64,000 nucleotides of DNA, taken from positions 1,060,501 through 1,124,500 of the forward strand of contig NZ_CP034348.1 of assembly GCF_009762325.1 (NCBI RefSeq), in the 5' to 3' direction. The position numbers and the translations under genes were made by a program. The stretch is from Roseovarius faecimaris. GTDB lineage: Bacteria > Pseudomonadota > Alphaproteobacteria > Rhodobacterales > Rhodobacteraceae. Below are positions 1 through 64,000 of this stretch, piece by piece. Positions within the stretch are counted from its first letter, which is position 1. Each line of letters starts with the position of its first letter. The notes beneath the pieces are model-generated. The model searched no databases. It was not told the DNA's origin and saw nothing but the letters and a program-made list of their open reading frames with translations.

Positions 1-1262
1 CGCGTGCGGTCAGACGATCGATCCGTTCATGGCAGGGTGCCATCGCCTTTACCGTGGAGGTGGCCGGACAGGCATGTGCGCAACCTGTGCAGCCTCCGGC
101 CCCGTGCCGCCCGGCAAAGACGGTGGGATTGGTCGCCCCGTCCAGTTCGGGCAGCGCGATAAGCATCGTTGTTTCGATCGGGCCTAGCCCTTGCGGCGAG
201 GCGGCCCATTGATCCAGTGTCTGGAACTCCAGCGGATGTGCCGCGATGTAGGGAATGTCAAGCGTTTTCAGTGCTTTGATGGCCGATTCATTGTCATTGT
301 AGGCTGGGCCGCCGACCAGTGAGAACCCGGTGAGCGACACCAGCGCGTCGATCCGGGGCGTTCCGTTTTCCAGAAAGAAGCTGTCAATCGCGGGCCGACC
401 GTCCAGCCCAGCGGCAAAAGCCGGGATCACGCGCATGCCGCGCGCCTCAAGGCTGCGGATCACCGCATCGTAATGCGCCGTGTCGCCCGAGAGCACATAG
501 CTGCGCATCATCAGTAGGCCAACCGTGGCCTTCGGATTGGCTGGAGCGGGCAGGGCGGCAAGATCGGTGGTCATCCGTCCCGGCCGATCCGTTTGCAGGT
601 CGGGGTGATACAGCCCGGTTTCAGGGTAGTCGAGCGGCGCCGCCGCCTTTACCCCGCGCCATGCCTCAACCCGCGCATAGCGCGAGATCAGGAACCGCAC
701 CATGGCGTCGATGTTGTCGTCTGACGCTCCCAGCCAGTATTGCATCGCCAGGAACCAGGCGCGCAGATCCTGCGCCTTGCCGGGGATGAGCCGCAGGATG
801 CGGGGCAGGCGACGCAGCAGCTTCATCTTGCGCGCGCCCTTCTCGACCGAGGGTTTGCCCGCACCGCGCAGCTTCTTCAAAAGCTTGCTGGTGCCGGATT
901 CCGGGGCCGACATGTCCAGTGTCCCCATCCGGGTCAGCCGCACGATGGAAGCATCTGCGATGATCCCCACCATGGCATCGCAGGTGTCGCGCCGCGCGTT
1001 CAGGTCGGGCAGGATCGCGTTGATATGCTCTTCGAGAAAGAGCAGCGTGATCAGGATGATGTCGCCTTCGGCAATCGCCCGGCGCGCGGCGTCCAGCGTA
1101 TCGGGGCACTCACCCCATTCGGCGGCCGCGTGCACGCTGAGGTTCAGGCCGGGAAAGTCTGCGGCGAGTTGATCGGCCACACGTGCGCATGGCCCTGCCG
1201 CGTGCGAATCCAGCGTCAGGATCACGATGTTGTAGGCGCGGGCGGCGCGAGGGGGGATCACA

Positions 1263-1273
<11 letters not shown>
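1..1273 (-). CDS. bchH: Magnesium chelatase subunit H, N-terminal part (runs off the window)
   Basis: Large porphyrin-binding subunit of Mg-chelatase, which with BchI and BchD inserts Mg2+ into protoporphyrin IX, the first committed step of bacteriochlorophyll synthesis. About 424 of an expected ~1190 residues are present. The reading frame is open from the ATG at 1273 to the window edge. It contains the stretch [20 protein letters not shown] followed by [22 protein letters not shown], typical of BchH, then a Cys-rich segment (GCTGCAHAC) before the edge. The start overlaps the end of bchB by 11 bp, as expected for translational coupling in bchFNBH. bchL and bchM would be expected further downstream, outside the window. 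Confidence 0.96.
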
Positions 1274-4569
<3,296 letters not shown>

Positions 4570-4626
4570 CAGTCCCCTCGCCAGCGGTCGTGTTCCCATT
4601 TCATGCTAGTGGCTGACGCGCAAAAC

Positions 4627-4644
4627 TGTCAATTAAAATTTACA
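4627..4644. promoter_or_regulatory. PpsR/CrtJ operator upstream of bchF
   Basis: TGTCAATTAAAATTTACA matches the TGT-N12-ACA consensus of the repressor PpsR/CrtJ exactly. It lies 58 bp upstream of the bchF start, where repressor binding would cover the promoter. PpsR is encoded at 5783-7216. Confidence 0.8.
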
Positions 4645-4662
4645 CATTGGGATTTTTGGAAA

Positions 4663-4680
4663 TGTCAATTTTGATAGGCA
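4663..4680. promoter_or_regulatory. Imperfect PpsR-like site upstream of bchF
   Basis: TGTCAATTTTGATAGGCA has the TGT half and GCA in place of ACA at N12 spacing. Its centre is 36 bp from the perfect bchF-side site, so it could support cooperative binding. This is inference from pattern only. Confidence 0.4.
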
Positions 4681-4796
4681 GCCGGAGATTCGCGCCCTAA
4701 AAGCTGAATCTGCCGGAAATATTTGTGATCAAAGTCATTTTCCAAAAGATTCTCCGGAGTGATATCAGGTGGTTGCAGTCACATTTGATATGTCCG

Positions 4797-4814
4797 TGTC
4801 AAGAAAAATTGACA
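4797..4814. promoter_or_regulatory. PpsR/CrtJ operator upstream of aerR
   Basis: TGTCAAGAAAAATTGACA is a perfect TGT-N12-ACA palindrome 98 bp before the aerR start codon. Its centre is 170 bp from the bchF-side perfect site; distant paired sites that loop are known for CrtJ in Rhodobacter. Confidence 0.75.
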
Positions 4815-4912
4815 ATGGGATCAATTGGTCGCACACTTGACGGAAAGCCAGACAGATCTATTTGAACCGCAATATGCGGTTGTTCTGAGCTTCCATGGGG
4901 AGACATGGGTGC

Positions 4913-5752
4913 ATGACTGACGTTGAGAAGAATTCCACCCAAGACCCTTCAAGCCCGAAGCGAAGCGGGGCTGGGCAGACAGACGCAAAGCGCCCGGCCA
5001 TAAGATTTCTTGTGGAGTCGGCGTTGAGGACAGTTGCCAAAACACGAGCCGAACGACAGCCGCGCAGCAAGGCCGAATGGGTCGCGCGCCTGGGCGAGGC
5101 GCTGATGTCCGAATCCGAAGTCGAACATCAGACCGTTGTTGCGTCGCTTATCGCGAGCGGGGCTTCTTCGAACGACATTTACCAATATTACATTCCCGAA
5201 GCCTCTCGTTTTCTGGGAGAGAAGTGGGTTCGGGACGAAGCCAGCTTTGTCGATGTCACCGTGGGCTCGGCACGCCTGCAGGCCCTTTTCCGGGACCGGA
5301 CCGAAGGGGACGCGTATGCGCATCTGTTGGATCGGAGCATACCGCTCGGGCAATCGGTGCTGATGGTGATCCCGGAATTCGAGCAGCACTCCCTTGGGGC
5401 CTTTGTGGCGGCCGACGGGTTACGGCGGCACGGGGTCTGGGTTCGCATGGCAATTGGGCTAAACAATGAAGAGTTGTGCAGACTGGTGTTTTCAAACCGA
5501 TTTTCGATGCTTGGGGTTACTTTAGCGACTTGGAAATCTGTTGAACATAGTGCAGAACTGATAGGGTATCTGCGGTCACATGCGGAAAATCTGCCGCCTA
5601 TCGTTGCGGGGGGGCGTGTGGTCGAAGACAGGAATTTGGTCGCGCAACGGTCAGGGGTGGATTTTGCGGTCAAATCTGTTCACGAGGCTGTCGAGCGCTG
5701 CGGCTTGGCAACCGTCGCCGAAAATCTGTCTCACATAGATGAGACGATTTGA
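4913..5752 (+). CDS. aerR: Cobalamin-binding-type PpsR antirepressor AerR/PpaA
   Basis: A regulator of photosynthesis gene expression that, in Rhodobacter, modulates PpsR/CrtJ activity through a B12- (AerR) or heme-binding (PpaA) domain. The 279-residue protein has a charged N-terminal third and a C-terminal B12-binding-like fold from about residue 155, with the segment MVIPEFEQHSLGAFVAADGL containing the conserved E-x-H-x-LG pattern. The ATG at 4913 has GGGGAGA about 9 nt upstream; upstream in-frame codons lack this. It lies between bchF and ppsR, the canonical place. Whether it binds cobalamin or heme cannot be decided from sequence alone. Confidence 0.88.
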   Translation: MTDVEKNSTQDPSSPKRSGAGQTDAKRPAIRFLVESALRTVAKTRAERQPRSKAEWVARLGEALMSESEVEHQTVVASLIASGASSNDIYQYYIPEASRFLGEKWVRDEASFVDVTVGSARLQALFRDRTEGDAYAHLLDRSIPLGQSVLMVIPEFEQHSLGAFVAADGLRRHGVWVRMAIGLNNEELCRLVFSNRFSMLGVTLATWKSVEHSAELIGYLRSHAENLPPIVAGGRVVEDRNLVAQRSGVDFAVKSVHEAVERCGLATVAENLSHIDETI

Positions 5753-5782
5753 TTGGGGTCGTGTTTGTAGCGGGGAAAGAAC

Positions 5783-7216
5783 GTGTCGAGCTTAGAGCCG
5801 AGAACGGATGCGCTGCGCGCCGGGGAATTGCCGGAAACTTCGAGCGTGGAACATCTTGTCGAACAGGCGTCCGATATTGCGATCATGATTGGGGCCGATG
5901 GAACTGTGGAGGGGATATCGGTAAATTCCGAGTGCCCGTCACTTGGCTGTCTTGATCATTGGATTGGCCGGGACTTTGACAGTTTTCTGACTGTCGAGAG
6001 CCGTGCGAAGTTCGCTGAACGTCGCCGTGCCCTTGAGGCCAAGCCGGACTCTGCGCCGCGCTCGGTGCAACTCAATCATGTGGACAATGCGGTCTGGGAG
6101 TTTCCCATTCGTTATACGTTGCACCGTGTGACCGGGCGCGACTCGTACCTGCTTTTCGGTCGCGACATGCAACCGATTGCCGATGTGCAGCAGCGACTGG
6201 TCGCAGAACAGACCTCGCGCGAGCGGGATCAGCAGAAAATTCGCCGTAATGAAACGTTCTTCAGGGTGGTGTTGGAAGCCTCCGAGACGCCGCTGATGCT
6301 TGTCGAGCCCGAAACCGGAAAAATCACCGATCTGAACAGTTCCGCGGCCCTTCTTTTCGGAACAAAGACCGATACGCTTGCGGGAACGTCTCTGGCGCAG
6401 GCGCTGGAGGGGCGGCGCAAGAGTGAGCTGATCGATAACCTTCAGGCCGCCGCCAGTGCCGAGGACGTCAAGGCCATCGAGGTGACAGCGCGCCGCAGCG
6501 GTCGCGATCTTGTCGTCTTCCCGCGTTACTTCCGCGCTGCGGGAGAGCTTGTCCTGCTCTGTCGTCTGACGCCCGTGGATGAGGCGGATGGGGCCGGGCC
6601 GGAGGCAGCCCAATCCCTGGCGACACTCTTCAATCTGGCAAGCGATGCGATCGTGCTGACTGATTCCAAGGGCATGATCCGCGATGCGAATGAAGCTTTC
6701 CTGATCCTGACGGATGCCGCGCAGTTGCGTGATGTGGTCAACAAACCCTTGTCGGATTTCCTGGCGCGCGGTGCGGTTGACATGAAGCTTGTGCTTGAAA
6801 ATACAAAGAAGAAGGGCAGGGTGCGCAGCTATGCGACGCAAGTGCTCAGCTCTGTCGGAACGCGCGCGAATGTGGATCTTGCCTCGACAAGGCTGTCGCG
6901 GCGCGGTGGGGATCTGGGCTTTGGCATGATCATCCGAGAGGTGGTGCCGAGCGACCTGATTGACGGTGATGCCAGTGCGACCCTGATGAGCGAAGAGGCG
7001 ATGAAAAGCGTGATGGACCTCGTCGGGACCGCCTCGCTCAAGTCGCTCGTTTCGGCCACCTCGGACGTGATCGAAAAGATGTGCATCGAGACGGCCATTC
7101 AGATGACCAACAATAACCGCGTCGCCGCTGCCGAGATGCTGGGTCTGTCGCGGCAGAGCCTCTATGTCAAACTCCGCAAGCATGGCCTTCTAGGCAATGA
7201 CGCGGACGACGAGTAA
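5783..7216 (+). CDS. ppsR: Redox-responsive photosynthesis repressor PpsR/CrtJ
   Basis: Transcriptional repressor of bch, crt and puc genes that binds TGT-N12-ACA under oxic conditions. The 477-residue protein has an N-terminal region, a long helical linker (about 130-155), two PAS domains (about 157-265 and 280-390) and a Fis-type helix-turn-helix at about 436-468 (NNNRVAAAEMLGLSRQSLYV). Cys260 (LVLLCRL) and Cys434 (IEKMCIE) correspond to the two redox-active cysteines described in Rhodobacter. It starts with GTG, with GGGGAAAG placed upstream. It follows aerR by 30 bp and precedes bchG. Confidence 0.96.
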   Translation: MSSLEPRTDALRAGELPETSSVEHLVEQASDIAIMIGADGTVEGISVNSECPSLGCLDHWIGRDFDSFLTVESRAKFAERRRALEAKPDSAPRSVQLNHVDNAVWEFPIRYTLHRVTGRDSYLLFGRDMQPIADVQQRLVAEQTSRERDQQKIRRNETFFRVVLEASETPLMLVEPETGKITDLNSSAALLFGTKTDTLAGTSLAQALEGRRKSELIDNLQAAASAEDVKAIEVTARRSGRDLVVFPRYFRAAGELVLLCRLTPVDEADGAGPEAAQSLATLFNLASDAIVLTDSKGMIRDANEAFLILTDAAQLRDVVNKPLSDFLARGAVDMKLVLENTKKKGRVRSYATQVLSSVGTRANVDLASTRLSRRGGDLGFGMIIREVVPSDLIDGDASATLMSEEAMKSVMDLVGTASLKSLVSATSDVIEKMCIETAIQMTNNNRVAAAEMLGLSRQSLYVKLRKHGLLGNDADDE

Positions 7217-7266
7217 CCCGCGGCGTTCTGCCCTTGTTGCGAAATAAAGCTTTCACGACTCGGAGT

Positions 7267-7284
7267 TGTATAGTTTAATTGACA
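7267..7284. promoter_or_regulatory. PpsR/CrtJ operator touching the bchG start
   Basis: TGTATAGTTTAATTGACA is a perfect TGT-N12-ACA site ending 2 bp before the bchG ATG at 7287. PpsR bound here would block the promoter or initiation region of bchG-bch2-bchP-idi. Confidence 0.75.
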
Positions 7285-7286
7285 CT

Positions 7287-8192
7287 ATGAGTGTCATGAC
7301 GAATTTACATTCCTCCCGGCGGGTTCCGCACCCGCGCGCGGTTCTGTCGCTAATCAAGCCTGTCACATGGTTCCCGCCGATCTGGGCGTATTTATGCGGC
7401 GTCATTTCGGTCGGCGTCCCGGTCTGGGAGTCTCCGGGGATGCTTGTCATCGGGATGATCCTAGCAGGACCGGTGGTATGCGGGATGAGCCAGGCAGCGA
7501 ATGACTGGTGTGACAGATATGTGGATGCCATCAACGAGCCAAACCGACCCATACCATCGGGGGCGATCCCGGGCCGGTGGGGGCTGTGGATCGCCATTGC
7601 GATGAGCGTACTCGCCCTTGGCCTGGGCTCTGTGCTTGGGCCCTGGGGGTTCGGGGCGACGGTCTTTGGTGTTGTGGCGGCCTGGATCTATTCTGCGGAA
7701 CCCTTTCGCCTCAAGCGATCCGGCCTTTGGGGGCCGGGGCTAGTCGGCCTCTGCTACGAAGGGTTGCCCTGGTTCACCGGGGCGGCGGTGATGGCGGCGG
7801 GTGCGCCGTCCTGGCCGGTAATCACCATCGCGGCCCTTTATGCAATCGGCGCGCATGGCATCATGACGCTCAATGATTTCAAGGCACTGGAAGGTGACCG
7901 GCAAACCGGCATTGCCTCTCTGCCTGTCACCCTTGGCCCGGAACGTGCCGCGCGGGTGGCGTGTTGGGTCATGGCGGTGCCTCAGGTCGTGGTGATTGCG
8001 GCGCTGATCCTCTGGGACCGCCCGCTGCATGCCATGGCAATCGCGGTGCTGCTGGCCGCGCAGTTCTGGGCGATGCGGGTGCTACTGACCGATCCGAAGG
8101 GCCGGGCGCCCTGGTACAACGCGACCGGCGTGATGTTCTACGTGACCGGCATGATGGTCGCCGCCTTTGCGCTGCGACATCTGGGAGGCTGA
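7287..8192 (+). CDS. bchG: Bacteriochlorophyll synthase (esterifying prenyltransferase)
   Basis: UbiA-family membrane enzyme that attaches geranylgeranyl or phytyl diphosphate to bacteriochlorophyllide a. The 301-residue protein has the first Asp-rich motif NDWCDRYVDAINEPNRPIPS and a second NDFKALEGDR, plus about eight hydrophobic segments. The start is ambiguous: ATG 7287 (MSVMTNLHSS) and ATG 7296 are both in frame and neither has a good Shine-Dalgarno, because the PpsR operator occupies that place. It is the first gene of bchG-bch2-bchP-idi. Confidence 0.96.
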   Translation: MSVMTNLHSSRRVPHPRAVLSLIKPVTWFPPIWAYLCGVISVGVPVWESPGMLVIGMILAGPVVCGMSQAANDWCDRYVDAINEPNRPIPSGAIPGRWGLWIAIAMSVLALGLGSVLGPWGFGATVFGVVAAWIYSAEPFRLKRSGLWGPGLVGLCYEGLPWFTGAAVMAAGAPSWPVITIAALYAIGAHGIMTLNDFKALEGDRQTGIASLPVTLGPERAARVACWVMAVPQVVVIAALILWDRPLHAMAIAVLLAAQFWAMRVLLTDPKGRAPWYNATGVMFYVTGMMVAAFALRHLGG

Positions 8193-8193
8193 C

Positions 8194-9483
8194 ATGAGTT
8201 TAGGCTGGATTTCGATCATACGGCTGGGGCTGGTACAGATGGCGCTGGGGGCTATCGTGGTGCTGACCACGTCAACGCTGAACCGGTTGATGGTGGTCGA
8301 GCTGGCCTTGCCGGCGGTCCTGCCCGGGCTGCTTGTTGCGTTGCATTACGGCATTCAGATCACCCGGCCGAACTGGGGCTATCGCTCGGATACGGGCGGG
8401 CACCGGACCCGTTGGATCATCGGGGGCATGGCTGTGCTGGCACTTGGCGCGCTTGGGGCGTCCGTGGGGGTCTTGCTATTCGAGACGAGTTTCTGGGCCG
8501 CGCTTTGTGTGTCGATTCTGGCCTATGCGCTGATCGGATTGGGGGTAGGGGCGTCGGGCACGTCGCTTCTGGCTCTGCTGGCCACGTCCACCGCACCGCA
8601 TCGGCGCGCGGCGGCCGCGACGATCACCTGGCTGATGATGATCTTTGGCATCGCCATGACAGCAGGCGTCTCTGGCGCATTCCTCGACCCGTATACGCCG
8701 ATGCGCCTGATGGAGGTTGTGGGCGTGGTGACAGGCACCGCGGTGCTGGTCACGGCGCTGGCGGTCTGGGGCATCGAACGTCGCTGCGCCGCAAGCGAAA
8801 CCCGCACAGAATCCACCCCCTTCCTCGAAGGGCTGCGCGAGGTCTGGGCCGAGCCTTCGGCGCGGAACTTCACGATTTTCGTTTTCCTGTCGATGACCGC
8901 CTATTTCATGCAGGAACTCATCCTGGAGCCCTATGCGGGCCTGGTGTTCGGCTTCACGCCCGGCCAGTCAACGAGCCTCAGCGGGGCGCAGAATGGCGGG
9001 GTCTTCCTGGGGATGCTGACCGTTGGTATTGCCGCCACCGGGTTGCGGTTCGGCAGCCTGCGCGCCTGGGTGATCGCCGGGTGTCTCGGCTCGGCCGCGA
9101 GCCTTGCGCTGATCAGCCTGCTCGGCGGGACCGCCGTTCCGGCAACTCTGACGCCCGCAGTGGTTTTACTGGGATTTTTCAATGGCATGTTTGCTGTTGC
9201 CGCCATTGGTTCAATGATGGCGCTCGCGTCGCGGGGCCGCGCTGAACGGGAAGGCACGCGGATGGGCCTCTGGGGCGCCGCGCAGGCGCTTGCGGCGGGC
9301 TTTGGCGGCCTGATCGGGGCGGCGGCCGTTGATGTGATGCGCGCCTTTGCAACGCAGGATGCGACCGCCTTTGGGGCGGTGTTTCTGGCCGAGGCCGCGC
9401 TTTTCGTGGTGGCCGCCGGGCTGGCGTTGCGGGTGATCGAACATAACAGGGGCGGCATACCCGCCGTCATACCGGGAGAATGA
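8194..9483 (+). CDS. bch2: PucC-family BCD transporter-like protein (ORF428/Bch2)
   Basis: Major-facilitator-type membrane protein of the bacteriochlorophyll delivery (PucC/LhaA/ORF428) family, thought to help assemble light-harvesting complexes rather than to export a solute. The 429-residue protein has about 12 hydrophobic segments and family segments such as NRLMVVELALPAVLPGLLVA and HYGIQITRPNWGYRSD. ATG 8194 follows GGGAGG by 5 nt, and the gene lies immediately after bchG. The stop overlaps the bchP start (ATGA). The position between bchG and bchP is that of R. capsulatus ORF428. Confidence 0.92.
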   Translation: MSLGWISIIRLGLVQMALGAIVVLTTSTLNRLMVVELALPAVLPGLLVALHYGIQITRPNWGYRSDTGGHRTRWIIGGMAVLALGALGASVGVLLFETSFWAALCVSILAYALIGLGVGASGTSLLALLATSTAPHRRAAAATITWLMMIFGIAMTAGVSGAFLDPYTPMRLMEVVGVVTGTAVLVTALAVWGIERRCAASETRTESTPFLEGLREVWAEPSARNFTIFVFLSMTAYFMQELILEPYAGLVFGFTPGQSTSLSGAQNGGVFLGMLTVGIAATGLRFGSLRAWVIAGCLGSAASLALISLLGGTAVPATLTPAVVLLGFFNGMFAVAAIGSMMALASRGRAEREGTRMGLWGAAQALAAGFGGLIGAAAVDVMRAFATQDATAFGAVFLAEAALFVVAAGLALRVIEHNRGGIPAVIPGE

Positions 9484-10664
9484 GGATGTATGATGTTGTC
9501 GTTGTAGGAGGGGGGCCATCGGGGGCCACGGCGGCGGAGCATCTGGCCCGCTCCGGGCACAAGGTGGCGATGATCGACCGGGCCGGACGGATCAAGCCGT
9601 GCGGTGGGGCCATACCGCCCCGACTGATCGCCGATTTCGACATTCCCGACAGCCAGCTTTGCGCACGGGTTACCACCGCAAGGATGATTTCACCCACCGG
9701 ACGGCAGGTGGATATCCCCATAGAAAACGGCTTTGTCGGGATGGTGGACCGCGAGCATTTCGATGAATTCCTGCGCACGCGCGCGGCCGCTGCGGGGGTG
9801 GAGCGCTTCACCGGCACCTTCACCTCGGTAGAGCGCAGCGATGACCGGACAGAGGTGCTTTATCGTGACAAGGCCAGCGGCGAGACGGAACGCCTTCGCA
9901 CAAGGCTGATCATCGGTGCCGATGGTGCGCGGTCAAACGTGGCCCGCGCGGAGGTGCCGGGCGGCGACCGAATTCCTTATGTCATCGCCTATCACGAAAT
10001 CATCGAAGCACCCGAGCCGACAGCGGCCTATGACCCCGAGCGCTGCGATGTGATCTATGACGGGCGTATCTCGCCCGATTTCTACGGCTGGGTGTTCCCG
10101 CATGGGCGCTCGGCCAGCGTCGGGATGGGCTCGATGATCCGCGACGTGGACCTCAAACAGGCCACCGCCGATCTGCGCGCGCAAAGCGGGCTGAGTGAGT
10201 GCAAGACAATCCGCCGGGAAGGCGCGCCGATCCCGCTCAAACCGCTGGACCGCTGGGACAATGGCCGCGATGTGGTGCTGGCGGGCGACGCGGCGGGCGT
10301 GGTGGCACCAAGCTCGGGCGAGGGAATTTATTATGCCATGGTCGGCGGAGAAGTGGCAGCGGCAGCGGCGTCGGCCTGTCTTGCCTCTGGGCGCGCGCGC
10401 GACCTGCGCCTTGCGCGGCAACTTTTCATGCGCGAGCACAAGACCGTGTTCCGGGTCCTGCAGAGCATGCAGAATGCGTATTACCGCTCGGATGAGCGGC
10501 GCGAGCGATTTGTCTCGCTGTGCCATGACATTGATGTGCAGCGCCTCACTTTCGAGGCCTACATGAACAAGAAGCTCGTCAAGGCACGCCCGATGGCGCA
10601 TTTGCGGATCGGGCTGAAAAACCTTGCGCATCTGACGCGCCTCGTTCGGGCGGAATACGTATGA
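9480..10664 (+). CDS. bchP: Geranylgeranyl diphosphate/bacteriochlorophyll reductase
   Basis: Flavoprotein that reduces the geranylgeranyl tail of bacteriochlorophyll to phytyl in three steps. The 394-residue protein opens with a Rossmann FAD motif (VVVVGGGPSGATAAEHLARS), has the family signature KPCGGAIPPR, a GADGARSNVAR segment, and the second FAD motif VVLAGDAAGVVAPSSGEGIY. The ATG at 9480 overlaps the bch2 stop; a second ATG at 9486 would remove two residues. The 3' end overlaps idi by 4 bp. Confidence 0.96.
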   Translation: MRMYDVVVVGGGPSGATAAEHLARSGHKVAMIDRAGRIKPCGGAIPPRLIADFDIPDSQLCARVTTARMISPTGRQVDIPIENGFVGMVDREHFDEFLRTRAAAAGVERFTGTFTSVERSDDRTEVLYRDKASGETERLRTRLIIGADGARSNVARAEVPGGDRIPYVIAYHEIIEAPEPTAAYDPERCDVIYDGRISPDFYGWVFPHGRSASVGMGSMIRDVDLKQATADLRAQSGLSECKTIRREGAPIPLKPLDRWDNGRDVVLAGDAAGVVAPSSGEGIYYAMVGGEVAAAAASACLASGRARDLRLARQLFMREHKTVFRVLQSMQNAYYRSDERRERFVSLCHDIDVQRLTFEAYMNKKLVKARPMAHLRIGLKNLAHLTRLVRAEYV

Positions 10665-11203
10665 CCGCGCTGATCCCGGCCTGGATCGGCGGCGACCTTG
10701 TCGCCGTTGAAAAGCTTGACGTGCACGAGCGCGGGTTGAAGCACAAGGCGGTGTCCGTCTTCGTGCTCAGCGGGACAAAGGTTCTCATCCAGCAGCGTGC
10801 GATGGGCAAGTATCACACGCCCGGGCTCTGGGCGAATACCTGCTGCACGCATCCGCATTGGGGTGAGCGGGCAGAAGATTGCGCCGTGCGGCGCCTGCAA
10901 GAGGAACTTGGGCTGACCGTGCCTCGGCTGAGTTACCGTGATCAGGTGGAGTATCGCGCCAATGTCGGAGGCGGGTTGACCGAGCATGAGCTGGTCGATG
11001 TGTTCGTCAGCCATGTGGCAGACCCCGTCACGGTGTCACCCAATCCCGATGAGGTGATGGACACGGCCTGGGTCGAGATGGAAGAGCTGCGGCGGCACAT
11101 ACTGGATGCCCCGGCGCGTTACACGCCCTGGCTCAAGATCTACATGTTAGAGCATGCCGATCAGATATTTGCAGGCAGTTCGGAGTTGCTCGGCGTCTAT
11201 TGA
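10661..11203 (+). CDS. idi: Isopentenyl-diphosphate delta-isomerase, type 1
   Basis: Interconverts isopentenyl and dimethylallyl diphosphate, feeding the prenyl tail of bacteriochlorophyll and carotenoids. The 180-residue protein has the active-site cysteine region LWANTCCTHPHWGE and a Nudix box GERAEDCAVRRLQEELGL, and Glu residues at EHELVDVF. It overlaps bchP (ATGA) and is the last gene of bchG-bch2-bchP-idi. No clear rho-independent terminator follows it. Confidence 0.96.
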   Translation: MTALIPAWIGGDLVAVEKLDVHERGLKHKAVSVFVLSGTKVLIQQRAMGKYHTPGLWANTCCTHPHWGERAEDCAVRRLQEELGLTVPRLSYRDQVEYRANVGGGLTEHELVDVFVSHVADPVTVSPNPDEVMDTAWVEMEELRRHILDAPARYTPWLKIYMLEHADQIFAGSSELLGVY

Positions 11204-11265
11204 TCTGTACGCCCGGCATCACTTTCCGGCTCGACATCCCGAGTTAGTCCGGCCTTAATGCGCCG

Positions 11266-12171
11266 ATGAGCAGCGAGGCAGGATCACGGCCCGGATGGGG
11301 GGTCTTCTGGATGGTCGTGACCGGCCTGCAATTCATTGGCGTGACCGCGCTGGTGAAGATGCTGGGCACGCGCATTCCCGCACCAGAAGCCGCGTTTTTG
11401 CGCTATGTGCTGGGGCTTGTCTTTCTGCTGCCCTTTCTCAAAAGCCTCATTCGTATTCGCATGGAGCGGGACACGTTCCTGTTGTTCTGCGCGCGGGGCG
11501 CGGCGCACACGATCGGCGTGGCGTTGTGGTTTTTCGGAATGGCGCGGATCCCCATCGCGGATGTGACCGCGCTGAACTATATGGCACCGGTTTATGTCAC
11601 GCTCGGTGCGGCGGTGTTTCTGGGGGAAAAGCTCGCCTTGCGACGTGTCTTGGCGGTTCTGGCGGCGCTTCTGGGCGCGCTGATCATCCTGCGCCCGGGC
11701 TTTCGAGAGATCGGCCCGGGGCATATCGCAATGGTGTTCACGGCGCTTGTCTTCGGCGCGTCCTACCTGCTGACCAAGCTGCTGACCGACCGCACCAGCC
11801 CCGGTGTCGTTGTCACCATGCTCTCTCTGACCGTGACAGTTGGCCTTGCACCGCTTGCGGCGATGAACTGGGTCACACCGACGCTTTATGAACTGGGTAT
11901 TCTGTTCTGCGTGGCGACCCTGGCCACGGGCGGGCATTACACGATGACACTCGCCTTCCGGGCGGCGCCGCTGGCCGTGACGCAGCCGGTGGCCTTTCTT
12001 CAGCTCGTCTGGGCAGTGCTGCTGGGCGCCGTGTTCTTTGCCGAGCCGATTGATCCTTGGGTGATCTTTGGCGGGATGCTGATTGTCGGGGCGGTCAGCT
12101 TTATCTCCTGGCGCGAGGCAAAGCTCAAACGCCGGGCGATCACGCCTGCTGTGCCTGAACCAAAGGTCTGA
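11266..12171 (+). CDS. EamA/DMT-family transporter
   Basis: Inner-membrane protein of the drug/metabolite transporter superfamily; substrate unknown. The 301 residues form about ten transmembrane helices as two EamA repeats (about 10-140 and 152-285), with a basic C-terminal tail. ATG 11266 gives a normal family length. It is separated from idi by 62 bp and points the same way, but nothing ties it to photosynthesis. A second, distantly related EamA protein is at 56542. Confidence 0.88.
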   Translation: MSSEAGSRPGWGVFWMVVTGLQFIGVTALVKMLGTRIPAPEAAFLRYVLGLVFLLPFLKSLIRIRMERDTFLLFCARGAAHTIGVALWFFGMARIPIADVTALNYMAPVYVTLGAAVFLGEKLALRRVLAVLAALLGALIILRPGFREIGPGHIAMVFTALVFGASYLLTKLLTDRTSPGVVVTMLSLTVTVGLAPLAAMNWVTPTLYELGILFCVATLATGGHYTMTLAFRAAPLAVTQPVAFLQLVWAVLLGAVFFAEPIDPWVIFGGMLIVGAVSFISWREAKLKRRAITPAVPEPKV

Positions 12172-12360
12172 CCGCGTCAGAACCAAACGCCAATGGGCCG
12201 CGTTTTTCACCCTGTATTCACGCTTGGGTTGAGACTGCATTGACCAAAATCACGCCAGGGGTGATGGTTCGCCCATGCCTGAGATTTGGCATAAGCGCCC
12301 GGAAATATGGTCCGCAAGCGCATCAGATAGATTACCAAATTGATTTTGTGGAGAAAATTT

Positions 12361-12822
12361 ATGATGGATTGCATTCGACAAGGGCTGATGAACAATGCCC
12401 TCATTATTTTCATGGTGGCGGCGATCATGGCCGTGATTGCCGCAGCGGCGGCGATTGGCGGTGGGCTAAGCATCGTGATCGGGCCAGTTTCGCTTGGGGT
12501 TGTCGGCTCACCTCTCTTTGCTGCGTTGCTGGTCTTCGGGGCGGTGATTGCCCTCGCCGTTGCGGCCGTGGTGCTGAACTGCCTGATCGGGGCACAGCCG
12601 CCGAGCATTGACGAGGTGCCGCCCGAAGAGGATGGCATTCAGCCCGAAGACCTGGTGGAGCCGGGCACCAGCTCGGGCGCCCTCACGGGTGTTGCAGACA
12701 GCGCTGAACCGGACAATTCATCGGGGGGCGCATCGAAGCCAAAGCCGAAATATCCCAAAGGTCCCAAGCGTGGCACACCGGCCAACCCGGTAGGCGGGGG
12801 CGGGTTCAAGAAAACCGCGTGA
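12361..12822 (+). CDS. Unknown membrane protein with proline-rich acidic/basic tail
   Basis: Not recognised. The 153-residue product starts MMDCIRQGLMNNALIIF; GGAGA lies about 7 nt before ATG 12361. Residues about 12-82 form two or three alanine/glycine-rich hydrophobic segments, followed by an acidic, proline-rich stretch (IDEVPPEEDGIQPEDLVEP) and a Ser/Gly/Lys/Pro-rich end (SKPKPKYPKGPKRG). The tail looks disordered and would sit on one side of the membrane. An AT-rich segment precedes the gene. It could be a small toxin-like or envelope protein, but no family was identified. Confidence 0.65.
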   Translation: MMDCIRQGLMNNALIIFMVAAIMAVIAAAAAIGGGLSIVIGPVSLGVVGSPLFAALLVFGAVIALAVAAVVLNCLIGAQPPSIDEVPPEEDGIQPEDLVEPGTSSGALTGVADSAEPDNSSGGASKPKPKYPKGPKRGTPANPVGGGGFKKTA

Positions 12823-12828
12823 GACCCA

Positions 12829-12860
12829 AGAAAAAAGGGGCCGGAAAACCCGGCCCCTTC
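12829..12860 (-). terminator. Rho-independent terminator of the solute-binding-protein genes
   Basis: The arms AAGGGGCCGG and CCGGCCCCTT enclose a short loop. Read on the minus strand the stem is followed by TTTTTTCTT, a classic terminator just past the stop at 12886. It may also stop plus-strand transcripts from the 12361 gene. Confidence 0.8.
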
Positions 12861-12885
12861 ATTGTCAATCCGTGATGAAGGAGGC

Positions 12886-14442
12886 TTACGCGATCCACCA
12901 ACGCTCGGCCCAACGCGAACCATCGAGATCCCAGTTGGTGGCCATGACTTCGGGCGTACCCACCTTCTCATTGACGGCAAACACGAAGTCATTGAACATC
13001 GGGATGACCGAGCCGCCGTCATTGGCGCAGAGGTCCTGCATTTCCCAATACATCTCGCGACGCTTTTCTTGGTCGAGTTCGGCGCGGGCCTTGACGAGCA
13101 GTTCGTCAAAGCGCTCGTTGCTCCAGTAGCTTTCGTTCCAGGAGGCACCGGACTTGTAGGCGGTCGAGAACATCTGATCTTCCACCGGGCGGCCGCCCCA
13201 ATAGGAGAAGACCATGCCCTTTTTCATCCACACGTCCGACCAGTAGCCATCATTCGGCTCACGGACCACGTTGATCTCGATGCCCGCGGCTTTGGCCGAG
13301 TTCTGGTAGAGCACGGCCGCATCCAGCGCACCGCCGAAAGCTGCGTCGGAGGAGCTGACGTCAATCGACAGGCCGTCCAGTCCGGATTGCTGCAGATACC
13401 ATTTTGCCTTGTCAGGGTCGTAGGTTTTCTGCTCCAGCTCGGTGTTGAAATAGCGTTGACCCTTGCCGATCGGGTGGTCGTTGCCTGCCGAGCCATAGCC
13501 GAACAGGATTTTCTCAACCATTTCCTCGCGGTTGATCCCGTATTTGAGCGCCTGGCGCACGTTGTTGTCGTTGAACGGGCCAATCTTGGTGTCCATCGGG
13601 ATGGTGTAGTGCGCGTTGCCCGAGACCGAGATGATCTTGACGCCCGGCTTGCGGCCCAGAAGGCCGACCGTCTTGAGGTCGAGCCGGTCGATCACATCCA
13701 CATCGCCCGAGACAAGTGCCGTGGTGCGCGCGTTAAGGTCGATAAGCGAAAGCATCTCGATGGTGTCGAACCACGCCACGTCATCGCGCCAGTGGTTCGG
13801 GTTCCGCTCAAAGCTGGCCTGAACGCCAAAATCGACGCTCTTGAGGATGTAGGGGCCACAGCCATCACCCGATTTCCAATCGATACTGTCGCCTTCGGCC
13901 TTGCAGATCGGAATGTGATAATCGGTCAGGATGAACGGGAAGTCGGCATTGCCGCCATCGAGCTTGAACACGATGGTGTCGTCACCGTCTGCAGAGATAT
14001 CCACGATCGGGGCCACGATCGGACCCGCCGCCGAGGTCGAGCCTTCGCCACGGTGGAAGTTGACCGAGGCGATCACATCCTCGACAGTCACTTCCTTGCC
14101 GGAATGGAAGGTCACACCTTTGCGCAGTTTCACGCGCCATTCGGTGGCATCGGCGGAGGCTTCCCAGCTTTCGGCCACGTTCGGGACCATGGAGCCATCG
14201 GGGCCGACTTCCACAAGATAGCCGTGAATGGCGAAGGCCATGTCGATGGTAAAGCCGTTTTCCCAGGTGCCGGGGTTCATGGTGTCGGTTGTCTGGCCGT
14301 GGGCCTTGCCGACGCGAATATGCCCGCCGCGCTTCGGCATGGCCATCGCACTGCCCATGGGCAGGGCCGCTGCTGCGGTCGCCGCAACGGTCGTTTTCAG
14401 AAATCCACGGCGGTCAAGCATCCCGCCTTTGATAAGTGCCAT
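12886..14442 (-). CDS. ABC transporter family-5 solute-binding protein, Tat-exported (copy 2)
   Basis: Periplasmic binding protein of the oligopeptide/nickel-type family (SBP_bac_5), ligand unknown. The 518-residue protein has a twin-arginine signal (RRGFLKTTVAATAAAALPMG) and ends in a mature family-5 fold, including the N-terminal segment GLLGRKPGVK and NDGYWSDVWMKKG. AGGGAGA precedes the ATG at 14442. It is closely similar along its whole length to the protein at 14572-16125, so this is a tandem duplication. No permease or ATPase genes accompany the pair here. Divergence from the betI operon suggests an osmolyte or quaternary-amine ligand, but that is inference. Confidence 0.88.
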   Translation of the reverse strand: MALIKGGMLDRRGFLKTTVAATAAAALPMGSAMAMPKRGGHIRVGKAHGQTTDTMNPGTWENGFTIDMAFAIHGYLVEVGPDGSMVPNVAESWEASADATEWRVKLRKGVTFHSGKEVTVEDVIASVNFHRGEGSTSAAGPIVAPIVDISADGDDTIVFKLDGGNADFPFILTDYHIPICKAEGDSIDWKSGDGCGPYILKSVDFGVQASFERNPNHWRDDVAWFDTIEMLSLIDLNARTTALVSGDVDVIDRLDLKTVGLLGRKPGVKIISVSGNAHYTIPMDTKIGPFNDNNVRQALKYGINREEMVEKILFGYGSAGNDHPIGKGQRYFNTELEQKTYDPDKAKWYLQQSGLDGLSIDVSSSDAAFGGALDAAVLYQNSAKAAGIEINVVREPNDGYWSDVWMKKGMVFSYWGGRPVEDQMFSTAYKSGASWNESYWSNERFDELLVKARAELDQEKRREMYWEMQDLCANDGGSVIPMFNDFVFAVNEKVGTPEVMATNWDLDGSRWAERWWIA

Positions 14443-14484
14443 GTGTTCGGTTCTCCCTATTTATGACAGTTGGTTATTATGTGT

Positions 14485-14506
14485 CCCCGGCTCGTTGTGG
14501 CCGGGG
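14485..14506. repeat. GC-rich stem-loop between the tandem binding-protein genes
   Basis: CCCCGGC and GCCGGGG flank an 8-nt loop, 43 bp upstream of the second binding-protein gene. No U-tract follows on the minus strand, so an mRNA-processing or stabilising hairpin is more likely than a terminator. Confidence 0.5.
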
Positions 14507-14524
14507 CTTCTCGCATAGTTGTGC

Positions 14525-14542
14525 CCTGAAAAGCTTTTCAGG
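14525..14542. repeat. 18-bp perfect palindrome between the tandem binding-protein genes
   Basis: CCTGAAAAGCTTTTCAGG is a perfect palindrome 30 bp past the stop of the upstream binding-protein gene and 83 bp before the start of the next. It could be a DNA-binding site or, as RNA, a hairpin that differentially sets expression of the two genes. Confidence 0.5.
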
Positions 14543-14571
14543 TCCAGTGACATGGGTGTGACACCGCAGGG

Positions 14572-16125
14572 TCAGGCCATCGACCACCGTTCCATCCAGC
14601 GCTCGCCGTCCAGATCCCAGTTCGAGGCCATCTGATCCGGCAGCACGATTTTGTCTGACACGGCAAAGACGAAATTGGCGAACATCGGGATGACCACGCC
14701 GCCCTGATTGGACACCAGATCCTGCATTTCCCAATACATCTCGCGGCGTTTGTTTTCGTCGAGCTCGGCGCGCGCGGCGACCATCAGCTCCTCGAAACGG
14801 TCATTGCACCAGAAGCTGTCATTCCAGTCCGCTCCACAGGAATAGGCGGTCGAGAACATCTGGTCTTCCACCGGGCGGCCTGACCAATATACGGCCGAGA
14901 AGGGTTTCTTCATCCAGACATCAGACCAGTACCCGTCATTGGGTTCGCGGATCACTTTGAGGTCGATCCCCGCAGCCTTGGCCGAGTTCTGATAGAGCGT
15001 CCCGGCATCCACCGCACCGCCAAAGGCCGCGTCGGCGGCCGACAAGGTCACCGAAAGCTCGCTCAGCCCGGCCTGTTCAAGGTGCCACTTGGCCTTGTCC
15101 GGGTCATACGTCTTTTGGGCCAGCTCGGAGTTGAAATAGCGCTGACCCTGGCCAATCGGATGGTCATTGCCGACCGAGCCGTAGCCGAAGAGAATTTTTT
15201 CAACCAGTTCTTCACGGTTGATGGCGTATTTCAGCGCCTGGCGTACATGGTTGTCGGTGAACGGGTCCTGATTGGTGGACATCGCGAAGGTGTAGTGCTG
15301 ATTGCCTGCGATCGTCCGGATCGAGACGCCGGGATTGCGGCCCAGAAGGCCGGCGGTCTTGAGGTCCACGCGGTCCACGATATCCACATCGCCCGACACC
15401 AGCGCGGTTGTGCGGGCGTTCTGATCCACCAGCGCCAGCATTTCGATCGAGTCGAAGAAAGCAACAGTGTCGCGCCAATGGTTCGGGTTGCGCTCGAACG
15501 CCGCCGATACGCCCGGACTGAAGTTCTTGAGCACGTAGCTGCCGCATCCATCGCCGGATTGCCAGTCAATCGTGTCATCTTTGGCGGGGCAGATATTCAG
15601 GTGATAGTCGCCGAGGATGAAAGGGAAGTCCGCATTGCCGCCGGAGAGTTTGAACACCACGGTGTCGTTGCCATCTGCGGACACCTCGGTGATCGGTGCG
15701 ACAATCGGGCCCGCTGCCGAAGTGCTGTCCGGTCCGCGGTGGAAGTTGATCGAGGCAATGACATCCTCAACGGTCAGATCCTTACCCGAATGGAAGGTCA
15801 CGCCCTGGCGGATTTTGAACCGCCATTCGGTCGCATCGGCGGAGGCTTCCCAGCTTTCCGCGAGTTCGGGGACGAGCGTGCCGTCTGCGCCGACTTCGGT
15901 GAGCCGTCCATGCACGCCGCTGCTGAGACCTGCGGTGAAGCCATTCTCGTAAGTCGCCGGGTTCAGCGTGTCGGTCGTTTGCCCATGCGCGCGGCCGATA
16001 CGCAGATGCCCGCCCTTTTTCGGAGCGGCAAGCGCGCGCCCCGCGGGAAGCGTAGCCGCGAGGGCGGTTGCGGCGGTGGATTTGAGGAATCCACGACGTG
16101 TCTGATCTGTTGATCGAGGTGTCAT
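14572..16125 (-). CDS. ABC transporter family-5 solute-binding protein, Tat-exported (copy 1)
   Basis: Paralogue of the adjacent 12886-14442 product and nearly the same length (517 residues). The start MTPRSTDQTRRGFLK is chosen because AGGGAG lies about 10 nt upstream and it leads directly into the twin-arginine signal; a frame reaching 16194 would add 23 residues without a ribosome-binding site. Shared segments such as SWEASADATEWR and VEDVIASINFHRG show the pair arose by duplication. This is the promoter-proximal copy, divergent from betI, with a BetI-like operator between them. Ligand unknown. Confidence 0.88.
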   Translation of the reverse strand: MTPRSTDQTRRGFLKSTAATALAATLPAGRALAAPKKGGHLRIGRAHGQTTDTLNPATYENGFTAGLSSGVHGRLTEVGADGTLVPELAESWEASADATEWRFKIRQGVTFHSGKDLTVEDVIASINFHRGPDSTSAAGPIVAPITEVSADGNDTVVFKLSGGNADFPFILGDYHLNICPAKDDTIDWQSGDGCGSYVLKNFSPGVSAAFERNPNHWRDTVAFFDSIEMLALVDQNARTTALVSGDVDIVDRVDLKTAGLLGRNPGVSIRTIAGNQHYTFAMSTNQDPFTDNHVRQALKYAINREELVEKILFGYGSVGNDHPIGQGQRYFNSELAQKTYDPDKAKWHLEQAGLSELSVTLSAADAAFGGAVDAGTLYQNSAKAAGIDLKVIREPNDGYWSDVWMKKPFSAVYWSGRPVEDQMFSTAYSCGADWNDSFWCNDRFEELMVAARAELDENKRREMYWEMQDLVSNQGGVVIPMFANFVFAVSDKIVLPDQMASNWDLDGERWMERWSMA

Positions 16126-16277
16126 GTCTTTTTCTCCCTGATATCGCGCATCGCGGGTCATGCCCTTCGATGCGTTTGACATGATGTATGGCACTTTGGT
16201 TGGCTCAGGCCATCGCGAAGAGTGGAATGGTGGCCACCCTGAACAAGCTTATCCCCCAAACTCTCTCGCGCAAGCTC

Positions 16278-16295
16278 AAAATAGACCCCTGTCTA
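16278..16295. repeat. Inverted repeat in the divergent bet region
   Basis: AATAGAC-CCCT-GTCTATT has 7-bp arms and lies directly beside the BetI-like operator, 71 bp before the betI start. It may be a second regulator site; no protein can be named. Confidence 0.45.
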
Positions 16296-16296
16296 T

Positions 16297-16316
16297 TGTT
16301 GATTGACGAGTCAATT
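16297..16316. promoter_or_regulatory. Putative BetI operator
   Basis: TTGATTGACGAGTCAATTAA contains the inverted repeat ATTGAC-GA-GTCAAT and resembles the TTGATTG-type operators of BetI from other proteobacteria. It lies 50 bp upstream of betI, in the divergent promoter region shared with the tandem solute-binding-protein genes. Confidence 0.65.
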
Positions 16317-16366
16317 AAACAGCAATATCCCTGTCTGGCAAGACGTTTTAGGATGCGGGTAGGGCG

Positions 16367-16954
16367 ATGCCAAAGCTGGGGATGGAGCCGATCCGGCGCT
16401 CGGCTTTGGTCGAGGCCACAATTCACGAGATCGGTCAGCGCGGGACGCTGGATGTGACGGTCAGCCAGATCGCCAAGCGCGCAGGCATGTCAAGCGCGCT
16501 GGCGCATCACTATTTCGGCTCGAAAGAGCAGATTTTCGCGGCGGCCATGCGTCACATTCTGACAATCTATGCCGCCGAGGTGCGCGGGGCGCTGATCATG
16601 GCAAAGACACCGCGAGATCGCATAGAGGCGATCATCCGCGCCAGCTTTGCGCCCAGCCAGTTTCGCGAGGCGAGCGTGGCTGCCTGGCTCAATTTCTATG
16701 TGCAGGCGCAAAAGTCGGACGAGGCGCGGCGGCTTCTCAACATTTACCAAAGGCGTCTTCGCTCAAATCTTCTGCATGATTTCCGGCAACTGGCTGGCGC
16801 GGATGCGCGCATGTTGACGCGCGGCTTGGCGGCGATGATCGACGGACTCTATATCCGCCAGGCCCTGCGCCGTGACCCGATCGCACCCGAGGCGGCGATC
16901 GACATCCTGATGCACTATCTCGACACATCCCTAGCGAAGGCGATACATGAATGA
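16367..16954 (+). CDS. betI: Choline-responsive TetR-family repressor BetI
   Basis: TetR-type regulator that represses choline-to-betaine genes and is released by choline. The 195-residue protein starts MPKLGMEPIRRSALVEAT, the characteristic BetI N-terminus, followed by a helix-turn-helix (VSQIAKRAGMSSALAHHYFG, about residues 30-50) and an all-helical ligand domain. It is the first gene of betI-betC-GST-betA and overlaps betC by 4 bp. Autoregulation through the operator at 16297-16316 is likely. Confidence 0.92.
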   Translation: MPKLGMEPIRRSALVEATIHEIGQRGTLDVTVSQIAKRAGMSSALAHHYFGSKEQIFAAAMRHILTIYAAEVRGALIMAKTPRDRIEAIIRASFAPSQFREASVAAWLNFYVQAQKSDEARRLLNIYQRRLRSNLLHDFRQLAGADARMLTRGLAAMIDGLYIRQALRRDPIAPEAAIDILMHYLDTSLAKAIHE

Positions 16955-18459
16955 CGCAGCCTAACATTCTGATTTTCATGGTGGATCAACTTAATGGAAC
17001 ATTGTTCCCGGACGGTCCCGCCGATTGGCTGCACGCCCCCAACCTCAAGGCGCTGGCAGCGCGTTCGACCCGGTTTGCCAATGCCTATACCGCCTCTCCG
17101 CTCTGCGCGCCGGGGCGGGCAAGCTTCATGTCGGGGCTGCTGCCGTCGCGCAGCCGGGTCTATGACAACGCTGCCGAGTTCGCCGCCGACATACCGACCT
17201 ATGCCCACCACCTGCGCCGTGCGGGCTATCAGACCTGCCTCAGCGGCAAGATGCACTTTGTCGGACCCGATCAGCTGCACGGGTTCGAAGAGCGTCTGAC
17301 CACCGATATCTACCCAGCGGATTTCGGCTGGACACCGGATTATCGCAAGCCGGGTGAGCGGATCGACTGGTGGTATCACAATATGGGCTCGGTCACAGGG
17401 GCAGGCGTAGCCGAGATCACCAACCAGATGGAGTATGATGACGAGGTTGCCTACAACGCCACGCGCAAGGTCTATGACCTGGCGCGCGGGCATGACGGCC
17501 GCCCCTGGTGCCTCACGGTGAGCTTCACACACCCGCACGATCCCTATGTGGCGCGCAAGAAATATTGGGATTTATATAACGATTGCCAACATTTGCTGCC
17601 TGAAGTTCCCGCAATGGATTATGACGATCACGACGCACATTCAAAGCGCATTTTCGACGCGAATGACTGGCGCAATTTCGACATCACCGAAGACGATATC
17701 CGCCGCTCCCGACAGGCCTATTTCGCCAATATCTCCTATCTCGACGACAAGATCGGCGAGGTGATGGAGGCACTTGAGGCGACGCGCCAGGAGGCGATCA
17801 TCCTCTTTGTGTCGGATCATGGCGATATGCTGGGCGAGCGGGGATTGTGGTTCAAGATGTGCTTCTTCGAAGGCTCGGCGCGGGTTCCGCTGATGATCGC
17901 GGCGCCGGGCATGGAGCCGACCCGCGTCGATGCACCGGTGAGCACGATCGACGTCTGCCCGACGCTGTGTGAACTTGCGGGGGTAAGCATGGCCGAGGTG
18001 ATGCCCTGGTGCGAGGGGCAAAGCCTTGTGCCGCAGGGCAAGGGCGCCAAACGCATGACGCCCGTGGCGATGGAATATGCCGCCGAGGCATCTTACTCGC
18101 CGCTTATCTGCCTGCGGCAAGGGCATTGGAAATATACCAATTGCGCCCTCGACGATGAGCAGCTTTTCGATCTCGACGCCGACCCGCATGAGCTGAGCAA
18201 TCTGGCAGGCGAGCCACGCGTTGCGAAAGTGCTGGAATATTTCCGACGCGAGGCTGCAGGGCGCTGGGACCTTGAGGAATTCGATGCGCAGGTGCGCGAA
18301 AGCCAGGCGCGGCGCTGGGTGGTGTACGAGGCATTGCGTCAGGGCGGCTACTACCCCTGGGATTATCAGCCCCTTATGAAAGCCTCTGAACGTTATATGC
18401 GCAATCATATGGACCTCAACGTAGTTGAAGAAAATCAACGCTTTCCGAGGGGCGAGTGA
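16951..18459 (+). CDS. betC: Choline sulfatase
   Basis: Hydrolyses choline-O-sulfate to choline and sulfate, giving marine bacteria an osmolyte precursor and sulfur source. The 502-residue type I sulfatase carries the C-x-P-x-R formylglycine motif as Cys52-Ala-Pro54-Gly-Arg56 (SPLCAPGRASF). Metal-site residues are visible at ILIFMVDQLNG and FVSDHGDMLGERGLW. No signal peptide is seen, so it is cytoplasmic, as is usual for BetC. It overlaps betI and the following GST gene, pointing to a single transcript. It also needs a formylglycine-generating enzyme, not seen in this window. Confidence 0.93.
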   Translation: MTQPNILIFMVDQLNGTLFPDGPADWLHAPNLKALAARSTRFANAYTASPLCAPGRASFMSGLLPSRSRVYDNAAEFAADIPTYAHHLRRAGYQTCLSGKMHFVGPDQLHGFEERLTTDIYPADFGWTPDYRKPGERIDWWYHNMGSVTGAGVAEITNQMEYDDEVAYNATRKVYDLARGHDGRPWCLTVSFTHPHDPYVARKKYWDLYNDCQHLLPEVPAMDYDDHDAHSKRIFDANDWRNFDITEDDIRRSRQAYFANISYLDDKIGEVMEALEATRQEAIILFVSDHGDMLGERGLWFKMCFFEGSARVPLMIAAPGMEPTRVDAPVSTIDVCPTLCELAGVSMAEVMPWCEGQSLVPQGKGAKRMTPVAMEYAAEASYSPLICLRQGHWKYTNCALDDEQLFDLDADPHELSNLAGEPRVAKVLEYFRREAAGRWDLEEFDAQVRESQARRWVVYEALRQGGYYPWDYQPLMKASERYMRNHMDLNVVEENQRFPRGE

Positions 18460-19106
18460 TGTTGACAGTCTACGGTCGCGCGACCTCGTCAAACGTACAG
18501 CTTGTGATGTGGGCGGTGGCCGAGCTTGGCCTGTCCTGCGAGCGTCTGGACTATGGGCATCTGCATGGCGGGCTTGATAGCCCCGAGTTCGGTGCGCTCA
18601 ATCCTCACCGCAAGATCCCGGTCTTGCGAGATGGTGACCTTGTTGTTTGGGAAAGTGCCGCAATCCTGCGCTATCTGGCGGCGCGTTACGGGGACGGTGG
18701 TGATTTCTGGCCGTCCGATCCCGCCCGCCGCGCGCGCGTGGATATGTGGGCCGAATGGGGCAAGAACGAGCTCTGCAATGGCTTCACAGTGCCGATCTTC
18801 TGGTCCCGCGTCCGAACCGCCGCCGCCGAGAGGGACGAAGAGGCGCTGTCGCGGGCTGTCGCGCAGTTCGATGCCTATATGGGCCATCTGGCCGGGCAAC
18901 TGAGTGATGCGCCTTTCATATGCGGTGAGCAACTGACAGCGGCGGATATCGTTGTTGGTCACCTTCTTTTTCGCTGGTTCACCATCGATGTTCCGCGCGC
19001 GGCAAACCCGGTCGTTGAGGCCTATTACGCGCGCCTTGCCGAACGACCGGCATACCGCGCGCATGTGATGGTGCCCTTTGATGTTCTGCGTGCGGAGGGG
19101 GCATGA
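18459..19106 (+). CDS. Glutathione S-transferase-like protein in the bet operon
   Basis: Cytosolic GST fold: thioredoxin-like N-terminal domain ([20 protein letters not shown]) with the G-site segment [20 protein letters not shown], then a helical C-terminal domain with the LTAADIVVG capping motif. The length of about 215 residues is normal. ATG 18459 overlaps the betC stop; a GTG one codon earlier is also possible. The 3' end overlaps betA by 4 bp, so it is translated within the bet operon. Its role in choline metabolism is unknown; aldehyde or redox protection is a guess. Confidence 0.85.
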
Positions 19107-20764
19107 TGGAAGCTGATTATGTGATTGTCGGAGCGGGAAGTGCCGGCTGCGCCATGGCCTATCGGCTGAGCGAGGCGGGCCAGTCGGTTCTGGTGGTCGA
19201 GCATGGCGGAACGGATGCCGGCCCCTTCATCCAGATGCCGGGCGCGCTGAGCTTTCCGATGAACATGAAACGGTATGACTGGGGCTACCGGTCCGAGCCG
19301 GAGCCGCATCTGGGCAACCGTCGCCTGGCCTGCCCGCGCGGCAAGGTGATCGGTGGATCGTCCTCGATCAATGGTATGGTCTATGTGCGCGGCCATGCGC
19401 ATGATTTTGACCATTGGCGGGATCAGGGCGCGCGGGGCTGGGGCTATGCCGATGTGCTGCCCTACTACAAGCGCCAGGAAAACTGGACCGATGGCGGCCA
19501 CGGCGGCGACGCAAGCTGGCGCGGGACAGATGGGCCATTGCATGTGACCCGTGGCGAGATGGCCAACCCGCTTACCCGCGCTTTCATCGAGGCTGGGCGG
19601 CAGGCGGGCTATCCGGTCACGCAGGATTACAATGGCGCGCAGCAGGAGGGCTTTGGACCCTTCGAGCAGACCACCTATAAGGGTCAGCGCTGGTCGGCGG
19701 CCAATGCCTATCTGAAGCCTGCGCTCAGGCGCGAGAATTGCGATCTTGTGCGCGGCTATGTGCGGCGTATCGTGATCGAAGAAGGCCGTGCCGTCGGGAT
19801 CGAGGCTGTCTGCAAAGGCAGACGAGAGGTCATCCGCGCCCGGCGGGAGGTGATCATCGCCGCCTCGGCCATCAACTCGCCCAAACTCCTGATGCTGTCC
19901 GGCATCGGCCCGGCCGCGCATCTGTCCGAGCACGGTATTGACGTGGTCGCGGACCGCACTGGCGTTGGGGCCAATCTGCAAGACCATCTGGAGCTCTATA
20001 TCCAGATGGCCGCGTCGCAGCCCGTCAGCCTTTTCAAGTACTGGAACCTTTTGGGTAAAGCCTATGTCGGTGCGCGCTGGATGCTGACCAAGACCGGACC
20101 GGGAGCATCGAACCAGTTTGAAAGCTGCGGCTTCATTCGCTCCGAGGCGGGTATTCCGTATCCGGATATTCAGTTCCATTTCCTCCCCATTGCCGTACGC
20201 TATGACGGGCAGGCCTCGGCCGAAGGGCACGGGTTTCAGGCGCATGTCGGACCGATGCGCAGCCCGTCGCGCGGGGCCGTGACCCTGCGCAGCGCCGACC
20301 CGGGCGACGACCCGGTCATTCGCTTCAACTACATGAGCGAGGAGCGCGACTGGGTCGAATTCCGCAAATGCATTCGCCTCACTCGTGAAATCTTTGGCCA
20401 GGAGGCGTTCAAACCCTTCGCACGGCACGAGATTCAGCCCGGAAGCGCCGTGCAGAGCGACGAGGAGCTTGACGGCTTCATCCGCGAGCACGCCGAAAGC
20501 GCCTATCACCCCTGCGGCACCTGCCGGATGGGGGCCGCGGATGACAAACATGCCGTGGTGGACCCGGAATGCCGGGTGATTGGTGTGGACGGGCTGCGCG
20601 TGGCCGACAGCTCGATCTTTCCTCGCATCACCAATGGCAACCTCAACGCGCCCTCGATCATGGTGGGAGAGAAGGCCAGCGATCACATCCTGGGTCGCAC
20701 GCCTCTGCCGCCCGACAATGCGCAGCCATGGATTCATCCGGATTGGCAGACAAAGCAGCGTTGA
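19103..20764 (+). CDS. betA: Choline dehydrogenase
   Basis: GMC-family FAD enzyme that oxidises choline to betaine aldehyde, feeding electrons to the respiratory chain. The 553-residue protein starts with the FAD motif [20 protein letters not shown]. It has the GMC signatures [20 protein letters not shown] and [15 protein letters not shown], and the catalytic pair His469 ([11 protein letters not shown]) and Asn515 ([10 protein letters not shown]). It is the last gene of the operon. betB, the betaine aldehyde dehydrogenase, is not next to it, unlike in many bet operons. Confidence 0.93.
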
Positions 20765-20776
20765 TGCAGTGCCGGT

Positions 20777-20790
20777 TTGACAGGGATCAA
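20777..20790. promoter_or_regulatory. FNR/FnrL-type box upstream of the DUF465 gene
   Basis: TTGACAGGGATCAA differs from the consensus TTGAT-N4-ATCAA at one base. Its centre is about 66 bp before ATG 20850. GATAAA at 20811-20816 sits where a -10 element should be for a class II promoter with the box centred at -41.5. Confidence 0.6.
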
Positions 20791-20849
20791 AGTGACCCGT
20801 CCACGGCTGCGATAAACTGGCAGAAACAGACCAATGGGAGGACCTGCCG

Positions 20850-21095
20850 ATGTCGCATACGCCGCATGAACTGCTCGAAGATTTTCCGGAACATGCCGAC
20901 CGCATCACCGAGCTCAAAACCACTGATGCGCATTTTGCGCGACTGTCAGAGGAGTATCACGCGTTGAACCGCGCCGTGCACCGGGCCGAAACCAATGTGG
21001 AGCCGGTTGACGCTCTGGCCGAGCAGGAGATGCGCAAGAAGCGGGCCGCGCTGAAGGATGAGCTTTATCGGATTCTGACGGCTGCACCGGCCTGA
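20850..21095 (+). CDS. DUF465/YdcH-like small coiled-coil protein
   Basis: An 81-residue, highly charged protein (MSHTPHELLEDFPEHADRIT), matching the DUF465/YdcH family of short alpha-helical hairpin proteins of unknown function. The family sequence HFARLSEEYHALNRAVHRAE is clear. An FNR-type box and a matching -10 element precede it, suggesting induction when oxygen is low. It stands alone: betA ends 85 bp upstream and the next gene is convergent. Confidence 0.88.
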   Translation: MSHTPHELLEDFPEHADRITELKTTDAHFARLSEEYHALNRAVHRAETNVEPVDALAEQEMRKKRAALKDELYRILTAAPA

Positions 21096-21106
21096 CCCTG
21101 CGCGGG

Positions 21107-21928
21107 TCAATCCGCCTCAACGAAGCGCCACAGCGCGCTGAGATCGCCCATTTCCCAGACATTGTTGTGACCCGCGCCGCGGATCGCCTGGAATGTCTTT
21201 GGGGATGAACGGGCCGCGTCGTGAATGGCGCGACCCTGTTCAATCGGGATCAACGCGTCCTCCGTTCCGTGAAGGATCAGGAGCGGTGCGGTGAGTGCCC
21301 GGGCATGGGCCTGGCTGTTCCAGACGTTTTTCATCTGCGGAATCAGTGGCTCAAACTGAGGGGCAGTGTGCCGGACAACATCGGCGAGGGTGCGAAAGGG
21401 CGCCTCCAGAACCACGGCCCGGGGTCGGGGCGTGTCAGGCGCATCGAGCATTTTGAGCGTTACAGCGGCGCCAAGACTTTCCCCATAAATGACGATATCA
21501 GTGGCACCAATCCCGGAGATCAGACTGTCGACGTTGCGCCATATGGCCCGCGTGTCACGGGTGATTGCGCGTTCAGATGGCTTGCCGGTACTCCCGGATG
21601 AGCCGCGATAGGCCGGGGCGATCAGGCCATACCCACGGTCCAGAAAGGCCGCAAAGCGATGCGCCCGGTTGGCAAGATTGCCGGCATTGCCGTGGAAATA
21701 GAGGATCACCGGTTTTCCCGGCTCAGGCGGGGAAACCCAAAGCACCAGCGTCTGCCCGAGACTGTCAAACAGCACCTCCCTCACGCTGTCGAGGCCGATG
21801 GTCTCGGGATATGTCCGGCTCTTGTCGAACGGATACACCATCGCGCGTTCAAAACGCCCGAGGCCCAGAAAGCCAGCCCCTCCAAGGGCGGCAACGAGCG
21901 CAAGGAAGGTGATCAGGCGACGTGCCAC
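21107..21928 (-). CDS. Membrane-anchored alpha/beta hydrolase
   Basis: Serine hydrolase of the abhydrolase/BEM46-like type, substrate unknown. The 273-residue protein has one N-terminal hydrophobic segment (LITFLALVAALGGAGFLGL), then an alpha/beta-hydrolase core: oxyanion region YFHGNAGN, nucleophile elbow YGESLG, Asp at HGTEDALIP and His at GAGHNNVW. The start is GTG at 21928, only 3 nt after the pccR stop, so the two genes are likely co-translated. That placement suggests a link to acyl-CoA or ester metabolism, which is inference. Confidence 0.82.
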   Translation of the reverse strand: MARRLITFLALVAALGGAGFLGLGRFERAMVYPFDKSRTYPETIGLDSVREVLFDSLGQTLVLWVSPPEPGKPVILYFHGNAGNLANRAHRFAAFLDRGYGLIAPAYRGSSGSTGKPSERAITRDTRAIWRNVDSLISGIGATDIVIYGESLGAAVTLKMLDAPDTPRPRAVVLEAPFRTLADVVRHTAPQFEPLIPQMKNVWNSQAHARALTAPLLILHGTEDALIPIEQGRAIHDAARSSPKTFQAIRGAGHNNVWEMGDLSALWRFVEAD

Positions 21929-21931
21929 GGG

Positions 21932-23317
21932 TCAGCCAACGCGATAGGGCAGCACACCGCGCTCATCCGGTGTGATCGACAGGTGCCGCTCCAGCGGAGG
22001 AACGGCGCGCTGGTGACATTCCGTCCGCTCGCAGATCCGGCAGGAGATGCCGATGGGCTCAAACGCGCGGGCGTTGGAGATATCCAGATCATCGGCATAG
22101 ACCAACGCATCGGCATGTTTGACTTCACAGCCAAGAGCAATGGCGAAGCGGCGCACAGGCGCGCCGAAACTGCCGCCCGTTTTGGACACGTCCCGCGCCA
22201 GGCTGATATAACGCACCCCGTCCGGTGTCTCGCCAAGCTGGCGCAGGAAGCGGCCCGGCGTTTCAAAGGCGCGGTGCACGTTCCATAGCGGACAGGCCCC
22301 GCCGAAACGCGCGAATTGCAGACGGGTGGCCGAATGGCGTTTGGTGATCGTCCCCGCCTGATCGACGCGCACAAAGAAGAAGGGGATCCCCTTGGCGCCC
22401 GGGCGTTGCAAGGTCGAAAGCCGGTGGCAGACCTGCTCGATCGAGGCCCCGAAGCGCTTGGACAGCAGCTCCAGATCGTGGCGCAACTCCTGCGCGGCCT
22501 CCAGGAAGCGCGTATAGGGCATCATCGCGGCCCCGGCGAAATAGTTGGCCAGGCCGATCTTGGCGATGGAGCGCGCCGCGTCGGACTGGAACTTGGCAAG
22601 GTCGAGCGTGGCCTCCAACAGGGCATCCTGGGTGAGCAGGGCCAGTTGCAGCAGCATCTGAAAGCGCCGGGTTTCCGGCTCTGCCCGGGAGGACAGGTAA
22701 AGGATGCGCGACTCGCGGTCAAACTTGCGCAAGGGACCTTCCTCGGAATTGGCGATGGTGATGCCAAGCTCGCTCAGCCGGGCCTCTGCCGCGTCTGGAC
22801 GGCCTGAACGCGCGAAATGCTCGGCGGCGCGGTCCACGGCATCAATGTAGTTGTCGCAATAGTGGAAGAAGTCGCGCACCTCGTCCCAGGGAGAGGGCCG
22901 CGCACGCGCGTCCTCGCGCCCCAGCGCCTCATCGAGCGAAGCCAGCCGCTCATGGGTCAGCCGATACGCGCTGTGCAGCGCCAGGAAGGCACGCGCCAGC
23001 GCCGGCGCGTTGGATGCGGTAAGGCGCAGATCGGCCAGGGGCGGCATATCATCGACAAAAACCGGATCGGCCAGTGCCTCGCGCATGTCCGAGACCATGC
23101 GTTCGGCATCGCCTGTGCTGAGCTCGGTCACGTCAAAGCCGAACTCCTGCGCCAAGGCCAGCACGACCGTGGTGCTGACCGGGCGGTTGTTGTTTTCCAT
23201 CTGGTTGAGATAGGGCAGGGAGACGCCGAGCTTGGCGGCAAACTCTTTCTGCGTCAGCGCCAGGCGTTGTCGCGTCTCGCGCAGTTTGGCCCCGGCATAG
23301 AGTTTCTGTGTCGCCAT
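21932..23317 (-). CDS. pccR: Short-chain fatty acyl-CoA regulator, PccR type
   Basis: XRE-type regulator of propionyl-CoA carboxylase genes. The 461-residue protein has an N-terminal helix-turn-helix (TQKEFAAKLGVSLPYLNQME, about residues 23-42), a central IrrE/ImmA-like domain, and a Cys-containing C-terminal domain (ISCRICERTECHQRA) as in the ScfR/RamB/PccR group. The pccB gene and TTTGCAAA/GCAAATTTGC operators are next door, matching the known Rhodobacter sphaeroides arrangement. The gene runs opposite to pccB. TTTGCAAA 47 nt upstream of its own start suggests autoregulation. Confidence 0.9.
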   Translation of the reverse strand: MATQKLYAGAKLRETRQRLALTQKEFAAKLGVSLPYLNQMENNNRPVSTTVVLALAQEFGFDVTELSTGDAERMVSDMREALADPVFVDDMPPLADLRLTASNAPALARAFLALHSAYRLTHERLASLDEALGREDARARPSPWDEVRDFFHYCDNYIDAVDRAAEHFARSGRPDAAEARLSELGITIANSEEGPLRKFDRESRILYLSSRAEPETRRFQMLLQLALLTQDALLEATLDLAKFQSDAARSIAKIGLANYFAGAAMMPYTRFLEAAQELRHDLELLSKRFGASIEQVCHRLSTLQRPGAKGIPFFFVRVDQAGTITKRHSATRLQFARFGGACPLWNVHRAFETPGRFLRQLGETPDGVRYISLARDVSKTGGSFGAPVRRFAIALGCEVKHADALVYADDLDISNARAFEPIGISCRICERTECHQRAVPPLERHLSITPDERGVLPYRVG

Positions 23318-23333
23318 GGTTGGTCCTGTCGGA

Positions 23334-23371
23334 TTTGCAGTTTAGCCTTTTATGCAGGCTATGTTTGCAAA
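23334..23371. promoter_or_regulatory. Putative PccR sites upstream of pccR
   Basis: TTTGCAAA at 23364-23371 and an imperfect TTTGCAGT at 23334-23341 are spaced 30 bp centre to centre in the 73-bp gap in front of pccR. The motif resembles the TTTGCAAA element reported for PccR of R. sphaeroides (recalled, not looked up). Confidence 0.6.
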
Positions 23372-23390
23372 GCGCGGATGTCCATATGGC

Positions 23391-24608
23391 TCAGACCCCT
23401 GCGAGCCGCCGTTCGCGCCGTATGGTCAGCCAGATCGCGCCAACCGCCAGAAGCCCGGTGCTCAGCATGATCCACAAAAGGGGGAAGGCCCCCGAGCTTT
23501 CGGTAAGCATTGCTCCGGCCGCGGCGGAAAGAGCAGCGCCACCGCCGATCATGAGCGCCCCGGCAAGCCCCGAGGCTGTGCCCGCAAGATGCGGGCGGAC
23601 CGACAGCGCCCCGGCGGTGGCATTCGGGATCGTCATGCCATTGCCAAGCCCCATGAACGTCATCAGCCCAAAGAAGCTGAGCGCGTTGCCAAGGCCGAGA
23701 TAGAACAAGGACAGGTTGATGGAAATGCCGATAGCATTGAGCAGCGTACCCCAACACACCATCCGGTTGAGCCCGATCCGGGTGGAAAACCGCCCCGAGA
23801 TGAAATTGCCAACGAAGTACCCGATGGCGGGCGCGCCGAAATAGAGACCAAGCTCGGCAGGTGAGAGGCCAAAGACCACATCGCCCACAAACGGCGCCCC
23901 CCCGAGATAGGCAAAGAACGACCCCGAGGACAGCGCAGAGGCCAGGGAATAGCCCCAGAAGCGCGGAGAGGTGAGCAATTCGGGGTATTCCCGGGCCTGC
24001 TCGCGGAAGGTGCGCGATCTGTTTGGCGCCGTTTCGCCCAGATCCGCCCAGGTGAGCCAGAACACCCCGGCCCCGAGGATCAGCAGGGCGACGAAACTGG
24101 CCTGCCACCCAAAGGCCTGATCGAGCCAGCCGCCGAAGGCCGGGCCGATCATCGGAACGACGGCCATGCCCATGGTGACATATCCGATCATGGATGCGGC
24201 CTGTGCATCGGGAACCATATCCCGCACGATGGCGCGGCTTAGCACCATGGCGACCACGATCGTGGCCTGCAGCATGCGGAAAATCAGGAAAACCCACACA
24301 TTGCCAGCCAAAGCACAGCCCAGCGTCGCCAAAAGGAACGTCGCCATTCCGGCGAGGATCACCGGGCGCCTGCCAAGTTTATCGGAGACCGGCCCGATGA
24401 TCAGCTGCAAGACGGCATTGACCCCGAGATAGAGCGCGACCGAAAGCTGGAGCAGGCGGTAATCCGTCTCAAAATACAGTGTCATACCCGGCAGGCTGGG
24501 CAGGAAGATATTCATGGCCAGCGCCGACAACCCCGCGAGCAGGATCAGCGTGAGGATATGCGGGGGGCTGCGTCGATCCAGAAAGCGGACCAATGGCGGA
24601 GTAGACAT
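23391..24608 (-). CDS. Bcr/CflA-type MFS efflux transporter
   Basis: Inner-membrane exporter of the DHA1 drug:H+ antiporter group. The 405-residue protein has about 12 transmembrane helices and the motif-A loop GPVSDKLGRRPVILAG after helix 2. The start MSTPPLVRFLDRRSPP at 24608 is taken over a 12-residue upstream extension because it gives the normal Bcr/CflA N-terminus. It is transcribed away from pccB through the same AT-rich region that carries PccR-like sites, so propionate-dependent control is possible. Substrate unknown. Confidence 0.85.
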   Translation of the reverse strand: MSTPPLVRFLDRRSPPHILTLILLAGLSALAMNIFLPSLPGMTLYFETDYRLLQLSVALYLGVNAVLQLIIGPVSDKLGRRPVILAGMATFLLATLGCALAGNVWVFLIFRMLQATIVVAMVLSRAIVRDMVPDAQAASMIGYVTMGMAVVPMIGPAFGGWLDQAFGWQASFVALLILGAGVFWLTWADLGETAPNRSRTFREQAREYPELLTSPRFWGYSLASALSSGSFFAYLGGAPFVGDVVFGLSPAELGLYFGAPAIGYFVGNFISGRFSTRIGLNRMVCWGTLLNAIGISINLSLFYLGLGNALSFFGLMTFMGLGNGMTIPNATAGALSVRPHLAGTASGLAGALMIGGGAALSAAAGAMLTESSGAFPLLWIMLSTGLLAVGAIWLTIRRERRLAGV

Positions 24609-24662
24609 GAAATACCGGTAGGAGGCTGCGACCCGGAAGTCCATTCATCCGTGAAATAATTA

Positions 24663-24764
24663 GCAAATTTTCAATTATTCAGCCATCTGTTTCCAATAGT
24701 TTGCAAATTTGCCGGATTCTGCTTTGGCCTGAGGCATTCGGACAGTATGGTGCCGCAAATTTGC
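24663..24764. promoter_or_regulatory. Cluster of PccR-like operators before pccB
   Basis: Three GCAAATTTGC-type elements: GCAAATTTTC at 24663-24672 (one mismatch), TTTGCAAATTTGC at 24700-24712, and a perfect GCAAATTTGC palindrome at 24755-24764. They lie in the 181-bp divergent region between the MFS gene and pccB, the last one 26 bp before the pccB ATG. Confidence 0.7.
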
Positions 24765-24789
24765 GCTGACATCATCTACAGGGGACATC

Positions 24790-26322
24790 ATGGAAGATAT
24801 TCTTCAGGTTCTGGAAGACCGCCGCGCCGAAGCGCGCTTGGGAGGGGGCGAACGCCGGGTTGCGTCGCAGCATGAGAAGGGCAAGCTGACAGCGCGCGAG
24901 CGGGTTGAGCTTTTGCTGGACGAAGGCAGCTTTGAAGAGTTTGACATGTTCAAAACCCATCGCTGCACCGATTTCGGGATGGAGAAGTCAAGACCTTATG
25001 GCGACGGCGTGATCACCGGCTGGGGAACGATCAATGGCCGTATGGTCTATGTGTTCAGTCAGGACTTTACCGTGCTGGGCGGTTCCGTCAGCGAGACCCA
25101 CGCCGCAAAAATCTGCAAGATCATGGACATGGCCGTTCAGAACGGCGCGCCGGTGATTGGCATCAACGATTCCGGTGGCGCGCGCATTCAGGAGGGCGTG
25201 GACAGCCTTGCAGGCTATGGCGAAGTCTTCCAGCGCAATATCGAGGCCTCCGGCGTTGTCCCGCAGATCAGCGTGATCATGGGCCCCTGCGCGGGTGGTG
25301 CGGTTTATTCACCTGCGATGACCGACTTCATTTTCATGGTCAAGGACAGCTCTTACATGTTCGTGACCGGCCCTGACGTGGTCAAAACCGTGACCAATGA
25401 ACAGGTGACCGCCGAAGAACTGGGCGGGGCGAGCACCCACACCAGGAAATCAAGCGTGGCCGATGCGGCATTTGAAAACGACGTGGAGGCACTGGCCGAG
25501 GTTCGCCGCCTGGTCGATTTCCTGCCGTCCTCGAACCGTGAAAAACCGCCTGTGCGCCCGTTCTTCGACGAGCCGGGCCGTGTCGAAGACAGCCTTGATA
25601 CGCTGATCCCCGACAACCCGAACACCCCCTATGACATGAAAGAGCTGATCGTCAAACTGGCCGACGAGGGCGATTTCTATGAGCTTCAGGAAGAGTTCGC
25701 CAAGAACATGATCACCGGGTTCATCCGCCTCGAAGGGCAGACGGTGGGTGTGGTTGCCAACCAGCCGATGGTCTTGGCCGGTGTTCTGGATATCGACAGC
25801 GCGCGCAAGGCCGCGCGCTTTGTAAGGTTCTGCGATTGCTTCGAGATTCCGATCCTGACGCTGATCGACGTGCCGGGCTTCCTGCCGGGAACCAGCCAGG
25901 AATATGGCGGTGTGATCAAACATGGGGCCAAGCTGCTCTTTGCCTATGGCGAGGCGACCGTGCCGAAGGTGACGGTGATCACCCGCAAAGCCTATGGCGG
26001 GGCCTATGTGGTGATGAGCTCCAAGCACCTTCGCGGCGATTTCAACTATGCGTGGCCGACGGCCGAGATCGCTGTGATGGGGGCCAAGGGCGCGACCGAA
26101 ATCATCCATCGTGCCGATCTCGGCGATGCCGAAAAGATCGCGGCGCACACGAAGGATTACGAGGATCGTTTCGCCAACCCGTTTGTGGCGGCGGAGCGGG
26201 GCTTCATCGATGAGGTCATCATGCCGCACAGCACGCGGCTACGGGTGAGCCGAGCTTTCGCCTCGTTGCGCAACAAGCAACAGAAGATGCCGTGGAAGAA
26301 GCACGACAACATTCCTCTTTGA
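24790..26322 (+). CDS. pccB: Propionyl-CoA carboxylase beta (carboxyltransferase) subunit
   Basis: Transfers the carboxyl group from biotin to propionyl-CoA to form (S)-methylmalonyl-CoA. The 510-residue protein has the two carboxyltransferase halves, with [20 protein letters not shown] in the first and [16 protein letters not shown] and [18 protein letters not shown] in the second. GGGGAC precedes the ATG. It lies behind PccR-type operators and is separated from pccA by 2.6 kb containing small genes. In the cell it would work with pccA (28934) and feed mcm (33474), with an epimerase elsewhere. Confidence 0.97.
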
Positions 26323-26326
26323 GCCG

Positions 26327-26360
26327 GTTGGCACAGGTTTTCAGGACCTGTGCCGCCAAC
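26327..26360 (+). repeat. Long stem-loop right after pccB
   Basis: GTTGGCACAGGT pairs with ACCTGTGCC-G-CCAAC (one bulged base), beginning 5 bp after the pccB stop. No U-tract follows, so it may protect the 3' end or cause partial termination so that pccB exceeds downstream genes. Confidence 0.6.
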
Positions 26361-26394
26361 TGACCGAGATGAGAAAGGGCTGAGTACGCGAGCC

Positions 26395-26727
26395 ATGGCA
26401 CGCAACCACTGGCATATACTGCATGACGACGGCGCGCTGACAGTTGCGCGCCGGGTGCCGGTGCGGTTTGACCTGGCGGTGTCTACCCGGCTGCCGATGG
26501 GGCGCAAGCTGCGCCTTGCGCAGCAGGTTCGCCAGGATCTGTGGCGGCTGTTGCGCGGGTTGCGTGGCTTTGCGCCCGTGGTGCGTGTTGAGGAACAAAG
26601 CGGCGGCCTGCTGTTGACGGCAGGCGGGCAGGTGGACGGAGATTGGCCCGCCGAAACCGAAAGCCAGATCGCTGCGCTGCTGGCCTGTCCGGCGCGTCGC
26701 GCGCGCTGGCTGAGGTGGGCGGCATGA
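26395..26727 (+). CDS. Unknown 110-residue protein downstream of pccB
   Basis: Not recognised as a named family. The product (MARNHWHILHDDGALTVARR) is basic, without signal peptide or membrane segment. It is mostly alpha/beta in appearance, with an Arg-rich middle (GRKLRLAQQVRQDLWRLLRG) and an ending rich in Arg and Trp (RRARWLRW). ATG 26395 is preferred; an upstream in-frame start adds 15 residues without a better ribosome-binding site. The 3' end overlaps the next gene (ATGA), so the two are coupled. Its setting in a pcc locus is the only hint to function. Confidence 0.65.
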   Translation: MARNHWHILHDDGALTVARRVPVRFDLAVSTRLPMGRKLRLAQQVRQDLWRLLRGLRGFAPVVRVEEQSGGLLLTAGGQVDGDWPAETESQIAALLACPARRARWLRWAA

Positions 26728-27164
26728 TGCGCTATGTCTATCTTGCTGTTGGCCCGCTGGTGGTGATCGCCGTCGGGGCCTGGCTGGTTCTGAGCCTGCC
26801 CGAGGAGGAGGTCAAGGACAGCGCGCGCTCCGGCAGTGCCGGTGTGAGCCTGCCATCGGGGCTTGAGGCGGAACTGCAAGAGATGCTGTGGGACCGGCCG
26901 GGTCAGGGCCTGGTCTACCGGTTCCGCTTTGTTGCGCCTGCGTTTGAGCAGACCGACGATGTCGAGCGGACCATGACCGACCTGGAGCATCTTTGCACCC
27001 ATTTTGCCCTGCCCAAGCTTGCCAATACCGGTCCGTTGCCCAATCAGATCATTATTTCGCTGGCCGACAAACCCTCGGAATTCGGCCAGTACGACGAGAA
27101 TGTCGTCCAGGTTTTCGAAGCGTTCCGGGTCGAAAACGACACCTGTATCTGGGAGGTGTTCTGA
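26724..27164 (+). CDS. Membrane-anchored/exported DUF6497-like protein
   Basis: A 146-residue protein with one N-terminal hydrophobic segment (YLAVGPLVVIAVGAWLVLSL), then a soluble domain. It contains SLPSGLEAELQEMLWDRPGQ and an ending ENDTCIWEVF, which I recall as features of the DUF6497 family of Rhodobacterales; this could not be searched. Two cysteines (HLCTHF and NDTCIW) may form a disulfide in the periplasm. ATG 26724 overlaps the previous stop. Function unknown. Confidence 0.7.
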   Translation: MMRYVYLAVGPLVVIAVGAWLVLSLPEEEVKDSARSGSAGVSLPSGLEAELQEMLWDRPGQGLVYRFRFVAPAFEQTDDVERTMTDLEHLCTHFALPKLANTGPLPNQIIISLADKPSEFGQYDENVVQVFEAFRVENDTCIWEVF

Positions 27165-27378
27165 TGCAACCACAATATGTTGCGGCGCACTCTTCATGTT
27201 CGGCCCTGGTTGAGGCTTTGGCGTCACAAGTGCGCGCTATGGCTTTGAATTCATGTTGTTCTTTCGCCCGATCAGCTATGCTGTCCCTTGGCTGCACGGC
27301 AGCCGTCGAACCCGCGCAAAGCGGGGACCAGCGGGGTCAGCCCCCGCACCCGGTTGCGCAAGAAAACAGGAGCAGTAC

Positions 27379-27525
27379 ATGTCGAACACTCTCAGGACCC
27401 TGGCAGCGCTTGGGCTGGTCGCCTTCGTGGCGGCTTGCGGCGGACAGAGCCAGGAAGAGGACTTTGTCGTGGTGGCGCCCGAGCCCATCTCGGTCGAACC
27501 GGAATACACGGGCAAATACAAATAA
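27379..27525 (+). CDS. Small lipoprotein (48 residues)
   Basis: Starts MSNTLRTLAALGLVAFVAAC, with a clear lipobox (V-A-A-C, Cys20) followed by Gly-Gly, so the mature peptide is only about 29 residues: acidic, with proline and valine. CAGGAG sits 7 nt before the ATG. A longer in-frame extension to 27253 is unlikely. A strong terminator hairpin follows at 27539, making this the last gene of the pccB-proximal unit. The 214 bp before it show no other gene. Function unknown. Confidence 0.75.
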   Translation: MSNTLRTLAALGLVAFVAACGGQSQEEDFVVVAPEPISVEPEYTGKYK

Positions 27526-27538
27526 GCCTTTGACAGGT

Positions 27539-27575
27539 GGCAAGGCGCGGGTGATGTCGCCCGGGCCTTGCCTTG
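27539..27575 (+). terminator. Terminator hairpin after the 48-residue lipoprotein
   Basis: GGCAAGGC pairs with GCCTTGCC, with a further inner CGGG/CCCG stem, 13 bp past the stop at 27525. The following TTGT is a weak U-tract. It closes the transcript that starts at pccB. Confidence 0.7.
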
Positions 27576-27603
27576 TGCGCCCTCTGATCAGGGGGGGCGT
27601 AAG

Positions 27604-27966
27604 ATGCTGAAACATCGTGGTTTCCCGGGGCGTCTGCCCGGAACGGATTATCAATTCACCATACGGCGGGCCAATCCGAAAGGCGTCACGCCGATCAAGG
27701 CACGCGAACGGTTCCGCGACCGGCGTCCGGCTGACCGACGCGCCGATACCGCGTTTGTGCGCGCCCTCTGGGAGGCGTTTGGCAATCAGCCTTTCGAGCG
27801 CGGCAATCTCGATGCAGGACGGTTGAGCTGGCTCTTCGGGCGAGAGGTTCTGCCTGCTGAAGAGCCGTTTGATCCGGAAAGCTACGAAGCCCTGATGGTG
27901 CTCGATGTGGCCGCCGCGCGCGCGTCCTTTCCCCAGGCCTTCGACGACGCGGGAGATGAATGGTGA
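27604..27966 (+). CDS. Unknown conserved-looking 120-residue protein in the pcc locus
   Basis: Begins MLKHRGFPGRLPGTDYQFTI, with no signal peptide and no membrane segment. It is strongly basic at the N-terminal half and acidic toward the end (FPQAFDDAGDEW). A purine-rich GGGGGGGCG lies a few bases before ATG 27604. I do not recognise a domain. It is bracketed by terminators (27539 and 28180), so it may form its own short transcript. Codon use matches neighbours. Confidence 0.65.
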   Translation: MLKHRGFPGRLPGTDYQFTIRRANPKGVTPIKARERFRDRRPADRRADTAFVRALWEAFGNQPFERGNLDAGRLSWLFGREVLPAEEPFDPESYEALMVLDVAAARASFPQAFDDAGDEW

Positions 27967-28145
27967 GGTGGCAGGATCCATTTAAGCCATGCGGCCCGGC
28001 CCGGAATGGCATTTTCTTGCCGATCGACGGCGCGTTTGTGCGGATTGCAGCCGATCCCATAAAAGGGACACGGACGCGGATGGACAGCGCGCAAAAACCA
28101 TGCAGCATGGGGGCTGTAGTACCAGCCCTTCCCCTAGGGGCTCTG

Positions 28146-28180
28146 TTTGCAAGTCTATTCCGTTACCCTTCCCCTATTGG
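28146..28180 (+). promoter_or_regulatory. Shared intergenic module, copy 1 (possible promoter)
   Basis: Contains CTATTCCGT-N4-CTTCCCCTAT-N-GG, the same as at 57530-57564, with 27 of 35 positions identical by direct alignment. TTGCAA and CCCTAT could act as -35/-10 elements. It lies 178 bp before a small lipoprotein gene. Confidence 0.4.
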
Positions 28181-28217
28181 GCGGCCAGCATTCATCCCAA
28201 GCTGGCCGTCCATTTTT
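28180..28217 (+). terminator. Rho-independent terminator upstream of the 28358 lipoprotein
   Basis: GGCGGCCAGC and GCTGGCCGTC form a 10-bp stem (with one G-U pair) around an 11-nt loop, followed by CATTTTTTGC. It would stop transcripts from 27604-27966, or act as an attenuator if transcription starts in the module just upstream. Confidence 0.75.
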
Positions 28218-28357
28218 TGCTTTGAAAACAATGCCTATTGCCGTCAGCGAGCCTTTGCCGAGATTGGTGTTTTGCCGCAAGGCGGCTTGGATCGCCCTCG
28301 GGTAACCCCTATCTCTGCACCTGCGCTCCTGGGGAACTCAACAAGAGGCGATAGACC

Positions 28358-28567
28358 ATGCAGATCAACGTCAAAGCTTTCATACTGGTCCTCGGTTTGG
28401 CCCCGCTTGCGGGCTGCGGCGACACGGCGCTTGAACAGGCCGTGCTTGGCGCAGGTGCCGGTGCGGGCACAGCGGCTATTCTCGACGGCAACATCCTCAC
28501 CGGAGCCGCTGTCGGGGCTGCGGGCAACGTGCTTTACTGCCAGACCGGCAAGAAACGGCGCTGCTGA
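28358..28567 (+). CDS. Small lipoprotein with glycine-zipper segment
   Basis: The 69-residue product starts MQINVKAFILVLGLAPLAGC; the lipobox L-A-G-C gives a lipidated Cys20. The mature part has a Gly/Ala-rich stretch (VLGAGAGAGTAAILDGN and GAAVGAAGNVLY), typical of glycine-zipper outer-membrane lipoproteins, then a Cys-containing basic end (CQTGKKRRC). AAGAGGCG precedes the ATG. It is the second of three tiny lipoproteins between pccB and pccA. Confidence 0.75.
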   Translation: MQINVKAFILVLGLAPLAGCGDTALEQAVLGAGAGAGTAAILDGNILTGAAVGAAGNVLYCQTGKKRRC

Positions 28568-28575
28568 GACCAAGA

Positions 28576-28609
28576 CCCCCCTTGGTGAAGCAATCACGCC
28601 ACAAGGGGG
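28576..28609 (+). repeat. Stem-loop after the glycine-zipper lipoprotein
   Basis: CCCCCTTG pairs with CAAGGGGG around an 18-nt loop, 9 bp after the stop at 28567. No U-tract follows, so its role (3'-end protection or weak termination) is uncertain. Confidence 0.5.
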
Positions 28610-28698
28610 AATGGCCCGCGAAACTTCCCGTTGGCAAAGCGCTTTCAATACAGTAGTTTATGCGCAATGGGGGGCGTCCAAGAAACGAGGCGCCGAAT

Positions 28699-28812
28699 AT
28701 GGGCTATATCAAAGCAGTGTTTCTACTGTCCATGTTGGGGGCGTGTGCCGCGCCCGAAGTGTCGAGCCGCATGGCTTTCGACCCGTACATGATGACACCG
28801 ATCACGAACTGA
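28699..28812 (+). CDS. Tiny lipoprotein, 37 residues
   Basis: ATG 28699 opens a 37-codon frame: MGYIKAVFLLSMLGACAAPE, then VSSRMAFDPYMMTPITN and TGA. It has a short basic start, a hydrophobic core and a lipobox (L13-G14-A15-Cys16), leaving about 22 residues after lipidation. ACGAGG lies about 8 nt before the ATG. It is the last small gene before a strong terminator at 28862 and pccA. The entericidin-like size is suggestive, but no family is claimed. Confidence 0.6.
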   Translation: MGYIKAVFLLSMLGACAAPEVSSRMAFDPYMMTPITN

Positions 28813-28861
28813 TCGGGTGGCCCGGCGCGTATAGCGTCGGACTGGCCGGTCCCAGCAATTT

Positions 28862-28910
28862 GACGAAACGCACGACCTGCAGATCGCGGGCCGTGCGTTT
28901 TGTCGTTTTC
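28862..28910 (+). terminator. Strong terminator just upstream of pccA
   Basis: GACGAAACGCACG pairs with CGTGCGTTTTGTC (13 bp, one G-U pair), followed by GTTTTC. It ends 24 bp before the pccA ATG, leaving no room for a normal promoter after it. It therefore ends the 28699 transcript and may attenuate pccA. Confidence 0.75.
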
Positions 28911-28933
28911 AGACGTCAAACAAGGGGACAGAT

Positions 28934-30979
28934 ATGTTCAAGAAGATCCTGATCGCCAACCGTGGTGAAATCGCCTGTCGGGTCATCAAGACCGCGCGCA
29001 AGATGGGGATTGCGACCGTGGCCATTTACTCTGACGCGGACCGCAATGCGCTGCATGTGAAAATGGCGGATGAGGCGGTGCATATCGGCCCGCCGCCCGC
29101 CTCCGAATCCTACATCGTCATTGACAAGGTGATGGAGGCCATCCGCCAGACGGGGGCCGAGGCCGTGCATCCCGGCTATGGTTTCTTGTCGGAGAACCCG
29201 AAATTCGCCCAGGCGCTTGAAAAAGAGGGCGTCGCCTTTATCGGCCCGCCCGTGGGTGCAATCGAGAGCATGGGCGACAAGATTACCTCGAAGAAGATTG
29301 CGCAGGAGGCCAAGGTCAGCACCGTGCCGGGTGTTATGGGGCTGATCGAAGATGCCGATGAGGCGGTGAAAATCTCTAACGAGATCGGCTATCCGGTGAT
29401 GATCAAGGCCAGCGCCGGGGGCGGTGGCAAGGGCATGCGGATTGCCTGGAATGATGCCGAGGCGCGCGAAGGTTTCCAAAGCTCCAAGAACGAGGCGGCA
29501 AGCTCGTTCGGGGATGACCGGATCTTCATCGAGAAGTTCGTGACGCAACCGCGCCATATCGAGATCCAGGTGCTGTGCGACAGCCACGGCAACGGCGTGT
29601 ATCTGGGCGAGCGCGAATGCTCGATTCAGCGGCGGAACCAGAAAGTGATCGAAGAAGCCCCGAGCCCGTTCCTGGATGAGGCCACCCGCAAGGCGATGGG
29701 TGAACAGGCCGTCGCCCTGGCCCATGCCGTGAACTATGCCAGCGCCGGCACGGTGGAGTTCATCGTCGATGGTGAGAAGAATTTCTACTTCCTCGAGATG
29801 AACACGCGCCTGCAGGTGGAACACCCCGTGACCGAGCTGATCACCGGCGTGGACCTGGTAGAGCAGATGATCCGGGTCGCCGCAGGAGAAAAGCTGCAGC
29901 TTACCCAGGACGATATCAAGCTCGGCGGTTGGGCGGTCGAAAGCCGTCTTTATGCTGAAGACCCTTATCGTGGGTTCCTGCCGTCCATCGGCCGGCTGAC
30001 CCGCTATCGCCCGCCGGTCGAGGTGGCCGCCGGCCCGCTTCTCGACAATGACAAGTGGCAGGACGACGCGATCACCGGCGAAACAGCGGTACGCAACGAT
30101 ACCGGCGTCTATGAGGGCGGCGAGATCAGCATGTATTACGACCCGATGATCGCCAAGCTCTGCACCTGGGCCCCGGATCGGGCAGGCGCGATCGAAGCGA
30201 TGCGCAACGCGCTCGACGGGTTCGAGATCGAGGGGATCGGCCACAACCTGCCGTTCCTGAGCGCTGTGATGGACCATCCCAAGTTCGTTTCGGGGGACAT
30301 GACCACGGCCTTCATCGCCGAGGAGTACCCGGATGGGTTCGAAGGCGTGACCCTGAGCGAAGAGGCGCTGCGCCCGATCGCGGCTTCGGCGGCGGCGATG
30401 CACCGGGTGGCTGAAATCCGGCGCACGCGGATCTCGGGGCGGATGGACAACCATGAACGCCACGTGGGCGAGGATTGGGTTGTTTCGCTGCAGGGTCAGA
30501 GCTACGCAGTGACGATTGCCGCGGACAAGGCGGGCTCGACGGTCAGCTTTGAGGATGGCACCGCGTTGCGGGTCACCTCGGACTGGACGCCGGGCGATCA
30601 GCTCGCGCAGCTCATGATTGATGGCACGCCATTGGTGCTCAAGGTCGGCAAGATCTCGGGTGGTTTCCGTATCCGAAGCCGGGGCGCCGAGCTGAAAGTA
30701 CATGTGCGCACGCCGCGCCAGGCCGAGCTGGCCGCGTTAATGCCCGAGAAACTGCCGCCTGATACATCGAAAATGCTGCTGTGTCCGATGCCCGGTCTGA
30801 TCGTGAAGGTCGATGTGGCCGTGGGCGACGAGGTGCAGGAAGGCCAGGCATTGTGCACGGTCGAAGCAATGAAGATGGAGAACATCCTGCGCGCCGAGAA
30901 GAAGGGCGTTGTCTCGAAGATCAATGCCGGTCCTGGCGACAGCCTGGCGGTGGACGATGTGATCATGGAGTTCGAGTAA
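28934..30979 (+). CDS. pccA: Propionyl-CoA carboxylase alpha (biotin carboxylase/BCCP) subunit
   Basis: Carboxylates its own biotin with ATP and bicarbonate and passes CO2 to PccB. The 681-residue protein has the biotin carboxylase domain (about 1-445; ILIANRGEIACRV, the ATP loop ASAGGGGKGMRIAW, EMNTRLQVEHPVTE), a BT linker region, and a C-terminal biotinyl domain with the AMKM motif, Lys647 as the biotin attachment site. AAGGGG lies about 7 nt before the ATG. Terminator 28862-28910 is immediately upstream, so its promoter arrangement is unusual. Confidence 0.97.
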   Translation: MFKKILIANRGEIACRVIKTARKMGIATVAIYSDADRNALHVKMADEAVHIGPPPASESYIVIDKVMEAIRQTGAEAVHPGYGFLSENPKFAQALEKEGVAFIGPPVGAIESMGDKITSKKIAQEAKVSTVPGVMGLIEDADEAVKISNEIGYPVMIKASAGGGGKGMRIAWNDAEAREGFQSSKNEAASSFGDDRIFIEKFVTQPRHIEIQVLCDSHGNGVYLGERECSIQRRNQKVIEEAPSPFLDEATRKAMGEQAVALAHAVNYASAGTVEFIVDGEKNFYFLEMNTRLQVEHPVTELITGVDLVEQMIRVAAGEKLQLTQDDIKLGGWAVESRLYAEDPYRGFLPSIGRLTRYRPPVEVAAGPLLDNDKWQDDAITGETAVRNDTGVYEGGEISMYYDPMIAKLCTWAPDRAGAIEAMRNALDGFEIEGIGHNLPFLSAVMDHPKFVSGDMTTAFIAEEYPDGFEGVTLSEEALRPIAASAAAMHRVAEIRRTRISGRMDNHERHVGEDWVVSLQGQSYAVTIAADKAGSTVSFEDGTALRVTSDWTPGDQLAQLMIDGTPLVLKVGKISGGFRIRSRGAELKVHVRTPRQAELAALMPEKLPPDTSKMLLCPMPGLIVKVDVAVGDEVQEGQALCTVEAMKMENILRAEKKGVVSKINAGPGDSLAVDDVIMEFE

Positions 30980-30980
30980 G

Positions 30981-31373
30981 ATGCGGCTGTGGCTCGTGGC
31001 GCTGATCTACACGCTGGCTTTCCTGGCTGGCCTGGCGACGCTGTGGGCCGTTACCGTGCTGGCCGTGCTGGACCTCTTCGAGCAGCGAAGTGACAGTCTC
31101 TTCGTATTGCTCATGATCCCGCTGATGGCCGCGCTCGCGGTATTTGCGGTGGTCTATGGTTTGGCGTCCGGGCGGGCGTTGAAGTGGCAATACTGGCTCT
31201 TCGCGCCGCTGGTCATGGCTCTGCTCGCATGGTCCGTGCCAAAGCTGATCCTGTTGGGCTATGCCACGGTTTTCCAAGGCTTTGTGGGGGCGGTCATGCT
31301 GGTCTTTTTCGGCGGCTTTCTGGCCTGCCTGAAACGGGATGGCATCGCGGTGAGCTCTGAGGCGGGGATGTAG
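30981..31373 (+). CDS. Unknown four-helix membrane protein after pccA
   Basis: A 130-residue, very hydrophobic protein (MRLWLVALIYTLAFLAGLAT) with about four membrane-spanning segments and short polar ends; no motif identifies a family. It starts 1 bp after the pccA stop, so it is very likely co-transcribed, with the next lipoprotein gene 10 bp on. The pair sits in the pccA-mcm region, but a link to propionate metabolism is not shown by the sequence. Confidence 0.7.
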   Translation: MRLWLVALIYTLAFLAGLATLWAVTVLAVLDLFEQRSDSLFVLLMIPLMAALAVFAVVYGLASGRALKWQYWLFAPLVMALLAWSVPKLILLGYATVFQGFVGAVMLVFFGGFLACLKRDGIAVSSEAGM

Positions 31374-31383
31374 AAAGGACCAG

Positions 31384-31917
31384 ATGACCCTAACACCTGC
31401 TGCCATACATTCACCCTTTCGCGGGATGAGCGTTGCCATGCTGATGGCCTGCCTCGGCCTTTCTGGCTGTACGCGCATGGACGAAGCGGCGATGCGGGCC
31501 TATGCCGCGCAGTGGTTCCAGCTTGACGAGACGATGGGCTTTGCCGCGACGGGCGGCTGTACATCGGCCGCGTTCCGTCTGGTTGATACGCAGGTGGGCT
31601 CGTCCATGCCCGTGGTTCGCTCGGTCGGTCAGGCCCTGAACCTGATGCAGCAGGCCCGGCCCGTCGCGCTTGACCGGCGCGATCAGGCGCCCGACGCGGG
31701 TATGATCGATCTGGTAAACCTGGACCGCGAGTTGGGTTACCGCATGCGCCGGGCCGCGCTCGAAGGGCGTGGGTGCATGGACGCGGTCACCTCCAGCGCC
31801 TTCGGCTATGCGCTGGTCAATCCGCGGGCGCTTCTGGCTTTCGAACCGGGCGAGGCGGCGCTGATGGTGCTTGACCCGGACACCCGGGTGCTGGTCGTTT
31901 CGATGGGGGAGGGGTGA
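31384..31917 (+). CDS. Lipoprotein of unknown function (177 residues)
   Basis: Signal peptide with lipobox L-S-G-C (MACLGLSGCTRMDEAAMRAY), likely acylated at Cys29. The mature part of about 149 residues has two further cysteines (TGGCTSAAF and GRGCMDAV), which may form a disulfide. GAAAGGACC lies before the ATG. It follows the membrane protein gene by 10 bp and is convergent with the DUF4174 gene, whose stop is 14 bp away. Confidence 0.75.
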   Translation: MTLTPAAIHSPFRGMSVAMLMACLGLSGCTRMDEAAMRAYAAQWFQLDETMGFAATGGCTSAAFRLVDTQVGSSMPVVRSVGQALNLMQQARPVALDRRDQAPDAGMIDLVNLDRELGYRMRRAALEGRGCMDAVTSSAFGYALVNPRALLAFEPGEAALMVLDPDTRVLVVSMGEG

Positions 31918-31930
31918 TGCGCGCGCAGGC

Positions 31931-32386
31931 TCAGTTGATGCCGCGACGGTCGCGAATTTCCTGCTGGCGCATGGGCATCTTGTCAATGACGCGGGATATC
32001 TCGCGTACGTCCCACGGTACGGGCTTGCGCAGCTTGATCATGCCGTCCTTGCCGATCAGGACCAGCATGAAGCCACGCGGATGGAGCGCCTCTCGCAACG
32101 CCGAGTTGGCGGACGGATCCGTGTCGGTCAACACAACCACATCGCGTTCCGCAAGCTCGTCGAGCTCTGCTTCGATGAACTTCATCTGCTGGATGAAACG
32201 TGGATCCTGCGGGCTGTCAGCAAGCACGACGATGGGGCGATTTATCCAAACAAATTCGCTCAAATCCTTCGCATCAGAGCGCAAAACCCCTTGCTCAGCC
32301 GGCGATTGGCCAATGTCTGAGGCGTCCTGTGCAGCCGCGGAGAGCGGCGCAAGTGCCAGAAAAATAAGGACGAATACTCGGCGCAT
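31931..32386 (-). CDS. Secreted DUF4174-like protein
   Basis: A 151-residue protein with a signal peptide (MRRVFVLIFLALAPLSAAAQ) and a thioredoxin-like beta-alpha domain (NRPIVVLADSPQDPRFIQQM, VVVLTDTDPSAN, GFMLVLIGKDGMIKLRKPVP). This matches the DUF4174 family of periplasmic proteins with a thioredoxin-like fold but no CxxC. The start MRRVF at 32386 is preferred over a 21-residue upstream extension. It is transcribed away from the sulfotransferase-like gene. Function unknown. Confidence 0.8.
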   Translation of the reverse strand: MRRVFVLIFLALAPLSAAAQDASDIGQSPAEQGVLRSDAKDLSEFVWINRPIVVLADSPQDPRFIQQMKFIEAELDELAERDVVVLTDTDPSANSALREALHPRGFMLVLIGKDGMIKLRKPVPWDVREISRVIDKMPMRQQEIRDRRGIN

Positions 32387-32563
32387 GGGGTCTCCTGTCT
32401 GCAAGGATATAGGATGTAGCGGTGCGGATGCGAAGGGGAATGAGCCCAACCCCGAAAAAAATTTGGAGTTTAATCGGATTGTGAGAGTTGGAGATCTAGG
32501 ATGAGCCCCGGATCAACCCTCTTATCGCGGCACGCGACCCTGCAAGAAAAGGCTGGCAAACCG

Positions 32564-33502
32564 ATGGACATCATTCTGCATCTTGGGGCTCATCGCACAG
32601 CGTCAACCTGTTTCCAGTATTACCTGCGGGAAAAGGCCCGGCAGTTGAGCACGCAAGGCATTGGCGTGTGGGGCCCGTGGCGCACGCGTGACGGGGTGCT
32701 GACCGGTGTTCTGCCCGTGCCCGGGGCGATCAGATCCCCCAAGGATCAGCACCTGCGCGCGCGCGGTCGGATATCACTGGCGCTGCACCGGTTGCGCGAG
32801 AAAGGCGTCAAACAGCTTATCGTGTCGGATGAGAATATGATCGGCGCCCCCCGCCGGAACCTGCGGACCAGCAAGATCTACGATGGGATCGGGGAGCGCA
32901 TGGCACAATTCTCGGATGCGTTCAGTGGCGGGATCACCCAGGTCGTCCTGTCGATCCGGAGCCAGGAAACCTATTGGTCATCCGTGTATGCCTTCGCGGT
33001 CGGGCGCGGTCACAGGCTTCCCTCACGGGATGACCTGGACCGGCTTGTGACCACCAATCGCCATTGGCGAGAGGCGATCCGCGATCTGAGCTGCGCCTTG
33101 CCGGGGGTGAAGATCATCATCCTGCCCTACGAAGAATATGGCGGACGGCCTGAGCAAAAACTGTCGATCATGACAGGGCTCTCCAAGCCGCCAATGAAAT
33201 TTGCCCGGGAGTGGATCAACCGCTCGCCCAGCCTGGCGCAGCTGCGTCAGATCCTGAAGGACAGGGGCGAAGACCCGGCAGCTTTGCCGGAGGGAGAGGG
33301 GCGCTGGCATCCGTTTGACCACGCCCAAAGCATGGCATTGAGGGAGGCGTATGCCGACGATCTGTTCTGGCTGCGCGCCGGGGCGGAGGGCATGGCCACC
33401 CTGATTGAAGGAACCGGGACGCATCAGACGGGGCAAACCCGCGATGTGTCTCAAATGACAAGAGGACAAACTAATGGCATCGAAAACCGACGTATGGCGT
33501 GA
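32564..33502 (+). CDS. Sulfotransferase-like P-loop protein
   Basis: The 312-residue product begins [20 protein letters not shown], which has the shape of the PAPS-binding loop of sulfotransferase-fold proteins (hxxxHxGxHRTASTxxQ). A second element, [19 protein letters not shown], resembles the 3'-phosphate-binding Arg/Ser region. Acceptor unknown; glycan sulfation is one possibility. Its 3' end overlaps the mcm start by 29 bp, which is unusual for such a pair. An upstream in-frame start would add 21 residues. Confidence 0.7.
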
Positions 33503-35603
33503 GATCGCGGAAAAGGAGCTTCGCGGCAAGCCGCTCGACGATCTGACCTGGAAAACCCTGGAGGATATCGAGGTCAAGCCGCTTTACACAGAAGATGATC
33601 TCGCAGGGCTGAACCATCTGGGTTCGATCCCCGGCGAGGCGCCGTTCACGCGTGGGGTGAAGGCCACGATGTATGCCGGGCGCCCCTGGACGATCCGGCA
33701 ATATGCGGGCTTTTCGACGGCGGAGGAATCCAACGCCTTCTATCGCCGCAACCTCGCCGCCGGTCAGCAGGGGGTGTCAGTGGCCTTCGACCTGGCCACC
33801 CACCGCGGATATGACAGTGACCATCCGCGTGTCGAGGGCGATGTGGGCAAGGCCGGTGTCGCCATCGACTCGGTCGAGGACATGAAAATCCTTTTCGACG
33901 GGATCCCGCTGGATCAGGTCAGCGTCAGCATGACGATGAACGGTGCGGTGATCCCGATCCTGGCGAATTTCATCGTGGCGGGCGAAGAGCAGGGCCATGA
34001 CAAGTCCGTGCTCGCAGGCACCATTCAGAATGACATCCTCAAGGAATTCATGGTGCGCAACACTTATGTCTATCCGCCCGAGCCGAGCATGCGGATCATC
34101 GCGGATATCATCGAATACACATCGAACGAGATGCCGAAATTCAATTCCATCTCGATTTCCGGGTACCATATGCAGGAGGCCGGCGCGAACCTGGTGCAGG
34201 AACTGGCCTTTACCCTGGCGGATGGCAAGGAATACGTCAAAACCGCCATGGCGCGCGGCATGGATGTGGACAAGTTTGCCGGGCGCCTGAGCTTCTTCTT
34301 TGCGATCGGCATGAACTTCTTCATGGAGGCGGCCAAGCTGCGCGCGGCACGGCTTCTTTGGCATCGCATCATGGATGATCTGGGCGCCAAGAACCCCCGC
34401 TCCAAGATGCTGCGCACTCATTGCCAGACCTCCGGGGTCAGCCTGCAGGAACAGGATCCGTATAACAACGTGATCCGCACGGCCTATGAGGCGATGAGCG
34501 CAGTGCTGGGTGGGACGCAATCGCTGCACACCAACGCACTGGACGAGGCGATTGCCCTGCCCACGGACTTTTCCGCCCGGATCGCGCGGAACACACAACT
34601 GATCCTGCAGGAAGAAACCGGTGTGACCAATGTCGTCGATCCGCTGGCAGGCAGCTACTACGTGGAGGCGCTGACCAATGAGCTGGCCGAGGCCGCCTGG
34701 AAACTGATCGAGGAAGTCGACGAGATGGGCGGCATGACCAAGGCCGTGGCCTCCGGCATGCCCAAGCTCAGGATCGAGGAAAGTGCCGCGCGGCGTCAGG
34801 CGATGATCGACCGGGGCGAAGAGGTGATCGTCGGGGTCAACAAGTACCGCAAGGACAAGGAAGACCCGATCGACATTCTGGAGATCGACAATAACGAAGT
34901 GCGCGAGCAGCAGGTCGCCAAGCTGAAACGTATTCGCGCAGAGCGCGATGAGGCCGCCTGTGACGCGGCCCTCGCTGAATTGGAAAAACGTGCAGCGGAG
35001 GGCGGCAACCTCTTGGAAGCGGCGGTCGAGGCCGCGCGCGCCCGTGCATCGGTGGGAGAGATCAGCATGAGCATGGAAAAAGTATTCGGACGGCATCGCG
35101 CCGAGGTGAAAACGCTGGCCGGTGTGTATGGCGCCGCCTATGAGGGCGACGAGGGCTTTGCCGCGATTCAGAGATCGGTCGAAGAGTTTGCCGAAGAAGA
35201 AGGCCGCCGCCCGCGCATGCTGGTCGTCAAGATGGGCCAGGACGGGCATGACAGGGGGGCCAAGGTGATTGCCACGGCCTTTGCCGATATCGGCTTTGAC
35301 GTGGATGTGGGCCCCTTGTTCCAGACCCCTGAAGAGGCTGCACAGGACGCGGTTGACAATGATGTGCATGTCATCGGGGTGAGCTCTCAGGCGGCAGGTC
35401 ACAAGACATTGGCGCCCAAGCTTATCCAGGCTCTGAAAGATAAGGATGCGGGCGATATTCTGGTGATCTGCGGGGGGGTTATTCCACAGCAGGATTACGA
35501 CTTTCTCAAGAAAGCCGGAGTAAAGGCGATCTTTGGCCCGGGCACCAACATTCCCGAGGCGGCTCAGGACATCCTGCGCCTGATCCGCGAGGCGCGCGGG
35601 TAA
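33474..35603 (+). CDS. mcm: Methylmalonyl-CoA mutase (cobalamin-dependent)
   Basis: Converts (R)-methylmalonyl-CoA to succinyl-CoA, the last step of the propionyl-CoA route begun by PccAB. The 709-residue single-chain enzyme has an N-terminal TIM-barrel substrate domain ([20 protein letters not shown]) and a C-terminal B12-binding domain with DGHDRGAKV, where His592 is the cobalt ligand. AGAGGAC precedes the ATG, which lies inside the 3' end of the sulfotransferase-like gene. A terminator hairpin follows at 35612. Confidence 0.97.
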
Positions 35604-35611
35604 ACCGATCA

Positions 35612-35639
35612 GGCCCCGGGGTGATCTCGGGGCCAATTT
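35612..35639 (+). terminator. Terminator after mcm
   Basis: GGCCCCG and CGGGGCC flank a 9-nt loop, followed by AATTTC. The stem begins 8 bp after the mcm stop and separates it from the opposite-strand tRNA. Confidence 0.65.
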
Positions 35640-35654
35640 CCTGATGCGGGATTT

Positions 35655-35731
35655 TGGTGGCGTGGGGGAGACTTGAACTCCCGACCTCTCGATTATGAGT
35701 CGAGCGCTCTGACCAGCTGAGCTACCACGCC
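35655..35731 (-). tRNA. tRNA with CAT anticodon (tRNA-Met elongator, or tRNA-Ile2)
   Basis: The reverse complement folds as a 77-nt cloverleaf beginning GGCGTGGTAGCTCAGCTGGT, with acceptor stem GGCGTGG/CCACGCC, D-arm, anticodon arm CTCGA-CTCATAA-TCGAG (anticodon CAT), a T-arm GGGAG-TTCAAGT-CTCCC, and an encoded CCA end. The sequence resembles elongator tRNA-Met. A CAT anticodon could also be tRNA-Ile2, modified by TilS to lysidine, and the sequence does not settle this. It is not an initiator, since the acceptor start is G-C paired. Confidence 0.93.
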
Positions 35732-35885
35732 TTCGGCGCGTGGGTTAAGCCAGCCACGCCCGCCCGTCAAGGCAGAAATGCCGATATGGCAAAACCAAAG
35801 TGCTGTACGCGCCATTGCATTTCCAATGAGAAGGCCGGACACTCTGCGTTGAGGTATCAATCGCACCGGGAGGCAAGGGCCAAAC

Positions 35886-36395
35886 ATGCACAAACGCGCC
35901 AAGATCGGCCTTGGCATGGCAGCGGGAATGGGCTGGGCCGTGGTTCTGCTTTGGGCGGCGGCGCAATTCGTGAGGCTGCCGGTTTTCACGTTGATGCCAA
36001 CGATCATGACAGCCTTTTTTGCGCCTGGTGTGGTCATGTTGCTGATGATCGGGCGGCTGGCGCAGCGGCGGTTTTTCGACGATGCGATCATTGATGGCGA
36101 CATGCTGACGGGGGCCGCTCAGATTGATCAGCGCGTGTTGCAAAACACCCTGGAGCAGCTTGCGCTTGCATTGGCCATCTGGCCTGCAGCGGCGGTGATT
36201 CTGACGTCGGAGGGGCCGGGTGTTATCCTGTGTCTCGGGCTTGGATTCGCCGTGGCCCGGCTGGCCTTCTGGGGCGGGTACCACCTGTCGCCTCCCCTGC
36301 GTGCCTTTGGCTTCGCAGCAACCTTTTATCCGACATTGCTGGTGGCGATCTGGGCGGGCTGGCGCCTTGCAACAGGCAGCCTGCTGGGAGGGTGA
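35886..36395 (+). CDS. MAPEG-family membrane protein
   Basis: A 169-residue protein with about four transmembrane helices. The polar loop DQRVLQNTLEQLALALAIWP has the family pattern (N-x-x-E-x-x) of MAPEG proteins, whose members act on glutathione or eicosanoid substrates; bacterial roles are mostly unknown. The start MHKRAKIGLG at 35886 gives the expected length. It lies 155 bp from the tRNA and 4 bp before the VOC gene, so both are probably one transcript. Confidence 0.75.
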   Translation: MHKRAKIGLGMAAGMGWAVVLLWAAAQFVRLPVFTLMPTIMTAFFAPGVVMLLMIGRLAQRRFFDDAIIDGDMLTGAAQIDQRVLQNTLEQLALALAIWPAAAVILTSEGPGVILCLGLGFAVARLAFWGGYHLSPPLRAFGFAATFYPTLLVAIWAGWRLATGSLLGG

Positions 36396-36399
36396 CAGG

Positions 36400-37020
36400 A
36401 TGGCCAAGCCGATTGTTCTCGATCATCTGGCGGTGGCTGCGGAAACGTTGGCCGAGGGGCAGGCTGCGGTTGAGGCAGCCCTTGGCGTGGCTCTGCAACC
36501 CGGCGGGCAGCATCCGCATTTCGCGACGCATAATATGCTTCTGGGGTTGGAGGACGGGCTCTATCTGGAGGTGATTTCGGCTGATCCTTCGGTCCCCAGC
36601 CCCGATTACCCGCGCTGGTTCGACCTCGACCGCTTTAGCGGCCCCCCGCGGCTGAGCAACTGGATCTGCCGGGTGCCGGACCTTGCCCGGATGGTCGGTG
36701 TGCTGCCCCAGGCGGGCAGTCCTGTGGCGTTGGCGCGGGGTGATCTGCGCTGGCAGATGGCGGTGCCCGAGACTGGCATCCTGCCCTATGACAACCTGTT
36801 TCCGGCCCTGATCGAGTGGCAAAGCAGCCCGCATCCTGCAACGCGGCTTGCCGCGTCGGGCTGCCGTCTCAGGCGCCTGACGATCCGGCACCCGAATGCC
36901 GCCGCGCTGCACGCCGATCTAGCGCCGCAGTTTTCCGATGACAGGGTGCGCTTTGAAACCGGAGAGCAGGCGATGCTGGCCGCGTTTGATACCCCACATG
37001 GCGAGAGGGAGCTGGCATGA
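36400..37020 (+). CDS. VOC/glyoxalase-like domain protein
   Basis: A 206-residue protein of the glyoxalase-like (PF13468) type: KPIVLDHLAVAAETLAEGQA, then an Asn/Leu/Gly pattern HFATHNMLLGLEDGLYLEVI, which places one metal-ligand-type His and Glu. Such proteins form metal-dependent dioxygenase/lyase folds; substrate unknown. The start at ATG 36400 follows GACAGG and is 4 bp after the MAPEG stop. The gene overlaps the GNAT gene by 4 bp. Confidence 0.8.
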   Translation: MAKPIVLDHLAVAAETLAEGQAAVEAALGVALQPGGQHPHFATHNMLLGLEDGLYLEVISADPSVPSPDYPRWFDLDRFSGPPRLSNWICRVPDLARMVGVLPQAGSPVALARGDLRWQMAVPETGILPYDNLFPALIEWQSSPHPATRLAASGCRLRRLTIRHPNAAALHADLAPQFSDDRVRFETGEQAMLAAFDTPHGERELA

Positions 37021-37505
37021 TCGTCCGCGACGCGCGGGCCGCGGACACGCCCGCGATTGCAGAAATCTGGAATCACAATATCCGCCACACCGCGAACACC
37101 TTCACCACCGCTGAAAAAACGCCCGAAGGTCTTGCCCGCGATATCGAAACGCGCCGGGCCGAGGGCAAGGGGTTTCTGGTGGCAGAAGACGGGAAAGACA
37201 TCGTCGGCTTCGCCACCTATTTCCAGTTTCGTGGCGGTCCCGGCTATGCCTTTACAGCCGAACATTCGGTGATGCTGGCGGAGGCCGCGATGGGCAAAGG
37301 CACGGGCCGGGCACTTATGGAGGCGCTGGAAGCGCATGCGCGCGGGGCAGGGATGCATTCGCTTATAGCGGGTGTCGCCGGAGAGAATGCGGCGGGTATC
37401 GCCTTCCATGCGGCTCTTGGGTATCGAACGATTGCCGTTTTGCCGGAAGTGGGCCGCAAGTTCGAACGCTGGATGGACCTGACACTGATGCAAAAGATGC
37501 TGTAA
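37017..37505 (+). CDS. GNAT acetyltransferase, phosphinothricin-acetyltransferase-like
   Basis: A 162-residue acetyl-CoA-dependent N-acetyltransferase. The N-terminus IVRDARAADTPAIAEIWNHN and the acetyl-CoA-binding segment EAAMGKGTGRALMEALEAHA (Gly-x-Gly-x-Gly/Ala) match the Pat/bar-like family. The ATG overlaps the VOC stop (ATGA). Acceptor cannot be told from sequence; many relatives act on methionine sulfoximine or phosphinothricin. Confidence 0.85.
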   Translation: MIVRDARAADTPAIAEIWNHNIRHTANTFTTAEKTPEGLARDIETRRAEGKGFLVAEDGKDIVGFATYFQFRGGPGYAFTAEHSVMLAEAAMGKGTGRALMEALEAHARGAGMHSLIAGVAGENAAGIAFHAALGYRTIAVLPEVGRKFERWMDLTLMQKML

Positions 37506-37548
37506 CGCCGCACTGACAAGGCCGACGAAAGGCGATAGGGTCCGTGCC

Positions 37549-38226
37549 ATGTCGATCTGGACCCGCATCACCGAAGCGCTGAGCGCGCTGGCCTCGGGCG
37601 AGGGGCTGAGCGCGGTCTTTGATCGGTTGCGCAGCCCACCCGAGCGTTCGGTTGCCTTTACCATCGCCGTGATCGCCCTCAGCGCCAAGATGGCCAAGGC
37701 CGACGGTCTGGTGACGCGCGATGAGGTGACAGCCTTCCGCGAAGTCTTTCAGATTGCCCGTGCCGATGAGCCGGGGGCGGCGCGTGTCTTCAACCTTGCG
37801 CGACAGGATGTGGCGGGGTTTGAGGATTATGCCACGCGTATTAGCGGGATGTTTTCCGAGGACAGCTCGGTGTTGAGCGACTTGATGGAGGGGCTTTTTC
37901 ATATCGCCATGGCGGATGGGGTCTATCATCCCAACGAAGATGCGTTCCTGGCGCGGGTGGCCGAGATTTTTGGCCTGAAAGAAACCGAATTCAAATCGCT
38001 GCGCTGCCGTTTCGTGCCCGATGCCGCGCCCGATCCCTACTCGGTTCTGGGGGTGTCGCCCGACACGCCGATGGACGAGATCCGGCAGGTGTGGCGGCAG
38101 ATGGTGCGCGATACCCACCCGGACAGAATGCTGGCGCGCGGCGTACCCGAAGAGGCGATCAAACTCGCCGAGAAGCGGATGGTCGACATCAACCGTGCCT
38201 GGGAAGAGATCAGCGGGGCAGGGTGA
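37549..38226 (+). CDS. TerB/DjlA-type DnaJ-domain protein
   Basis: The 225-residue protein has a TerB-like helical domain at about 30-140 (IAVIALSAKMAKADGLVTRD; LFHIAMADGVYHPNEDAFL) and a C-terminal J-domain at about 165-225 with the HPD motif in VRDTHPDRMLARG. It is thus a co-chaperone of the DjlA type that stimulates DnaK, lacking a clear membrane anchor. It follows the GNAT gene by 43 bp and the nuclease-type gene starts 1 bp after it. Confidence 0.88.
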   Translation: MSIWTRITEALSALASGEGLSAVFDRLRSPPERSVAFTIAVIALSAKMAKADGLVTRDEVTAFREVFQIARADEPGAARVFNLARQDVAGFEDYATRISGMFSEDSSVLSDLMEGLFHIAMADGVYHPNEDAFLARVAEIFGLKETEFKSLRCRFVPDAAPDPYSVLGVSPDTPMDEIRQVWRQMVRDTHPDRMLARGVPEEAIKLAEKRMVDINRAWEEISGAG

Positions 38227-38227
38227 G

Positions 38228-39256
38228 ATGCGCATCGCCACCTATAATGTGGAGTGGTTCAACGCGCTCTTCGATGATGAGGGTAACCTGCTCGACGATG
38301 GGGAATGGTCGGCCCGCTATGATGTCACCCGTGCCGATCAGCTTGCCGCGCTGGGCATCGTCTTTACGGCGATGGATGCCGATGCGGTCATGGTCATCGA
38401 AGCACCTGACACCAACGGCAAACGGTCCACTGAAACGGCATTGGAGAACTTTGCCCGGGTGATGGGGTTGCGCGCGCGCAAGGCGCTGATGGGGTTTGCC
38501 AATGACACCCAGCAAGAGATTGCCCTGCTCTATGACCCGGATGTCTTCAGCGCGCGGCATGATCCGCAGGGCGATGAGACGGGCAAGAAAGGGTCGCCCG
38601 ATGCGCCGCGCTTTGACGGGGTGTTCCGGATCGACCTCGATATTGACGCGACCGAGGATATGGTCACCTTTTCCAAACCGCCGCTGGAGGTGGCGCTAAC
38701 GACGAAGGACGGCTTTGCGATCCGCATGATCGGAGCGCATCTGAAATCCAAAGCGCCGCATGGCGCCACCAACCGAGATGAAATCATGCGTATCGCCATT
38801 GCCAACCGGCGCAAACAACAGGCTCAGGCGGTCTGGCTTCGCCGCAGGTTGGAGATGCATCTTGCTGCGGGCGAGCCGACGATCCTTCTGGGGGATCTGA
38901 ATGACGGTCCGGGGCTTGATGAGTATGAAAACCTTTTTGGCCGGTCTGTGGTCGAGATCATCATGGGCGAAGGCACCGGCGGGATCGAGCTTTTCGACCC
39001 GCATGCCCGCCAGGCACTCACGCGCAAGATCGGTGGTGTGACGACCACGGCGCGGTTCTATCTGAGTCATGAAAAGCGGTATATGCAGGCCCTTCTGGAC
39101 TATGTCATGCTCTCGCCCGATCTGATGCGTCTCAATCCCAGGTGGCGCATCCTGCATCCGTTCGATGACCCGGATTGTTGGAAGATGCCCGAACTGCATG
39201 CGGCTCTGATCACCGCCTCGGATCATTTCCCGGTTCTGGTCGATCTGCAGTTGTGA
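38228..39256 (+). CDS. Endonuclease/exonuclease/phosphatase family protein
   Basis: A 342-residue protein starting MRIATYNVEWFNALFDDEG, with family motifs of the DNase I-like fold: ATYNVEWF, VMVIEAPDTNG (metal Glu), GAHLKSKAPHG, LLGDLNDGPG and the final SDHFPVLVDL. No signal peptide is visible, so it is probably cytoplasmic. Substrate may be nucleic acid or a phosphoester. The ATG is 1 bp after the TerB/DnaJ stop; the longer frame starting at 38021 lies within that gene and is a shadow. Confidence 0.85.
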   Translation: MRIATYNVEWFNALFDDEGNLLDDGEWSARYDVTRADQLAALGIVFTAMDADAVMVIEAPDTNGKRSTETALENFARVMGLRARKALMGFANDTQQEIALLYDPDVFSARHDPQGDETGKKGSPDAPRFDGVFRIDLDIDATEDMVTFSKPPLEVALTTKDGFAIRMIGAHLKSKAPHGATNRDEIMRIAIANRRKQQAQAVWLRRRLEMHLAAGEPTILLGDLNDGPGLDEYENLFGRSVVEIIMGEGTGGIELFDPHARQALTRKIGGVTTTARFYLSHEKRYMQALLDYVMLSPDLMRLNPRWRILHPFDDPDCWKMPELHAALITASDHFPVLVDLQL

Positions 39257-39292
39257 TCTTCTTTTCGGGAAATGCGTGCTTATATGCAGGGT

Positions 39293-39652
39293 ATGAGACG
39301 GTTTATCACAACCTCCGGTGCGGTTTTGCTGGCCGCGACCCTGCCGCTTCAGGCGCAGGAGGAAGATGGCTTTTCGCTCATGGAGCGCGGCGCGCAACTC
39401 TTTTTCGAAGGGATTCAGCGCGAAATGGAACCGGCGCTGAACGATCTGATGGCGCTTGCCGATGATATGGAGCCCGCCTTGCGCGCGTTTATCAGCGAGA
39501 TGGGGCCCGCCTTCGTCGAGCTTCTGGGACAGATCGAGGACCTCAGCGCCTATCACCCGCCCGAGATTCTGCCCAACGGCGATATCATCCTGCGCAAGAA
39601 GACGCCGGAAGAAATGGCCGAGGAAAACCCGGAAGGCGAGATCGAGATATAA
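39293..39652 (+). CDS. Secreted protein of unknown function (about 119 residues)
   Basis: The signal peptide MRRFITTSGAVLLAATLPLQ ends at QAQ, followed by an acidic, helical domain (EEDGFSLMERGAQLFFEGIQ). Methionines and Pro-Glu segments recur (MEPALNDLMALADDMEPALR), and it ends in an acidic tail. An in-frame ATG at 39272 adds seven residues. Similar small secreted proteins are widespread in Rhodobacterales, but I assign no function. It precedes ppx tail-to-tail. Confidence 0.7.
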   Translation: MRRFITTSGAVLLAATLPLQAQEEDGFSLMERGAQLFFEGIQREMEPALNDLMALADDMEPALRAFISEMGPAFVELLGQIEDLSAYHPPEILPNGDIILRKKTPEEMAEENPEGEIEI

Positions 39653-39667
39653 ACTCGCCGCTGCGGA

Positions 39668-41212
39668 TCACCGCTGCATTTTGATCTCGGTTTCGGCTTC
39701 GAGTGAGCCGGCAAGAGAAGCAAGGCGCGCCTGCGCGACCTCCCCGAAAAGCGGCTCGGCCTCCGGGGTGAGCCGAAGTTCCAGCACACGCTTTTTCGGA
39801 TACCAACGGAGCTTGCCGGGCGAGGCGTTCTTGTCCAGCCACAGCATTGCGCCGAAACGCATCGCCTTGCCGAGGATTTCCGCTTCGCGCTGCTCCTTTT
39901 CAGGGATCAGATGATAGAGGTTTTCAAAATGCGTGCCATCACGGCGATTGGTATAACGATGCAGAAGAGCCAGCCCCAGAAACACCCGTTCTGAATGTTT
40001 CAGCCCGCCCAGATTTGCGCGGGTCGCATTGTCAAAGCACACTTCGGCACGATAGTCGGGATGCGCCCGCCAGCTGACATCGTGCAGAAGGCAGGCCGCC
40101 TTGACGAGCCGCCGCCGTTCCGGGTGCACCGATTTGAACAGAGGCTGGATGAACTCGTACAGCAACTTGCCGAAACCCGGCACGCGCGCGTCCTTGTTCT
40201 CGGCAAAGCGGCAGGCCTCGATCAGCGGATCCCGATCGCGCAGCCGTTGGGGCATCTGCTCATAAAGCATGCCCTCACGGATACCATAGCTGGAAATGGC
40301 GATATCGTGCGGTCTGAAGAATTTGACCACTTCACGCAGCACCTCGGCGGCATGGGGCACAAGGCCGATCCGGGCCGAGGATATGCCGGTCTGCAGGCGC
40401 AGATCGTCTATTTCGTTGTCGAAGATGAATTTGGAGGTTGCGCGTACAGCCTTGGGCGTCATGCGATATTCGTGCAGCACGTTCAGGGGATAGCCGCGTC
40501 GCAGCATGTCGATCTTGGCGATGGCACGCCAGGATCCGCCCACCAGAAAGAGCCGGTTGCGCTGCGCTCCGAGTTCGCCCTGCATCTGCTCCAGCGTCTC
40601 GCGGATATGCGCCTTGCGTGCGCGTTTGCCGCCCTTGATGTCGCGCAGTTTGAGAGGCCCGAGCGGAGAGGTGACACGACGCCCGACCGTGCCGCCGTTG
40701 ATCTCGGCCAGCTCCATGGATGACCCGCCGATATCGCAGACCAGCCCGTAAGCGCCGGGCCAGCCCAGCAAAACCCCCTGACCGGAGAGCCGTGCTTCTT
40801 CCCGTCCGTCGATCACAAAGATCTTCACGCCGGTCTTTTCCTCGACCTCGCGGACAAACTCCGCGCCGTCCTCGGCCTCGCGCACGGCGGCGGTGGCAAC
40901 AGCGGTCAGCGGTCCGGTGCCCATCCCTTCGCCAAGGATCTGAAACCGCTTGATCGCGTGCAGCGCACGCACGCGCCCCTCGGGGTTGAGCCGCCCGGTC
41001 GCGGCCATGCCGGCCCCCAGCGCACACATGATCTTTTCGTTGAAGAAATAGGCCGGACTGCGCGCCGCCCCATCGAACACCACCAGACGAACCGAGTTGG
41101 AGCCGACATCGACAACACCCACTCGGCTGAGCGCGCGCACGGAGGGGTCATCGAAAAGAGGGCGCCCGAACGGGCCCCAATCGCCGGTTGACCTGTCGCT
41201 TGTGCCGTCCAT
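39668..41212 (-). CDS. ppx: Exopolyphosphatase/pppGpp phosphohydrolase
   Basis: Releases phosphate from polyphosphate ends and/or converts pppGpp to ppGpp. The 514-residue protein has the actin-like ATPase motifs VVDVGSNSVRLVVF and LVCDIGGSSMELAEI, the catalytic Glu in VATAAVREAEDGAEF, and an HD-type C-terminal region (CLLHDVSWRAHPDYRAEV). It follows ppk1 by about 90 bp on the same strand, the usual ppk-ppx pairing. A GppA role is also possible. Confidence 0.93.
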   Translation of the reverse strand: MDGTSDRSTGDWGPFGRPLFDDPSVRALSRVGVVDVGSNSVRLVVFDGAARSPAYFFNEKIMCALGAGMAATGRLNPEGRVRALHAIKRFQILGEGMGTGPLTAVATAAVREAEDGAEFVREVEEKTGVKIFVIDGREEARLSGQGVLLGWPGAYGLVCDIGGSSMELAEINGGTVGRRVTSPLGPLKLRDIKGGKRARKAHIRETLEQMQGELGAQRNRLFLVGGSWRAIAKIDMLRRGYPLNVLHEYRMTPKAVRATSKFIFDNEIDDLRLQTGISSARIGLVPHAAEVLREVVKFFRPHDIAISSYGIREGMLYEQMPQRLRDRDPLIEACRFAENKDARVPGFGKLLYEFIQPLFKSVHPERRRLVKAACLLHDVSWRAHPDYRAEVCFDNATRANLGGLKHSERVFLGLALLHRYTNRRDGTHFENLYHLIPEKEQREAEILGKAMRFGAMLWLDKNASPGKLRWYPKKRVLELRLTPEAEPLFGEVAQARLASLAGSLEAETEIKMQR

Positions 41213-41303
41213 GTCACCCCCGGGTGTCGTCCTCTTCGGGTTATGCGATGTTCCGCTCTACGGGTCAATCGGGGCAAGCTGTCGCGCCTCGAAAGAGCCT
41301 TTG

Positions 41304-43493
41304 TCAATCCTCGGTATGGGTGAGTTGCGGCACATCCGCCGCCCCGGCAGAGCCGCGCCCGGAAAGCGAGGGGTTCTCCATGAAAAACCGGTGACAATTG
41401 AACGCAAATTCGCCCTCGGGCACCTGCATCCGGGTGAAGCTGCCATCGGGGGCCATGACCCAGCTTTGCGCCACATCTGCCATGTTCGCGGCCATGATCT
41501 GACTGACGATCTGCGCCTTGACGGTGGGGTTTTCAATCTCGACCAGCGTTTCAATACGGCGATTGAGGTTGCGGCCCATCCAGTCGGCCGAGGATATGAA
41601 CACGCGCGCCTTTTTCGAGGGCAGTTCGCGGCCGTTGCCAAAGCAGACGATGCGCGAATGTTCCAGAAAGCGTCCGACAATGGATTTGACCCGGATATTC
41701 TCGCTCAGCCCCTTGATGCCCGGTCTGAGCCCGCAGATGCCCCGCACCACGAGGCTGATCTTCACCCCGGCCTGGCTGGCCGCGTAAAGCGCGTCGATCA
41801 CATCGGGCTCGATGAGGGAATTCATCTTGGCCCAGATTTCGGAGGGCTCGCCATTGCGGGCGTTCTCTGCTTCCTGCCCAATCATCTCGATCAGCCGATC
41901 CTTCAGGTGATGCGGAGAAATGGCGAGGTTTTCCAACCGCTCGGGCAGGGCATAGCCGGACAGATAATTGAACACCTTCGTGGCATCGCGGCCCAATGCA
42001 GCGTTGCAGGTGAAAAAGCTCAGGTCGGTGTAAATCTTCGCCGTGATCGGATGGTAATTGCCGGTCCCGTAATGAGTATAGGTCACCAGGTTCTCGCCCT
42101 CGCGGCGCACCACGGTGGAAATCTTGGCATGGGTTTTCCAGTCCATGAACCCATAGACCACATGCGCACCAGCCCGTTCCAGCCGCCGCGACTGGCGGAT
42201 ATTCGCAGCCTCGTCGAAGCGGGCTTTCAGCTCCACAAGGGCGGTGACGGATTTGCCCTCTTCGGCGGCTTCGCAGAGGGCGGCGACGATCGGGCTGTCA
42301 TGAGACGTACGATACAGCGTCTGTTTGATGGCCACGACATCCGGGTCACGCGCGGCCTGGCTGAGAAAGCGGATGACCATGTCAAACGTCTCATAGGGGT
42401 GATGCAGCAACATGTCCTTTTGCCGGATCGCGGCGAACATGTCGCCGTCGAAATCCTGCACCCGCTCTGGCACGCGCGGCGTGAAGCTGGGCCAAAGCAG
42501 GTCGGGCCGCGTGTCGATCACCAGCTCAGAGAGGTCCGCAAGGCCAATGATGCCCTCGACTTCGACCACCTCGTCGGGCGTTACATGGAGCTCATCCATG
42601 ATCACCCGGCGCAGGCCCTTGGGCGCGTCCGAGGAGATCTTGAGACGGACCACCTCGCCCCGGCGGCGGCGCTTGAGCGCGACCTCGAATTCGCGCACCA
42701 GATCTTCGGCCTCTTCCTCGACTTCCAGATCGCTGTCGCGCAGCACGCGGAAGGTGCAATGCCCTTTGTAGCGATAGCCGGGAAAGAGACTGTCGAGATG
42801 CAACAGCAAAAGCTCTTCCAGCGGCAGAAACCGGTGCGTGCCTTCATGCGCGGGCAAGGTCACGAAGCGGTCGATCATCTGCGGGATCGGCAACAGCGCC
42901 TGCAGCGGGCGTTTGTCCGTCTTGCGCTCAAGTTGCAGCGCCAGCGAGTAACCCAGATTCGGAATGAACGGGAACGGATGCGCCGGGTCGATGGCGAGAG
43001 GCGACAGGACGGCAAAAACCCGGTTCAGAAAGACATCTTCCAGATAGGTCTTGTCCGCCTCGGTCAGCTGGCCAAGATCGAGAATTGACAGGTTCTCGGC
43101 TTCCATCTCGCGGCGCAGCGCCTGATAGGTGCGTTGCTGCGCCTGCAGAAGCTTGCGCGCGTCTTCGTTGATCAGCACCAACTGTTCGGCAGGGGTCAGA
43201 CCGTCGGCGGCGGGGGTCGTGTTGCCCGCATGTGCCAGCTCGCGCAGGCCCGCGACACGCACGTTGTAGAACTCGTCGAGATTGTTCGCCGATATCGACA
43301 GGAAGCGCAGCCGTTCGAGCAGGGGCACGCGCGGATTTTCGGCCTCTTCCAGCACACGCCAGTTGAAGCCCAGCCAGCTGAGCTCGCGGTTGAAGAAACG
43401 GCCTGGGCCGGTGATGTCGAGATCCGGCAGTTCGACCGGCGCTTGCAGATCGGAGGCCAGAAAATCAGAAGTCAGCATATCGGTCTTTGTCAT
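41304..43493 (-). CDS. ppk1: Polyphosphate kinase 1
   Basis: Makes polyphosphate from ATP at the membrane. The 729-residue protein has the four PPK1 domains: N-terminal [16 protein letters not shown], the head domain, and two HKD-like catalytic domains. His455 in [10 protein letters not shown] corresponds to the phosphorylated His435 of E. coli, and a second motif His is in [13 protein letters not shown]. It is upstream of ppx on the same strand. A PPK2-type kinase lies separately at 62809, so polyphosphate can be made and used by two routes. Confidence 0.96.
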
Positions 43494-43552
43494 GGGCCAA
43501 GAGTATCGCAGAAATATGACCGTGAACAGATAGGCCGCCGCCGCGCGCGCGC

Positions 43553-44218
43553 CTAACCCTCCAGCAGCTTGGCGGCAAAACGCGTGGTGATCGGAGCGCC
43601 CTGTTCCAGCGCCGCCTTGTCGAGCCGCTCCACGATCTCGCGCGCAGCCTGAAAGGACCGGTCGATGCGCGGCACCAGATACGGGATCAGGCGCGGCTCG
43701 GGGCGCAGTTGCCGGTCAGCCATCAGTTTCATCAGCACGGCCCCGAGTAGCGCGTCATCGGGGGGCTGAAGGTCGGCCTGGGTGGTGCCCTGCATGCGGC
43801 TTGCAAGATCCGGCAGGCCAAGCCCCCAGCGCGCGGGAGGGGTGCGCGAAGTGATCAGAAGCGAGCCCCCCTCGGCCAATGTGAGATTATGCAGGTGAAA
43901 GAGCGCCTCTTCGGCAGGCGCGCAGCCCGCGATCCGGTCGGCATCTTCGACCGCAACCGGCCCCCGTGCGAGGGCGGGTATGTCGCTGTCGGTCAGGGTG
44001 GTCGCGGATATAACCCGTGCACCCGAAAGCGAGGCCCAGACCTGTGAAAGATGGGTTTTGCCGGCCCCTTCCGGTCCGGTCAGCAACAGCTTGTGAGACG
44101 GCCAGTCGGGCCAGCTCTCGATCAGCGCGACGGCGGTGGCATTGGCCGGAGAGACGAAGAAATCCTCGCGCCCCAGCGCCTCGCGCACGGGCAGGTCAAA
44201 GCTGAGTTGGCGGGGCAT
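43553..44218 (-). CDS. hdaA: DnaA-related regulatory protein (Hda/HdaA-like)
   Basis: AAA+ protein resembling domain III of DnaA that, in alphaproteobacteria, restrains DnaA activity after replication starts. The 221-residue protein starts [20 protein letters not shown], a clamp-binding-type QLSFDLP near the N-terminus. It has a P-loop ([12 protein letters not shown]) and a Walker-B-like VAVEDAD. The ATG overlaps the PerM stop (ATGA), giving the well-known permease-hda pairing of Rhodobacterales. It has no DNA-binding domain IV. Confidence 0.88.
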
Positions 44219-45285
44219 CAGTCGGAGTCGTTCTGATCAAGGCCGCGATAGAGCCTGCTTGCCTTGTATTGCCCGATCACAAAGCGCGCCAGCACGCCGA
44301 TCGCGGCGGCAACGGGCACGGCGACAAGCATGCCGACAAACCCAAAGAGCATACCGAACACCGACAGCGCAAAGATCAGCCAGACCGGGTGCAGCCCAAC
44401 GGAGCCGCCTACCAGCTTGGGGGTCAGTATATTCCCCTCGATCACCTGGCCCAATACAAAGACCGCCCCCACCAGGCCAATACTCAGCCAGTCGCCCCAG
44501 AACTGAAACAGGGCCAGCCCGATCGCCAGCGCGCCGCCGAGCAATGCGCCGATATAGGGAATGAAGGTGATCAGTCCGGCGAAGGCCCCGACCACCAGGC
44601 CGAACTGCAACCCGACAAGCATCAGCGCAATCGCGTAATAGCTGCCGAGGATCAGGCAGACCGTGCCCATCCCGCGGATGAAGCTGGCCAGCGTCCGGTC
44701 GATCTGACCGGCCAGGTCGCGGATCACCGGGGCATGGTCGCGCGGCAGAAGATCATCCACCGCCGCCACCATCCGGTCCCAGTCATAGAGCAGATAGACC
44801 GCCACCACCGGAACGATCACGAAAAGCAGCGCGATATTGATGATCGAGGCCGCGGATGTCAGCAGCGAGTTGAGAAGCTCTCCCCCCCGCTGGCTGACGG
44901 TTTCTCCGACAGCAAGAAGTGATCTGTGCAGGGTGCTTTCGGGCTCGACCAGTTGCGGGAAGCGCGTGGTCAGAAACTCCCGAAGGTTTTGGGCCAGTTG
45001 CGGCGCCGCTTCGAAAAGAGCGACCGCCTGATTGATCAGCGTGGGCAGGATCAGCAACACCATGATCACGAAAATCATGATCGCGATGAAGGTGATGACC
45101 GCCACCGAAACCGCCCTGCTGAACCCCATTTTCTCAAGCCGGTCCGCCACCGGATCAAGGAAATAGGCCACCGCCCCGCCCAGAACAAAGGGCAGCATCA
45201 CGTCGCCCAGCAGCCATAGGGCCAAAAGAAACACCAGTGTGGCGATGCCCCAGTATCTCAATTGTGTGTTAACGGGCAGGGCCAT
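44218..45285 (-). CDS. AI-2E/PerM-family membrane transporter
   Basis: A 355-residue permease-like protein with about eight transmembrane helices, the long periplasmic loop region of the AI-2E (TqsA/PerM) family, and the family sequence FIPYIGALLGGALAIGLAL followed by GQVIEGNILTPKLVGGSVGL. Substrate unknown. The stop overlaps the hdaA start. A 211-bp gap separates the start from proS on the other strand. Confidence 0.88.
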   Translation of the reverse strand: MALPVNTQLRYWGIATLVFLLALWLLGDVMLPFVLGGAVAYFLDPVADRLEKMGFSRAVSVAVITFIAIMIFVIMVLLILPTLINQAVALFEAAPQLAQNLREFLTTRFPQLVEPESTLHRSLLAVGETVSQRGGELLNSLLTSAASIINIALLFVIVPVVAVYLLYDWDRMVAAVDDLLPRDHAPVIRDLAGQIDRTLASFIRGMGTVCLILGSYYAIALMLVGLQFGLVVGAFAGLITFIPYIGALLGGALAIGLALFQFWGDWLSIGLVGAVFVLGQVIEGNILTPKLVGGSVGLHPVWLIFALSVFGMLFGFVGMLVAVPVAAAIGVLARFVIGQYKASRLYRGLDQNDSD

Positions 45286-45496
45286 GAATGCCTCGGTTCA
45301 GTTCGGTCTGTCCTACATGTCGCCCATGGGGCGATGGGTTTCAAGGGCGCGTGTCGCGCGAAACGGCGACAGGTGTCAACCGGCCAGCGCGCCGGTCGCC
45401 CGCAGAAGCCGATAAAGCGCCTCGGGCGGTCTTGTCTCGGAGCGTGTGAAGCCATAAACCCTTGGCAAAACCTGCGCCGCCGAGAGGAGCCTTTTG

Positions 45497-46894
45497 ATGC
45501 GTCTGAGCCGTTACTTCCTGCCCGTTCTCAAGGAAACCCCCGCCGAGGCGCAGATCGTCAGCCATCGGCTGATGCTGCGTGCCGGCATGATCAAGCAAGC
45601 CAGCGCCGGGATTTACTCCTGGCTGCCGCTGGGCTTCAAGGTGCTGCGCAAGCTGGAGGACATCGTGCATCAGGAACAGGTGCGCGCCGGGCATATCCCG
45701 ATGCTGATGCCGACGCTGCAATCGGCTGATTTGTGGCGCGAAAGCGGACGCTACGACGATTACGGAGAAGAAATGCTGCGGATCAAGGACCGCCATGACC
45801 GCGACATGCTTTATGGGCCGACCAATGAAGAGCTGATCACTGACATCTTCCGCGCGCATGTCGGCAGCTACAAGGACCTGCCGCTGACCCTCTATCATAT
45901 CCAGTGGAAGTTTCGCGATGAGATCCGCCCGCGGTTCGGCGTGATGCGCGGGCGCGAGTTTTTCATGAAGGACGGGTATAATTTCGACCTCACCAAGGAA
46001 GATGCGCTGCACGCCTATAACCGCCACCTGGTCAGTTATCTGCGCACCTATGAGCGGATGGGCCTGCAGGCGATCCCGATGCGCGCCGACAGCGGGCCAA
46101 TCGGTGGCGATGACACCCACGAGTTCCTGGTGCTCGCGGAAACGGGCGAGTCGGAGGTGTTCTATGACAGCGCCGTGACCGACATTCGCCTGGGCGAGCG
46201 CGAGATTGACTACGACAATGTCGATCAGTGCCGGGCGGTGATGGAAGAGTTCACCTCGCTCTATGCCCGCACCGACGAAACCCACGAAGAAGCTGTGTTT
46301 AACCAGATCCCTGAAGAGCGCCGCCGCAGCGCACGCGGGATCGAAGTGGGCCAGATCTTCTATTTCGGCACCAAGTATTCCGAGCCGATGGGCGCCACCG
46401 TGCAGGGCCCCGACGGCAAGCCCGTGCCGGTGCATATGGGCAGCCACGGCATCGGCGTAAGCCGCCTTGTCGGCGCGATCATCGAAGCCAGCCATGACGA
46501 CAAAGGGATCATCTGGCCCGAGGGGGTCACGCCCTACCATGTCGGCATCGTCAATCTGAAACAGGGTGATGAGAAGGCCGACGAGGCATGTGAGGCTCTC
46601 TACAAATCGGTCCAGGCGCTGGGCTTGGAACCGCTCTACGATGACCGCGACGAACGCGCCGGAGGCAAGTTTGCCACGATGGACCTGATCGGTCTGCCGT
46701 GGAGGATCACGGTCGGACCGCGCGGGTTGAAAAACGGTGTCGTTGAATTGACCTGCCGCCGCACTGGCAACAGCGAGGAATTGACGCCGGAGAAAGCCGT
46801 GGAAAAAGTCGCGGAAATCTATGCGCCGCACCATCCGCATCATGTCGCCCGGACAGAGCCGATGGCCAAGCAATCGTTCCACACCTGGATGTAA
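45497..46894 (+). CDS. proS: Prolyl-tRNA synthetase
   Basis: Class II aminoacyl-tRNA synthetase that charges tRNA-Pro. The 465-residue protein has motif 1 ([20 protein letters not shown]), motif 2 ([20 protein letters not shown]) and motif 3 ([16 protein letters not shown]), then an anticodon-binding domain. It lacks the large inserted editing domain, the usual state in alphaproteobacteria. GAGAGG lies before the ATG at 45497; the upstream TTG codon is not used. DUF2937 follows with a possible translation-control hairpin. Confidence 0.96.
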
Positions 46895-46901
46895 TCTGTT
46901 A

Positions 46902-46921
46902 CCCTCTGGCAGTTAAGAGGG
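46902..46921 (+). promoter_or_regulatory. Hairpin that can mask the DUF2937 ribosome-binding site
   Basis: CCCTCT pairs with AGAGGG 6 nt before ATG 46928; the AGAGGG arm is the ribosome-binding site, so folding would hide it. Read-through translation from proS or another factor could open it. Confidence 0.45.
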
Positions 46922-46927
46922 CAGAGC

Positions 46928-47425
46928 ATGGTGTTCAGGGCGTTGACATTGGCAGGCGGCCTCGCCGGAGCGGCGGCGCTGTCGCAGTTTCCGGAATTTT
47001 CACAGCAATATCTGCAGCGCATGGCGGGTCACGTCGAAGAGTTGACTCGCTTTGTCGAGGCGTTTGACGCCGATGCGGCAGCGTTGGGTGTCAGTCGCGA
47101 GCAGGCGCTGACCGACCTCGCGCAAGGTGGAGCGATCGGGGCCGAGCGGGCAGAGACCATGCGCCAGACGATGATACGGCAGGCACGTCTGTCGGCGGCC
47201 CTGCAGGATCTGCGCGGGGCCGGGCCGTTTACAAGGGCGTACCGCGCATCCGCGTTTACCGACACCGAGCTGGCGCGGGCCACATTAAAGGACTTCAAGC
47301 CCGCCATGCCGCTGACGTTCGAGGGTCTTGTTTTCGGTGCCGTCGGCTTTGTCGCGGGCATGCTGGCGTTGTCGGGCATTTCTGCCATGCTGGGCCGGGC
47401 GCTTCGGCGGCGCGGGCCTGCATGA
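46928..47425 (+). CDS. DUF2937 family protein
   Basis: A 165-residue protein with one N-terminal hydrophobic segment (TLAGGLAGAAALSQFPEFSQ) and a C-terminal membrane segment (FGAVGFVAGMLALSGISAML), and a mostly helical periplasmic region with Gln/Arg-rich heptads. This matches the DUF2937 pattern. Function unknown. It is 33 bp after proS and ends before a palindrome at 47453. Confidence 0.8.
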   Translation: MVFRALTLAGGLAGAAALSQFPEFSQQYLQRMAGHVEELTRFVEAFDADAAALGVSREQALTDLAQGGAIGAERAETMRQTMIRQARLSAALQDLRGAGPFTRAYRASAFTDTELARATLKDFKPAMPLTFEGLVFGAVGFVAGMLALSGISAMLGRALRRRGPA

Positions 47426-47452
47426 TATCCGCGTCACGATATGATCGGGGAG

Positions 47453-47476
47453 AAGAAAATTCGTACGAATTTTCTT
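47453..47476. terminator. 24-bp perfect palindrome, probable bidirectional terminator
   Basis: The centre ATTCGTACGAAT extends to 12-bp arms starting AAGAAAA and ending TTTTCTT. GGGAG/CTCCC pairs flank it, so as RNA it forms a hairpin with U-rich edges in both directions. It lies between DUF2937 and the lolC/E gene. Confidence 0.6.
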
Positions 47477-47558
47477 GGCCCTCTCCCAAATCGTCTTATT
47501 CGCTTGACGATGAGCATTCGCGCACTCAGGTTGCGCCCAGCAGTCATTTGGAGCCCTG

Positions 47559-48848
47559 ATGCCCGCCTCTCCCGCCCCCTTTGCCCCGTTTGAATGGATG
47601 ATCGCCTGGCGCTACCTGCGCGCCAAGCGGGCCGAGGGCGGGGTCAGTGTGATGACCTGGATCAGCCTGATTGGCATAACGCTGGCGGTCTTTGCCCTTA
47701 TCGCCACGCTGGCGGTGCGCTCGGGCTTCCGGGCGGAGTTCGTCGACACGATCCTGGGGTCCAACGCGCATGTCACGGTCTATTCCCTCGGCGAGGTGGA
47801 TGCCGTGACGGGCCGGATCGACCGGACCCTCAGGAACTATGAAGAGATGGCCGAGGCGGTGCGTGGCGTGGAGGGCGTGACCCGTGTTGCCCCGCTTGTC
47901 AAAGGCCAGGTGATGGCCAATGCGCGCGACCGAAACTCGGGCGTGCAAGTCTTCGGTATCACGGCGGACAACCTCAAGACCATTCCGCGCATCGCAGACC
48001 CGGAGACGGGGATCGGCAATATTGACGATTTCGATCGCGGGGTCGCCATTGGCTCGGGCGTGGCGCGCGAGCTGGGCGTGGGCGTGGGCGACCGGATCAA
48101 GCTGATTTCACCCAATGGCGTGAAAACCGCCTTTGGCACCAGCCCGCGCATCAATGCCTATGACGTGGTCTATGTTTTCACCGCCGGGCGCTATGACATC
48201 GACCGCACGCGCATCTATATGCCGTTTGCCGAGGCGCAGAGCTATTTCAACCGCGAAGGTGTCGCCGATGAGCTGGAGGTGATGGTCGCGGCCCCGGAGC
48301 AGATCGACGATATGACCCTCGCTCTGATGCGCGCCGCCGGAGAACGCAGCCAGGTCTGGACCTGGCAGGATCAGTCCGGCAGCTTTCTGCGGGCGCTGGA
48401 GGTGGAGGATAACGTGATGTTCGTGATCCTTTCGATCCTCGTGCTGATCGCAGCGATGAACATCACCAGCGGGCTGATCATGCTGGTCAAGAACAAGGGG
48501 CGGGACATCGGCATCCTGCGCACGATGGGCCTGACCGAGGCGTCGATCCTGCGCGTGTTCTTCATCTGCGGGGCGTTCACCGGCATCATCGGGACGGCGA
48601 TGGGTGTGATCCTGGGCTGCCTGTTCGCGATCTATATCGACCCGATCTTCAGCCTGGTGAACTACGTGGCCGGGGGACAGGTCTGGGATCCGTCCATTCG
48701 CGGTATCTATCATCTGCCGGCGCAGTTGCGGTTTGGCGATGTCATGTCGGCGGTGGTGCTGTCGCTGGGGCTGAGCTTCGTCGTGACCATCTTTCCGGCC
48801 CGGCGTGCGGCGCGGATGAACCCGGTGGAGGCGCTGCGCTATGAGTGA
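47559..48848 (+). CDS. lolC: Lipoprotein-releasing ABC transporter permease (LolC/E)
   Basis: Membrane subunit that, with LolD, extracts lipoproteins from the inner membrane for transfer to LolA. The 429-residue protein has the LolC/E start [20 protein letters not shown], one membrane helix, a large periplasmic domain (about 50-270), and three C-terminal helices ([20 protein letters not shown], then [20 protein letters not shown]). Only one permease gene is present, as is usual in alphaproteobacteria. The stop overlaps lolD by 8 bp. Confidence 0.93.
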
Positions 48849-49536
48849 TGCGATGTTGCGCCTGAGCGGGGTGAAAAAGACCTACAACGCCGGACGGAGC
48901 AACGAGGTGTGCGTTTTGCAGGGCGTGGATCTGGAGCTGCGGGCGGGTGAGCTGGTGGCGCTGGTGGCCCCTTCCGGAGCGGGCAAGTCAACCCTGCTGC
49001 ATATCGCGGGTTTGCTGGATACGCCCGATACGGGGCGGGTCGAGATTGCGGGCACCGATATGACCGGGCTCAGTGACCGCCGACGCACCATCGCGCGGCG
49101 TCAGGATGTCGGCTTTGTCTATCAGTTTCATCATTTGTTGCCTGAGTTCACGGCGCTGGAAAACATCGTTTTGCCGCAACTCGCCAATGGCGTGGCCCGC
49201 GGCGAGGCCGAGACCCGCGCGCGACAACTCCTGGCGCAAGTGGGCGTGGTGGAACGGGCCAGTCACCGGCCGTCCGCCATGTCAGGCGGCGAGCAGCAGC
49301 GCGTCGCCTTTTGCCGGGCGCTGGCCAATCAGCCGCGCCTGCTTCTTGCTGATGAGCCGACAGGCAACCTTGATCCGGGCACGTCGGATCAGGTCTTTGC
49401 CGCGCTGATGGAGCTGGTGCGCGGCACCGGGCTTGCGGCGCTGATCGCCACCCATAATCTGCAGCTTGCCGCCCGTATGGACCGGGTTGTGGAGCTGAAC
49501 CACGGAACCATCGCAGCCAGACCAAAGAGCGACTGA
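48841..49536 (+). CDS. lolD: Lipoprotein-releasing ABC transporter ATPase LolD
   Basis: Cytoplasmic ATPase powering LolC/E. The 231-residue protein has Walker A ([16 protein letters not shown]), the Q-loop, the ABC signature ([16 protein letters not shown]), Walker B ([14 protein letters not shown]) and the His switch (ATHNLQLA). It overlaps the permease gene and is followed, 21 bp on, by the Ldh2-family gene, which is probably not functionally related. Confidence 0.94.
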
Positions 49537-49557
49537 CAGAGCGGAAGGAATACCGAC

Positions 49558-50538
49558 ATGCCGATGATATCCCTCGCAGAAATCGAAAGCACGACCCGCA
49601 CCGCGCTGGAGCGGCACGGCGCTGCGCCCTGGATCGCGGCCTCTGTGGCGCGCGCTGTGCGGCAGGCAGAAAGCGTCGGCAACAGGATTTGCGGGCTCTA
49701 CTATGTCGAGAGCTATTGCCAGCAACTCCGTTCGGGCCGGGTGAAGGGCGATGTGGAACCGGAGGTGAGCCGCCCGCGCGGTGGCACGGTGCTGGTGGAT
49801 GCCAAATACGGGTTCGCGCAGCCCGCCTTCGAGCGCGGCTTGCCCGAGGCGGAGAAAGCGGCACGCGAGTGCGGGATCGCCAGCCTGGCGATTTGCCACG
49901 CGCATACCTGCACGTCTCTGGGATACTTCACCGAGCAGATTGCACAGGCGGGGCTGATTGGCCTTGGTTTTACCAACGCGCCGCCTGTGGTGGCGCCACC
50001 GGGCGGCAAGACGCGTATCATCGGCACGAACCCGATCTCGTTTGCCGCACCGGACGGGCAGGGCGGGGTTGCCATGCTGTTCGACCAATCGACCACCACC
50101 GTGGCGCTTGGCAAGATCACCATGGCGAAAGCCGCCGGAGAGAGTATTCCCGAAGGCTGGGCCATGGATGCCGAGGGTAATCCGACGACCGACCCGGCCA
50201 AGGGCGTGGAAGGGTCCTTGTGTTCCATGGGCGGGTACAAGGGCTGGGGTTTCGGCCTGATGTGCGAGCTGCTCGCGGCGGGTATGACCGGCTCGAAAGT
50301 GGGGCTTGATATGCAACCGTTAAAGGCGCCAGAGGGCGCGCCGCACGGCATCGGAGATTATTATCTGCTGATTGACCCGGGTACGACCGGCACGTTCCAT
50401 GACCGCTTTGCGCGGGTGGCGGGGGCTGTTGCCGCCGACGGCGGCGGGCGCATCCCGGGCCAGAACCGGGCCACAACGGACCCTGTAGATGTGCCCGATG
50501 CCGCTTGGGCGCAGGTTCTTGAGCTTGCCCAAAACTAA
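49558..50538 (+). CDS. Ldh2-family malate/lactate-type dehydrogenase
   Basis: NAD(P)-dependent oxidoreductase of the malate/L-lactate/ureidoglycolate/Delta1-piperideine-2-carboxylate reductase family, distinct from ordinary LDH. The 326-residue protein contains CHAHTCTSLGYFTEQIAQAG (the family H-x-x-x-x family His region), NPISFAAPDGQGG, and YKGWGFGLMCELLAAGMTG. The ATG at 49558 or the one two codons later starts it. Substrate cannot be told from sequence. Confidence 0.88.
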   Translation: MPMISLAEIESTTRTALERHGAAPWIAASVARAVRQAESVGNRICGLYYVESYCQQLRSGRVKGDVEPEVSRPRGGTVLVDAKYGFAQPAFERGLPEAEKAARECGIASLAICHAHTCTSLGYFTEQIAQAGLIGLGFTNAPPVVAPPGGKTRIIGTNPISFAAPDGQGGVAMLFDQSTTTVALGKITMAKAAGESIPEGWAMDAEGNPTTDPAKGVEGSLCSMGGYKGWGFGLMCELLAAGMTGSKVGLDMQPLKAPEGAPHGIGDYYLLIDPGTTGTFHDRFARVAGAVAADGGGRIPGQNRATTDPVDVPDAAWAQVLELAQN

Positions 50539-50594
50539 CAGCAAAGGCGTTTCATCGCGACGAAGCTGATGTTAATCGGTTCGAGCGGGTTGGA

Positions 50595-51149
50595 TCAGAA
50601 ACGCCCTTCGCTGGGGTGCTTGATCCAAGTGTCTAAGCCCTTGATGTATTTCTGCGTTTTCTGAATCTGTTCCTCAGCCTCCGCAGCAGCCCTGGTGTAC
50701 CCTTTGTCCTTGGCACGTTGCCGTGCCTTCTTGAGGTCATTCAGCTCTTTCTGGACGCGGTTCCTTTCACGGGTGAGACGGGCAACGCGTTTCTTGTCGT
50801 CTTTCAGTTTTTGCATCTCGAGGATCAGGCGCTGCGTCCGGCGACGACGGTGCACTGCCATGAGGATCAGGTAATCGCTCATGTTCTGTGAAAACCCGGT
50901 GATATGCAGCCGCTTCCCACGAGTAAACTTCCACTCGAGCTGATCGAGTTCTGCGGTGGAGAGGCGCGTGAATTCGTCTTGTGTATATTTTGACTTTGTT
51001 GCCGGTGGCTGTTTTGGTCGCGGGCTCAGGCCGCTGTTTCCGCCGCCTCCGCCGTCGCCTCCTGCGGCCGAAGGAGAGCACAGGAACAGCGCCAGACCGG
51101 TGAGCAATAGCTGGCGACGGGTGGCGGAAGGGGGGCTCAACATGTTCAT
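50595..51149 (-). CDS. Exported coiled-coil protein with a Gly-rich linker
   Basis: Not recognised. The 184-residue protein has an RR-containing signal (SATRRQLLLTGLALFLCS) and then a Gly-rich stretch (GGDGGGGGNSG), a Pro/Lys-rich part, and a C-terminal coiled coil (LILEMQKLKDDKKRVARLTR) that is strongly basic. A Cys in the signal region (FLCS) lies just before the likely processing site, so lipidation is doubtful. It sits alone between the Ldh2 gene and the cytochrome genes. Function unknown. Confidence 0.7.
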   Translation of the reverse strand: MNMLSPPSATRRQLLLTGLALFLCSPSAAGGDGGGGGNSGLSPRPKQPPATKSKYTQDEFTRLSTAELDQLEWKFTRGKRLHITGFSQNMSDYLILMAVHRRRRTQRLILEMQKLKDDKKRVARLTRERNRVQKELNDLKKARQRAKDKGYTRAAAEAEEQIQKTQKYIKGLDTWIKHPSEGRF

Positions 51150-51364
51150 AATCCTCTCCGACTTGCGACGAAAAAACTGGGGACATCAAAAGCATCTGAA
51201 AAGTATGAAGGAAAGTTTACGCCAAAAGCACGATTTCGTCAAAAACCGGAGACGAGGCAGCGAAGATGGCTGGGTGCTGGCGCCGGGCGGCACCATGATC
51301 CAGATCATTGAACTTTGAGCCGTTCCGCAGGATACTTTGGTCAAAACAAATCGGAGGGCGAGCG

Positions 51365-51766
51365 ATGCGACTATGGTCAGGCGTTGGAATTCTGGCGCTG
51401 GTGGCCTGTGCCCAGACGGTCAGCGACACATCTCTTGAGCGCGGGCGCGAGATTTTCGCAAGCTATTGCGCAAGTTGCCACGGAAGCTCCGGCACCGGCG
51501 ATGGGATTTTGGCGACAGATCTGCCGGTGCGGCCGGCGGACCTCACGATGTTGAGCAAGCGCAATGGCGGCGTGTTTCCGACCTCTGACGTGATGGCCAA
51601 GATTTACGGCTATCCGGGGCGATACCAGGCTGAAGTGATGCCTGAATTCGGCCCTGTGCTGGAAGGTCCGTCGGTGCGCTGGACGGATGAAGCGGGGTTG
51701 CAGGTCGACACCCCTCAGGCGCTTTTGGACCTGGCAACGTATCTGCAATCTCTTCAAGACACGTAA
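51365..51766 (+). CDS. Small c-type cytochrome with lipoprotein-like signal
   Basis: A 133-residue protein. MRLWSGVGILALVACAQTVS is an export signal with lipobox-like LVAC, so it is probably a membrane-anchored lipoprotein. It has one heme c motif, Cys-Ala-Ser-Cys-His (ASYCASCHGSSGTGDGIL). The axial Met is likely in AEVMPEFGPVLEG. The start ATG 51365 follows GGAGGGCG. A second, related cytochrome gene starts 30 bp after its stop. Electron partner unknown. Confidence 0.88.
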   Translation: MRLWSGVGILALVACAQTVSDTSLERGREIFASYCASCHGSSGTGDGILATDLPVRPADLTMLSKRNGGVFPTSDVMAKIYGYPGRYQAEVMPEFGPVLEGPSVRWTDEAGLQVDTPQALLDLATYLQSLQDT

Positions 51767-51796
51767 GGACGTGGGGCGCATAGAGAAGGAGTGACG

Positions 51797-52210
51797 ATGA
51801 TGAAGATCAAATCCGTTACGGTGCTGCTGGCCTGTCTTGCGGGTGCGGCCCATGCCGCGGATGGCGATGCGATGCGCGGTGAAGACACCTTTCAACGCCA
51901 TTGCGCTGTCTGCCACGGGCTGGAGGCGACAGGGCACGGGCCGATGGTGACGGTTCTGACGATCCCGCCGCCTGATCTCACGCGGCTGAGCGCGCGAAAC
52001 GACGGCACCTTTCCGATGACACGCGTGGTCACGCGGATCGACGGACGGGATCCTCTGGTGTCGCATGGAAGCCCGATGCCGGTCTATGGCGATTTCTTTG
52101 AGGGGCGGGATGTGATGCTGCCTGCAGAGACCGGCCAGCCAATCGCCACGAGCCAGCCGATTGCCGACCTGGTGGCATATCTGCAAGGCTTGCAGCAGAC
52201 CGGGGATTGA
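51797..52210 (+). CDS. Small periplasmic c-type cytochrome
   Basis: A 137-residue protein with signal MMKIKSVTVLLACLAGAAHA, then a single heme motif, Cys-Ala-Val-Cys-His (FQRHCAVCHGLEATGHGPMV). SHGSPMPVYGDFFEG supplies a likely Met ligand and GAxxxVAYLQ-like LVAYLQGLQQ ends the domain. GAAGGAG lies before the ATG at 51797. Its similarity to the upstream cytochrome (PDLTRLSARNDGTFP versus ADLTMLSKRNGGVFP) shows the two arose by duplication. Confidence 0.9.
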   Translation: MMKIKSVTVLLACLAGAAHAADGDAMRGEDTFQRHCAVCHGLEATGHGPMVTVLTIPPPDLTRLSARNDGTFPMTRVVTRIDGRDPLVSHGSPMPVYGDFFEGRDVMLPAETGQPIATSQPIADLVAYLQGLQQTGD

Positions 52211-52258
52211 TCGGACATGACAGCGCGCTACCCTTATCTTAGCGATGGGGGAGCAACG

Positions 52259-52696
52259 ATGCGACATTTGCTGTATGCCTTTGCGATGATTATCGGGCTG
52301 ACTGGCGCCGTACGCGCCGATGAAGCCGCTATTCAGGGCGTGATTTCCAGCCAGATAGACGCATTCAAAGCGGATGATTTCGCCACGGCTTTCACCTATG
52401 CCAGCCCGACCATTCAAGGTGTGTTTCGCACTCCGGAGCGCTTCGGCCTGATGGTGCGGGAGGGCTATCCGATGGTCTGGCGTCCGGCGGAAATGCGGTT
52501 TCTGGACCAGCAGGTGATCGATGGAGAGTTGTGGCAAAATGTGCTGATCCGCGACGCCGAAGGGCAGGAATATCTGCTTGGTTATCAGATGGTCGAAGGT
52601 GCGGACGGCTGGAAGATCAACGCTGTACGTGTCGAAAAAGCAGCCGCCGGTATGGCACAGAGCCCGGCACCGCGCGGTGGTCTGAGTTTCGGTTAA
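52259..52696 (+). CDS. Secreted DUF4864-like protein
   Basis: A 145-residue periplasmic protein with signal MRHLLYAFAMIIGLTGAVRA, and a cystatin-like/NTF2-like domain (VISSQIDAFKADDFATAFTY, then GYQMVEGADGWKINAVRVEK) of the DUF4864 type. The upstream frame from 52217 is not used. It is 48 bp after the second cytochrome and probably in the same transcript. Function unknown. Confidence 0.82.
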   Translation: MRHLLYAFAMIIGLTGAVRADEAAIQGVISSQIDAFKADDFATAFTYASPTIQGVFRTPERFGLMVREGYPMVWRPAEMRFLDQQVIDGELWQNVLIRDAEGQEYLLGYQMVEGADGWKINAVRVEKAAAGMAQSPAPRGGLSFG

Positions 52697-52815
52697 CCCC
52701 TTGTTGATAAATCCCTGAGCCACCGGGCGCGCCCGGCAGGCGAAACATATGACATCCCGCGCGCATGGGCCGGATCCGAACCGGGGCGTGGCGCGGGGTG
52801 AGGAAAGGGATTTGC

Positions 52816-55107
52816 ATGAACAAGGCAGTCACCGAAGGCATCCAGTTTAATCCGACCCCGTTCTCGGAGGGGCTCGATGTCTGGTCGAGCGGCGACGGGA
52901 CGCCCGGCTCCAACACCTATCTGAACGATCCGAATGCGGCTTTCGTGCCTGCGGACCAGGATTTCGGCGGCGCGCTCGAACTGGTCAAGACCGATGCGGT
53001 GCAGAAGATCCGTTTCATGGGCGAGACGCCAATCCTGCCGGGCTGCTATCTGCAGATCAAGGCGCGGGTGAAGGCGATCAGCGGGGCCTTGCCTGCCATG
53101 CGGGTCGCGGGCTGGGCCGGGCAGGCGGGCGGGGCGCACCTGAACGGGGTGACCGAGATCACCGCCTCCACGGCGCTGACCAGCTATGGCGAGGTGGTTG
53201 AAGTGACGGGCATTGTCGGTGTGGGCGTGCGGTCGGGCGTGGATATGCCCTGGGGCACGCAGGCCGTGTTCGGGCATTTTGGCATCGACCTGATCGGCGC
53301 CAGCGGCGGGATCGTTCGGATCGACGATATCGAGATCACGGACGCGACCGAGTTTTTCCTGCGCGACATGATGGATTGGGTCGATGTGCGCGATTACGGC
53401 GCGATCGGAAATGGCAGTGCCGACGATCATGCGTCCTTCGAGCTGGCGGATGCGGCGGCGGACGGGCGCGAAGTGCTGGTGCCTGCCGGGACGTACCGGC
53501 TGAACAACAGCGTGACTTTCCAGAACCGGGTGCGCTTTCAGGGCACGGTGACGATGCCCGACGACAAGATTCTGTCGCTCACCAAGAATTTTGACCTGCC
53601 CGCGTATATCGACGCATTCGGCGATGAAGAGCTGGCGTTCAAGAAGGCGTTTCAGGCGCTGTTCAACAATTCGGGGCACGAATCGCTCGATCTTGGCGGG
53701 CGGCTGATTGCCGTGCGCGCGCCGATAGACATGCAGGCGGCGGTGAACAACAAAACCACCTTCAAGCAGCGTCGCTATATCCGCAATGGCCAGTTCTCGA
53801 TTGTGCCGGGGTCGGCCTGGGACACGGAAACATACACCTCTCAGGGGACATACTCGCCCTCCAACAACAAGGTTCTGACCGGGGTCACCAATGTTGCGGC
53901 GATTCCGGTTGGCTCTCTGGTTCAGGGTAACGGCGTGGGCCGTGAGATTTATGTGCGGTCCAAGAATGTCTCGGCGCAGACGCTTACGCTGAGCGCGCCG
54001 CTTTATGATGCCGCCGGGACGCAAACCTATACCTTCAAGCGCTTCAAATACATCCTGGATTTCAGCGGGTTCGACCAGATCTCCAAGTTCGCCATGTCCA
54101 ATGTCGATCTGCAATGTTCGGGCGATTGCAGCGCGATCCTGCTTCCGCCGAGTGGCACCGGATTTCAGTTGCGCGATTGCTTCATCACCGCGCCGAAGGA
54201 TCGGGGTATCTCAAGCCACGGTGAGGGCGATCAGGGGATGATGATCGACCGGTGCCAGTTTCTGTCGAACGAAAGTCCCCTGCTTGTGGACAACCGCGAG
54301 TCGATCGGTCTGAACGCCAATGGCAACGATGTGAAAATCCGCAACAACAGGGTCGTGCATTTCAAGCATTTCGCGATTCTGGGCGGCTCCAGCTCGATCA
54401 TCATGGGCAACCACATCTTTCAGGGCGATAACGGCCCCGTCGGGCCGCGCTCGGCCGGGATTGTTCTGACCAGGACGAACAATCGCGCGACCATCACCGG
54501 CAACTACATCTGCGACTGTTCGATTGTCTGGGCCAATGAGCACGACGAGGCTCCGGGTTTTTCAAGCGAGTTCTCCTTCAGCGGGCTCAGCATCACCGGA
54601 AATGTCTTTCTGTCGCAAAGCACCGCACCGTGGTTCAATTTCATCTCGGTGAAACCGCATGGCTCCGGGCATTTCATTAACGGGCTGGCGGTGACCGGCA
54701 ACACGTTCCGCCTGATCGACGGAGCCATCGACCGGATCGAAGGGATCGACACCAGTTTCGCCAGCATGGATTTCAACCGGTTCCAGAACATCACCTTCGA
54801 GAACAACACGTTCAGCAATGTGAACGATCAGGTCGCGAACCCGCTGGTGCTGGATCACAATGAGGCCAGCGCGCAATCGGTCTGGAACGTCGTTCTGGCT
54901 CCTAAACTGCCGTTCGGGGCCTGGGTGCAAACGGTCGAATCGGTGCAGCCCGCCGGCGCGATCCGTGATGCGAACAATGCCGCCTATTATGGCATTCCGT
55001 ACTACCAGGCCAAGCAAGGGCCAAACAAGGATCAGGTCAACCTCAACTGGGAAAAACCGGTGCGGGGGACGGTAACGATGCGGGTGCGGATTGACGATCC
55101 GGTGTGA
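52816..55107 (+). CDS. Large right-handed beta-helix protein, phage/GTA spike-like
   Basis: A 763-residue protein starting MNKAVTEGIQFNPTPFSEGL with no signal peptide. It has an N-terminal beta domain of about 190 residues, then a pectate-lyase-type right-handed beta helix beginning WVDVRDYGAIGNGSADDHAS with many short N-rich turns (NNRVVHFKHF, SSSIIMGNHIF, TNNRATITGNYI). The lack of export signal and the architecture resemble tail or head spikes. Rhodobacter capsulatus GTA head-spike proteins (GhsA/GhsB) are the likely comparison from memory; an enzyme acting on polysaccharide is the alternative. AAAGGGA precedes the ATG. Confidence 0.72.
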   Translation: MNKAVTEGIQFNPTPFSEGLDVWSSGDGTPGSNTYLNDPNAAFVPADQDFGGALELVKTDAVQKIRFMGETPILPGCYLQIKARVKAISGALPAMRVAGWAGQAGGAHLNGVTEITASTALTSYGEVVEVTGIVGVGVRSGVDMPWGTQAVFGHFGIDLIGASGGIVRIDDIEITDATEFFLRDMMDWVDVRDYGAIGNGSADDHASFELADAAADGREVLVPAGTYRLNNSVTFQNRVRFQGTVTMPDDKILSLTKNFDLPAYIDAFGDEELAFKKAFQALFNNSGHESLDLGGRLIAVRAPIDMQAAVNNKTTFKQRRYIRNGQFSIVPGSAWDTETYTSQGTYSPSNNKVLTGVTNVAAIPVGSLVQGNGVGREIYVRSKNVSAQTLTLSAPLYDAAGTQTYTFKRFKYILDFSGFDQISKFAMSNVDLQCSGDCSAILLPPSGTGFQLRDCFITAPKDRGISSHGEGDQGMMIDRCQFLSNESPLLVDNRESIGLNANGNDVKIRNNRVVHFKHFAILGGSSSIIMGNHIFQGDNGPVGPRSAGIVLTRTNNRATITGNYICDCSIVWANEHDEAPGFSSEFSFSGLSITGNVFLSQSTAPWFNFISVKPHGSGHFINGLAVTGNTFRLIDGAIDRIEGIDTSFASMDFNRFQNITFENNTFSNVNDQVANPLVLDHNEASAQSVWNVVLAPKLPFGAWVQTVESVQPAGAIRDANNAAYYGIPYYQAKQGPNKDQVNLNWEKPVRGTVTMRVRIDDPV

Positions 55108-55116
55108 TGTCGTTTT

Positions 55117-55758
55117 TCAGAAGTGATGCCACAGGCCCAGCTTGACGGCATAATCCCCTTCTTCCTTGAGTCCGGCCTTCATCCCCAGTTCCAGATGCAG
55201 GCCGGGCGACGCTTCGAACACCACCGATGGGGCGAGGTTGATATAGTCGGGATCCATCGGGTGGTCCCCGCTCTGCACTTGCACCAGGAGTTTCAGCGCA
55301 TCGGTCATGTTCAGGCCGACCGTGACATCGGTGCTGAATTCGACGTTATTGTTTTCGATTTCATAGATGGCGAGGCTCTCTATGGAGAGCCAGCCCGACC
55401 GCTCGGCAAGGTTGAAACCCCGCCCGAAGCTGAGGCCGGGGCGCAACACGGCGTTGTCCTCGGTGACACCGATCCCCAGTTCAAAGGCCGTTTTCCAATC
55501 CGCAGCAGCGTCTGAAAGCGAGACGCGGCCAAACGCCACGGCCTTGTAAAGCGTATCATCGCTGAACCCCAGATCGACCCCTGCGGTGATCCGCCCGGTG
55601 AGCCCGTATTCGGCGAAGGCGGCGGTGAAGAAGCTTTCATCTTCGGGCGCATATTCGATGCTGAAACTGAAAAACCCATGGCCTCTTTCCCGAGGCCAGG
55701 CACCGGCCAGAGCCTGCCCGGTCATCAGTATCAGTAGCAACAAGGCCCGGATCGCCAT
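55117..55758 (-). CDS. Outer-membrane beta-barrel-like protein
   Basis: A 213-residue secreted protein with signal MAIRALLLLILMTGQALAGA, then alternating hydrophobic/polar strands rich in aromatic residues and ending in Phe (LGLWHHF), as is typical of outer-membrane barrels recognised by the BAM complex. The start at 55758 follows GGAGAG; the longer frame from 56115 is not supported. It is tail-to-tail with the beta-helix gene (9 bp between stops). Transported substance unknown. Confidence 0.72.
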   Translation of the reverse strand: MAIRALLLLILMTGQALAGAWPRERGHGFFSFSIEYAPEDESFFTAAFAEYGLTGRITAGVDLGFSDDTLYKAVAFGRVSLSDAAADWKTAFELGIGVTEDNAVLRPGLSFGRGFNLAERSGWLSIESLAIYEIENNNVEFSTDVTVGLNMTDALKLLVQVQSGDHPMDPDYINLAPSVVFEASPGLHLELGMKAGLKEEGDYAVKLGLWHHF

Positions 55759-55869
55759 CCATTCTCTCCTGCAAGCAGCATCGTTAAACAAAGTAAACGG
55801 GGGGTTAACGACGCTTGGGATTTGACCCGGGCGATCAGGCTGATACGCTGGAGCGGAAGGGAGACAGAC

Positions 55870-56190
55870 ATGCCCATAATCGCCAAATCCGCAAGCTATC
55901 AAACCGTCATCACCACCTTCGAGATGACACCCGGAACCTGCCAGGATCTGCTTGATGCTCTGACTGACGCCTATGAGAGTTTCATTTCGAAACAACCGGG
56001 CTTCATCGCCGCTGGTCTGCATGTGAATGACGCCCAGACGCGTATCGCCAACTATTCCCAGTGGGAGCGCCGCGAGGATTTTCAGGCGATGCTGAGGACC
56101 GAAGAGATGCGTCAACGCAATCGCCAGATCAACGAGATGTGCAAGACATTCGAGCCGGTGATGTACGACGTTGCCGCCACATTCGACTGA
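55870..56190 (+). CDS. Antibiotic-biosynthesis-monooxygenase-like protein
   Basis: A 106-residue ABM-domain protein (YQTVITTFEMTPGTCQDLLD, SFISKQPGFIAAGLHVNDAQ, ANYSQWERREDFQAML) of the ferredoxin-like dimeric fold; some relatives are heme-degrading or quinone monooxygenases, but most are of unknown function. GAAGGGAG lies before ATG 55870. The stop overlaps the start of the DUF5665 gene (1-base overlap), so the two are coupled. Confidence 0.82.
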   Translation: MPIIAKSASYQTVITTFEMTPGTCQDLLDALTDAYESFISKQPGFIAAGLHVNDAQTRIANYSQWERREDFQAMLRTEEMRQRNRQINEMCKTFEPVMYDVAATFD

Positions 56191-56492
56191 TGTCCAAGGC
56201 GGATGACAGGCGCGAGGCCGAACTTTCGGTCACGGCAGAACTGAAAGCGGTGCGCAAAGAGCTCGAGCAGCTCAATTCGCACCGTTTCATCCGCATGCAC
56301 AATTCATTCTTTCGTCTGATTGGTTTCAACCTCGCCCGTGGGCTGGCCTTTGGCCTGGGTACGGTGCTTGGCGCGTCGGCCCTGATTTCCTTCATCGCCT
56401 GGTCCGTAAGCCAGATCGAGTTCATCCCGATCATCGGTGAATGGGCGACGGAAATTCTCAAGCAGATCGAACAGATACAGGAAAGCCGGTAA
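56190..56492 (+). CDS. DUF5665-like membrane protein
   Basis: A 100-residue protein: MSKADDRREAELSVTAELKA, then basic region SHRFIRMHNSFFRLIGFNLA, and one or two membrane segments (FGLGTVLGASALISFIAWSV). This matches the DUF5665 pattern as recalled; no function known. Its ATG is formed by the last base of the preceding stop. An alternative frame from 56061 overlaps the ABM gene and is rejected. Confidence 0.75.
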   Translation: MSKADDRREAELSVTAELKAVRKELEQLNSHRFIRMHNSFFRLIGFNLARGLAFGLGTVLGASALISFIAWSVSQIEFIPIIGEWATEILKQIEQIQESR

Positions 56493-56541
56493 CCGCATGA
56501 AACGGGTCGCCGGGCAGGGCGTCCTGATGCGATGAGGGCGT

Positions 56542-57510
56542 ATGACACCCACCGCGCCCCGCATCACCCCTGTCGCTGCTCTCATGTTGTTCGCCCTTGC
56601 GTTTGTCTGGGGCGGCTCTTTCTTTTTTGCCGAGGTGGCGCTTACCGAGCTGCCGCCCCTGACCGTCACGCTGCACCGTGTTGCCTGGGCGGTGCCCGTT
56701 CTGTTCATTGTGGTGTGGCGCATGGGGCTCTCGTTGCCGCGCAGCCCTTGGGTCTGGGGGGCGTATCTTGTCATGGGCGGGCTCAACAACGCCTTGCCGT
56801 TTTCGCTGATCTTCTGGGCGCAGACCGAGATCGAGAGCGGGCTTGCCTCCATTCTCAACGGAACCTCGGCGGTGTTCGGCGCTGTGGTGGCCGGGGTATT
56901 GCTGAAGGACGAACCCCTCAGCCCGCGCAAGCTCCTTGGCGCGTGTTTCGGCCTTGTGGGGGTGGTGTTCATCCTGGGCTTTGATGTGTTGCGCGGGCTC
57001 GACCTGCGGAACCTGGCGCAAATTGCGGTTCTTGGCGGGGCGTTGTCCTATGCGTTTGCGAGCGTCTGGGCCAAGCTGTGTCTGGCGGGCCAAGCGCCGC
57101 AAATGAACGCGTTGGGCATGTTGATGGGCAGCACGGTGATCATGGCGCCGCTGGCGATCTGGCTGGATGGTTGGCCGACGTTCCATCTGTCTCTTCCCGT
57201 CTGGGGGGCGATTGCGGGGGTCGCGTGCCTGTCTACCGCGCTGGCCTATCTGCTTTACTTCGCCATTCTGGTCAGAGCCGGTGCCGCCAATCTGATGCTG
57301 GTCACGCTGCTGATCCCGCCCTTTGCCATCGGCCTCGGCGCGGTGTTTCTTGACGAAAAACTCTCAGGATCGGCCTATCTGGGCTTTGGTTTGATCGGGC
57401 TTGGACTGATTGTCACCGATGGCAGGCTTTGGGCCTGGCTGACCCGGAAACGGAAAAATCGCGCTTCGCCGCGACGGGGAAAAGCGGGGAATTCCGCGCA
57501 TATGTGCTAA
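56542..57510 (+). CDS. EamA/DMT-family transporter
   Basis: A 322-residue inner-membrane protein with about ten helices in two EamA halves. ALMLFALAFVWGGSFFFAEV is the family N-terminus, and NGTSAVFGAVVAGVLLKDEP and TLLIPPFAIGLGAVFLDEKL are the paired repeat signatures. The C-terminus is a basic tail (RKRKNRASPRRGKAG). Substrate unknown. It starts 49 bp after the DUF5665 stop. It is only distantly similar to the EamA protein at 11266. Confidence 0.88.
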   Translation: MTPTAPRITPVAALMLFALAFVWGGSFFFAEVALTELPPLTVTLHRVAWAVPVLFIVVWRMGLSLPRSPWVWGAYLVMGGLNNALPFSLIFWAQTEIESGLASILNGTSAVFGAVVAGVLLKDEPLSPRKLLGACFGLVGVVFILGFDVLRGLDLRNLAQIAVLGGALSYAFASVWAKLCLAGQAPQMNALGMLMGSTVIMAPLAIWLDGWPTFHLSLPVWGAIAGVACLSTALAYLLYFAILVRAGAANLMLVTLLIPPFAIGLGAVFLDEKLSGSAYLGFGLIGLGLIVTDGRLWAWLTRKRKNRASPRRGKAGNSAHMC

Positions 57511-57529
57511 AAATCCAAGGAATTCTTTG

Positions 57530-57564
57530 GTTTTGACGCCTATTCCGTGTATCTTCCCCTATCG
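57530..57564 (+). promoter_or_regulatory. Shared intergenic module, copy 2 (possible promoter)
   Basis: Has CTATTCCGT-N4-CTTCCCCTAT-N-GG, as at 28146-28180. TTGACG (57533-57538) and CCCTAT (57557-57562) at 18-bp spacing could be -35/-10 elements and would place a start about 70 nt upstream of the GTG at 57640. Confidence 0.45.
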
Positions 57565-57639
57565 GTGAGAAAGTTTTGCGACAGAATTGAACCACTCGCC
57601 CGTATCAGATGCAGATCGTCGATCTCAAGGAGGCAGACA

Positions 57640-58161
57640 GTGTTTAAACGTTTTATCACCCCGCTCGTGGCTGGCGCAGTGGCCCTGACCCTTTATGCCG
57701 CGCCCGTGCAGGCCGGTCCCGGCGAGGACCGTCAGCAGGGGCTGGACACCTATCAGACCTGGCAGCACGATAGCGTGACATCGCGCAAGGCCTGGAAGCG
57801 CAATGGCGAACTTCGCAAATCGAAGCGGCGCGGAGAGCGTGGCCAGTTCCGTAAGGGCAAAAAGCGCGACAGATGGCAACAGGCCCAGGTGAACCGCAAG
57901 GCACGGCGCGCCAATGGCGGGGCTGTCCGCTCTGCCGATGTCGGGGGTCATCCCGGCTCCTTCACCCAGATTTTGAGCGGGTATGACCTGCCGGATTATG
58001 TCGGTGGGTACAACCAGCCGCCGGACAACGGCTCGGGCGGGCTGACCCGGATCCTGAACGAATACGATCTGCCCGACTATATCGGCGGGTATAACCAGCC
58101 GCTGAACAATGGCGGGGCCTCGATCCGTGACTACATCGGCGATGTGAACGTCTATCAATAA
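57640..58161 (+). CDS. Secreted basic protein with C-terminal tandem repeats
   Basis: Not recognised. The 173-residue protein starts with GTG, with AAGGAGG placed 7 nt upstream. It has a signal peptide (FKRFITPLVAGAVALTLYAA, probable cut after Ala25), a Lys/Arg-rich middle (about 49-92) and two near-identical C-terminal repeats of about 27 residues, each containing YDLPDY-V/I-GGYNQP (residues 115-127 and 142-154), followed by a third partial unit (RDYIGDVNVYQ). The repeats suggest a binding or structural role outside the cytoplasm. A strong terminator follows. Confidence 0.78.
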   Translation: MFKRFITPLVAGAVALTLYAAPVQAGPGEDRQQGLDTYQTWQHDSVTSRKAWKRNGELRKSKRRGERGQFRKGKKRDRWQQAQVNRKARRANGGAVRSADVGGHPGSFTQILSGYDLPDYVGGYNQPPDNGSGGLTRILNEYDLPDYIGGYNQPLNNGGASIRDYIGDVNVYQ

Positions 58162-58197
58162 ACGACGATCAGCAAGAGTGCCGAGAGCACGCATACG

Positions 58198-58224
58198 CGG
58201 GCAGACATAGGGTCTGCCCGTTTT
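58198..58224 (+). terminator. Rho-independent terminator after the repeat-tailed protein
   Basis: CGGGCAGAC and GTCTGCCCG form a perfect 9-bp stem with a 5-nt loop, followed by TTTTGTTA, 37 bp past the stop at 58161. Confidence 0.85.
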
Positions 58225-58302
58225 GTTACGACCGCCAAACCTTTAAATCGAGCAGGAATGACCTAAATCTGAGTGATACGCTCAGATAAGGAGACCACCT
58301 CG

Positions 58303-58545
58303 ATGCAATGCCCGATTGATGGAACCCAACTTGTCATGACTGATCGCGCCGGGGTCGAGATTGACTATTGTCCACAATGCCGCGGCGTATGGCTCGATCG
58401 GGGGGAGCTGGACAAGATCATCGAAAGATCCGCGCCGCAACAGGTCGCTGCGCAACCTGCCCGGCAGCATGATGACGGCTATGGCGGCAAACCCTACAAA
58501 AAGAAGAAACGCGGCGGGTTCCTTGAGGATATCTTTGATTTCTGA
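58303..58545 (+). CDS. TFIIB-type zinc-finger protein
   Basis: An 80-residue protein starting MQCPIDGTQLVMTDRAGVEI, with a Cys4 zinc ribbon (MQCPIDG and YCPQCRGVWLDRGEL) of the zf-TFIIB type; the rest is a short Gln/Ala/His linker and a Lys-rich, then acidic C-terminus (KKKKRGGFLEDIFDF). AAGGAGA precedes the ATG. Function in bacteria is mostly unknown. The frame extending from 58273 is not used. Confidence 0.85.
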   Translation: MQCPIDGTQLVMTDRAGVEIDYCPQCRGVWLDRGELDKIIERSAPQQVAAQPARQHDDGYGGKPYKKKKRGGFLEDIFDF

Positions 58546-58584
58546 TCGTGCGGCGGGGTGAGCCTCGACTCGGCAAAAGATCTG

Positions 58585-59013
58585 TCATGACGCCAGCGGC
58601 GCGCCCTCGCAGGCCCGGAATGCGGCGACCGGCTCGGCCGCGCCCTCCAGTGGGAAACTGACCTGCGCATCACCGGCCATCGCAAGGGCCGTGTGATTGA
58701 ACTCCAGCCCGTCCAGCACATTGCCAAACCCTGTGTCGATCACGGTCAGGGCCGTGCCGCCCTCGTGCAGCTTGTGCCTGTCCGTGCCGATCCCGATCGC
58801 GCGGGGGCCGTCAAAGCGCATCGCGAAGACGGGCGCGTCGGGCCAGGGTAGGGCGCGGGTGATCGTGATCGTATAGAGCGGTTGGATGGGATCATAGGTC
58901 AGCTCGATCTGCGCCTCTGGCGTCTCGTGGCTGAGCCGACAGGGCAGGCCGGGTGTGAACTCCCAGGCCTGGGCGGGCAAAGCAAGACTGAACAGCAGAC
59001 CAATGACGCGCAT
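58585..59013 (-). CDS. Exported protein of unknown function
   Basis: A 142-residue periplasmic protein: signal MRVIGLLFSLALPAQA, then WEFTPGLPCRLSHETPEAQI and a beta-rich domain with two cysteines (LPCRL and FRACEGAP) that could form a disulfide. No UvrB motif is present despite the nearby uvrB gene. It lies between the zinc-finger gene and focA on the minus strand, 45 bp after the focA stop. Confidence 0.72.
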   Translation of the reverse strand: MRVIGLLFSLALPAQAWEFTPGLPCRLSHETPEAQIELTYDPIQPLYTITITRALPWPDAPVFAMRFDGPRAIGIGTDRHKLHEGGTALTVIDTGFGNVLDGLEFNHTALAMAGDAQVSFPLEGAAEPVAAFRACEGAPLAS

Positions 59014-59058
59014 GACCGCAAGATAGCGCCTTCATGCGCCCCTGCCAGCCCCCGCGGC

Positions 59059-59844
59059 TCAGTCGCGCGGTGGATAGGCAAAATGATAGGCCAGCGCCAC
59101 GCCGCCCGCGCCGCCAAGAATATTGCCCAGCGTGACCCAGATGAGGTTTGCAACCATTGCGCCGATGGGGGCTGTGCTGCCAGCCAGAACACCTTGGGGA
59201 AAGAGGTACATATTGGCGACCGAGTGTTCGAGACCAAGAAGGACAAACGCGGAGATCGGCCAGAGAATGGCAAGTATCTTGCCCGCCGCCGTGCGTGCTC
59301 CGAAGGTGAGCCACACCGCGAGACAGACCAGACCATTGCAGAGCGCGCCGCGCATGAACGCCTGCAAGGGTGATAGGGCCGTCTTGCCCTCTGCGATGTT
59401 CATGGCTGTCTGGCCCATCGGGCCGTCGAGAAGACCCGTCAGCGCGAAGGCAACGGCAAGCCCAAGCGCACCCAACGCATTGCCGACATAGACAAGGCCC
59501 CAGTTGCGCAGAAGGGCGGCAAGGGTGATGCGCCTGTCGACCGCGGCCATCGTCATCAGAGCATTGCCGGTAAAAAGCTCTGCACCACCGATGATCACGA
59601 GGATCAGACCCAGGGAAAAGACGACACCGCCCAGAAAGCGCGCGGGGCCGAAACTGCTGTCCAGGCCCGTCATCACCATGGTGTAGGCCGCACCGCCAAA
59701 GCCGATGAATGCCCCCGCAAGAATGGCCAGTGTCAGCATCTGACGCGCGGGTAGCGCGGCCTTGGCCACGCCCGCGATTTCGACGCGCTCCGCGATCTCG
59801 GCAGGTTTGTAGGCGTCAAGCCCGGTGGGATTGGCAGGTGTCAT
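59059..59844 (-). CDS. Formate/nitrite transporter
   Basis: FNT-family channel of about 261 residues with six transmembrane helices and family segments GGAELFTGNALMTMAAV and FGLEHSVANMYLFPQG-like LLGLEHSVANMYLFPQGVLA, plus GNILGGAGGVAL. It would move formate or nitrite across the inner membrane. ATG 59844 is preferred over a GTG three codons upstream. A perfect FNR box centred 42.5 bp before this ATG predicts oxygen-dependent control. Confidence 0.9.
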   Translation of the reverse strand: MTPANPTGLDAYKPAEIAERVEIAGVAKAALPARQMLTLAILAGAFIGFGGAAYTMVMTGLDSSFGPARFLGGVVFSLGLILVIIGGAELFTGNALMTMAAVDRRITLAALLRNWGLVYVGNALGALGLAVAFALTGLLDGPMGQTAMNIAEGKTALSPLQAFMRGALCNGLVCLAVWLTFGARTAAGKILAILWPISAFVLLGLEHSVANMYLFPQGVLAGSTAPIGAMVANLIWVTLGNILGGAGGVALAYHFAYPPRD

Positions 59845-59879
59845 GACAGGCACAATGCCCGGTTCGCGGTCAAGACGAT

Positions 59880-59893
59880 TTGATCGGGATCAA
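59880..59893. promoter_or_regulatory. Perfect FNR/FnrL box before the FNT transporter gene
   Basis: TTGATCGGGATCAA matches TTGAT-N4-ATCAA. It lies 35 bp upstream of the ATG at 59844, so a class II transcript would begin at about the start codon. Confidence 0.8.
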
Positions 59894-59916
59894 ATCAGAG
59901 GGAGCGGTCTTCGTAC

Positions 59917-62106
<2,190 letters not shown>

Positions 62107-62291
62107 TGGGGGTGTCCTCTGGTTGCCCCCAAAGTTGATGTCTTTGCCGGGTACTTCAAGCCCCTATCCCGGGATCATGACGGAAACTGGCAGGAGCAAG
62201 CGGCGCATTCGGGTCCAAGTGTCGCGATTTGATGGCTTGCCGGGGACGCGGGATTTTGGGATAACGGGCACGCTAAAGATGGAGAGCGCCC

Positions 62292-62603
62292 ATGCCCGCA
62301 CGGATTTACAAACCGGCCCGTAACGCCATGCAGTCTGGCACGGCCAAGACCAGGCATTGGGTGCTTGAATATGTCTCGGAAACCGCGCGCGCGGTGGACC
62401 CGCTGATGGGCTGGACTTCCAACGACGACACGCAGACCCAGGTGCGCCTGCGCTTCGACAGCAAGGAGGCGGCGCTGGATTATGCCCAAGCGCATGGCAT
62501 CGACGCCGTGGTGCAGGAGCCGAAGCCGCGCAAGCCCAACATCCGCCCGGGCGGGTATGGCGATAACTTCGCGACCAACCGGCGCGGTGCCTGGACCCAC
62601 TGA
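62292..62603 (+). CDS. NDUFS4-like (ETC complex I subunit) protein
   Basis: A 103-residue protein with the ETC_C1_NDUFS4 signature: [20 protein letters not shown], then [20 protein letters not shown] and [20 protein letters not shown], ending in a Pro/Arg-rich tail. It is homologous to the accessory complex I subunit NDUFS4 found in alphaproteobacteria and mitochondria, and probably associates with NADH dehydrogenase. The ATG at 62292 follows GGAGAG. It stands apart from the nuo operon in this window. Confidence 0.92.
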
Positions 62604-62627
62604 CGCACATCGGCGGCCCGCTGCGTG

Positions 62628-62641
62628 TTGATCCGGATCAA
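62628..62641. promoter_or_regulatory. Perfect FNR/FnrL box upstream of ppk2
   Basis: TTGATCCGGATCAA matches TTGAT-N4-ATCAA. Its centre is about 174 bp before the ppk2 ATG. TAGTCT at 62664-62669 sits at the -10 position for a class II promoter. It begins 24 bp after the stop of the NDUFS4-like gene. Confidence 0.75.
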
Positions 62642-62808
62642 AGCGGCTGCACCCCAAAAATGTTAGTCTTGCATAAAGCGTTTTGACGCCAGACTGGTGC
62701 AACGTTGCAGATCGTGTACTGCCGTCCCGCGAAGGGTGGTGTGTGCGCGAACGGCTGCGGCGCAGGCTTGGTGCAGGACGCGTTTTTGTCATTTTTGGGA
62801 GAGTGCAT

Positions 62809-63741
62809 ATGACATCCACAAGCAAGACTGCCACGAAACCCGCCGCGCAGCCTGACCCCATCACCGACGTCGGCCTGCCGGAGATGCCGGAAACTCCGAG
62901 TGTCATCGAAGCCTTCGAAACCGGCGAATATCCCTATCAGGTCAAGATGGGGCGTCGGGAATATGAGGAACAGAAGGCACAGCTTCAGGCCGAGCTTCTG
63001 AAAGTGCAGCTCTGGGCGCAGGAGACGGGGGAGAAGTTCGTCTTGCTTTTTGAAGGGCGTGACGCCGCCGGCAAAGGGGGCACGATCAAGCGCTTCACCG
63101 AACATATGAACCCGCGCACCGCCCGCGTCGTGGCGCTCAACAAACCCACGGATGAAGAGCGGGGTCAGTGGTTTTTCCAACGATATATCAATCATTTGCC
63201 CACGTCTGGTGAAATGGTGCTCTATGACCGCTCCTGGTATAACCGTGCCGGTGTGGAACGGGTGATGGGCTTTTGCGAGCCGACGCAATACCTGGAATTC
63301 ATGCGCCAGACGCCTGATTTTGAAAGGATGCTGACCCGCTCGGGCATCCGGCTGTATAAATATTGGTTCTCGGTGACGCAGGACGAACAGCGCCGCCGCT
63401 TCGCCAGCCGTGAAACGGACCCGCTGAAGCAGTGGAAGCTGAGCCCGATCGACAAGGCGAGCCTTGATAAATGGGATGACTACACCGAGGCGAAAGAGGC
63501 GATGTTTTTCTATACGGACACGGCGGATGCGCCCTGGACGGTGATCAAGTCAAATGACAAGAAACGTGCCCGGATCAACTGCATGCGTCATTTCCTGGCC
63601 TCGCTCGACTATCCCGGCAAGGACGAAGAGATTGTTGGCCAGCCCGATCCGCTGATCGTCGCCGCCGCGCATCATGTGATCCACAACAGCCAGCATATTC
63701 TGGGCGCGGCCCTGCATCCGGATCAACGCAAGGCCCGCTGA
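62809..63741 (+). CDS. ppk2: Polyphosphate kinase 2
   Basis: Transfers phosphate between polyphosphate and nucleoside diphosphates, usually making GTP or ATP from polyphosphate. The 310-residue protein has a P-loop (EGRDAAGKGGTIKRFTEHMN) and Walker B/lid segments (YDRSWYNRAGVERVMGFCE, SVTQDEQRRRFASRETDPL). The ATG at 62809 (MTSTSKTATK) has GGGAGAG upstream; a longer frame from 62683 is not used. A perfect FNR box lies upstream. It complements the ppk1-ppx genes at 39668-43493. Confidence 0.94.
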   Translation: MTSTSKTATKPAAQPDPITDVGLPEMPETPSVIEAFETGEYPYQVKMGRREYEEQKAQLQAELLKVQLWAQETGEKFVLLFEGRDAAGKGGTIKRFTEHMNPRTARVVALNKPTDEERGQWFFQRYINHLPTSGEMVLYDRSWYNRAGVERVMGFCEPTQYLEFMRQTPDFERMLTRSGIRLYKYWFSVTQDEQRRRFASRETDPLKQWKLSPIDKASLDKWDDYTEAKEAMFFYTDTADAPWTVIKSNDKKRARINCMRHFLASLDYPGKDEEIVGQPDPLIVAAAHHVIHNSQHILGAALHPDQRKAR

Positions 63742-63823
63742 AAGGCCGGAACGGCGCGTGGCAGGCCCGGGACGCTATCAACCCGAGCTTGTCTAAACAC
63801 GGCCCCCGGCGTAGGGCTGGGGG

Positions 63824-64000
63824 ATGCACTCTCTGACCCATCATATGCGTGCGCATCTGCGCCTTGGTCTGCCGCTGATCGGCAGCCATATCGCGCAGCT
63901 GTCGATCACGCTGACCGATGCGATGATGCTGGGCTGGTACGACGTGGAGACGCTGGGCGCGCAGGTGCTGGCCTCCGAGGTCTTTTTCGTCCTCTTCATC
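63824..64000 (+). CDS. MATE-family efflux transporter, N-terminal fragment
   Basis: 59 residues are present before the window ends: MHSLTHHMRAHLRLGLPLIG followed by SHIAQLSITLTDAMMLGWYD and VETLGAQVLASEVFFVLFI. The pattern of helix 1 and the loop to helix 2 matches MATE multidrug/toxin exporters. GGGGG lies before the ATG. Substrate unknown. Confidence 0.8.
   Translation, partial: MHSLTHHMRAHLRLGLPLIGSHIAQLSITLTDAMMLGWYDVETLGAQVLASEVFFVLFI

What the first reader, a model, noticed from the sequence alone, without database searches (positions are those of the whole stretch)
26323..28933. pccB and pccA separated by 2.6 kb of small genes with several terminators
Between two subunits of one enzyme lie six small genes, three of them tiny lipoproteins, and hairpins at 26327, 27539, 28180, 28576 and 28862. 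Subunits are normally made together, so expression must be balanced some other way, and the inserted small genes may form an envelope function tied to propionate use.
Basis: partly seen in the sequence, partly recalled or inferred. Interest (0 to 1): 0.6.

Follow-up and report, generated by a model that had tools for sequence, protein, structure and literature searches.

The report
Small-gene array splitting a carboxylase operon
In one bacterial family the genes for the two halves of a propionate-processing enzyme are usually kept apart by a conserved row of small genes, a probable new small RNA and transcription stop signals, so the two halves are probably not simply made from one message.

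Summary
In 123 of 131 family loci pccB and pccA lie 385-4224 nt apart; in 10 of 13 outgroup loci they are 9-53 nt apart. The small genes keep one order. ORF4, an orphan 120-aa protein, is in 123 of 132 loci and had no match in the other 187 genomes of a class-wide draw. ORF3 and ORF5 are conserved small lipoproteins; ORF6 was found only in the closest relative.

Of the five hairpins two look like intrinsic terminators (28180, 28862). The second sits right before pccA and recurs there in 98 of 124 split loci, minus-strand control 42. Its terminator stem covaries and Rfam has no match. I read it as a new sRNA family.

TTTGCAA sites lie upstream of pccB (108 of 122), not of pccA. How pccA is transcribed is unresolved. 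An envelope role is possible; its tie to propionate is weak, since array and pcc occur apart. No expression data were available.

The parts
24700..24707 (.). TTTGCAAA site upstream of pccB, the motif type I recall for ScfR/PccR regulators
   Evidence: sequence; TTTGCAA within 200 nt upstream of pccB in 108 of 122 split loci against 1 after shuffling
24790..26322 (+). pccB, propionyl-CoA carboxylase beta subunit
   Evidence: Pfam Carboxyl_trans 3.5e-198
26325..26366 (+). hairpin after pccB without T run
   Evidence: z -3.26; terminator-like within 200 nt after pccB in 28 of 124 loci, minus strand 15
26395..26727 (+). ORF1, 110 aa, orphan
   Evidence: 43 of 132 loci; no Pfam or NCBIfam match
26724..27164 (+). 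ORF2, DUF6497 protein, ATGA overlap with ORF1, hydrophobic N-terminus
   Evidence: PF20107 1.4e-40; 93 of 132 loci; Cys91 and Cys141 invariant in 45 aligned
27379..27525 (+). ORF3, 48-aa small lipoprotein
   Evidence: Cys20 invariant in 20 aligned; 89 of 132 loci
27539..27572 (+). hairpin between ORF3 and ORF4, weak T tail
   Evidence: z -2.80
27604..27966 (+). ORF4, 120-aa orphan protein, family-restricted in the samples searched
   Evidence: 123 of 132 loci; 61 of 61 genomes of an order draw, all of this family; none of the other 187 genomes of a class draw; model pLDDT 93.9
28108..28218 (+). candidate sRNA: conserved unstructured linker around 28146-28176, then intrinsic terminator 28178-28218; 5' end not known
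   Evidence: z -4.38; 10 of 10 predicted pairs have at least one double-sided change
28358..28567 (+). ORF5, 69-aa small lipoprotein with Gly-rich tail
   Evidence: Cys20 invariant in 25 aligned; 93 of 132 loci
28699..28812 (+). ORF6, 37-aa lipoprotein-like ORF, found only in the closest relative L163
28862..28910 (+). terminator-like hairpin, stem 3' end 30 nt before pccA
   Evidence: z -4.10; same position class in 98 of 124 split loci, minus strand 42
28934..30979 (+). pccA, propionyl-CoA carboxylase alpha subunit
   Evidence: Pfam PCC_BT 1e-39 and biotin carboxylase domains

Best explanation
The row has constant order, a conserved orphan protein (ORF4), in many genomes a conserved C/U-rich stretch plus terminator hairpin after ORF4, small lipoproteins, and in most loci a terminator-like hairpin directly before pccA. 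INFERRED: pccB with part of the array is one transcription unit under a PccR-type site that ends at the RNA element's terminator. The element is released as a small RNA of about 60-110 nt with an exposed CCGUUACCCUUCCCC stretch, either as the 3' end of the ORF4 message or from its own promoter. ORF5 ends at the next terminator. pccA is then made by incomplete termination from upstream or from an unrecognised promoter, so the subunits are matched by read-through, translation or protein turnover rather than by simple co-transcription.
For: Gap sizes and constant order on one strand. Outgroup gaps of 9-53 nt in 10 of 13 loci. On a PccA+PccB tree the split/adjacent label needs 7 changes, readable as one early split and later re-joinings. 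Terminator-like hairpin before pccA: 98 of 124 against 42 on the minus strand; strict criteria 48 against 3 of 124. At least one strict terminator between ORF4 and pccA: 80 against 10 of 123. TTTGCAA at pccB and not at pccA. RNA element: 30 of 40 same-genus loci carry the exact 16-mer 154-211 nt after ORF4; 77 of 80 loci of a pattern scan have ORF4 upstream on the same strand; terminator covariation in 10 of 10 pairs; terminator half z below -2 in 45 of 45; full-length model matches seen only in family genomes.
Against: No RNA data were available: transcription of the element, termination in vivo and the pccA start are untested. 26 of 124 split loci have no called hairpin within 130 nt of pccA, and the relaxed minus-strand control is high (42 of 124). 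The RNA model is found in 70 of 149 genomes only; family genome G055 had ORF4 but no match. The 5' hairpin is not significant (mean z -1.04). No target was found: pairing with the pccA start is no better than shuffled. One outgroup locus has a 329-nt gap and two had no pccB in the held DNA. Branch support is uneven, and the PccA-only tree was distorted by long branches.
Confidence: 0.6

Rival explanations
1. Neutral accident: the array was inserted once and merely persists; both terminators are leaky and pccB-array-pccA is still one operon with nothing special in its regulation.
For: All array genes lie on one strand. The PccR-type site is only upstream of pccB. pccBA appears to have re-joined several times, so the array is not needed between them.
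Against: Hairpins before pccA are kept while their sequences diverge. The RNA element is almost unchanged between window and L163 and keeps its 16-mer across the genus, while the flanks diverge.
Confidence: 0.25
2. The conserved CCGTTACCCTTCCCC stretch is not an sRNA but a cis element of the ORF4 message or of the DNA: a Rho-loading-like C-rich site, a 3' UTR stability element, or a protein-binding site next to a terminator.
For: It follows ORF4 at a narrow distance, is unstructured (linker mean z -0.03) and C/U-rich; the upstream hairpin is not significant.
Against: A Rho-loading site needs composition, not a fixed 16-mer (general knowledge); the exact 16-mer is kept in 30 of 40 same-genus loci. 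The layout of linker plus terminator is that of 3'-UTR-derived sRNAs of Rhodobacter sphaeroides (PMC8625941 and PMC9779115, passages seen).
Confidence: 0.25
3. One reading: the small genes are an envelope module functionally tied to propionate use.
For: ORF3 and ORF5 are conserved lipoproteins and ORF2 has a hydrophobic N-terminus and two invariant Cys; co-location with pcc holds in most split loci. I raised this from 0.08 to 0.12 on rechecking ORF2.
Against: In G077 and G107 the array is on another contig than pccA. In G017 and G059 pcc is tight and ORF4 was not found. ORF4 is not lipoprotein-like.
Confidence: 0.12

Closest known systems
Methylmalonyl-CoA pathway locus of Cereibacter sphaeroides and Paracoccus denitrificans (pccB, pccA, mcm; regulator PccR)
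   Same: P. denitrificans tags pccA Pden_3684 and pccB Pden_3688 leave three tags between them (PMC10370305, passages seen). In C. sphaeroides PccR is said to control pccB and possible downstream genes (PMC12632250, passages and section 5).
   Different: In what I saw, neither paper discusses inserted genes, terminators or an RNA element. PccR's own paper (Carter and Alber 2015) is not held.
3'-UTR-derived sRNAs of Rhodobacter sphaeroides such as UdsC (67 nt; RNase E, RNase III, PNPase and Hfq involved)
   Same: Layout: short single-stranded part plus intrinsic terminator downstream of a small gene of unknown function (PMC9779115 and PMC8625941, passages seen).
   Different: UdsC comes from a transcript of about 300 nt for RSP_7527 (PMC6238624, passage seen); ORF4 alone is 363 nt and the element lies beyond it, so it is a different RNA.
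CcsR / cuckoo RNAs of alphaproteobacteria (recalled)
   Same: Pyrimidine-rich exposed motif resembling an anti-Shine-Dalgarno sequence.
   Different: The recalled CUYCCUCCC loops are absent from the window element; ORF4 has no Pfam match, so it is not a recognised DUF1127 protein.

Membership tests
Propionyl-CoA carboxylase (PccB/PccA) | Carboxyltransferase domain in beta; biotin carboxylase, PCC BT and biotinyl domains in alpha | tested here: met
DUF6497 (PF20107) | Score above the Pfam gathering score | tested here: met
   ORF2 138.3 bits against 24.3
Small lipoproteins (ORF3, ORF5) | Hydrophobic N-terminal stretch ending in an invariant lipobox Cys | tested here: met
   Cys20 invariant in 20 and 25 aligned sequences; no signal-peptide program was available
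Small lipoproteins (ORF6) | Lipobox Cys conserved across relatives | tested here: inconclusive
   only one relative found
Intrinsic terminators at 28180 and 28862 | Stable hairpin followed by a U run, in excess on the + strand | tested here: met
   the 28862 tail is GTTTTC only; activity in vivo not tested
UdsC sRNA | 3' UTR of RSP_7527, on a transcript of about 300 nt | tested here: not met
   ORF4 is 363 nt and the element lies 128-219 nt further on; transcript length
CcsR/cuckoo RNAs | CUYCCUCCC motif loops (recalled) | tested here: not met
   motif absent from 28108-28218 by reading the sequence
Any family of Rfam 15 | Covariance model match | tested here: not met
   none on 27900-28400 up to E 5; only a tRNA in the whole window at gathering score
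Trans-acting sRNA | Independent short transcript that base-pairs with targets | not testable with these tools
   needs RNA; predicted pairing with the pccA start is not above shuffled
PccR regulon site | TTTGCAA-type site bound by PccR | tested here: inconclusive
   motif enriched upstream of pccB; its link to PccR is recalled
Winged-helix (MarR-like) fold for ORF4 | Clear structural match | tested here: inconclusive
   best Z 3.8, MarR-type rows 2.6-3.6; Foldseek best E 3.6

The most novel reading that the evidence does not exclude
ORF4 and the C-rich RNA are one regulatory module, an orphan protein without a clear structural relative together with its own small RNA, housed inside a split enzyme operon across a bacterial family. 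pccA, cut off by a conserved terminator and with no recognised promoter behind it, is switched by controlled read-through of that terminator, so the alpha/beta ratio of the carboxylase is set by antitermination.
Probability: 0.15. Interest if true: 0.8.

Novelty: new member of a known kind. Interest (0 to 1): 0.55.

Why it matters
If right, a large bacterial family makes the two subunits of an obligate heteromeric enzyme from separate transcription units with a conserved stop between them, so the question of how subunit stoichiometry is set becomes testable by mapping two 3' ends. It also offers an sRNA candidate without an Rfam entry and a deeply conserved orphan protein (ORF4) with a confident model (pLDDT 93.9) but no clear relative. 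Named strains whose genomes carry the RNA element include Pseudooceanicola, Octadecabacter and Defluviimonas.

Tried and rejected
Specific pairing of the RNA with the pccA ribosome-binding site: mean duplex energy -15.9 for pccA, -15.3 for shuffled pccA, -16.2 for pccB (45 loci each), -16.7 for mcm (24 loci). Rejected as a specific target.

A conserved 5' hairpin in the RNA: mean z -1.04, 9 of 45 below -2. Not claimed.

A PccR-type site for pccA: 4 of 124 loci in the last 100 nt, near background in the other bins. The TTTGCAA at 28146 is part of the RNA element in this lineage; between ORF4 and pccA the motif occurs in 13 of 123 loci.

A conserved promoter between the last terminator and pccA: columns counted back from the start codon show only the ribosome-binding site as strongly conserved (124 loci, 40 same-genus loci). 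This would miss a promoter at variable distance.

UdsC identity: rejected by transcript length. A fold for ORF4: nothing clear (Foldseek, VIA-align); profile against PDB sequences best E 0.35. ORF2 model: best PDB row 4lg3, E 0.03, not pursued.

The tree count stays 7 with L221 and L159 left out, is 8 with both coded as split, and 6 if L146, a second copy in G139, is also left out.

Literature: no paper in the held library contains DUF6497. The RNA element was sought (listings only). Seen beyond listings: passages of PMC12632250, PMC10890935, PMC4809877, PMC5107571, PMC10370305, PMC9779115, PMC8625941 and PMC6238624, section 5 of PMC12632250, sections 12 and 15 of PMC5107571 and the outline of PMC9779115. 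Supplementary tables of sRNA surveys could not be read, so an unnamed entry in one of them is possible.
Full report
What is there. On the + strand, pccB (24790-26322) and pccA (28934-30979) are separated by 2.6 kb holding six small ORFs. ORF2 is DUF6497; the other five gave no Pfam match. All five hairpins fold. Those at 26327, 27539, 28180 and 28862 beat shuffles (z -3.3, -2.8, -4.4, -4.1); the one at 28576 does not clearly (z -1.5). Only 28180 (six T) and 28862 (GTTTTC) have a T tract.

How general it is. A pccA-type match was found in 149 of 149 genomes of the family sample, the window's own included (E up to 0.001, so paralogues count), and a pccB match at E up to 1e-150 in 145 of 149. I fetched one region from each of 132 of the 148 other genomes and left out the 16 whose matches were partial, weak or near contig edges. 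131 of 132 regions held both genes on one strand; L050 lacked pccB. The gap is 7-32 nt in 7 of 131, 193 nt in 1, and 385-4224 nt in 123; the median of all is 2091 nt. Over 132 loci with the window, ORF4 is in 123, ORF2 in 93, ORF5 in 93, ORF3 in 89 and ORF1 in 43, all on the + strand and in the order 1-2-3-4-5 apart from duplicate or cross-matched lipoprotein hits such as in L062. ORF6 had no match in the other 131 loci at E 1e-4 and one among 40 genus loci, L163.

Ancestry. In 10 of 13 outgroup loci pccB ends 9-53 nt before pccA; in L221 the gap is 329 nt; in L214 and L216 pccB was not found in the DNA held (1.5 kb of flank). On a PccA+PccB tree of 71 rows (52 of 124 split loci, 8 loci with gaps under 300 nt, 11 outgroups; L156 and L160 left out for long branches; SH-aLRT support only) the split/adjacent label needs 7 changes, and 6 to 8 under other codings. 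I read this as one early split and several re-joinings; the data do not force that order. L158 groups with the outgroups. A PccA-only tree of 145 rows was distorted by long branches and placed the outgroups inside the family.

Array and pcc apart. Of the 9 genomes without ORF4 in the gap, ORF4 is found elsewhere in G077, G107, G127 and G085, and in G139 beside a second pcc copy; it was not found in G017, G059, G014 and G083. In G077 the relocated block reads DUF6497-like, ORF4, RNA element, ORF5-like; in G107 ORF4, ORF5-like and then, on the minus strand, a gene like the one at 31931-32449 of the window (by eye; the RNA in G077 also). So the array is a unit of its own.

Terminators. A + strand terminator-like hairpin (dG at most -12, at least 4 T of 8) ends 19-90 nt (median 49.5) before the pccA start in 98 of 124 split loci, against 42 on the minus strand. 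With dG at most -15, 5 T of 8 and T at the start of the tail it is 48 against 3. After ORF5 it is 75 of 100 against 21 (dG at most -15, 4 T). Between ORF4 and pccA at least one strict terminator is in 80 of 123 against 10, relaxed 102 against 46. The stems differ widely in sequence. After pccB there is little excess (28 of 124 against 15), and after ORF3 the minus strand is ahead (21 against 29 of 95). Of 45 loci with the RNA element, 27 have both its terminator and a separate one within 130 nt of pccA. Counting columns back from the pccA start, only the ribosome-binding site is strongly conserved.

Operator. TTTGCAA occurs within 200 nt upstream of pccB in 108 of 122 split loci (1 after shuffling) and in 3 of 8 others. 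In any 100-nt bin of the last 800 nt before pccA it occurs in at most 4 of 120-124 loci. That this is PccR's motif is recalled; what I saw in print says that PccR controls pccB and possible downstream genes (PMC12632250).

The RNA element. Aligning the window with its closest relative showed a nearly unchanged block at about 28120-28217 between ORF4 and ORF5, with compensatory changes in the 28180 stem. Among 123 ORF4 loci, 69 carry CCGTTACCCTTCCCCT with at most 4 substitutions (24 exact) within 330 nt after ORF4; by hand calculation about one would be expected by chance. In the window's genus 30 of 40 loci have it exactly, 154-211 nt after ORF4, and 4 of 40 lack it. An exact pattern scan of the genome-contig collection gave 84 stretches; 80 became loci, and 77 of these have ORF4 upstream on the same strand at 128-219 nt, while in the other 3 the match lies within 142 nt of the edge of the held DNA. 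In a 45-sequence alignment, chosen for at most 2 substitutions in the 16-mer, 10 of 10 terminator pairs show double-sided changes, and the terminator half folds better than shuffles in 45 of 45. The covariance model matches 70 of 149 family genomes, nearly always once, and the window once above background. In a class draw of 190 genomes, 7 genomes of other families gave only partial matches over the terminator part; of the three family genomes seen there two matched in full and G055 did not. Rfam has no match. The 5' part is variable and its hairpin is not significant.

ORF4. It is 43-81% identical to the window copy across 80 aligned relatives, present once in each of 61 genomes of an order draw that turned out to be all one family, and without match in the other 187 genomes of a class draw (20 of these are listed, all of other families). 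Its model is confident (pLDDT 93.9, pTM 0.86) with no clear PDB relative. Weak rows are often winged-helix regulators, which I treat as a hint only. Differences by codon position against L163 (17, 9, 66) point to purifying selection.

Verdict. The functional tie to propionate is not supported as a rule. The mechanism of pccA expression and the role of the RNA are inferences without RNA evidence.

Noticed in passing
relatives, about -123 to -106 of the RNA anchor (for example L034, L056, L117): A second conserved motif, roughly TTGGGCGGGAAnnnGCCGA, lies between the ORF4 stop and the RNA element in many relatives; in the window only chance-level matches with 2 mismatches, none at this place.
   Followed up: partly
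L163:3220-3900: The closest relative has an extra stretch of about 0.6 kb between pccB and ORF1 that is absent from the window.
   Followed up: no
window 23364-23371: Another TTTGCAA palindrome lies just past the 3' end of the minus-strand gene 23391-24644, which reads like an MFS transporter.
   Followed up: no
G139 contigs C186 and C368: Two pcc loci in one assembly, one tight and one beside ORF4; paralogy or contamination not resolved.
   Followed up: no
pccA leaders of many genus loci, L164-L201: Behind the terminator many leaders seem to carry a second GC-rich hairpin just before the ribosome-binding site.
   Followed up: no
window 30981-31917: Two small genes after pccA without Pfam match; matches in only 3 and 17 of 132 loci, the window included, so far less conserved than the array before pccA.
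   Followed up: no
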